Below, one piece after another: positions 1 through 32,278 of a stretch of 32,278 bases of DNA. Source of the stretch: Kiritimatiellia bacterium. Lineage in GTDB: Bacteria > Verrucomicrobiota > Kiritimatiellia > RFP12 > UBA1067. The DNA lies in assembly GCA_017544725.1 (NCBI GenBank), contig JAFYDR010000122.1:1-32278 (forward strand). Reading direction: 5' to 3'. Positions within the stretch are counted from its first letter, which is position 1, and each line of letters begins with the position of its first letter. The notes beneath the pieces were generated by a model. That model was not told the DNA's origin. It searched no databases and worked only from the letters and a program-made list of their open reading frames with translations. The position numbers and the translations under genes are program-made.

Positions 1-319
1 GTCCACAGAGATAGGCGGCGAGCGACGATGCACGCCAATTCACGCGCAACGGTTCCCGGATGCAGATTGGCCAGCATTCGCGGATTGCATGTACGCCATC
101 GCGTTCCCTTCGATAGAAGAGCAGTTCGCAGGTGTATGCAAGGTCGTACTGACCGAGAAACGCGCTTTTCGGACGACACGCCCCCTTTACCACCGTCGTG
201 ACCTTTCCGAAACCGGGAGTCAACCAAGTGACTACATGCGAGGTTTTCGACCACGGATGGATCTGAAGGCAGATCGCCTCCGCCTTCTCGATGAGGCTGG
301 AAGATGACGCGGTGTCCAA
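1..319 (-). CDS. recO: DNA repair protein RecO, N-terminal part (cut by window edge)
   Basis: RecO binds single-stranded DNA and, with RecR, loads RecA in RecF-pathway recombinational repair in the cytoplasm. Reverse-strand translation gives 106 residues matching the RecO N-terminal OB-fold: an EAICLQIHPWSKTSHVV stretch, then GKVTTVVKGACRPKSAF and then LAYTCELLFYRRERDG. These correspond to the conserved strand, the GK-x-KGA-RPKS motif and the following strand of the family. No in-frame ATG precedes the conserved part. The best start is TTG at 319-317, preceded by AGGA at a spacing of 5, and it lies 7 nt after the GH92 stop, so recO is probably translated from the same message. The C-terminal zinc-binding domain lies outside the window. 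Identification rests on recognised motifs; the start codon is the uncertain part. Confidence 0.85.
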   Translation of the reverse strand, partial: MDTASSSSLIEKAEAICLQIHPWSKTSHVVTWLTPGFGKVTTVVKGACRPKSAFLGQYDLAYTCELLFYRRERDGVHAIRECWPICIREPLRVNWRASSLAAYLCG

Positions 320-326
320 GCGATTC

Positions 327-2585
327 CTACTTTGCCGACATGGAGAACGGCGCGTTCTCGGGGGCTGTGCCCCACTTCCGGTTCGGGCGGTCGCCCATGC
401 GGATTTCGATGTTCCCGCCCTGCGCAATCACGTCGTGCGAGAACCAGGTATTTTCGCACGGATTGCCGTTGATGCGGACGGACTGGATGTACTTCGCGTT
501 CGTCGTCGCCTCCGGCGCGCGAAGGGTGAACCGCTTGCCGTTCTGCAAATCAATCGTAACCTCACGGAAGATCGGGCTACCAAAGGTATAAGTCGGCGAA
601 CCAGGCGTAACGGGATAGAATCCCATCGCACTGAAGACCGCAAAAGCGGACATCCCGCCGCCGTCCTCGTCACCGCAGATTCCCATACGGTCGTTGCGGA
701 ACCAGGCGTCCATCAACATCCGGACACGCTTCTGCGTCTCCCAAGGACGTCCCGCGTAGTTGTAGAGATACGGAATGTGGAAACTCGGCTCGTTCCCCAT
801 CACGAACATACCGACATTCCCGGTAGAATCCGGGAGGATGTTGTAAAACTCCCAGCGGGCACGGTTATACCCTTCGCAGAAGAGCTGGTCCAACTTGTTG
901 AGAAAGGCGTCACGCCCACCGAAGCAAGAGATCAGCCCCGCGAGGTCATGCTGTACGTCCCAGATGTATGTCCACGCGTTGTTCTCATCGTAGTAATCGC
1001 GTGCCCCCTGACCGCCCGAATACTTATAGTCGAACGGCTCAATCCACTTTCCATCCTTGTCCTTCGGATGGAAGAACTGCGTCCTTTCGTTCCAAACGGT
1101 CTTGTAGTTTTGCGCCAGTTTACGGAACCTCGCCGCATCTTCCTTCTTGCCCAGTTCCTCCGCAATCTCGCCAAGGCACCAAACGTCGTAAGCAGCTGCG
1201 AGCGTCACCGCGATCGTCTGGCGACGTTCCCCTCTGGAGACCTCCTTCACGGTTTCCTTTTCTCCGGGATGCAACGCAGGGAAGTAACCGTGATTCCACA
1301 GAAACTCGTCCAGCTCCGTCTTCGGTCCGAGATGCCAAGGTATCAGACTCCGTTCGAACAACGTGTATTTGCACGCCTCGTAGGCCTTCTCCAAATCGAA
1401 GTTGCGGATTCCCTTCCGCCAAGCATCGAGAAAAATCGAGATCGTGTGCAGACCATTCATGCAGTGCGCATCGCCGTTGATCTCCGGGAAAGTGGGGAGG
1501 AAACCACCATCCTCGTACATGCGGATGTACGAGCGCAGGCACTCCGCCTGTTCGCGCGGACGCAACAACACCATCAGCGGGTGTTTCGCCCGATAGGTGT
1601 CCCAAATCCAGTCGTCACACCAGTACGGTATGCCTTTCGCGTCGTGAACCTTGCGGTCCATCCCGCTGAAGTACTTGCCGTCCTCGGTAAAGTCGATCAT
1701 GCGTTCGTAACACCGATAGAGTGCCGTGTAGAAAACCGCCTGCTCGTTTTCGGTTCCGCCTTGCACACGGACCTGTCCCAGCACCTTGTTCCATTCCGCA
1801 CGGGCGGCACGCGCCAAGGCTTCCAGCTCGAAATTCTTCACATCGGTTTTCAGGTTCTTCGCCGCCTGTTCCTCACTGATGCAGGAGATGGCGAAACGCA
1901 AGAAGACTTTCTCGCCCGCATCCTTGCCGAAGGTCAGCACGAGCGGATGGGCACCATGCGTCGATTTCGATGCCGCATAGTCAATCCGATCGCCATTTAC
2001 CACGCCCGCACGCTGCGGTGCCTTGCTGAACTCCGCAGCCAGATAGACACGTACCCCCTTGAACTCGTCCCAGCCTGAGACAGTCTTGTCACGGATGGTC
2101 AACTCACCTTCCCCGATTGGCGCCAATTTGACAGCGTGAATGGGAGCCGCCGCCTCGAACGTCAATTGGACAACCGCACCTTTCCGCGTCGGTGCCAACT
2201 CCACGAGCGTATCGTGCGTATCGAGGAAAATGGAAAAGCGATAGGGCTTGGCATCCATCTGCTCGTAGGTACTAGTCCACCTCCGTGCCAGTCCCTCCTC
2301 CGTTCCGCTGTATGGCAACAGGTTGAAGACCTTTCCGGAACGGTGCGAGGGAACGGTCAGCCCCATGCCGTCGATCCGATGTGTCGTGAAGTCGTGATTC
2401 GGCGGATAGAACCGCAACAGCCCGTTCGGTAAACCGACGGTTGGGAAGACGGGAACCAGCATGTGGCTGATCGTTCCGATCTCCGTGTTCACCCAATCCA
2501 CGGGGTCCTTCGCCTGCGTCTGTACGGACACCGAACAGACCGCCGCCAACAGACATCCCCTCAACATCCAGGTCATCGACTTCAT
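327..2585 (-). CDS. GH92 family alpha-mannosidase, secreted
   Basis: Predicted calcium-dependent exo-alpha-mannosidase of glycoside hydrolase family 92, which removes mannose from N-glycans or yeast-type mannan. The protein has 752 residues, within the usual GH92 range. It opens with a Sec signal peptide (MKSMTWMLRGCLLAAVCSVSVQ) followed by VDWVNTEIGT, the typical GH92 N-terminus. Near residue 597 is GNEPSFH, with the glutamate used as general acid in the family, then PYLYNYAGRPW. Near 638 is GDEDGGGMSAFAVFSAMGFY, carrying the acidic base region, and then the usual GSP-F motif. The ATG at 2585 is preferred over one 10 codons upstream because AGGAG sits 5-6 nt before it and the signal peptide then begins properly. 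It follows the VWA gene by 39 nt and precedes recO by 7 nt. Linkage specificity (1,2, 1,3 or 1,4) cannot be read from the sequence. Confidence 0.93.
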   Translation of the reverse strand: MKSMTWMLRGCLLAAVCSVSVQTQAKDPVDWVNTEIGTISHMLVPVFPTVGLPNGLLRFYPPNHDFTTHRIDGMGLTVPSHRSGKVFNLLPYSGTEEGLARRWTSTYEQMDAKPYRFSIFLDTHDTLVELAPTRKGAVVQLTFEAAAPIHAVKLAPIGEGELTIRDKTVSGWDEFKGVRVYLAAEFSKAPQRAGVVNGDRIDYAASKSTHGAHPLVLTFGKDAGEKVFLRFAISCISEEQAAKNLKTDVKNFELEALARAARAEWNKVLGQVRVQGGTENEQAVFYTALYRCYERMIDFTEDGKYFSGMDRKVHDAKGIPYWCDDWIWDTYRAKHPLMVLLRPREQAECLRSYIRMYEDGGFLPTFPEINGDAHCMNGLHTISIFLDAWRKGIRNFDLEKAYEACKYTLFERSLIPWHLGPKTELDEFLWNHGYFPALHPGEKETVKEVSRGERRQTIAVTLAAAYDVWCLGEIAEELGKKEDAARFRKLAQNYKTVWNERTQFFHPKDKDGKWIEPFDYKYSGGQGARDYYDENNAWTYIWDVQHDLAGLISCFGGRDAFLNKLDQLFCEGYNRARWEFYNILPDSTGNVGMFVMGNEPSFHIPYLYNYAGRPWETQKRVRMLMDAWFRNDRMGICGDEDGGGMSAFAVFSAMGFYPVTPGSPTYTFGSPIFREVTIDLQNGKRFTLRAPEATTNAKYIQSVRINGNPCENTWFSHDVIAQGGNIEIRMGDRPNRKWGTAPENAPFSMSAK

Positions 2586-2624
2586 TCCAGACTCCTTTCC
2601 GATTGGCGACGGCACGTCCGCGCC

Positions 2625-4856
2625 CTACGACATGTTTTTCATCTTTCGCATGAACCATTCGACCGTCAGAATCAAGATCAGCAATCCGATCCAGAATGGC
2701 GAATGCCACATCGACTGGTACTCCAGCTTCCGTTCCCTGCGCTCGTTCACAGTCAGGTTCTGCAATGCGGAACTGATCTCCTGTGCGTTTCCGTATCGCC
2801 CACCGCTGGAACGCGCCAGTGCTTTCAGCACCTTCTCGTTGATCGGCTGCAACATCATCTCCTGCGAGGTCGCACGTACCGCAAAGAGGCACGGCGCGGA
2901 TTGGATCGTCTTGCCGTCAATCTCCACCGAAGCGATCGCCTGATAGTTGCCCGGCTCCTCTGGCACGAACTCGGTCACATACCCCGGAATCTCCGAACCT
3001 CCCGACACCTGAATCGTCTTGCCCTGCATCGCCAGCGGAATCGTACGGTCGGTCGGCGTCCGCACCTGACAAGTCACCTTCCAATTCTTCCGCGTTTCGC
3101 TCGGAGGAATCGCCAGACGAGCCTGAAGAATCGCGGGATCGCCCACGGAAATCGTCCCCGCATCCGTGAACAACTCCAAGAAATACTTGTCCATCTCGGT
3201 TTCCGACGGCGACATCCACTGCAGAATCTGCCGCCAGAATTTCGGATACGGCTTCTCGGTACCGGGTTGCATCTGCCACCGCCACAGGGAGTCGGTCAAC
3301 ACCGCCAGCACCTTGCCTTGCCCGTAGATGCGAGAGACCAAGATCGGCTCCTCCCCCGAATCGGTCTGCGCATTCGCAAGAGCGAAGGCGCCGCCGGTCA
3401 GCTTCGCACCGGTGAAGACGGAGAGGACGGGCGGCAACTCCTGCGGCATCTCCTTGTTGTTCGCCAACGCCGGATGCGCGCGACCTTCCGACGTCCACTG
3501 GACGTTGAACTTTCCTTCCATCGCCGGAGCTCCCGCACGGGTGAACGGCAACAGCTTGCTCAAATCGGTCTTGGCGATCCCGTTCTCGCCCCAGAGCTTG
3601 TGCCCGCCCAGCAAGATTAAGCTGCCGCCCTTTTCCACGAACTCCAAAATCGTACGGCAGTGTTCAGGAGAAAGCGCATCCGCATCGAAATCGCCGAGAA
3701 TGATGATCTTGTTCAGGCGCAGCTGTTCTGGCGACAGATCGAAACTCAACCCCTGCTGGTCTCCGTAGGCGATCCATTCCTTCGTCGCAGGATTCTGGCG
3801 GTTGGGCATCTGGAAGAAGGCCAACGGCGTGATGTCCTTGTTCGAGAAGAGCGCGCGGGAGAAATGCTTGCTCTCGAAACGAGGGACGTCCTCCAAAAAG
3901 AGAACGCGGTTCTTCGCATCCAGTACTTCGACGGCAAGCGTCATCTCGTTGTCGTTCGTCTGTACCTCATCCGGCAGAATGGGGATCTTGACCAGATAAT
4001 TCTCCACGCCAACCTTCGGATGGTTGAGCTTGAACTGCACGTCGCGACTGCCGCCCTCGGCGGGCAACTGCACGGCAATCTTCTCCGCTTCCTTGCCGTC
4101 CTTGAGGAGGATCACGGGGAACGGTTCGCCCTTGCCGCCCTTCCCGGCAATCGTCACCGTCATCTGGGTATCCCATCCGACAATCGCGCGGTGCGGCGTA
4201 TCGACGTTATCGACGCGCATATCCGGATGTTCCTCGACCTCGCCGGGATTTTCCAGCTGGGCGACATACATCGGCGAAGGCCACGACGCCTCTGCCCAAG
4301 TCTCTTTCTTCTCCGAGGTGTCAATGCCGTCGGTCAACACCAGTACGCCCGCGATCGACTGTCCGCGCAACCGCTCGAAGAGGCGGTTGAGCGCGAGGTT
4401 GATGCGCGACGACTTTCCGTCCGTCGCCAATTCCGAAACCTGATCGAGATTGACCGGCGTCAACAAATCGTTCTGAAACGGATAGACTTCCACGAGGCAT
4501 TGCGAGGTCAGCCGCTTCATTCCCGGTGTCTGCAACACAGCCTTCGCCGCCTCCCACCTGTCCTTGTAGGCGGGTTCCTGGTCGGCGGTCATCGTCATCG
4601 ACCCTGAAGTATCCAGCAATACGATAAAGCGAGGCTTGACGACCTCTGTAATCGAACTTTTCTTTGCAGGAAGCAACAGCACCCAAAAGAGAACAGCAAG
4701 AAAGAGGAAACGGATGCCGATCAGCATTCCGCCGACCATTGCGCGTGGCAGATACTTCCACGCGGAGAAGATCGTGAACGCGAGCGCGATCACAAGTCCC
4801 AACAGGATCAGAGACCCCGGTACGCCGTGTTCAAAAACCCATTCAGCCGTTGGCAT
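2625..4856 (-). CDS. Membrane-anchored VWA / glutamine-amidotransferase-like protein
   Basis: A 743-residue inner-membrane protein. Two transmembrane helices (about 15-33 and 41-63) are followed by a von Willebrand A domain with an intact MIDAS start, DTSGSM at 82-87, and a later VLVLTDGID strand. A linker with Ig-like character (about 235-320) leads to a Rossmann-like region with ILGDFDADALS and GGSLILLGG. This resembles the class I glutamine-amidotransferase-like domains found in large VWA membrane proteins of Planctomycetes and Verrucomicrobia. The C-terminus has another helix (about 718-738) ending in basic residues, so the bulk is probably periplasmic. The function of this family is not established; BatA/BatB-like complexes are distant relatives. 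It sits 32 nt after the mlaD-like gene and 39 nt before GH92, which suggests one operon. Domain calls are confident, the role is not. Confidence 0.85.
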   Translation of the reverse strand: MPTAEWVFEHGVPGSLILLGLVIALAFTIFSAWKYLPRAMVGGMLIGIRFLFLAVLFWVLLLPAKKSSITEVVKPRFIVLLDTSGSMTMTADQEPAYKDRWEAAKAVLQTPGMKRLTSQCLVEVYPFQNDLLTPVNLDQVSELATDGKSSRINLALNRLFERLRGQSIAGVLVLTDGIDTSEKKETWAEASWPSPMYVAQLENPGEVEEHPDMRVDNVDTPHRAIVGWDTQMTVTIAGKGGKGEPFPVILLKDGKEAEKIAVQLPAEGGSRDVQFKLNHPKVGVENYLVKIPILPDEVQTNDNEMTLAVEVLDAKNRVLFLEDVPRFESKHFSRALFSNKDITPLAFFQMPNRQNPATKEWIAYGDQQGLSFDLSPEQLRLNKIIILGDFDADALSPEHCRTILEFVEKGGSLILLGGHKLWGENGIAKTDLSKLLPFTRAGAPAMEGKFNVQWTSEGRAHPALANNKEMPQELPPVLSVFTGAKLTGGAFALANAQTDSGEEPILVSRIYGQGKVLAVLTDSLWRWQMQPGTEKPYPKFWRQILQWMSPSETEMDKYFLELFTDAGTISVGDPAILQARLAIPPSETRKNWKVTCQVRTPTDRTIPLAMQGKTIQVSGGSEIPGYVTEFVPEEPGNYQAIASVEIDGKTIQSAPCLFAVRATSQEMMLQPINEKVLKALARSSGGRYGNAQEISSALQNLTVNERRERKLEYQSMWHSPFWIGLLILILTVEWFMRKMKNMS

Positions 4857-4888
4857 GCCGCATCATCCTTCCGCTTCGTCTTCCCCTT

Positions 4889-6001
4889 TTACAACGCTCC
4901 CATCAGCAAGGAGGCAAACGCGGTGATCGGGGTCGTGTCCCGATAGTTGTCCACCGTCTGCCGAACATCCTGCAACAACCCCTGCACCTCGTTGTACAGT
5001 TTGTCATCCGCAGAGAGTTTACCCAGTGTCCCCTCCCCCTTCTGCAAACGCTCGGCGGCAATCTTCAGGTTCGCCACCGTCTCGTTCAGGTTGTTGTAGA
5101 GTTCGTTCTCGTCCTTCATCAGTTTGCCCAATGTACCGTTGCCCTGCTCCAGACGATCCGTCACGGTCTTCAAGTTGGCAATCGTCTTCTCCAAATCTTG
5201 GTAGAGCGCGGTGTCGGATGAAAGCAACTTTCCAATCGTGCCTTCGCCCTGCTCCACACGTTCCGTGATGGTACGAAGGTTGGCGACTGTCGCATCCAGA
5301 TTGGTGTAGATACTCCCCGTGTCGTTCAGCAGACGACCAAGCGAGTTCTCCCCTGCATCCACCTTCTCGGTAATCGAACGGATGTTCACCACCGTGTTTG
5401 AGAGGTCAGTGTAGAGCGAGGTGTCGCTCGACAACAACTTGCCCAGCGTTCCCTCTCCCTGTTCCACGCGCGTCACGACCGTACGGATCGAGGTCGTCGC
5501 CTCTTGGATGTTGGTGATGATGGAACGGATCTCGTCCTGATGCAGCGACTCTTTCAGGTTCGCCACGATCTCGCCCAGATCGCGCATCCAGTTGGTGGGA
5601 GTCCGCCCGTGCAGGATCGCGTTCTCGGGCAACTCCGCCCCCGTCCCGTCCGTCAGCAACAAGTAGTTGCCGCCCAAAAGCGAACCGGAGACCACATCCA
5701 GCGAATACCCCTCGTGCAAAACCACATTCTTCTGAAGCAGGAGCGTGACGGAAACGCCGTCCTTCGTAATACCCAGCTTATCGACCGAACCGATGGGAAT
5801 GCCGCGCATCACTACGCTGTCGCGTAACTTCAATCCGCCGACATCGACGAACTCCGCCATGCGTGGCACCTTGCTGGTACCGTTGATCACATCCACACCA
5901 GAAATGATGATGGTAAAGTAAGCCAGCAAAGCCAGTACGCCGATCATGAAGAAACCGACGATCACCTCGGACAAGAACTCGCCATTTTTACGAACACCCA
6001 T
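4889..6001 (-). CDS. MCE/MlaD family lipid-transport protein with tandem 35-residue repeats
   Basis: A 370-residue periplasm-facing protein with one N-terminal membrane helix (about residues 13-35) and an MCE domain (VDVGGLKLRDSVVMRGIPIG through GSLLGGNYLLLTDG). MlaD-type proteins form rings that pass phospholipids between the inner and outer membranes with the MlaFE ABC transporter. The C-terminal half is built of about five units of roughly 35 residues with the pattern V-N-R-IT-RVEQGEGTLGKLL, D, LY, DL. They are predicted to be helical and could extend as a tube or needle. The ATG at 6001 is chosen over an upstream in-frame ATG at 6061 because AGGAG lies 7 nt before it. It is the first gene of the run to recO. 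No mlaE or mlaF homologue is in the window, so its ABC partner must be elsewhere. Confidence 0.9.
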   Translation of the reverse strand: MGVRKNGEFLSEVIVGFFMIGVLALLAYFTIIISGVDVINGTSKVPRMAEFVDVGGLKLRDSVVMRGIPIGSVDKLGITKDGVSVTLLLQKNVVLHEGYSLDVVSGSLLGGNYLLLTDGTGAELPENAILHGRTPTNWMRDLGEIVANLKESLHQDEIRSIITNIQEATTSIRTVVTRVEQGEGTLGKLLSSDTSLYTDLSNTVVNIRSITEKVDAGENSLGRLLNDTGSIYTNLDATVANLRTITERVEQGEGTIGKLLSSDTALYQDLEKTIANLKTVTDRLEQGNGTLGKLMKDENELYNNLNETVANLKIAAERLQKGEGTLGKLSADDKLYNEVQGLLQDVRQTVDNYRDTTPITAFASLLMGAL

Positions 6002-6035
6002 TTCGAATCTCCTGTGTTTCAGAAAACATGGCTTT

Positions 6036-6065
6036 ATTTTCTCATAATCCATCAACCCCATTCAA
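6036..6065 (-). promoter_or_regulatory. Possible promoter of the mlaD-like operon
   Basis: Reading the minus strand, TTGAAT (6065-6060) and GAAAAT (6041-6036) are separated by 18 nt and lie about 35 nt before the mlaD-like start. This is a moderate sigma70-type match supported by position; no other candidate nearby was better. Confidence 0.35.
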
Positions 6066-6426
6066 GCGGAAAATTTGGGAAGCTTTGCTGGAGCGGAATT
6101 GAATTTCGTGGAAAATGAAATTCCTCCCATAAGCGTGACACGCACCATACGACCACCACCATGCGCGACTGGCGAGACTGGTGGCTTTACACCCGTCCCC
6201 ATTGTCTCCATCGTCCCCATTGTCTCCATTATCCCTTCTTCTCAGCCTCTCAGCTTCTCCGCTTCTCAGCCCTAACTTTCCACGCTTCTCAGCTGGCGGC
6301 ATTAGCCGCCCTGCCGCCTGTCACTCGTTGCTGGTGGCATCGACAGGCAATTTCAAGCCGCATAGCGGCGATTTAACCTTTTAATCTTTTCATTTTTCAC
6401 TAGCGGCTTTGCCGCCCAACTCTCTA
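6066..6426. repeat. Intergenic repeat cluster between the mlaD-like and GH20 genes
   Basis: This gap between divergent genes shows no credible coding frame. It holds a pyrimidine-rich stretch with repeated GTCTCCAT/GTCCCCAT units (about 6200-6235). A copy of the GCTGAGAAG family in inverse orientation (about 6237-6293) follows, then a hairpin GGCGGC-ATTA-GCCGCC at 6295-6310 and a related GCGGCTTTGCCGCC near 6405. The same blocks recur in other gaps of the window. A GCGACTGGCGAGACTGG piece near 6166 also matches the ends of repeats at 15460 and 21945. Confidence 0.6.
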
Positions 6427-6455
6427 TTGCCTCCGTGCCTATGCGGTGGTATAAT
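6427..6455 (+). promoter_or_regulatory. Promoter of the GH20 gene
   Basis: TTGCCT at 6427-6432 and a perfect TATAAT at 6450-6455 are spaced by 17 nt. Transcription would start near 6462, giving a leader of about 50 nt before the ATG at 6511. The match to the sigma70 consensus is strong. Confidence 0.75.
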
Positions 6456-6510
6456 GCGGGGCGTGACACGCGGGATGCGTGCCCGCACAGTCAAATTGGA
6501 GAAAACTAAC

Positions 6511-8013
6511 ATGATGAAAAACTGGATGTCGTTGGGAACGGCCTTCGCCGCCGTTCTGCCTGTCGCGGCCTTGGCCGAAATCGTTCTGGTACCGCGCCCT
6601 GTGAAACTGGTGGAGAAGGGCGGCTTTGCGCCTGAGAAGGTCGCAATCCGCGAAGTGGAGGATGCGTCCGTTCCCGCCGAGGGGTATCGGCTTTCCGTCG
6701 CGGCGGATGGCGTCACGATCACAGCATCCGGAGCTGCGGGTAAGTTTTACGCACGTCAGACGCTGAAACAACTCACCTCCGACAAGAAGATTCCCTGCGT
6801 CGAAATCGAGGATGCGCCCGCCTACAGCTGGCGCGGAGTTCACATGGACGACTGCCGCCATTTCTTCGGCAAGGAGACGGTCAAGCAGGTGATGGACCTG
6901 ATGGCGCAACACAAGTTGAACCGCTTCCACTGGCATCTCACGGAAGACCAAGGATGGCGCATTGACATCCCCGGCTATCCCGAACTCGTGAAATACGGTG
7001 CCGTGCGTTCTGCCAGCGTCCGGCATGGCGTCAAGGCGTCGAAAGGTACAAAAGAGGATGCGGACAAGCTGAACGGGATTAAATACGGACCCTTCTATTA
7101 CACGGAGAAGGACATCCGCGAAATCATCGCCTACGCGACGGAACGGCATATCACGATCGTCCCCGAAATTGAGTTGCCCGGACACGTCTTCGCAGCCCTA
7201 GCTGCCTACCCCGAGTTCGCGTGCAAACCGGAGAACCTCGCTTCCCGTGAACCCCGGCTGGTATGGGGTATCGAGAAGGACGTCCTCTGTCTCGGCAACG
7301 ACAAGGCAATCAAATTCATGGAAGACGTGCTCGACTACGTGTGCAAGCTCTTCCCCGGCGATGTCATCCACATCGGCGGCGACGAATGTCCGCAAATCCG
7401 CTGGAAGGACTGCCCCAAGTGTCAGGCTCGTATCAAGGCCGAGGGACTCAAGGATGAACATGGACTTCAACCGTGGATTACGCGCCACTTCGTGAAGTTC
7501 CTGGAGGCGCGCGGCAAGCGGACGTTGGGCTGGGACGAGTACCTGCTAGGCGATGTTCCGAAAAGCGCGATCGGCATGAGCTGGCGTACAAAACCGCGTA
7601 GTGGCGCCGGTCACGAACTGGTTTCCGGTGCGCAGGCCGCTGTGCGTGGACATGACGTGGTAATGACCCCGAACAAGTTCTGCTACCTCGATTACAGGCA
7701 GGGACTCAACAACGATCCCTTCTTCTACATCGGTGGCAACATCACGTTGGAGACCTGTTACTCGTTTGATCCTTGTGCCGATGTACCCGCCGAGGCCCGC
7801 AAGCATATTCTAGGGGGACAGGGCAACAACTGGAGCGAATACACGTGGAACGAGTATGACCTCGCGTGGAAGATGTGGCCGCGCACCTGCGCACTCGCGG
7901 AAGTCCTTTGGCTGGGCAACGCGAAACCGCAGTTCTCCGATTTCAAGGCTCGCATGAAGACCCACCGTCTGCGTCTCCTCTCCCAGGGCGTCAACTGCGC
8001 TCCGTTAGAATAA
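6511..8013 (+). CDS. GH20 beta-N-acetylhexosaminidase, secreted
   Basis: Removes terminal beta-linked N-acetylglucosamine or N-acetylgalactosamine by substrate-assisted catalysis. The 500-residue protein has a Sec signal peptide (MMKNWMSLGTAFAAVLPVAALA) and a GH20b-type N-terminal domain (about 25-110). The catalytic barrel begins at YSWRGVHMDDCRHFF and continues through FHWHLTEDQGWRIDIPGYP. The catalytic pair is D291-E292 in HIGGDE, with the expected tryptophans in LGWDEYL and NNWSEYTWNEYD. GGAG lies 9 nt before the ATG at 6511; an ATG three bases later is also possible. Frames extending further upstream overlap the promoter and lack homology. It is monocistronic, and repeats begin right after its stop. 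With the GH92 it could act on N-glycans or mucin-type glycans, which is an inference. Confidence 0.95.
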   Translation: MMKNWMSLGTAFAAVLPVAALAEIVLVPRPVKLVEKGGFAPEKVAIREVEDASVPAEGYRLSVAADGVTITASGAAGKFYARQTLKQLTSDKKIPCVEIEDAPAYSWRGVHMDDCRHFFGKETVKQVMDLMAQHKLNRFHWHLTEDQGWRIDIPGYPELVKYGAVRSASVRHGVKASKGTKEDADKLNGIKYGPFYYTEKDIREIIAYATERHITIVPEIELPGHVFAALAAYPEFACKPENLASREPRLVWGIEKDVLCLGNDKAIKFMEDVLDYVCKLFPGDVIHIGGDECPQIRWKDCPKCQARIKAEGLKDEHGLQPWITRHFVKFLEARGKRTLGWDEYLLGDVPKSAIGMSWRTKPRSGAGHELVSGAQAAVRGHDVVMTPNKFCYLDYRQGLNNDPFFYIGGNITLETCYSFDPCADVPAEARKHILGGQGNNWSEYTWNEYDLAWKMWPRTCALAEVLWLGNAKPQFSDFKARMKTHRLRLLSQGVNCAPLE

Positions 8014-8348
8014 CTGAGGAGGCAGCAGGGAGTAGGGGTGGCAAAGCCGCCAGCTGAGAAGCGGGGAAACTGAGAGACTGAGAAGAAGGCAGTAGGGAGT
8101 GGCTTTTAGTCCTCCCTCTGCCTATCTTCATCTCATTTGCTATTGGCAGCATCCGCCGTCCCGCGTAACGACGAGGCATGTTTCGTGCAAGGGCATTCTT
8201 GCCCGTGTCCGCCCCGTGTCGCCACTACGCGGATCACAATCGATAGCTACCGATGACACGCAACAAACGACACGCAACATTCCGCGTTTGACTGGCGAGA
8301 GTCGCAAAGCGACACCTAGATTTTTCAACTGGTGCTTCTACCGCCTGA
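8014..8348. repeat. Intergenic repeat cluster between convergent GH20 and phosphoesterase genes
   Basis: No gene is seen. The gap contains TGGCAAAGCCGCCA (8039-8052), a copy of the GCTGAGAAGCGGGGAA family (about 8053-8091) and a copy of the CGATAGCTACCGATGACACG family at 8236-8280. The last is followed by a CTGGCGAGAGTCGC tail. The repeat at 8236 is nearly the reverse complement of the one at 12331-12377, which lacks about 14 nt of it. No U-tract terminator was recognised for either convergent gene. Confidence 0.65.
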
Positions 8349-9764
8349 CTACCCGATCACACGAACACAGAAGATTTCTTTGTTGAACTGTTCGTCCAAA
8401 GCTTGCACCAGCACGTCACCCGGTTCTTGTGCCTGAAGAATACCTTCTGTACTAGAGATCGTTGCATGTTTGGTGAAGAAGGTGTAACGCTTTTCTGGCG
8501 TCTTTTCCTTATCCGTCTGGAGGCAGTTGTCACCGTCGTAACACCCCCAACGGATCTTCCCGGCAAGCGTGGTGGTAAATGACATCTGTTCGCCTTTTTT
8601 CACAGTTCGTGGAACAGTATGATAGATCCGGTCTTGACCACCGCCCACACGCGTGGCGTACAGCGTACCGTCGTCCGTCAACTGGTAAATGTCGAACGTC
8701 TGTTCGTAGATTGTGCCCCGTTTCTTCTCGGGTAAAGTGCCGCAGAATGTCGAGCCGATTTTGTAGTCACGATAGGCCGCGTCACACGCTCCGGTCACAT
8801 ATAGGATACCGTTGCAGAAGGTCTGGCGGTCGGCGTGACGGTGCCCCGTCAAGTCCATCACGATCCGTCCGCGCGCCGTCGTATAGTCGAACTCCTTGCC
8901 ACACAACTGGAGTTTCTTCCGGTTCTGGTAGGCATCCAAAATCTGTTGCAGGAAGAGCTGTACCTTCCGTTCGCCCGCACTAGGCGTAACGATCGGTGCA
9001 CACGGGATGTGATGCATGACAACAGCAGACCAGTCCGCCGGGATTGTCGCAAACGCGACGGAGGCGAGCCATTCCGCCTGCGTTTCATGGATTCCGTACT
9101 TCACGCCCCAAAAAGACTCGTGACGTTCGCTTGCGGTGTCCTGCGAGTCCGCGACGATATACCGCATCTTTGCTTCGGGAAAATCGACATAAAAATAACA
9201 CGCCGTCGGATCCTTCGCGTTGGTAATACCCTTCTGATTGCCGCTCCACGACATCAAGAAGTCACGCGCCTCGCGGGAGGTGTATGTCCACCCCTCATCC
9301 ACATGCCAATCCTTGCGGATGGTGAAATCGTGGTTTCCCTTCGCCGTGTAAACAATTCCGCCCGCCGCCTCAATCGGATCCAACCAGAACGCACGATAGT
9401 CTTTCAGCGTGGCATCGATTACCGCCTTATCACCGAACGCGCATGGTAAGTCGCCGCCGCACAGCACCTTGTTGATTCCCGTCATGCGGATGAGACGTGC
9501 AATCATCCTGCCGGATCGTTTGGCGTTCGCGGGAATGTGGGGATCCGTGATGAAAAAGAAGCTATCGGTCACCTTCGTCCGCTGACGAATCGCGGCAACC
9601 CGTCCCGCAATCCCCTGTAGATAGTCGTCGTAAAACTCGGGCAACGGATCACTCCCCTGCTCCGCCGCGAGAGACGTAGCGGGATTCAGGACACCGGAAA
9701 CGGCGGCAACCCCACCCAACAGAAAAGAACGACGTTTCAACTCGACAATCGGATCGTGATTCAT
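8349..9764 (-). CDS. Tat-exported calcineurin-like metallophosphoesterase
   Basis: A 471-residue predicted binuclear-metal phosphoesterase acting outside the cytoplasm. The N-terminus has a twin-arginine-like signal (KRRSFLLGGVAAVSG) and then small residues, so it is probably exported folded via Tat. Metal-binding motifs of the calcineurin fold appear in order: D74-x-H76 in FITDPHIP, GGD at 103-105, GNHD at 143-146, a later VMHHIP and TGHRH. A C-terminal beta-rich tail of about 85 residues follows. The ATG at 9764 has AGGAGG about 5 nt upstream. Another in-frame ATG at 9779 overlaps the ridA stop but lacks as good a ribosome site. Gene order suggests co-transcription with ridA. The substrate is unknown; phosphodiesters or nucleotides are typical for the superfamily. 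Confidence 0.88.
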   Translation of the reverse strand: MNHDPIVELKRRSFLLGGVAAVSGVLNPATSLAAEQGSDPLPEFYDDYLQGIAGRVAAIRQRTKVTDSFFFITDPHIPANAKRSGRMIARLIRMTGINKVLCGGDLPCAFGDKAVIDATLKDYRAFWLDPIEAAGGIVYTAKGNHDFTIRKDWHVDEGWTYTSREARDFLMSWSGNQKGITNAKDPTACYFYVDFPEAKMRYIVADSQDTASERHESFWGVKYGIHETQAEWLASVAFATIPADWSAVVMHHIPCAPIVTPSAGERKVQLFLQQILDAYQNRKKLQLCGKEFDYTTARGRIVMDLTGHRHADRQTFCNGILYVTGACDAAYRDYKIGSTFCGTLPEKKRGTIYEQTFDIYQLTDDGTLYATRVGGGQDRIYHTVPRTVKKGEQMSFTTTLAGKIRWGCYDGDNCLQTDKEKTPEKRYTFFTKHATISSTEGILQAQEPGDVLVQALDEQFNKEIFCVRVIG

Positions 9765-9775
9765 TTTTCCTCCTC

Positions 9776-10153
9776 TCATTCCGGCAACTCGGCGATTACC
9801 TCTACCTCAATCTGCGCACCGGCGGGCAGGGCGGAGACCGCCACGCAACTACGTGCGGGGAGGGAGGTGAAATACCGGGCATACAACTTGTTGATCTCCG
9901 GGAAGACAGTCATGTCCAACAGGAAGACAGTTGTCTTCACCACGCGGTCGTATCCACTTCCAGCGGCTTGAAGAATCGCCCCAATGTTACGGAACACCTG
10001 TTCCGCCTGCTCCAGTGCGGTCGTACCCGTAATCTTTCCAACAACAGGATCAATCCCGATCTGACCGGAAAGGAACAGAAAACCGTGCGAAGAAACCGCC
10101 TGGCTGTACGGTCCAATGGCGGCAGGTGCCTGATTCGTTTGAATTGTCTTCAT
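9776..10153 (-). CDS. ridA: RidA family reactive intermediate/imine deaminase
   Basis: RidA proteins hydrolyse reactive 2-aminoacrylate and related enamine/imine intermediates formed by PLP enzymes, in the cytoplasm, as trimers. The protein is 125 residues, the normal family length. It shows AAIGPYSQAV at the N-terminus, FLSGQIGIDP, the conserved arginine R101 in PARSCVAVSALP and the IEVEVIA ending. The ATG at 10153 is chosen because AGGAG lies 6 nt upstream and homology begins there; an in-frame start at 10228 would add an atypical hydrophobic extension. Its stop lies 11 nt from the phosphoesterase start, so the two are likely translated from one message. The pairing with an exported phosphoesterase is unexplained. 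Confidence 0.95.
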   Translation of the reverse strand: MKTIQTNQAPAAIGPYSQAVSSHGFLFLSGQIGIDPVVGKITGTTALEQAEQVFRNIGAILQAAGSGYDRVVKTTVFLLDMTVFPEINKLYARYFTSLPARSCVAVSALPAGAQIEVEVIAELPE

Positions 10154-10217
10154 CTCTGACTCCTCTCTTCTTGCATTACCAACAAATAGGAATGGAAACA
10201 ACAGGAACCACTTACTC

Positions 10218-10266
10218 GTTATCCCCATGAATATTCCCGCGCGCGACGTGAACGGGACACTTACCT
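10218..10266. repeat. Dispersed repeat block, copy 1
   Basis: Starts GTTATCCCCATGAA and continues with a CCCGCGCG core to a CTTACCT end. A diverged copy in the same orientation lies at 12444-12490 (CTTGCCT end). It sits in the 120-nt gap between the glutaminase-like gene and ridA, a position that could place it inside a polycistronic transcript. Confidence 0.6.
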
Positions 10267-10273
10267 GTTCCCC

Positions 10274-12238
10274 CTAGTGGATTGGCGCGTACTCGCCCGT
10301 CGGATCCTTGCCGCGCAGACAGTACTTCTTCCAAATCTCCGTGTCATAAAGGGCGGGAATGAAAACGCCGCCGATGACACTGCGCGCGACAAAACCACGG
10401 AAACGGCCTGTGTCCGCCCAGTACCAATCGGTGAACGGGATACGGTCTGGCGTCTCGTTGACGAAACGATAAAGCGGAGCAATCAACGCCTCGAAGTCTT
10501 CGCGCTTCCCAGTCAGCGTCGCGCACCAAACCGTCCAGTCCGCCTTGGTGTAGTTGAGCCGACTGTCGAGCGGCAGTCCGTACGGCAGAAGCAGTTGGCG
10601 GTAGGCGGCAACTTCTTGCTCGGCGACCTCCTTCGGGAAAAGGTTCAATCCGAGGATGCGATCCCAGACGAGATTGTACTTCTGAGCCCAGGTGTCCCCC
10701 GGATGATGGCAAGGACCGAGAACCAGCTTCGCGGCACCGTGGCGGCCGCCCTTCGCGGCCGCGATCCATTGCGGTACCATCCCCTTCGCAAGCGTAGCGT
10801 ACTTCGCCGCCGTTTCCCGTTCGCCACGCATTTCCGCAAGGCGCGCATAGCACGCAAGGGCCACGATGGACTTGACGGAGAGGTTGCCGTTGTGCGCGAG
10901 ATGTCCCGCGAAGTCGTCCGTGCAGAGCTGGTTGCCGGGGTCGTAACCGAACTTCGACAGGTACTCCGCCCACTTCGTCACCTCTCCCCACCAGCGTCCC
11001 GCGAACTTCGCGTTTCCCTCAGCCGTTGCAACCGCCGCGAGCGCAATGAGCATATTACCGCACTCCTCCACGGGCATCCGGAACGTGTCGTCCGTACCGC
11101 CGCCTACGGCCTGCCCCTTCTTCATACCGTAGTACTGTCCCTCCGCCACGGGATAGACTCCGAGATCGTGCGGTGCGTATGGATAGGGCCATTTCTCGGA
11201 TGCGGCGTAGATACATGTGGGCGCAAGCGTCGCTTTCGCAAGCGCGGGACTCGTCAACAGTAAATGTGGCATCTGCGGGTAAAAGACATCCGTCGTGCCA
11301 ATCAGACCACCGGAACCATTCTCCTTCGAAAAGTAGAAGGGCTGGCCGTTCGGGTCTGCAACCAGCTTACACGCGGCGAAGGACTGGCGGTAGGCAAGCA
11401 CCGCGATCTTGGCGTACTTCTCGCCGCCGAGTTTCAGCAAGTCCGCCGTAAACTCGGCGTCGAAGGCGTCCAGCTTTGCCAGAATCGACGTATAATCCTT
11501 CTCCGCCTGCTCCAGCATCCCGACAAAGGAAGCGCCATTCCGACGCCACCATGCCGGCAAATCCGCGCCAAAGAACCGAATGGATTTCACATCATCATAC
11601 GCCAAGATGAAATGCGATTCGCCATCCTTCACGGCGGAGGGACCCACCAGCCACGCATACCCCCAGTTGCAACGGACGCGGTCACCTACCATACTCAAAG
11701 GATTCTGCTCGGCACGACCGACCGAAAACGTGCGCATTCCGGCGACGGTCGTTGTGTTCGTCACCATTTGCGCCTTGTCGTCGTTCGTCGCCAAAGCGGG
11801 CGAAATGGACGGAACCAGTTTCCACGCCTTCGTCCCGGAAACACGTGCGGTCACATAGGTGACGGGGCGCGAGAAAACATCCAAATCATCCTGTAGTTTC
11901 GCCGTCGAGAAACGCAGTTCCACAGACAACGAACCGTCCTTAAACGTATAGATGGTCTGCGTGGGACGCACGTCCAGCGAAGTCTGCGGCAACGCAGGAA
12001 CACCGGACGGTTCGAGTCCGCACAACCGCCACGTCTTGCCGTCCGCCTCTAACAAAATCGAGATCGGCTGTCTCGCCCCAGCCCAGTGTGTCGTTTCCAC
12101 ATCCGTGAGACGGTCCGCCGCACTCCACACGTTAAAGAAGGGATCACACTGCACCAAAGGAACGGCGGGCGGACGGAAATCCGCACGGCACAAAACCGAC
12201 ACACAAAGCACCAAACCCGTCAACAAAATACGCTTCAT
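10274..12238 (-). CDS. Glutaminase-A-like secreted protein (DUF4964/DUF5127/DUF4965/DUF1793)
   Basis: A 654-residue secreted protein of the glutaminase-A-like family. It has a Sec signal (MKRILLTGLVLCVSVLCRA), then RPPAVPLVQCDPFFNVWS, the hallmark DUF4964 start. A DUF5127-like beta region and the helical DUF4965/DUF1793 half follow, with GGTDDTFRMPVEECGNML, GDTWAQKYNLVWDRILGLNL and a terminal RSVIGGVF. Fungal GtaA hydrolyses glutamine, but many bacterial members sit beside glycan-degradation genes and their substrates are unproven. The helical half looks like an (alpha/alpha)6 barrel as in glycosidases. It is shorter than the roughly 800-residue homologues I know from Bacteroides, with the loss apparently in the N-terminal half. 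The ATG at 12238 follows AGGG by 7 nt; a GTG codon directly precedes it. Confidence 0.85.
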   Translation of the reverse strand: MKRILLTGLVLCVSVLCRADFRPPAVPLVQCDPFFNVWSAADRLTDVETTHWAGARQPISILLEADGKTWRLCGLEPSGVPALPQTSLDVRPTQTIYTFKDGSLSVELRFSTAKLQDDLDVFSRPVTYVTARVSGTKAWKLVPSISPALATNDDKAQMVTNTTTVAGMRTFSVGRAEQNPLSMVGDRVRCNWGYAWLVGPSAVKDGESHFILAYDDVKSIRFFGADLPAWWRRNGASFVGMLEQAEKDYTSILAKLDAFDAEFTADLLKLGGEKYAKIAVLAYRQSFAACKLVADPNGQPFYFSKENGSGGLIGTTDVFYPQMPHLLLTSPALAKATLAPTCIYAASEKWPYPYAPHDLGVYPVAEGQYYGMKKGQAVGGGTDDTFRMPVEECGNMLIALAAVATAEGNAKFAGRWWGEVTKWAEYLSKFGYDPGNQLCTDDFAGHLAHNGNLSVKSIVALACYARLAEMRGERETAAKYATLAKGMVPQWIAAAKGGRHGAAKLVLGPCHHPGDTWAQKYNLVWDRILGLNLFPKEVAEQEVAAYRQLLLPYGLPLDSRLNYTKADWTVWCATLTGKREDFEALIAPLYRFVNETPDRIPFTDWYWADTGRFRGFVARSVIGGVFIPALYDTEIWKKYCLRGKDPTGEYAPIH

Positions 12239-12241
12239 CAC

Positions 12242-12753
12242 TCGACCCTTTCACAATTTCCAGTCATACCGACACACAGCATACCAGACAGGAATTTACT
12301 CTAACAAAATATCCCCTATCAAGCAAGGTCAAACGCGGAATGTCGTGTGTCATCGGTAGCTATCGATTGCTATCGAGTGGGAGGGACGCGCTCCGTCGCG
12401 TCCGCTTGTGTAACGACGACGCCCACGCCGTCGAAACCGGCAAGTTATCCCCATGAACGTTCCCGCGCGAGGCGGGCGGGGCGCTTGCCTATAACTTCGA
12501 GCCGCCAGAGGCGCCAGTGACGAGTGACGAATGAAGGTAAAGCCACCAGTCACGCCAGTCCTGCTAGTCTCAGATGTCGCATTGTGCGAACCTCTATGGA
12601 GAGCCGCCGTCTCGGCGGCTGTATCGTTCACATCATTGCCGCCGGGATGGGGCTCTCCATATTACCGCCGAAACGGCGACCATATCGCACGAACCTGTAA
12701 CTTCGCTGCGCGAAGTAGTGATAGGCGGCGAAGCCGCCTGCGGGATAAGCGTG
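12242..12753. repeat. Mosaic intergenic repeat region
   Basis: No coding frame is supported. After the leader of the glutaminase-like gene come four recognisable blocks. They are an inverse CGATAGCTACCGATGACACG unit (12331-12377), a hairpin block containing GGGACGCG and CGCGTCC with TAACGACGAC (12377-12420), a GTTATCCCCATGAA block (12444-12490), and hairpins AGCCGCC-GTCT-CGGCGGCT near 12602 and AGGCGGC-GAA-GCCGCCT near 12723. The first three recur elsewhere in the window in other orders, and GGCGGC-type hairpins occur in many of the gaps. Confidence 0.65.
12377..12420. repeat. Hairpin repeat block, copy 1
   Basis: GTGGGAGGGACGCG, a short loop, CGCGTCC and then a TAACGACGAC end form a compact stem-loop with a conserved tail. 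The copy at 32237-32278 is nearly identical over about 42 nt. Confidence 0.75.
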
Positions 12754-12966
12754 TTAAGCTGAGGCGCTTTGCGCAGTGATGAGAGAAATTTCATGCGGAG
12801 GCGTAAATATGGAGGAATACTGGTTCAACGCATTGGAGAGGTAGTAGTTCGTCGCCGCGTTGCGGGAGGCGAGGATGAAGTTGCCGACGCTGTCGTAGGA
12901 ATACGAGTAACCGTTCGCGGAAACGGACGTCGACACGACCTGCGAGCGCGCGTCGCAAGAGAACGG
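12754..12966 (-). pseudogene. RHS/YD-repeat protein remnant
   Basis: The reverse strand encodes DARSQVVSTSV, then GYSYSYDSVGNFILASRN and YYLSNALNQYSSI. This is a clear single RHS/YD repeat (Y-Y-D-GN, then NALNQY). Around it the frame has no plausible start, the upstream sequence soon loses similarity, and the downstream tail (IFTPPHEISLITAQ...) looks random before the stop. RHS repeats normally occur in dozens of copies in proteins over 1000 residues long, often toxins or surface proteins. This is therefore a decayed fragment, lying 20 nt beyond the Gfo/Idh/MocA stop. The core match spans 12808-12909. Confidence 0.7.
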
Positions 12967-12986
12967 TTCTGGGGAGTATCGTGTAT

Positions 12987-14504
12987 TTATACCTCGAACA
13001 TTTCAGGGGTGAACAGGAATGGCTTTCCTGTACGGACGGATTCCGCTATCCCGCACACCATGACCTGTGCGCGGAACACCTCCACGGCGGATTCAAGGTC
13101 GCGCTTACCGCCCCTCACCATATCCAGAAAATCGCTGATCGCATAATTTTCAATCCCTGATTCAGAATCGTTGTTAAGGACTTCTTCGGGAAAACGCCAA
13201 AGGTTACGTTTTCCCTCAAAATCTGCACTCTCATCCTCAAGTTTTTTGAACGCCTTTTCGTCCAGCTTGCCATCGGTTTCGCAGCGCCAGACGTAGGACC
13301 GATAATCAAGGTGTCTGAAAGCAATATCCACACATTGTCCAAGTATCCCCTTCGGATTGCGGATCACCGGACACCAACGTCTCAGACATTCTGCCTCTCT
13401 ATCCCCATAGTTTGATGCATCCGTGCCCGCGTAGATCTCCATCTCGATCAGCATATCCTCTGCCCCGCGATTGGGTGCCAAACGAAAAGAACCGTAATCT
13501 CCCCTGTAGAAAATGCCGCTATCGTGCATTGCGTAAGATTTTCTGAACAGGCCAAGGTCGCGTACAGCATAATGTTTATTATGCAGGGAAAGTTCGGTAA
13601 AGACAGTCCGCCCGCCTCCCTCGTACTGGAAAACGGCAAGATCCGCCGTTGAAAGACACTTCCCGAATGGTCCTTGGAAACATGTCACCGACTGAGGAAT
13701 TTGCGGATTAAGCCACCGGATATTCAGGCATTGTGCAAAAAGAGCTTGAATCCCGACCATCTTCCAAAAAGCACAATTCGCCTCAAAACCTCTTGAACCG
13801 CTGTTCGGGGAAAACGGAGAATTGGGCACTCCGTCCTTATGATTGCCCGGCTCCAGTGTTGCATCGACATAGGACTCCACCGACATTCGGACGCACTCAC
13901 CCAAGACGCCTCCAGAACCGCAGAGTTTTTCGCGGCAGAAACGGTACAGCTTCGCATTCCCCCCTCCCCATCCAAGACTGTTGCAAGAGAGTAGGGTATC
14001 TGTCGTGCGGGCGAGACTAACCAGTCTCCGCACCGTTTCTAAATCCTGTGCCAACGGGGCAACGCAAAAGACTGGAATTTTGCGAGTCAGGCACTCCGTC
14101 ACATGTCGTTCATGTTCTTCAAGCGGAGAAAAAATGAAAACGGCATCAAGCTTTCCCGATTCTTCTTGCAACATTTCCTGAAAACTCGAATATCCGGTGC
14201 AACTCATACCGTATTTTTTATTGAGAATGTTTGTATATTTTCTTTGCAACCGTAAATCCGATTCACTAATCCCAATGATGCGTATATTGGCAGGACGAGC
14301 GTGAATCTTTATCTGCTCATCCAACCAAAAGATCAGAGATCGAATATCCGTATTCGCTCCACAAGTGCCAATGATGCCAATCTGCAATTTCTTTTTATGA
14401 ATCGATTCGCAAATTGCAATCATGGGAATGCCCGCAACTCCTTCGACGGTAACACTTGCCAATGCCGTACAGAACTCCCGCCTTGTAATGTTACCTGATT
14501 CCAT
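12987..14504 (-). CDS. Gfo/Idh/MocA-fold protein with Tat-like signal, lacking the EKP motif
   Basis: A 505-residue member of the Gfo/Idh/MocA oxidoreductase superfamily. A Tat-like leader (TRREFCTALASVTVEG) precedes a Rossmann start LQIGIIGTCG at about 40-49, and AVFIFSPLEEHERHV at about 121-135 is the usual second motif. At the family's catalytic EKP site it reads V148-A149-P150 (in PVFCVAPLAQD), so the conserved lysine is missing and ordinary sugar oxidation is doubtful. The C-terminal half has the expected alpha/beta domain with a DFLDMVRGGKRD stretch near the end. GGAGG lies about 5 nt before the ATG. Its start overlaps the preceding small gene by 14 nt. Tat-exported relatives are common in Verrucomicrobia and Planctomycetes, some acting as glycosidases or deglycosylating enzymes. 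The gene is AT-richer than its neighbours. Confidence 0.85.
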   Translation of the reverse strand: MESGNITRREFCTALASVTVEGVAGIPMIAICESIHKKKLQIGIIGTCGANTDIRSLIFWLDEQIKIHARPANIRIIGISESDLRLQRKYTNILNKKYGMSCTGYSSFQEMLQEESGKLDAVFIFSPLEEHERHVTECLTRKIPVFCVAPLAQDLETVRRLVSLARTTDTLLSCNSLGWGGGNAKLYRFCREKLCGSGGVLGECVRMSVESYVDATLEPGNHKDGVPNSPFSPNSGSRGFEANCAFWKMVGIQALFAQCLNIRWLNPQIPQSVTCFQGPFGKCLSTADLAVFQYEGGGRTVFTELSLHNKHYAVRDLGLFRKSYAMHDSGIFYRGDYGSFRLAPNRGAEDMLIEMEIYAGTDASNYGDREAECLRRWCPVIRNPKGILGQCVDIAFRHLDYRSYVWRCETDGKLDEKAFKKLEDESADFEGKRNLWRFPEEVLNNDSESGIENYAISDFLDMVRGGKRDLESAVEVFRAQVMVCGIAESVRTGKPFLFTPEMFEV

Positions 14505-14700
14505 TGCTACCTCCCGTTCCTGTTAAGACCTTTGCCCGCGTCACAATCTTACGTTTTTCTTCGAGACATCCATCCCACGACCAAAAATCGTCCCATGTCT
14601 TGAATTTCTTAACGGTATAGTATTCAACTGGCTCCCCCACCCACAACAAAGACCTGAAACAATCACACCAGTCTTTATCAAGACCCGCACGCCAAAACAT
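14491..14700 (-). CDS. Small Trp-rich hypothetical protein (69 aa)
   Basis: I do not recognise this protein. It has 69 residues with seven tryptophans, including WVGEPVEYYTVKKFKTWDDF and WSWDGCLEEKRK, and has no signal peptide or membrane helix. Its ATG (14700-14698) overlaps the lipoprotein stop in a TGATG arrangement, and its own end overlaps the Gfo/Idh/MocA start by 14 nt. Both overlaps indicate translational coupling. That packing and the lack of stops are the only support that it is real. Alternatively it is the frameshifted C-terminal part of the preceding protein. Confidence 0.5.
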   Translation of the reverse strand: MFWRAGLDKDWCDCFRSLLWVGEPVEYYTVKKFKTWDDFWSWDGCLEEKRKIVTRAKVLTGTGGSNGIR

Positions 14701-15239
14701 CACACCTTTCTCCCCGTTCCCGAAAAAAACAACGGACAGGATGGATGGCGACTAAAGAGTTCCTCCAAATCAACAACATCGGCCATCATACCCCCCCTGT
14801 TTTTCTTTGCAATGTACTGGACACTTGTATCACAAGGTTTCAAGGTGTCATTCTTTGCACTATATACGCAGAAGGTCTCTATGTTGGATATATCTTTATA
14901 GAAAAAAGAACATTTAGGTTTTGTTGACCCCCATTTAAATATCCACTCATCAGCATCACTATCAATTACAACTATCACATACATATTTGACATAGACACC
15001 CATTTATAATTTTCCCATATCCATTTATCGGATGGGGTTGGGTTTTCCCATCGCACGGGGTCATACGAATACAGCCGCCGTGTCCTGACAATGGAGATTG
15101 TCTTGTCCGCAAAATTCGAAGAGAAGAATTCGGTCTCCATATCCCTTAGCGACTTTCCCCCATCACAACAGCATGTCTTCAATAAACACGCAAGAAGCAG
15201 AGCTGCCGAGCCCATTTCGAGAAATTTCATTCGTTTCAA
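14700..15239 (-). CDS. Putative small lipoprotein (179 aa), unknown function
   Basis: Not assigned to a family. The N-terminus MKRMKFLEMGSAALLLAC reads as a signal peptide with an imperfect lipobox (LLAC) and a cysteine-rich follow-up (KTCCCDGG), so lipid attachment is possible. The mature part is mixed alpha/beta, aromatic and Lys/Asp-rich, with VRWENPTPSDKWIWENYKWV and FKWGSTKPKCSFFYKD. I chose TTG at 15239 because an extended ribosome site GGAGGTGAT lies upstream, with GGAGG ending 5 nt before the codon; the ATG at 15230 would be 14 nt away. A promoter 26 nt upstream rules out the longer frame to 15293. It is the first gene of a three-gene unit with the Trp-rich protein and the Gfo/Idh/MocA protein. 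The coding sequence is AT-rich for the region. Confidence 0.62.
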   Translation of the reverse strand: MKRMKFLEMGSAALLLACLLKTCCCDGGKSLRDMETEFFSSNFADKTISIVRTRRLYSYDPVRWENPTPSDKWIWENYKWVSMSNMYVIVVIDSDADEWIFKWGSTKPKCSFFYKDISNIETFCVYSAKNDTLKPCDTSVQYIAKKNRGGMMADVVDLEELFSRHPSCPLFFSGTGRKV

Positions 15240-15264
15240 TATCACCTCCATCTTTAACATCATC

Positions 15265-15293
15265 ATTATCGGTAATCCGCTGGCGGCTGTCAA
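15265..15293 (-). promoter_or_regulatory. Promoter of the lipoprotein / Gfo-Idh-MocA unit
   Basis: On the minus strand TTGACA (15293-15288) and GATAAT (15270-15265) are 17 nt apart. The -35 box is perfect and the -10 box has five of six consensus bases. Transcription should start near 15258, leaving a leader of about 20 nt that contains GGAGGTGAT. Confidence 0.8.
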
Positions 15294-15303
15294 TCATTTT
15301 CAT

Positions 15304-15355
15304 AAAACCACAGAATGTACTAAAACTCGCGATTTTCCGTGTATTCCGTGGTTTT
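15304..15355. repeat. Inverted repeat with ACCACGGAATACAC-type ends, copy 1
   Basis: Left arm AAAACCACAGAATGTAC (15304-15320) and right arm GTGTATTCCGTGGTTTT (15339-15355) are imperfect reverse complements around an AAACTCGCGATTTTC-like centre. A longer relative with the same arms and an AAACTCGCG piece is at 21478-21554. Confidence 0.6.
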
Positions 15356-15413
15356 GAGATTACTGCTTTTGATAAGCACTTCAGGTCATCGGTCACGAAA
15401 AGCGTGGCCATCC

Positions 15414-15481
15414 CGTTCGATTGCATTCGATAGCAATCGATAGCTACCGATGACACGCGACAAACGGACTGGCGAGACTGG
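15414..15481. repeat. CGATAGCTACCGATGACACG family, copy at 15414
   Basis: CGTTCGATTGCATTCGATAG, then CAATCGATAGCTACCGATGA, CACGCGACAAACG and CTGGCGAGACTGG. Very similar to 21861-21960, which carries an additional CACGCGACACGCCGC stretch. About 165 nt of further repeat DNA follow to 15647, with GCCGCC-TTC-GGCGGC at 15561-15575 and GGGCCACAGGCCC near 15628. No gene is visible there. Confidence 0.65.
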
Positions 15482-15647
15482 CAACCTTTCTTTCATTCGT
15501 CACTCGTCATTCGTCATTGGCGGCTCCATCGCCCCCATTCTTCATTCATATTTCTTCATTGCCGCCTTCGGCGGCTTAACCCGCTAGCACGTCCCCAACT
15601 TAGGGCGAAGCCCACTTACTCACTCAGGGCCACAGGCCCACTTAATC

Positions 15648-15673
15648 CGCAGAGCGGCGTCAGCCGCCCTGCG
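15648..15673 (-). terminator. Strong hairpin just after the BspA-like gene
   Basis: CGCAGGGCGGC and GCCGCTCTGCG on the minus strand form an 11-bp stem with one G-U pair and a TGAC loop, starting 3 nt after the stop codon. There is no U-tract, so it may protect the mRNA end rather than terminate by the intrinsic route. Confidence 0.4.
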
Positions 15674-15675
15674 TT

Positions 15676-16950
15676 TCAGCCCACGCCAAACGAGGTAGTG
15701 AGGAAGAAGAACCAAGGACCGCCCTTCGGCTTTTTCGTCGTTGCCGCGCCATTCCCGAAGTCCCCTATCATGATTCCGGTCAGCGTGACCGTATAGGATT
15801 TGAATTTGGTGTTGGTGGCGTTGAGTACATAGACCTTAAGGCTACCTTTAATTTGACCGGTTTTGGTGTTGTAGGTGAGCTTCAGCGCGCTTTTGTTATC
15901 CGCCCCACTTTTGCTCGTGATCGTGTAGGTGCCGCCTTTGCCCTTCTTGAACTTGAAGGAAGCGCCTTTCGGGGTCGAGAACTTCCTGCCGTTCAGGACG
16001 GTGATCACAGGCAAGCCGAACAAATCTTCCTGCACTGTCCAACCCGCTCCGAAAAAGTTCGGCGAGAAGACGCCCCAGAATGGGGAATCTTGCAGGTAGA
16101 GCTTGGAAATCGAGCTGCTGAGTACACCGCCGATCTTCGCTTTCGCGAACTTGTAGTTGGTTCCGTCCAAGGCAACCTTTCCGTTGGCGACGCTCAGATA
16201 GAAATCATCCTCCATCGAGTCGTCCATTTTGAGGTGGATTTTCAAGGGGGCTGTGGTGGCATTGCTTCCGTTGAGGTTCAGAGTCGCCTTGACCCGCTGC
16301 TTGCTCCCGTCGCGCCGAGTAAAGACAGCGGAGAGCTTGACGGAACGTCCCCCGTTCTTTGCCTTCACCGCTTTCGTGAATTTGAGTTCGCCAACCATCC
16401 CGGTGAATGGAGTTGCGTAACTCCACGGATCAAAGTCTAATCTCGACAAAGCTCCCTTGACCGTCTGTGACTTTGAAAAGTTCGCGCTGGAAAGCGGAAT
16501 GTCCTGGGCGGTGAAGTAATAATTCACTTTCAGATCTGTTGTTCCGTACTTTCCTGAGATTACCCTACCCGTCAGTATGTCAGGCACAATCACATAAACC
16601 ACCCCACCCATGTTTCGGAACGCCTGTCCTGTCATGGTCGCGACAGTTGGCGGCAATAAGATGTCATCGATATTTGAACAACCTTCAAACGCGCCGTCCG
16701 CGATCCCCGTAATGATGAGTTCCTCTGTTCCAACTTTCAATGTCCACGGCATACGTACATAACTGGTCTTCGCGTTTGTGGAGTTGACCCCTGTGATCGT
16801 GGCCGTATTGTCCGCGTAGGTGTAATTGAAATTCCACACGACACCACGACTGTCCGTATAGGTATGGGATTCGCCGCCAAATACCGTCGAAATGCCGAAA
16901 AGCGTGACGGCAACCGCCACGAAAAACAGATTGATCGTTCTTCTCATCAT
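15676..16950 (-). CDS. Secreted BspA-like (LRR_5) surface protein
   Basis: A 424-residue predicted surface or secreted protein of unknown binding target. A Sec signal (MMRRTINLFFVAVAVTLFGI) is followed by a beta-rich part. A short leucine-rich repeat segment of the BspA/LRR_5 type comes next, ITGIADGAFEGCSNIDDILL at about 79-98, with the A-F-GC pattern. Residues about 140-420 form a second beta-rich domain with repeated GG, FK and KG motifs, including GASFKFKKGKGGTYTI and KSYTVTLTG. I cannot name this domain. AAGGG lies 5 nt before the ATG at 16950. BspA-like proteins are known adhesins in oral and gut bacteria, but adhesion here is inference. The C-terminus (KPKGGPWFFF region) shows no LPXTG or PEP-CTERM sorting signal. 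Confidence 0.7.
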   Translation of the reverse strand: MMRRTINLFFVAVAVTLFGISTVFGGESHTYTDSRGVVWNFNYTYADNTATITGVNSTNAKTSYVRMPWTLKVGTEELIITGIADGAFEGCSNIDDILLPPTVATMTGQAFRNMGGVVYVIVPDILTGRVISGKYGTTDLKVNYYFTAQDIPLSSANFSKSQTVKGALSRLDFDPWSYATPFTGMVGELKFTKAVKAKNGGRSVKLSAVFTRRDGSKQRVKATLNLNGSNATTAPLKIHLKMDDSMEDDFYLSVANGKVALDGTNYKFAKAKIGGVLSSSISKLYLQDSPFWGVFSPNFFGAGWTVQEDLFGLPVITVLNGRKFSTPKGASFKFKKGKGGTYTITSKSGADNKSALKLTYNTKTGQIKGSLKVYVLNATNTKFKSYTVTLTGIMIGDFGNGAATTKKPKGGPWFFFLTTSFGVG

Positions 16951-17013
16951 CTTTGCCCTTTCTGAAAACTGCCGTTCGAAAACCCACTGGGGATTTTTCC
17001 AATCGACAAAAAA

Positions 17014-17042
17014 ATCTTACCATGATAATCCCCTCTCCTCAA
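17014..17042 (-). promoter_or_regulatory. Promoter of the BspA-like gene
   Basis: TTGAGG (17042-17037) and TAAGAT (17019-17014) on the minus strand are spaced by 17 nt. The leader would be about 57 nt. The same TTGAGG box occurs in the promoter of the next upstream gene (19752-19747). Confidence 0.6.
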
Positions 17043-17070
17043 GAGGAAAACGAGATGAGTACATCCAAGC

Positions 17071-17181
17071 CATGCGCACGAGAGGATTTTGGAAAACAAC
17101 ATAAACAACCTGAAGACAACAACTGAAAGAGGTGCGCGGACCAACCAGTCCGCGCATCCCTTCTCCTTTGCCAATAACTTG
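17071..17181. repeat. 110-bp dispersed repeat, copy 1
   Basis: Begins CATGCGCACGAGAGGATTTT and ends CAATAACTTG. It contains a GCGCGGACCA-anchored palindrome pairing with AGTCCGCGC. The second copy is at 28740-28849 in the same orientation with high identity over its whole length. Both copies lie upstream of the -35 box of a minus-strand promoter. The 155 nt beyond it (17182-17336) contain CGGTTTCGACG and repeated AGCTAAAAGCT units but no gene. Confidence 0.75.
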
Positions 17182-17336
17182 TCGGTTTCGACGACGAGGA
17201 CGTCATCGTTACGTACGGACACACAGAAGCACATCTCCCCCGAAACGGGTAACAAGCACGTTACGTGTTCCGAGGCTACATTCCTAAAAGCTAATAGCCA
17301 GCAGCTAAAAGCTACTCTGACAGCTACTCTGCCAAC

Positions 17337-19694
17337 TCACTTGGTGAGACCGACCAGTTTCGCTTCGGGCGCAACAACGGGACCGACAAGCGTATTCTTG
17401 CCGTTGAAGGTAACCATGCCTTTTCCCTTGATACGGATTCCGCCGTCTTTTCCAAGCAATTGTGGGTCACGTAACAGATCTCCGCTGATGGTGACGTGGT
17501 TTCCTTTCAGAAGAATCGTCAGTCCCTTTTCGCCCACATACAAGTCCACGCCCTTCTTGATGGAGCTGTTCTTGTCCGTTGCCTCCCAAATGCCGCCGTC
17601 CGCGTAGATGACCGCCGTAGCACGTGGGCCACAGAAGATATTCCCCGCCTGAAGGGTGCCGCCGTCGCGCAGATATACGCGCGCACTCCCGTCATCCTTC
17701 CCTGCCAAATTCATCGCTCGCTTGACGCACATCGTGCCGCTCTTCTCGATGAACAGGTCGCAGTGTCCCGATCCCTGCAACGCGCCGACCATCGTGTTCG
17801 CGGTAAAGGTGCCGCCCGAAATGCCCAGCCGCGTCCGGCATCCGTCGTGGTCGCTCGGACGCAAAAAGTCCACAAAGAATTTGCCACCCGTCTGATAAAA
17901 TGCGGGGCGCGCCGTGCAATCATTCTGATAGGTCGTATAGCCCATCGAGAGATTCAGCACATGGGTTTCTCCACCGGAGACAACCACGACCGAACTCACT
18001 CCCTTCGGCGCGGTGAAGGTTGTTCCATTGTAACGCCCGATCGCCAGAAAGCAGCCAAGAAGATTATAACCGCCACGAATCTCCACACGTCCTGCCGTCT
18101 CTTTTCCCGGATCTACCGTCGTATTCTTGCCCACGCAGAATTCCTGCGTACCGAAGTAGTTCGTCACCGTGTCTGCCGTCGCGATCACAAACGTCCCGTC
18201 AAAGACGTTGAACGACGAGAATCCCTGCGAAGGAGAATCGCCGTTCGTGCGCAAGAGTGTAGTTGGATTCAAAGTGCCCGCATACTCCTTGGTATCCGTA
18301 GCGAAGCGGTTGATCCCCGTTCCCTGCCGCGCAATCGTAAGCATCCCCGTACCGGTTTTCGCTAAGCATCCCATCGAACAATCGATCGGACCGGTCAACG
18401 TCAGGGCTTTGTCCACACGAATGACGGACGGCACTGTCCCCAGCACGTCACTCGAAAGGAGCAGGATACCTCGATCCGTTGTCGCCGCAGGTCCCGTGTA
18501 GGCAAATGTCCCGTTCCCCAACACGATGTTGTTCGCAATCTCTTTCTTCGCGCCGATCGAACAAGGCTTGCCCGCATCGGCGATCGAAGTCACAACTGCC
18601 GTACCGCTCTTGACGTAGGTGCATCCCGTGTAACGGTTCTGCGGATTCAGCGTCACGACACCACCGTTGATGTAAGAACGATTGATCTGAAGGTTGTAAG
18701 CACCGTCGCGAACTTTCGCATCCGTACACGTTTCCGCGCCGGCGGCGGAGAGCAGCAAGGTGGAGGGGAGGAAACCGAAATCCTTCTCGTAATCCCGCTT
18801 ATTATACTTCATCTGCGCGATCTGATCGGTCAACCGTTTGCCGCAATCGGTCGTAACGGTATCGACATCCTGTAGGAAGTATGAATAAGCTGCTGCCGCA
18901 TTGTTCTCCGTCCACACGTGGAACTCAAACCCCGCCTTCTTGACGGTTTGGATATAGGCCGGTGTCAAGGCGGGACGGCAGTTCTGAATATCAACGCCGG
19001 TCGCCTTGGTTTGGCGCAAGACCTCGACCACCTCTGCCGCCGTCGGAGAAGGAACCCCCTTCGGTCCCATTTTTAATCCCGATAGCCAATAGGTACGGTA
19101 CTCCGGCATCTGCGCACGCAAAGCCGCGACCGCATCTCTGTTGAAAGCGATGAAAAGCGCACGAGCGGGCGTCGCCTTCGGTTCTTTACGAAACGCTTTT
19201 TTCAAGTACGGCACCATCTCTGGACCACCCTTCACCTCCACGTAGATCACGCAACCGTCCTTCGCCAAAGCCAGCACATCGGACAGATAACACACCTTCG
19301 TGCCCTTCCACTGCGGACCTTTCCACGCACCGACATCCAACTTGTCCAGTTCCGCCTTCGTGGTATCGACCACGCGCTTGTTCAGTCCACCCGTACGAGC
19401 GAAGGTGTTGTCGTGGTTCACGACCAGCAACTTCTCCGCCTTGGTGAGATAGACATCGCATTCAAACCCGTAGTTCCCGTTCTCCTGCGCGAGGCGGAAG
19501 GCCGGCATCGTATTCTCCGGCGCATCCTTGGATTCGCCGCGATGGCAGACGAACTTGGTGGCAACTTGCTGGAACTCGCGCGAATCCCCATCTTTGGTAG
19601 AAATGACCTTGGCTTGCAACTCCCCGAATGCAGACGAAACCGCCATAAGGCAAGATGCGGACAAAACGGCAAACAAACACATATCGCTTCTCAT
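17337..19694 (-). CDS. Secreted glycerophosphodiester phosphodiesterase fused to a beta-rich passenger-like region
   Basis: A 785-residue exported protein. A Sec signal (MRSDMCLFAVLSASCLMAVS) leads into a GDPD TIM-barrel (about 46-290) with the complete catalytic set: H51-R52 in VCHRGES, E60 in PENT, E78 and D80 in FECDVYLTK, and H94 in VVNHDN. This domain would release glycerol-3-phosphate from deacylated phospholipids or teichoic-acid-like polymers. Residues about 300-785 are a repetitive beta-strand region rich in Gly/Thr/Asn, with GGVVTLNPQNRYTGCTYVKS, KTGTGMLTIAR and VYLRDGGTLQAG. These resemble the beta-helix repeats of autotransporter passengers. No autotransporter beta-barrel is present. 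AAAGGGG lies about 6 nt before the ATG. The fusion suggests a cell-surface enzyme, but attachment is not evident. Confidence 0.85.
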   Translation of the reverse strand: MRSDMCLFAVLSASCLMAVSSAFGELQAKVISTKDGDSREFQQVATKFVCHRGESKDAPENTMPAFRLAQENGNYGFECDVYLTKAEKLLVVNHDNTFARTGGLNKRVVDTTKAELDKLDVGAWKGPQWKGTKVCYLSDVLALAKDGCVIYVEVKGGPEMVPYLKKAFRKEPKATPARALFIAFNRDAVAALRAQMPEYRTYWLSGLKMGPKGVPSPTAAEVVEVLRQTKATGVDIQNCRPALTPAYIQTVKKAGFEFHVWTENNAAAAYSYFLQDVDTVTTDCGKRLTDQIAQMKYNKRDYEKDFGFLPSTLLLSAAGAETCTDAKVRDGAYNLQINRSYINGGVVTLNPQNRYTGCTYVKSGTAVVTSIADAGKPCSIGAKKEIANNIVLGNGTFAYTGPAATTDRGILLLSSDVLGTVPSVIRVDKALTLTGPIDCSMGCLAKTGTGMLTIARQGTGINRFATDTKEYAGTLNPTTLLRTNGDSPSQGFSSFNVFDGTFVIATADTVTNYFGTQEFCVGKNTTVDPGKETAGRVEIRGGYNLLGCFLAIGRYNGTTFTAPKGVSSVVVVSGGETHVLNLSMGYTTYQNDCTARPAFYQTGGKFFVDFLRPSDHDGCRTRLGISGGTFTANTMVGALQGSGHCDLFIEKSGTMCVKRAMNLAGKDDGSARVYLRDGGTLQAGNIFCGPRATAVIYADGGIWEATDKNSSIKKGVDLYVGEKGLTILLKGNHVTISGDLLRDPQLLGKDGGIRIKGKGMVTFNGKNTLVGPVVAPEAKLVGLTK

Positions 19695-19723
19695 ACGAAA
19701 CCCCTTTCAAAATAGACGGGAAC

Positions 19724-19752
19724 ACCATACTACAAAATCGCCGTATCCTCAA
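19724..19752 (-). promoter_or_regulatory. Promoter of the GDPD fusion gene
   Basis: TTGAGG (19752-19747) and TATGGT (19729-19724) on the minus strand are 17 nt apart, about 30 nt before the start codon. Confidence 0.6.
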
Positions 19753-19782
19753 TTCCAAAATGAGAGGAAGTAAAATGAGAGA

Positions 19783-19945
19783 AGGCTGAGAAGCGGGGAA
19801 GCTGAGAAGTTGAAAAGCGGGGACGTTGCCTATTCGATAGCCGTCGATTGCAGTCGATGCGGTCGCGACAACCTTACCCCACCTAACTCGCTTACCCTAC
19901 TACCTACTGCCTATCCCCTACTGCCTATCCCCTACTTTCACTTTT
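19783..19945. repeat. Intergenic short-repeat tract
   Basis: Contains a GCTGAGAAGCGGGGAAGCTG tract (about 19783-19822), a diverged CGATAGCCGTCGATTGCAGT piece (about 19835-19860) and a tandem CTACTGCCTATCCC repeat (about 19905-19937). No gene was seen before the promoter at 19950. Confidence 0.55.
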
Positions 19946-19949
19946 ACCC

Positions 19950-19978
19950 TTTAACCTTCCTTTTGTATGTGCTATCAT
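19950..19978 (+). promoter_or_regulatory. Possible promoter of the esterase gene
   Basis: TTTAAC at 19950-19955 and TATCAT at 19973-19978 are spaced by 17 nt. The -10 box is good and the -35 box is weak. The leader would be about 26 nt and includes TAAGGAGG. Confidence 0.5.
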
Positions 19979-20010
19979 GGACTCATCTTTTGGCTTTAAG
20001 GAGGCTTTTG

Positions 20011-21333
20011 ATGAACACGAAAAGTTTGTTTTCTGTAGTGTTGGCATGTGCTGGATTCGCTTGGGCGGAGCCAGCGAACAAGACGGCTCCGGCCGCCGAT
20101 CAGTTGCCGGAGGGCATTCTGCTGCGCGGATCCACCGACAAGGAACAGGCGTTTTATGCGCCGAACGAACCGATCACCTTTACGATGAAGGTGGACGCCT
20201 CGAAGGCGAAGGAGAAGCTTGCGAAAGGTTTCAAGATCGTGTGGGAGCGGACCGGCGACGATGGCAAGAAGGAAAACGGTGAAGAGGACGCCAGCAAAAC
20301 GGTCGTGGTCAAAACCTCTCTAGCGAAGCCGGGATTCGTCCGTCTGGTCGCGCACCTGAAGGGACCGAGCGGCAAGGTGTTCGGCGCGGAACCAGTTTCG
20401 TTCAACGGTGGCGCGGGCGTCCAGCCGGAGAAACTGAAAAGCACGATGGAACCGAAGGACTTTGACGAATTCTGGACTGAACAGAAGGCGAAGCTCGCCC
20501 GCGTTTCCTTCAAGAACGTGAAGCGTGAAAAACAAGAAAGCAAGAATCCAAAGGTCGAAATCTACTCGGTTTCGATTCCTTGCGCCGGCCCACGTCCCGT
20601 AACGGGATACATCACGATTCCTGTCGAGGCGAAGACGAATCCGATGCGCGCGCGTCTGCTGGTGGATGGCTACAGCGGGAATCGTATCCAGCGTGCGCCG
20701 AAGGACGGTCCGGCAACGATTGTCGAACTGCACATCAACGCGCACGGATATGAGCTGGGCAAGCCCGATGAATACTACAAGGAGTTCTACAACTCGATCA
20801 AGTCCAACGGAATCAGCTATGCGCTGGATACCGAGCAGAACAAAGACCGTGACAAGGCGTACTTCAACGGGATGTCGCTCCGCGTCATGCGTGCGCTGCA
20901 GTACCTGAAATCCCTGCCCGAATGGAACAAGAAAGACCTCTGCGTGCAGGGCGGCAGCCAAGGTGGACTCCAGACGGTCTGGGGTGCATCGTTGGATCCA
21001 GACGTGACGGAGGCGAACGCATCCGTGCCGTGGTGCTGCAATATGGCGCGTGAACCGGAAGGTCGTATCGGTATCGGCTGGGGTGTCCACTACACGCCCG
21101 CAATCCTCTACTTCGACCCGATCTACTTGGCGAAGCGGATCAACAAGAACTGCAAGTTCACCATCCCGCGTGCGGGACTTGGCGATTACGTCTGTCCGCC
21201 ATCCGGTGTCGCGATCCTTTACAACGTCCTGCCCTGCGCGAAAAAGATCAAGTGGGTGCAAGGCTCTACGCACGGCTTCGTCCCGACGCAACCGAACCAG
21301 CAGTTCGAGTTGAGCGAAGGCAAATGGGAATAA
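20011..21333 (+). CDS. Acetyl-xylan-esterase-like enzyme (AXE1/CE7 family), secreted
   Basis: A 440-residue alpha/beta-hydrolase predicted to deacetylate xylo-oligosaccharides or other acetylated carbohydrates. It has a Sec signal (MNTKSLFSVVLACAGFAWA) and an N-terminal beta-sandwich of about 120 residues (FYAPNEPITFTMKVDASK...). The hydrolase domain begins around DFDEFWTEQKAKLA, the usual AXE1 opening. The likely triad is S316 in QGGSQGG, D392 in GLGDYVCPPS and H421 in GSTHGF, all in the expected order. The start is fixed by TAAGGAGG 6 nt before the ATG at 20011; the frame extends upstream only through repeats. It is a single-gene unit between a promoter and an intrinsic terminator. The cephalosporin C deacetylase name is also used for this family. 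Confidence 0.9.
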   Translation: MNTKSLFSVVLACAGFAWAEPANKTAPAADQLPEGILLRGSTDKEQAFYAPNEPITFTMKVDASKAKEKLAKGFKIVWERTGDDGKKENGEEDASKTVVVKTSLAKPGFVRLVAHLKGPSGKVFGAEPVSFNGGAGVQPEKLKSTMEPKDFDEFWTEQKAKLARVSFKNVKREKQESKNPKVEIYSVSIPCAGPRPVTGYITIPVEAKTNPMRARLLVDGYSGNRIQRAPKDGPATIVELHINAHGYELGKPDEYYKEFYNSIKSNGISYALDTEQNKDRDKAYFNGMSLRVMRALQYLKSLPEWNKKDLCVQGGSQGGLQTVWGASLDPDVTEANASVPWCCNMAREPEGRIGIGWGVHYTPAILYFDPIYLAKRINKNCKFTIPRAGLGDYVCPPSGVAILYNVLPCAKKIKWVQGSTHGFVPTQPNQQFELSEGKWE

Positions 21334-21380
21334 GCGCTAACGGCAGATAGCTTTTAGCTACTAGCTGTTAGGGGTAGAGT

Positions 21381-21429
21381 CCCTCCCACCAGTTCTGAGT
21401 TTCGAGTTCAAAGTGGGAGGGATGTTTTT
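21381..21429 (+). terminator. Intrinsic terminator after the esterase gene
   Basis: CCCTCCCAC (21381-21389) pairs perfectly with GTGGGAGGG (21413-21421), followed by ATGTTTTTG. The stem has 9 bp and the loop 23 nt. The U-run is short but well placed, 48 nt after the stop codon. Confidence 0.75.
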
Positions 21430-21477
21430 GTCTGTCCGCACTAGTTTTAAGCTAGATTCTTCTGTTGCGATTCTTTC

Positions 21478-21554
21478 AAACTACGGAATACGCTAAACTC
21501 GCGGGCGGAAAGATCTTTCAAGAAACTCTTGATTTTCAATGTATTCCGTGGTTA
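21478..21554. repeat. Inverted repeat with ACCACGGAATACAC-type ends, copy 2
   Basis: AAACTACGGAATACGC at the left and TGTATTCCGTGGTTA at the right bracket a centre that includes CTAAACTCGCGG. It is the longer relative of 15304-15355. Confidence 0.55.
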
Positions 21555-21628
21555 AAAAATAGGACGGGCAGAAGATTTTTTTGATTCTGGATGAGGGAGA
21601 AGACAGAAACCGTACCATCTTGCGACAA

Positions 21629-21852
21629 GCCCCGAAGGGGCGAAGAAGGTACACAGACGGGGGCAAGCGTAGCGCCGCCCCCGGAATCAGGTAAAGACAC
21701 GTTAGCCCTGAAAGGGCGACGGAAAGCGACGCAGCATGACGAGTGGAGGTAGATTGTTCTGCCGCCCCTTCAGGGCTTGACAGATATCGGTCGTACCGCC
21801 GGGGGTTACGCTTCGCTCACCCCCGTCTGTATAGGTGACGCCCTTTCAGGGC
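21629..21852. repeat. Nested three-arm inverted repeat (224 bp)
   Basis: Three pairs of arms are symmetric about position 21741. The outer pair is 21629-21642 (CCCCGAAGGGGCG type) with 21839-21852 (CGCCCTTTCAGGGC). The middle pair is 21653-21684 (ACAGACGGGGGCAAGCG start) with 21799-21830 (ending CACCCCCGTCTGT). The inner pair is 21704-21719 (AGCCCTGAAAGGGCG) with about 21763-21778 (CGCCCCTTCAGGGCT). Each small arm is itself nearly palindromic. It resembles composite REP/BIME-like elements; no gene overlaps it. Confidence 0.75.
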
Positions 21853-21860
21853 CAAACACT

Positions 21861-21960
21861 CACGACAAGCGTGACTCTCCCGTTCGATTGCAATCGATAG
21901 CTACCGATGACACGCGACAAACGACACGCGACACGCCGCATTGGACTGGCGAGACTAGCG
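21861..21960. repeat. CGATAGCTACCGATGACACG family, longest copy
   Basis: It starts near CACGACAAGCGTGACTCTCC, passes through CGTTCGATTGCAATCGATAG, CTACCGATGACACGCGACAA, two further ACACGCGACA-like units, and ends at CTGGCGAGACTAGC. The remaining DNA to 22049 holds a GGCGGC-GTA-GCCGCC hairpin near 22000 and no gene. Confidence 0.7.
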
Positions 21961-22049
21961 GCTAAACACATGTCCCCATTGTCCCCTCTTCTTCGCTGGC
22001 GGCGTAGCCGCCCTTACTGCCGCCTTTCTCTCAGCTTAACACGCTTCTC

Positions 22050-22074
22050 AACTGGGCGGCGAAGCCGCCCAGTT
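22050..22074 (-). terminator. Perfect GGCGGC hairpin downstream of the nusA operon
   Basis: AACTGGGCGGC and GCCGCCCAGTT form a perfect 11-bp stem around a three-base loop, 20 nt after the djlA-like stop. No U-tract follows on the minus strand. It may serve as an mRNA 3' stabiliser or belong to the GGCGGC repeat family. Confidence 0.4.
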
Positions 22075-22093
22075 ATAGGCAAATCCCCTGTTT

Positions 22094-23020
22094 TTACAGA
22101 TTAGCGAGTTCGTCGCGGACGAATGCGAGGCGAGCTTGGCAAGAAGGGCAACGTGCGGAGAGCGGTGAGACATCGGGCAAGAGTCGAACGGCTTGTCCGC
22201 AGACCAGACAATCCGCGATCTGCCCCGGTTCTGCCGGTACCAGCTGCCGCGTTTTCGCATCCAGTCGAAACGAAGGTTGGGTGTCTGGCATCCGCTTGTC
22301 GCCCAGCAGCTGATACGCTTTCTGAATCTGTGTGAACCGCTCCGTAGCCAGTTCGAGAATTTCGGGCGCAAGGTCGGCATGGCGATCGGGATGGTAGCGC
22401 AGACTCAGTGTTCGGTAGGCCTGACGAATCTCCTCCTGCGTTGCCGTGACGGAAACGCCCAGCAGAGAGGCAGCCTCGCGACGATCCTTCTCCAAATCGG
22501 TGAACGATCCGTTCTGCCGAACATACAGCGTGAAGAGTCGGTTGGTCGTCAGCGCGGGAAGCCGCAACTGGTCCGCCAAACGGGAAAGGAACTGCATTTC
22601 TACCTGATTCGGATTCCCGTCCGAGGCGGCGATGCGCAGAAACCACAGGAACGCACGTTCCGCCAGAGCAGGGTCTTTGGAGACGGAATGGGCGAATTGT
22701 TCACCGCCATGCGCAACCCCGTGTGCCTGACGAAACAATTCGGGCAATTCGCAAGGTGGAAGCGCACTGTCCAAACCTGTGTTCAGTTCGGTCAACACCG
22801 ACAAAACCGTTTTTTCCTCTGCTGGCGTAACCGCACCGTCGGTGAGGGAAAGCTCGACAAAAGCGGCGGCGGCAAGGACAACGAGTTTCTGTTGTTCCCG
22901 ACGCAACGCGGCGAGTTTCTTCCGATCAAAGTAATGCCCGACCGCCGCACCGGCGGCCGCGCCGAATCCTCCGAACATCATTCCGATGCTGCCACCGATC
23001 AGTTTGCCGTACCAATTCAT
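22094..23020 (-). CDS. DjlA-like co-chaperone: glycine-rich membrane segment, TerB-like domain, J domain, zinc ribbon
   Basis: A 308-residue J-domain protein expected to stimulate DnaK ATPase at the membrane. Residues 6-30 (LIGGSIGMMFGGFGAAAGAA) form a glycine-zipper hydrophobic segment as in DjlA. Residues about 45-165 form a TerB-like helical bundle (LAAAAFVELSLTDGAVTPAE; FLRIAASDGNPNQVE). Residues about 183-241 are a J domain with an intact HPD at 210-212. Beyond the usual DjlA end there is a C-terminal CxxC-x16-CxxC zinc-ribbon-like module (C271, C274, C291, C294). Its ATG overlaps the tyrS stop as ATGA, so translation is coupled, and it is the last gene of the nusA-infB-tyrS run. The domain order is clear; the zinc ribbon is my reading of the cysteine spacing. 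Confidence 0.88.
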   Translation of the reverse strand: MNWYGKLIGGSIGMMFGGFGAAAGAAVGHYFDRKKLAALRREQQKLVVLAAAAFVELSLTDGAVTPAEEKTVLSVLTELNTGLDSALPPCELPELFRQAHGVAHGGEQFAHSVSKDPALAERAFLWFLRIAASDGNPNQVEMQFLSRLADQLRLPALTTNRLFTLYVRQNGSFTDLEKDRREAASLLGVSVTATQEEIRQAYRTLSLRYHPDRHADLAPEILELATERFTQIQKAYQLLGDKRMPDTQPSFRLDAKTRQLVPAEPGQIADCLVCGQAVRLLPDVSPLSARCPSCQARLAFVRDELANL

Positions 23021-24288
23021 GGACAGAGCTTGAGCAGGAAGTAGTTTTTCTTTCCGCTTCGCAGAACGGCGACGCGCCCACCGATAAAGTCGTCTGCGGA
23101 GAAGACACGAGCCTTGTCCGTAACCTTGTTGTTGTTGATGCTCAAGCCGCCCTGCTGCACCAGTCTGCGAGCCTCACCCTTGCTGGCAACCATGCCGGCA
23201 TCAGCGATGACATCGTATGCCGGCTTGTTGACAACCGCATCGGCGGAAAGGGAGGCGGATTTGACCGTGGAGAAAATCTTCTCCAGATCATCCGCAGTCA
23301 AGCCATCCAGCGAACCGCCGAACAAGGCGGAGGTCGCTTGCTTCGCGATCCGCAAACCGGTTTCGCCATGAACCATGAGGGTCATCTCGTCGGCCAGTGC
23401 CTGTTGCGCTTCGCGCTTCTCCGGCGCATTCCGCAGCGACTCCTCCAGCGAGGCGATTTCCTCGTCGGACTTGAAGGTGAAGATCTTGAGATAACGGATC
23501 ACGTCCGCGTCCATCGAGCGCATGAAGAACTGGTAGAAGTCATAGTACGGGGTTTTCCGCGAATCGAGGAAAATCGCGTTGCCCTCGCTCTTGCCGAATT
23601 TCTTTCCGGTGCTGTCGCAGACAAGCGGGAAGGTCAAGCCGTACACCTCAGTGCCACGGAGACGGTGCACGAGGTCTGTTCCCGCCGTGATGTTTCCCCA
23701 CTGGTCGGCACCGCCGACTTCCAGCGTGCATCCGTAGTTGTCGAAGAGGTGCAGATAATCGTACCCTTGCAGAATCTGGTAGCTGAACTCGGTGAACGTC
23801 ATACCGCCGTCGGTCGCTTCCAGACGCTTCTTCACGCTTTCCTTCGCCAACATAGCAGGGACACGGAAGTTCACACAGATGTCGCGCAGGAAGTTGATCG
23901 CGCTGACGTTCTTGTACCAGTCGTAGTTGTTCACGAGAATCGCGGGGTTGACCGGATCGTCGAAGTGGAGGAATCGGGAGAGATTTTCCTTGATCCCCTG
24001 AACGTTGTACTCCACCTGATCGACGGTCAACATCTTCCGCTCGACGGATTTTCCCGAGGGGTCTCCGATCAAGCCGGTGGCCCCGCCCACGAGGGCGATC
24101 ACGCGATGCCCCGCGCGCTGCAGACGCGCCAGCATCTGGATCGTCACGAAGTTACCAGCCTGCAGACTGTCGCTGGTAGGGTCAAAGCCCGCATACACGG
24201 TCAGCGGCTTTGCCAGCGCGTTCTCCAGTTCGGGATTCGTTACGGCCTCGAACAGATGCCGACTCTTCAGCGTGTCCAGAAATTTCAT
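23017..24288 (-). CDS. tyrS: Tyrosine--tRNA ligase
   Basis: Charges tRNA-Tyr with tyrosine in the cytoplasm. The protein has 423 residues, the normal length for bacterial TyrRS. YAGFDPTSDSLQAGNFV holds the HIGH-type motif, which here reads Q43-A-G-N46. LVGGATGLIGDPSGKS follows, then QILQGYDYLHLFDNYGCTLE and GGADQWGNI for tyrosine binding. KFGKS at 230-234 is the KMSKS equivalent. An S4 RNA-binding domain lies at the C-terminus (ASKGEARRLVQQGGLSINNN). GGAGG lies 8 nt before the ATG. It is 33 nt after infB. The glutamine in place of the first histidine of HIGH is unusual and visible in the DNA (CAG codon). Confidence 0.96.
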   Translation of the reverse strand: MKFLDTLKSRHLFEAVTNPELENALAKPLTVYAGFDPTSDSLQAGNFVTIQMLARLQRAGHRVIALVGGATGLIGDPSGKSVERKMLTVDQVEYNVQGIKENLSRFLHFDDPVNPAILVNNYDWYKNVSAINFLRDICVNFRVPAMLAKESVKKRLEATDGGMTFTEFSYQILQGYDYLHLFDNYGCTLEVGGADQWGNITAGTDLVHRLRGTEVYGLTFPLVCDSTGKKFGKSEGNAIFLDSRKTPYYDFYQFFMRSMDADVIRYLKIFTFKSDEEIASLEESLRNAPEKREAQQALADEMTLMVHGETGLRIAKQATSALFGGSLDGLTADDLEKIFSTVKSASLSADAVVNKPAYDVIADAGMVASKGEARRLVQQGGLSINNNKVTDKARVFSADDFIGGRVAVLRSGKKNYFLLKLCP

Positions 24289-24321
24289 CGTTCCATCCTC
24301 CGTCTCTCGTTCTGAAGCGGC

Positions 24322-27186
24322 CTACAGCGAACGCGGCAGCTCCTCCTGCTCGAAGCATTCGACCACATCGTCCTCTTGGAACTCCTCGAACCCGTTGAAG
24401 TGAATACCGCACTCTTGCGCACCGGTGATCTCGGCGACTTCCTGCTGGAAGTGCTTAAGGGAGGAGAGCTTGCCCTCCCACAGCTTGGTCTTGTTGCGCA
24501 GAACGCGGAAATACGCCTTCGTCTTGAGCATCCCATCCAACATCTGGCAACCAGCAACCCGTCCCAGCTTGCCGATGTCGAACACCGCCTTGATGACGGC
24601 GTGGCCCTTGACCACTTCTTTGTATTCGGGCGGCAACAGATCCAACATGCAGTTCTTGACGTAGTCGATCAACTCGTAGATGATGCGGAACGTATTGATC
24701 CGCACACCGTCGTGCCTCGCCTTCTGCTGCACGCCGGACTCGCACCCGATGTTGAAGCCGACCACAATCGCGTGTCCCGCACCCGCATTGACGACATCCG
24801 TCTCGCAGACGTTGCCAATACCCGTGCCGATGATGTTCAGGGAAACCTTGCTGCTGACGATCTCGTGGAGTGCCTCGACAATCGCCTCTTCCGACCCCTG
24901 CGTGTCCGCCTTGACGATCACGGGGAGTTCGCGCTTGCCCGCCTTCGTGGCGTCGCTCGAAAGCCATTCCTCAAAGGAGGTAGAACCCGACGCCTTTGCG
25001 GTGGAGAGCTTCTCCTGCTTGAGTTTCTCAGCAGCCTTTTCCGCCAGAACGCGTGCACGTTTTTCATCGAGCATCACACGGAAGTGATCACCTGCCACCG
25101 GTACGCCGGAGAGTCCCGTGACCTTCACAGCCATCGAGGGACCTGCCGACTTCACGCGACGTCCGCAATCATCGATGAGCGCGCGAACCTTGCCGAAATA
25201 CTGACCGCACAGAACGACGTCACCGACCTTGAGCGTACCGCCCTCGACCAGCACGATTGCCGTCGGTCCCTGTCCGGGTTCCATCTTCGCCTCTACGATG
25301 CATCCGTCCGCACGACGGTTCGGATTGGCGGTCAACTCCATCATGTCCGCCTGGAGCAGAATCATTTCCAGCAACTGGTCAATTCCCTCTCCGGTACGGG
25401 CGGAAACATTGCAGCAAATCACGTCACCGCCCCAGTCTTCCGGCGTCAGCTTTTCACCCTGCAACATCTGGCGAACACGATCCGGCTTCGCGGTCGGCAG
25501 GTCGCACTTGTTGATTGCGACCATGATTGTCACGTTCGCCTTGCGCGCGGCGGCAATCGCCTCTTTTGTCTGCGGCATGATTCCGTCATCCGCAGCAATG
25601 ATAATCACCGCGATATCCGTCATGCTCGCGCCACGCGAACGCATGGCGGAGAACGCCGCATGGCCAGGCGTGTCGATGAACGTAATCTTGCGGCCCGACT
25701 CGGTCTCCACCGAATAGGCGCTGATCGCCTGCGTGATGCCGCCGGCCTCGCCAGCAGCCACGGACGACTTGCGAATGCGGTCCATCAGCGAGGTCTTGCC
25801 GTGGTCCACATGGCCGAGGAACGTAACGACAGGCGGACGAGGAGAAAGGTCTTCCGGCTTGTCCTCGGGGATGTCGTCGTCCGCATCCTCGCCCTTCAAC
25901 ACGGGACGCCGTTCCGTCTGACGTTTCTGCCGTTCGATCTCGACCTTGAATCCATAAGACTCGGCGATGGTCTGCGCGATGTTCATCTCCACATGCTGGT
26001 TGATCGACACGAGGACGTGCAGTTTCATCAAGTCCGCAATCAACCGGTTCGGACGGACACCGAGTTTCTCCGCCAAATCCTTCACGAGAATCGCGCCGTT
26101 CAACAACAACGTGCGAGAGGCATTCGGAGCGGCGGCAGGTGCGGTCGCACCCGTCCCCTGCCCTGCACGCGGAACGGCGGCGACGCCCTGCTGACGCGAC
26201 GGGAGTGGCACACGACGATTGTCGCGAGCATCGCGTCCGTCGCGATTGTCGCGGGCATTGCGTGCGTCGCGATTGCCGAAACGATCGTTCGCACCAGTAC
26301 GCGCATTCCCCTGCTGAAATCCATTCCGGTTCTGGTAACCGCCCTGCTGGACACCGTTGCGATTTTGGAAACCACCCTGCGGCTGAGCGTTGTTGCGGGG
26401 TTGCGCCAGCTGGTATCCGCCGCCACGTTGCGGGAATCCGCCGGCGGGCTGCTGGGCACGCTGTTCGCGACTACGGTCACGTTCCCGCGTCCGGTCACGA
26501 TCGCGATCCCGATCACTCCGTGCATCACTGCCCGTTTTCGTCTGGGAACGCGCGGGTTTCGCGTCGCGTTCACGCGCCGCGTCGCGACGGTTGATCCGAT
26601 CCAAGAACGGCTGCGCGAGCGCCTCTTCCGGATCCAGTTCATCCTCCTCTGCACGCGGCTTGGCAGGCTTCGCGGGTTTCGATGGCTTGGCAGGGGCGGG
26701 AGCGGGTGCGGGAGCTGCCGCCGCCTCCGGCTTCTTCGTTCCCTTCTCCGGGACGGGAACTGGAGCCGGTTCGGCGGGCTTCTCGGCTTCCGGCTTCGCG
26801 GCTTCCGTCGGCACGGCTGGCTTTGCGGGCTCGACCGGCTGCGGATTCTTCGCGGCCTCTTCCGCCGCACGACGCTTCTCGTATTCTGCCGCCGCCTCCA
26901 GCGCCTTGGCGCGATTGGCCTCCAGACCGTCCCGCAAGGCAGCGGTACTCTCAACGGAATACTGGCGGGCCTTTTCGCGTTTCGATGCGAAGAGGGCGTC
27001 GCGATCCGTAATCCCCTTGCGGATCTGATCGACCGTACGCTTGGCGAGCGTCGCCTCGATTTTCTTGACATCCTTGTCGTCGAGCACAGCTAACGTCGAG
27101 TAAACCTCGATGTCCAAGGCTTCTGCTCGTTTAATGATCTCCGTACAGGAGGTCTGCATTTTCTTGGCTAGTTCATATACTCTCAT
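24322..27186 (-). CDS. infB: Translation initiation factor IF-2
   Basis: GTPase that brings initiator tRNA to the 30S subunit and promotes subunit joining. The protein has 954 residues. An IF2_N domain opens it ([14 protein letters not shown]), with a second IF2_N-type domain at about 355-405. Between them is a long disordered linker: an Ala/Glu/Pro/Lys-rich part (about 100-180), an Arg/Asp-rich part (about 200-245) and a Gln/Asn/Gly-rich part (about 250-325). The G domain has GHVDHGKT at 458-465, DTPG at 505-508 and NKCD at 559-562, all intact. Domains II-IV follow to the C-terminus. It lies 69 nt after nusA and 33 nt before tyrS. The ribosome site is weak (AGAGAG/AAGAAG). Confidence 0.97.
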
Positions 27187-27255
27187 CTTCTTATCTCTCT
27201 TTGACTTTCCGGAATTGCATTCCGCCTTGTTTCCACACTACCCCATTCACCCGAA

Positions 27256-28566
27256 TTATTCGGCTCCGTTCCCGTCATACACCTCGTCCGCAGACGCTTC
27301 GTCCTCGGACTCGGAGAGCGGCACATCTCCCACGCAACTGGCAGCCGCGTCAAAGATCTTCTGGACGACGGCCTCGTCCAGTCCCGTTGTCTGTGTCATG
27401 TACTGCACATCGGATGCCATAATCCCATCCGGCGTCAGGAAGCCGTTATTCACCAAGACCGCCGCGATGTCCTCCTCGACCTGCAAGACCTCGGCCAAGT
27501 TCTGAATCGCCGTCTCACGCTGTTCCGCGAAGGTCTCCTCTCCAGCCGCCTTCTGGATACTCACGCGCCAGCCGGTCAGCTTGGAAGTCAAACGCACGTT
27601 CTGTCCGCGCTTGCCGATCGCCAGCGAAAGCTGGTCGGGCGCGACCGTGACGAGAATCGTCTTCGTCGAAGTCTTGGAGATTTCGATGGTCGCCAGCTTC
27701 GCGGGCTGCAACGCCTGGATGACGAACTGCTTGATATCCTGATGCCAGCGGACAATATCGATCTTCTCCCCGTTCAGCTCACGGATGATGTTGCGGACGC
27801 GCACACCGCGCAGTCCCACGCAGGCGCCAACCGGATCCACCTTGTCGTCCAGCGTCTTCACCGCCAGCTTGGTGCGGAATCCGGGGTCGCGCGCAATCCC
27901 CATGATCTCCACAATCCCGTCCGAGATCTCTGAAACCTCCAGACGGAAGAGCGTCTTCACGAACTCCGCGCTCGCGCGGGACAGGACTACCGCAGGCCCG
28001 TTGCTTCCCTGCACCACGCGATGCACGATGGCGCGGATGTGGTCGCCAGAGGAGAACTCCTCCGTCGGGATCCGCTCCTTCGCGGGAAGTAGCGCATCGA
28101 ACCGCCCAAGATCCACGTAGATGTCGCGGCGGTCGATCTGCTTGACCGTACCGCTGACGATTTCACCGATGCGGTCCTTGTACTCGTCGTACACACTCTT
28201 GCGCTCCGCCTCGCGAATCTTCTGCAAAATCATCTGGCGAGCCGATGCCGCGCCGATACGCCCGAGTTTGGAGGCGGGAATCTCGACTTCAAACGAATCG
28301 CCCTCCTTCGCCCCCTTCTTGTAGCGTTGCGCCTGACGAACGGAAATACAGCCTGGACTGACATCCGTGTTCGATACAGTCAGGGTATCGTATGCCTTGA
28401 TTTGAAAGGTACGCCGGTCTAGGCAGACGCGGAGCTTGGGAGAAACGTCCATGCTACGCCGGGCGGACTGCTGCAGTGCAGACTCGATCGCCTGAATGAT
28501 GATCTCGCGGCTCACGCCACGGTCGCGCTCAAGAAAAGTCACCATCGCCATCAATTCATTATTCAT
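27256..28566 (-). CDS. nusA: Transcription termination/antitermination protein NusA
   Basis: Binds RNA polymerase and modulates pausing, intrinsic termination and antitermination. The protein has 436 residues. The N-terminal polymerase-binding domain is at about 1-125 (MAMVTFLERDRGVSREIIIQ), the S1 domain at about 132-198 (IGEIVSGTVKQIDRRDIYVD), KH1 at about 240-285 (DPVGACVGLRGVRVRNI) and KH2 at about 308-345 (DQLSLAIGKRGQNVRL). One helical repeat-like segment (about 350-410) and an acidic tail (SESEDEASADE) finish it. There is only one such C-terminal unit, compared with two acidic repeats in E. coli. The ATG at 28566 has a close AGG and a better-spaced GGCGG 9 nt away. No rimP lies upstream, as it does in many bacteria. 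The leader contains a terminator-like hairpin. Confidence 0.97.
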   Translation of the reverse strand: MNNELMAMVTFLERDRGVSREIIIQAIESALQQSARRSMDVSPKLRVCLDRRTFQIKAYDTLTVSNTDVSPGCISVRQAQRYKKGAKEGDSFEVEIPASKLGRIGAASARQMILQKIREAERKSVYDEYKDRIGEIVSGTVKQIDRRDIYVDLGRFDALLPAKERIPTEEFSSGDHIRAIVHRVVQGSNGPAVVLSRASAEFVKTLFRLEVSEISDGIVEIMGIARDPGFRTKLAVKTLDDKVDPVGACVGLRGVRVRNIIRELNGEKIDIVRWHQDIKQFVIQALQPAKLATIEISKTSTKTILVTVAPDQLSLAIGKRGQNVRLTSKLTGWRVSIQKAAGEETFAEQRETAIQNLAEVLQVEEDIAAVLVNNGFLTPDGIMASDVQYMTQTTGLDEAVVQKIFDAAASCVGDVPLSESEDEASADEVYDGNGAE

Positions 28567-28603
28567 TTCCTACAACCGCCTTTCGTAACCAAGTTTCAAA
28601 CAA

Positions 28604-28632
28604 CAAAAAAGAGCGGGAGATACACCCCCGTT
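28604..28632 (-). terminator. Terminator-like hairpin in the nusA leader (putative attenuator)
   Basis: On the minus strand CGGGG, a 7-nt loop and TCCCG (one G-U pair) are followed by CTC and six T. It sits after the nusA promoter and about 40 nt before the start codon, so polymerase must pass it to express nusA-infB-tyrS. NusA-stimulated termination in the leader of its own operon is known in Bacillus; its operation here is inference. Confidence 0.6.
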
Positions 28633-28658
28633 CCTTTCATTCCAAAAAAGATGCCCTT

Positions 28659-28687
28659 ATTTTACTCCTTATTTCGCCCTCTGTCAA
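28659..28687 (-). promoter_or_regulatory. Promoter of the nusA-infB-tyrS-djlA-like operon
   Basis: Perfect TTGACA (28687-28682) and TAAAAT (28664-28659) on the minus strand are 17 nt apart. Transcription should start near 28652, giving a leader of about 85 nt. Confidence 0.82.
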
Positions 28688-28739
28688 TCCCGCTTTTTCG
28701 GCTTTTGGACGAGCGGAGTTCCGCGTAATTCCCCCATCT

Positions 28740-28849
28740 CATGCGTACGAGAGGATTTTGGAAACAACTAGAACAACTTGAAGACAACATTTGAAAGAGG
28801 TGCGCGGACCAACTGGTCCGCGCATCGTCTCTCCTTTGCCTGTAACTTG
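28740..28849. repeat. 110-bp dispersed repeat, copy 2
   Basis: Begins CATGCGTACGAGAGGATTTT, contains a palindrome with GCGCGGACCA and TGGTCCGCGC arms, and ends TGTAACTTG. It is highly similar to 17071-17181. It lies 53 nt upstream of the nusA -35 box. Beyond it (28850-29001) come TATGGAGAGCCGCC, also seen near 12594, and a GCGGGCGAGTTAGCCCGC hairpin; there is no gene. Confidence 0.75.
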
Positions 28850-29001
28850 CCACTATGGAGAGCCGCCGTGTGCTACGCGGGCGAGTTAGCCCGCGCTCTA
28901 AAGACAAGTTGTTTTTTTAGGTTGTTTCTGTTGTTTTCATTTTCAAAAGACAACGGTGAAATACGCAGATGCCCCCCTTCCCCGCCCTTCTAATTTCTGA
29001 C

Positions 29002-29030
29002 TCGACAGACGAAGGTACGGGAATTATACT
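29002..29030 (+). promoter_or_regulatory. Promoter of the RlmL-like methyltransferase gene
   Basis: TCGACA at 29002-29007 and TATACT at 29025-29030 are spaced by 17 nt, each with five of six consensus bases. The leader would be about 36 nt. Confidence 0.65.
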
Positions 29031-29072
29031 ATTCTTTTCGTTCATTAACAAAGAGTACAGGCGGTTTTCGTT

Positions 29073-30374
29073 ATGAATTTGTGGAAGAATACCTACCCCA
29101 TTATCGTCTCATGCGCGAAGGGGCTTGCCCCACTGACAGCCCAGGAATTGACGGAGATGGGATATAAATTGATCGAAGAGACAGAGAACACGGTTGTCAC
29201 ATTTGGCGGAATCCGCGATATCTTCAAGCTTAATCTCTGTTTGCGCACGGCGCACCGCGTCCTCGCCCCGTTGCTCCGCATCGATTGCCTGAATCTGCGC
29301 GAACTCTATGACGCAGCCTTTTCGATCGACTGGGAGAACCTGCTGGATGCCGACGGGTACTTCACTGTGAACAGCGTGGTTCACAACGATACCGTGCGCG
29401 ACACGCGCATGCCTTCACTGGTGACCAAGGACGCCATTGCCGACCGGATGCGTATCCATTGCGGTGGCGCCCGTCCGGACTCCGGTCCCGAAAATTTTGG
29501 TTCCGCCGTCTTCGTGTACTGGGAAGACCGGACGGCGATTTTCTACCTCGACACGTCGGGGGAACCGCTTTCAAAACGCGGTTACCGCAAGTTGCCGGGA
29601 CCCGCTCCGTTGCAGGAAACGTTGGCGGCAGGTTGCGTACTCGCTTCAGGATGGAATCGCAACACACCCTTCCTCTCGCCGATGTGCGGAAGCGGAACGC
29701 CCGCCATTGAGGCCGCGTTGTATGCGCTCAACCGTGCCCCCGGTTCCTTCAAGAGCCACTTCGCATTTATGTCGTTGAAAGGATACACGATTACGCTACC
29801 CGGCGAGAAAGCGGGACGGTTCAGTCGCCGCCGTTTCGGCGCCTCTCCCGAAGAGATCTGGAAGTCCATGGTTCACGAAATGCGCGAGCAGGAGCGCAAG
29901 ACACCGATGCCGCGTATCATCGCGACGGACATTGATCAGGAAGCGGTGGAGACCGCGCAGATCAACGCAATCGCTGCCGGCGTTTCGGAGTACATCGAGT
30001 TCCGTACCTGCGACTTCGCGGAAACGCCCGTTCCCCAGCCGCCCGGCACAATCTTCTTGAACCCCGCCTACGGGGAACGGTTGGGTTCTGCGGACGACCT
30101 CGTGCCGCTCTACAAGCGAATCGGCGACTTCTTCAAACAACGTTGTGTCGGATACACGGGGTGCGTCCTCACCGGAAACATGGAACTCTCCCACAAGGTC
30201 GGACTCCACTCCAAAAAACGAATCCCATTCTTCAACGGACGCATCGAATGTCGCATGATGGTCTATGACCTCTACGCGGGATGCGAGAAAGAACAACCGG
30301 ACGAACCTTCGCCACGACTGAATCCAATCCCTCCGGAAAACCCGAACGACGCATCGGAAAATTTCGCGGTGTAA
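29073..30374 (+). CDS. THUMP-domain class I RNA methyltransferase (RlmL/YpsC-like)
   Basis: A 433-residue SAM-dependent methyltransferase predicted to methylate a guanine N2 in 23S rRNA. An N-terminal ferredoxin-like part (IVSCAKGLAPLTAQELTEMG) and a THUMP domain (about 55-165, ending YLDTSGEPLSKRGYRK) precede the Rossmann domain. SAM-binding motifs are PMCGSGT at 203-209 and IIATDID at 282-288. The catalytic motif reads NPAYGER at 330-336 where NPPYGER is usual. Its size equals the RlmL N-terminal half or YpsC/YcbY-type single enzymes; the RlmK half is absent. The C-terminus is a Pro/Asn/Glu-rich tail. The ribosome site (AGGCGG) is weak. It is transcribed alone, divergent from nusA. Confidence 0.88.
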   Translation: MNLWKNTYPIIVSCAKGLAPLTAQELTEMGYKLIEETENTVVTFGGIRDIFKLNLCLRTAHRVLAPLLRIDCLNLRELYDAAFSIDWENLLDADGYFTVNSVVHNDTVRDTRMPSLVTKDAIADRMRIHCGGARPDSGPENFGSAVFVYWEDRTAIFYLDTSGEPLSKRGYRKLPGPAPLQETLAAGCVLASGWNRNTPFLSPMCGSGTPAIEAALYALNRAPGSFKSHFAFMSLKGYTITLPGEKAGRFSRRRFGASPEEIWKSMVHEMREQERKTPMPRIIATDIDQEAVETAQINAIAAGVSEYIEFRTCDFAETPVPQPPGTIFLNPAYGERLGSADDLVPLYKRIGDFFKQRCVGYTGCVLTGNMELSHKVGLHSKKRIPFFNGRIECRMMVYDLYAGCEKEQPDEPSPRLNPIPPENPNDASENFAV

Positions 30375-30689
30375 GGCGGCGAAACCGACAGCCGAGAAGA
30401 TAGCTGAGAAGCTGAGAGGCTGAGAAGCTGAGAGGCTGAAAAGCTGAGAAGTAAGACAGCAAAACCGTTCAGCTGGCGGCATCTGCCGCCTCGGCCTAAC
30501 ACACTTAACCAGCTTACCCGGCTGGCGCGTAGCGCCCGGCCGGCGGCACCGCCGAACGGGACTACTGAGACAACCGGGACGAACGCGACAGGCGACAAAC
30601 GACATGCCTCGCTAATCTGGCATCTCCCGCCCTCAACACCTTTCCCCCTCCCCTCCTTTCGCTTCTCAACCTCTCAGCTTCCCCGCTTT
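30375..30689. repeat. Intergenic repeat cluster between convergent genes
   Basis: Starts directly after the methyltransferase stop. It holds about six tandem GCTGAGAAG/GCTGAGAGG units (30391-30452), hairpins GGCGGC-ATCT-GCCGCC (about 30474) and GGCGCGTAGCGCC with CCGGCCGGCGGCACCGCC (about 30523), an ACAGGCGACAAACGACATGC piece (about 30588), and an inverse GCTGAGAAG tract (from about 30660). No gene was seen. Confidence 0.65.
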
Positions 30690-31862
30690 TCAGCAGGCGG
30701 CATTTGCCGCCCGCCGCCCGCCCTTCTCTTGTCGGGGGGAATGGCCCCAGAATTCACCATACACAACGCTGAATCGGGAGACGCTTGGGTAACCGACGCG
30801 GGCGGCAACTTCCTTGACTAGCAGTTCACCTCTGGCCAGTAGCGCATGAGCCGCCTTCATCTTCACTTCCGTGATGTAACGGAGGGGACTCATACCGAGG
30901 TTTTCTCGGAATGCTTTCGACAGGGTGACATGGGAACGCCCCGTAAATGCCTCTAGGTCAACTGTGGAGAGTGGTCGATCTAGCGAGGAATCGATATATC
31001 CAAGCACATCCGCCAGCCATTCCGGTTTAATGGCGTGGCGTTCCGTGGAGGCTCGCGTGACCACACCATTCGGCGCGATGTGAAGAACGAGATGGTTCTT
31101 CTTTTTTGACGGGGAGTTCATCGCGTCCGACAACGTCTGCGCCGCCGCATACCCGATCCCGAAGGCATTCGGATCGATACTGGATATAGGCGTTTCCGCA
31201 AATGCGCACAGCAGACGATCGTCATCAACTCCCAAGATCGCCATTTGCCTCGGTATGTCGATGCCCATGTCGTGCGCGAGCCTGGAGACATTGAGCGCGA
31301 GCAGATCGTTGGCCGCAAACAAGGCGATGGGGAGATGGAGTCCCGCCAGCCAAGATTCCAAGGCACTTTTGTCGGTGATCGGATTGATATTCGTATTGAA
31401 GAATGCCCGCTGGTCGCGGAGAAGGGCGATTTCGCGCGTGACCACCCGATGTCCGTGACGTTCGAGCGCGGATAGGAACGCTTGTCGCCGCTTGTCCGAA
31501 AAGGCGACATTGCGAAATCCTACAAATGCGAAATGGGTATGTCGCTTCGCCAAAAAGTGCTCAGCGGCCAAGCATCCGATTTTCTCGTGGTTGGAGTTCA
31601 CCCCGTAAAATCCCGGATACGACCGTTGACAGAACACGTCCACCACAGGCAGTCCAGTACTTTTCAACCGGTGCGCGATCGCGTCGTTGGCGACACGGGC
31701 AATGATACCGGAACAACCGTCGAAGGCCCCGCGCTGCGGGATGGCATCCAGATTCAGCCACGTAAGCCGCCAGTCGTGCGTGGCACGCGCGAATGCGGCA
31801 ACGCCATCCACGAGCCGCCGACCGTATTCACTGGAACTTTCCGTCAAAACAGCTATCTTCAT
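30690..31862 (-). CDS. XylR-type transcriptional regulator (LacI-like sensor plus AraC helix-turn-helix)
   Basis: A 390-residue sugar-responsive activator of the XylR class. Residues about 1-270 form a periplasmic-binding-protein-like sensor (MKIAVLTESSSEYGRRLVDG; VNSNHEKIGCLAAEHFLAKR; LFAANDLLALNVSRLAHDMG; ILGVDDDRLLC). Residues about 280-375 form an AraC-type double helix-turn-helix, with VDLEAFTGRSHVTLSKAFRE and VKEVAARVGYPSVSRFSVVY. No N-terminal LacI DNA-binding domain is present, as expected for XylR. The last dozen codons (KGGRRAANAAC) and the stop lie in a GGCGGC hairpin and a GCTGA-type repeat. There is no Shine-Dalgarno before the ATG, and the promoter is so close that the mRNA may be leaderless. 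Its target genes are not evident; none of its neighbours is divergent from it within the window. Confidence 0.9.
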   Translation of the reverse strand: MKIAVLTESSSEYGRRLVDGVAAFARATHDWRLTWLNLDAIPQRGAFDGCSGIIARVANDAIAHRLKSTGLPVVDVFCQRSYPGFYGVNSNHEKIGCLAAEHFLAKRHTHFAFVGFRNVAFSDKRRQAFLSALERHGHRVVTREIALLRDQRAFFNTNINPITDKSALESWLAGLHLPIALFAANDLLALNVSRLAHDMGIDIPRQMAILGVDDDRLLCAFAETPISSIDPNAFGIGYAAAQTLSDAMNSPSKKKNHLVLHIAPNGVVTRASTERHAIKPEWLADVLGYIDSSLDRPLSTVDLEAFTGRSHVTLSKAFRENLGMSPLRYITEVKMKAAHALLARGELLVKEVAARVGYPSVSRFSVVYGEFWGHSPRQEKGGRRAANAAC

Positions 31863-31869
31863 GGCGGAA

Positions 31870-31899
31870 ATTCTATCATGTGAAGAACGAAGGCGACAA
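31870..31899 (-). promoter_or_regulatory. Possible promoter of the XylR-type gene
   Basis: TTGTCG (31899-31894) and TAGAAT (31875-31870) on the minus strand are 18 nt apart. Only 7 nt separate the -10 box from the ATG, which would place the transcription start at or next to the start codon. Confidence 0.45.
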
Positions 31900-32236
31900 T
31901 GAAAAATGACAGGCGGCTATGCCGCCAGCTGGTAAAGCGTGTTAAGCTGGTTAAGCGGAGAGGCAAGCCGCAATGAAAAATAAAAAGAGAAAAATGAAGA
32001 ATACAGGAGGCGTGTCGCGGGTTGTTTGTCGCATATCATCGGTAGCTGTCGATTGTGATAGCCGCGTAGCGGCAACACAATCGAACTACCGAACCACCTA
32101 ACTACCGAACCGTTAGCGAAGCACACGAGCAGATGGAGCGCTTGCCTATAACTTCGTAGGGCGGCGAGGCCGCCCAGCTGAGAAGCGGGGAAGCTGAGAG
32201 GCTGAGAAGTAAGCAACCAGAGGTTGCAGTGACGGA
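31900..32236. repeat. Terminal intergenic repeat region
   Basis: No gene is visible. It contains GGCGGC-TAT-GCCGCC (about 31913-31925), a GTGTTAAGCTGGTTAAGC stretch, an inverse CGATAGCTACCGATGACACG unit (32011-32065) and GCGCTTGCCTATAACTTCG (about 32138), also seen near 12481. GGGCGGC-GAG-GCCGCCC (about 32159) and a GCTGAGAAGCGGGGAAGCTG tract (about 32178-32211) follow. Confidence 0.65.
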
Positions 32237-32278
32237 TGGGAGGGACGCGCTCCGTCGCGTCCGATTGCGTAACGACGA
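32237..32278. repeat. Hairpin repeat block, copy 2 (cut by window edge)
   Basis: TGGGAGGGACGCG, a loop, CGCGTCC and TAACGACGA. It is nearly identical to 12377-12420 and may continue beyond the window. Confidence 0.75.

Follow-up and report, generated by a model that had tools for sequence, protein, structure and literature searches.

Between the genes of this locus, in the gap at 12,242-12,753 as in others, lie short blocks that recur in changing combinations, and the question is what kinds of repeats they are and how such mosaics arise. The window, i.e. the whole stretch of 32,278 nucleotides that was analyzed, is contig C52 of a draft Kiritimatiellae MAG (G000; 3.8 Mb, 366 contigs, ~75% complete). 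The host is an uncultured bacterium of gut type, and the NusA encoded in the window is 97% identical to NusA of the goat rumen Kiritimatiellae MAG RGIG3447 (JAFSTA010000076). Ordinary genes of the window include those for glycosyl hydrolases, MlaD, tyrosyl-tRNA synthetase, IF-2, NusA, an RlmL-like methyltransferase and a XylR-like regulator.

A sister species from the same genus (G001) was used for comparison, together with two further relatives (G002 and G003). Statistics were derived from 736 kb of the 3.8 Mb, comprising a first sample of 402 kb and 334 kb fetched later. The sampled stretches come largely from contigs carrying the repeat word W10, so that block densities may be somewhat high. 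Genes were called by a simple ORF and hexamer method. About 25 families resulted from a de novo search of the 402 kb, and a library of 23 consensus blocks was hand-picked from the de novo list plus reading of the sequence.

Repeat families between the genes

The gap parts are of at least three kinds: degenerate tandem tracts, hairpin modules and a MITE. Self-similarity in gaps is confined to lags of 7, 8, 9 and 10 bp and their multiples, with other lags, genes and shuffled gaps near zero. The tract units comprise TGACGAR, GACACGC and AATGAAG with 7 bp, GCTGAGAA and AACCACCY with 8 bp, GCCAGTCYY, GCTGGTTAA and GGGGACRAT with 9 bp, and the W10 unit TCGATNGCNA with 10 bp. Tracts of G001 display the same limit of 7-10 bp and the same kinds of words, with other favourite words. 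Hairpins are also frequent, with 470 stems of six or more in the gaps against 142 in shuffled gaps.

In the 402-kb sample, the 23 families cover 22.5% of the intergenic bases in 464 segments (shuffled gaps: 2 segments, 0.06%). At least one block was found in 104 of the 153 gaps, and at least three in 71. With up to one mismatch allowed, the W10 core GATAGCTACCGATGA was counted 98 times in the G000 genome, and once when the pattern is read backwards; the W8a pattern, a GCTGAGAAG tract, has 274 copies with none in the reversed control. Together with 207 MITE ends, these counts show that the families are genome-wide and not a peculiarity of the window. Gaps make up ~16% of the sequence, and the block families are mostly absent from genes: all 17 copies of the W10 word GCTACCGATGACA and all 28 of GACACGCGACA are intergenic. 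The location is not exclusive, however, since GCTGAGAAG is intergenic in 58 of 62 cases and GGGACGCG in 13 of 18.

The blocks named in the first-pass annotation were recovered at, or within ~30 bp of, the places it gave. The CGATAGCTACCGATGACACG word lies near 8242, 12350 (inverse), 15439, 21896 and 32036 (inverse), the GGGACGCG hairpin block at 12378-12419 and 32237-32278 (95% identical), and the GTTATCCCCATGAA block at 10218 and 12444 (87% identical). Moreover, GCTGAGAAG tracts and GGCGGC/GCCGCC hairpins were found in several gaps.

Library annotation of the gap at 12,242-12,753 starts with the W10 word (10-bp quasi-tandem TCGATNGCNA) and a remnant of a GACACGC tract, W7b (12341-12379, minus strand), followed by the hairpin module H1, GGGAGGGACGCGCTCCGTCGCGTCC (12378-12423, plus). 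Next is the module H2, AAGTTATCCCC...TATAACTT (12441-12500, minus), which has matches in G002 with E down to 8e-10. A W7a tract of the 7-bp unit TGACGAR (12518-12534, plus) and a W9a tract of the 9-bp unit GCCAGTCYY (12546-12571, plus) precede the hairpin module H5, TATGGAGAGCCGCC...GGGCTCTCCATA (12594-12662, plus), which is also present within MITE copies. The gap closes with the ACTTCGC hairpin H4 and a GGCGGCGAAGCCGCC hairpin (12700-12738, plus), and a W9b tract of the 9-bp unit GCTGGTTAA (12740-12761, plus).

Other gaps of the window contain further combinations. A mosaic of W9a, W9c, W8a and a hairpin is found at 6167-6320 (minus), a W8a tract with the W10 word and then a GACACGC-type tract at 8051-8279 (plus), and W10, W9a, W7a, W9c and W7c at 15413-15561 (plus). 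The gap with W8a, W10 and W7e at 19785-19926 (plus) corresponds to a different mosaic in the orthologous gap of G001. The fullest ordered copy of the window (21626-22088, plus) consists of a P1-P2 block, then W10, W7b, W9a, W9c, W9b and an H2 fragment. A mosaic of W7c, W9b, W7c, W7b, W10, W8b, H2, W8a and H1 extends up to the contig end (31897-32278, minus). The block of ~230 bp at 21626-21852 (CCCTGAAAGGGC ... GGGGGTTACGCTTCGCTCACCCCCG) is multi-copy in G000 and usually has the direction of the W10 word.

Searches of plasmids and phages, of Rfam and for tRNAs gave no match, and neither did an exact word sought in GTDB contigs and viral contigs; nothing therefore points to transport by a phage or plasmid. 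Single quasi-tandem tracts of 7-bp units were seen in L084, L090, L092 and L095, contigs of other named Kiritimatiellae or Verrucomicrobia, which suggests a wider occurrence.

MITE insertion, RAYT-like genes and gap turnover

The MITE, a GGGCGCATCTGCG element, possesses 22-bp terminal inverted repeats with GGGCGCATCTGCGTNNTTCACC ends. In addition to the G000 ends, 111 were found in G001, 12 in G002 and one in G003, with none in the reversed control. The 13 paired copies in the 736 kb of G000 range from 261 to 475 bp, and those of G001 are mostly 198-226 bp, up to 601 bp. Six of the 13 are flanked by a target duplication of 8-10 bp, mostly 9, matching at 9/9 three times and at 8/9, 8/8 and 10/10 (null at most 6/9), and further duplications were found in G001. 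The element has therefore transposed. One copy lies inside an AGCTTTC tract (L041:3295-3557) and another inside a GGCGGC hairpin (L043:6270-6611), which demonstrates nesting by insertion. MITE interiors are combinatorial, with alternative modules of which several also stand alone in gaps. A search for a partner transposase in this incomplete genome gave no IS256-type gene and a few DDE_Tnp_1 genes without MITE ends. Within the window, the element is represented by a right-end fragment together with an H2 module (10193-10243, minus), the right part of a partial copy (17071-17181, minus), and a copy in the nusA-rlmL gap (28710-28977, minus) whose right terminal repeat is at 28955-28977 and whose left one is decayed.

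The first-pass annotation also suggested looking for a transposase or RAYT-type gene associated with the blocks. RAYT-like genes are indeed present, two each in G000, G001 and G002 and one in G003; those of G000 match the model of REP-associated tyrosine transposases below its cut-off. The hairpin modules could accordingly be REPs moved by RAYT-like Y1 transposases, with the words carried along. The two genes in G000, the hairpin array downstream of the one at L058 and the hairpins in or beside G001 Y1 genes, with an H1-like GGGAGGGACGC stem at L156, would fit. A MITE mosaic lies upstream of the L058 gene, and the L057 gene has no such hairpins. Against this system, tags beside the hairpins are not above chance (GTAG 3 vs 2.2 expected, CGTC 2 vs 5.1). 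The presence of RAYT-like genes does not track the words either, because G002 and G003 have Y1 genes and no core copies of W8a or W10. IS200/IS605-type transposition makes neither inverted repeats nor target duplications, and both features of the MITE are foreign to it. Nothing ties RAYT-type genes to the words, and we regard such a system as an improbable source of the mosaics.

Some further features were seen around the Y1 genes. At L057:431-2364 (G000) and L153:955-2832 (G002), the RAYT-like Y1 gene is directly behind an ORF whose product, judged by eye, resembles a Cmr1-type CRISPR protein. An ORF upstream of the Y1 gene at L058:621-1283 contains in-frame repeats of ~60 bp (VAQRGAKVAPINRQVAPK). 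The hairpins at L152 and L156 of G001 are located within and beside Y1 genes (GACGGCGAGGGCGCCGTC; GGGAGGGACGCAATTCATTGCGTCC).

The families are restricted to a narrow lineage. The W8a pattern, with 331 copies in G001, is absent from 39 other genomes from the genus, family and order, G002 and G003 included; the W10 core has 13 copies in G001 and one further one-mismatch match in the 39. Eight gaps with conserved neighbours were compared between G000 and G001. Alignments of 76-98% identify both edges in seven gaps and, at this threshold, one edge in the eighth. The middles do not align in any of the eight, the sole colinear inner match being 24 bp of W10 in the GDPD-esterase gap. Between the same edges of the nusA-rlmL gap, G000 has the MITE and G001 has W8a, hairpins, W10 and W8b, with no MITE. 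Lineage restriction and differing gap middles indicate that what the gaps contain is young or subject to rapid replacement, so the blocks are not old sequence held in place among distant relatives. At L195 (G001:C115:12640-12800), a minisatellite with units of ~40 bp occupies the position that the W9c and W9a tracts have in G000 (L037:15512-15752).

Misjoining of short-read MAG contigs at repeats might in principle create mosaics, and the draft state of the assembly (366 contigs, 75% complete) and the many copies near contig ends would be in line with it. We consider such an artefact hardly credible, given that gene order and gap edges are conserved in an independent assembly, that the target duplications around MITEs are exact, and that the same kinds of words occur in G001. 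With lineage restriction, turnover of gap middles between sisters and transposition scars, the gap DNA looks like young, fast-changing repeats from known kinds of parts and not ordinary decay, which agrees with the first-pass annotation in this respect.

Direction and order of the repeat words

Within gaps, 729 of 947 family pairs fit one assignment of signs, against 575 in the best random-flip control. The families can also be arranged in one line, W7d, W8b, W10, W7b, W9a, W9c, W9b, W7a, W7e, W7c, W8a, which 311 of 398 pairs follow (best permuted-gap control 262). Because both rules had been fitted, they were tested unchanged on the 334 kb of unseen G000 sequence. Direction was confirmed by 313 pairs and contradicted by 82 (79% agreement), and order held in 244 pairs vs 103 (70%) and in 32 gaps vs 10; the sign test on gaps gives ~0.001 by our own arithmetic, and pairs within one gap are not independent. 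When the G000 library was applied to G001, order held (9 vs 2 gaps) and direction was weak (39 vs 28). A fixed direction and order with variable content, as in BOX elements, is therefore a tendency and not strict. No dependence of direction on gene transcription was seen: every arrangement of genes is found with either direction. Hairpins as separators of words show a slight excess only, being found at 53 of 215 junctions (25%) against 18% of control segments.

The first-pass annotation had proposed an active or recently active repeat system that assembles mosaics; in this view of free shuffling, interchangeable blocks would be cut and joined with no constraint on their order or direction. Composition is in fact different in every gap, 20-30% of the pairs are off-rule, and one gap (30410-30711) breaks the rule by its mixed direction, with W8a (plus), a hairpin, W9b (minus), W7b (plus), W8a (minus) and another hairpin. 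Direction and order are nevertheless far from random in fitted and held-out data, and the held-out test largely refutes free shuffling, which we now find very unlikely. The parts are of at least three kinds instead of one set of exchangeable blocks, and they share a direction and follow a loose order. The observation of the first-pass annotation that order and orientation vary between gaps is right insofar as a whole unit can face either way, and does not extend to the families, which share relative direction and a loose order. The off-rule pairs, ~20% for direction and ~30% for order, point to several independent or rearranged pieces in some gaps. In the gap at 12,242-12,753, none of the eight annotated blocks departs from the expected relative direction. 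The W10 part is displaced from its usual place and comes behind the W9a-W7a part, an arrangement that resembles two partial units placed head to tail.

Each tract might instead be an independent simple-sequence expansion reflecting a polymerase footprint, with no element involved. The confinement of unit sizes to 7-10 bp is in favor of this, and a DNA polymerase footprint has been proposed as the origin of heptamer repeats (PMC4692102, PMC4679880). However, the same unit variants recur at dozens of sites with their internal order unchanged, and different tracts share linkers, e.g. GGCGGCTAAACACC, which joins W9a to W9c in about eight copies. Independent expansion would not produce these features, and the shared linkers argue for descent from common composites. 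MITEs, in addition, require transposition. Slippage as the sole cause is thus very doubtful. It is also conceivable, though not likely, that the directional, ordered series of degenerate 7-10-bp words are the product of a process not yet recognised, with a unit size given by the footprint of one enzyme, and that this process rewrites whole gaps between terminator and promoter at the time scale of species formation.

Our preferred reading, which we hold to be reasonably probable, is that the gaps contain young, lineage-specific repeats of two sorts, a directional modular element and the MITE, and that mosaics arise by insertion, module exchange and slippage. The directional element would consist of tracts with 7-10-bp units (W10, W7b, W9a, W9c or W7a, W7c, W8a, W9b) and hairpin modules, each copy being a subset of modules that keeps to the order loosely and can have either orientation. 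Oriented copies of this element, read by eye, showed no recognisable ends, terminal repeats or target duplication. The MITE inserts with its duplication of 8-10 bp, mostly 9, in some cases within a tract or hairpin belonging to the directional element. Modules would probably be gained and lost where short stretches of common sequence allow recombination or template switching, and tracts may change by slippage. Unconstrained DNA between terminator and promoter is fully replaced between the sisters, as observed in all eight gaps.

Relation to known repeat systems

To our knowledge, degenerate tandem repeats of ~7 bases between bacterial genes have long been known with no established mechanism. 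We found no paper on intergenic tandem repeats of Kiritimatiellae in the open-access literature. The genus described here combines many words at once, a sharp limit of 7-10 bp on the unit, and a measurable rule of direction and order. Since the sister species have aligned edges and wholly different gap contents, slippage, insertion and recombination can be tested against each other. The comparison also illustrates how large a part of the DNA between bacterial genes, from a terminator up to the promoter that follows, can be free to turn over.

The G000 MITE resembles bacterial MITEs in its 22-bp terminal inverted repeats, its 8-10-bp duplication, its length of mostly 200-475 bp and its ~200 ends. 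It differs from known MITEs by alternative interior modules that are common to stand-alone gap blocks, and no partner transposase was found. TIMEs are reportedly mosaic MITEs of bacteria. REP, BIME and RAYT systems have in common with G000 the abundant intergenic hairpins and the RAYT-like genes, though G000 is without enrichment of GTAG or CGTC tags.

Judged by plan and behaviour, BOX, NIMEs and heptamer repeats are the closest known kinds, and none is a full match. BOX of Streptococcus pneumoniae is a composite directional repeat with ordered modules and variable content, thought to be non-autonomous, which spread in a lineage-specific burst and is clustered and nested with other repeats (PMC3049150). 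G000 shares the plan of directional, ordered modules with variable content, the likeness being one of plan. BOX has three modules and G000 about ten word modules, each a degenerate tandem tract of 7-10-bp units; moreover, the directional element of G000 is unlike BOX in that no defined ends were found and order is only a tendency. NIMEs of Neisseria (dRS3 and RS) form arrays between genes in which different repeat families are mixed and the units include short inverted repeats (PMC3898611). Both are intergenic arrays of mixed families, but the words of G000 are tandem tracts with a direction rule, and the hairpins, barely enriched at word junctions, do not form a dRS3-like separator. Heptamer repeats (STRR or long SSR) of cyanobacteria, Xanthomonas and Beggiatoaceae lie between genes as degenerate tandem units, some of which form inverted pairs, and a given gene pair is separated by different sequences in related species (PMC4692102, PMC4679880). 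The G000 tracts fall under the definition of STRR and long SSR, i.e. degenerate tandem units of ~7 nt between genes, and depart from them in the many words per genome, in unit sizes of 7, 8, 9 and 10 bp, and in the linking of words and hairpins into ordered series that recur.
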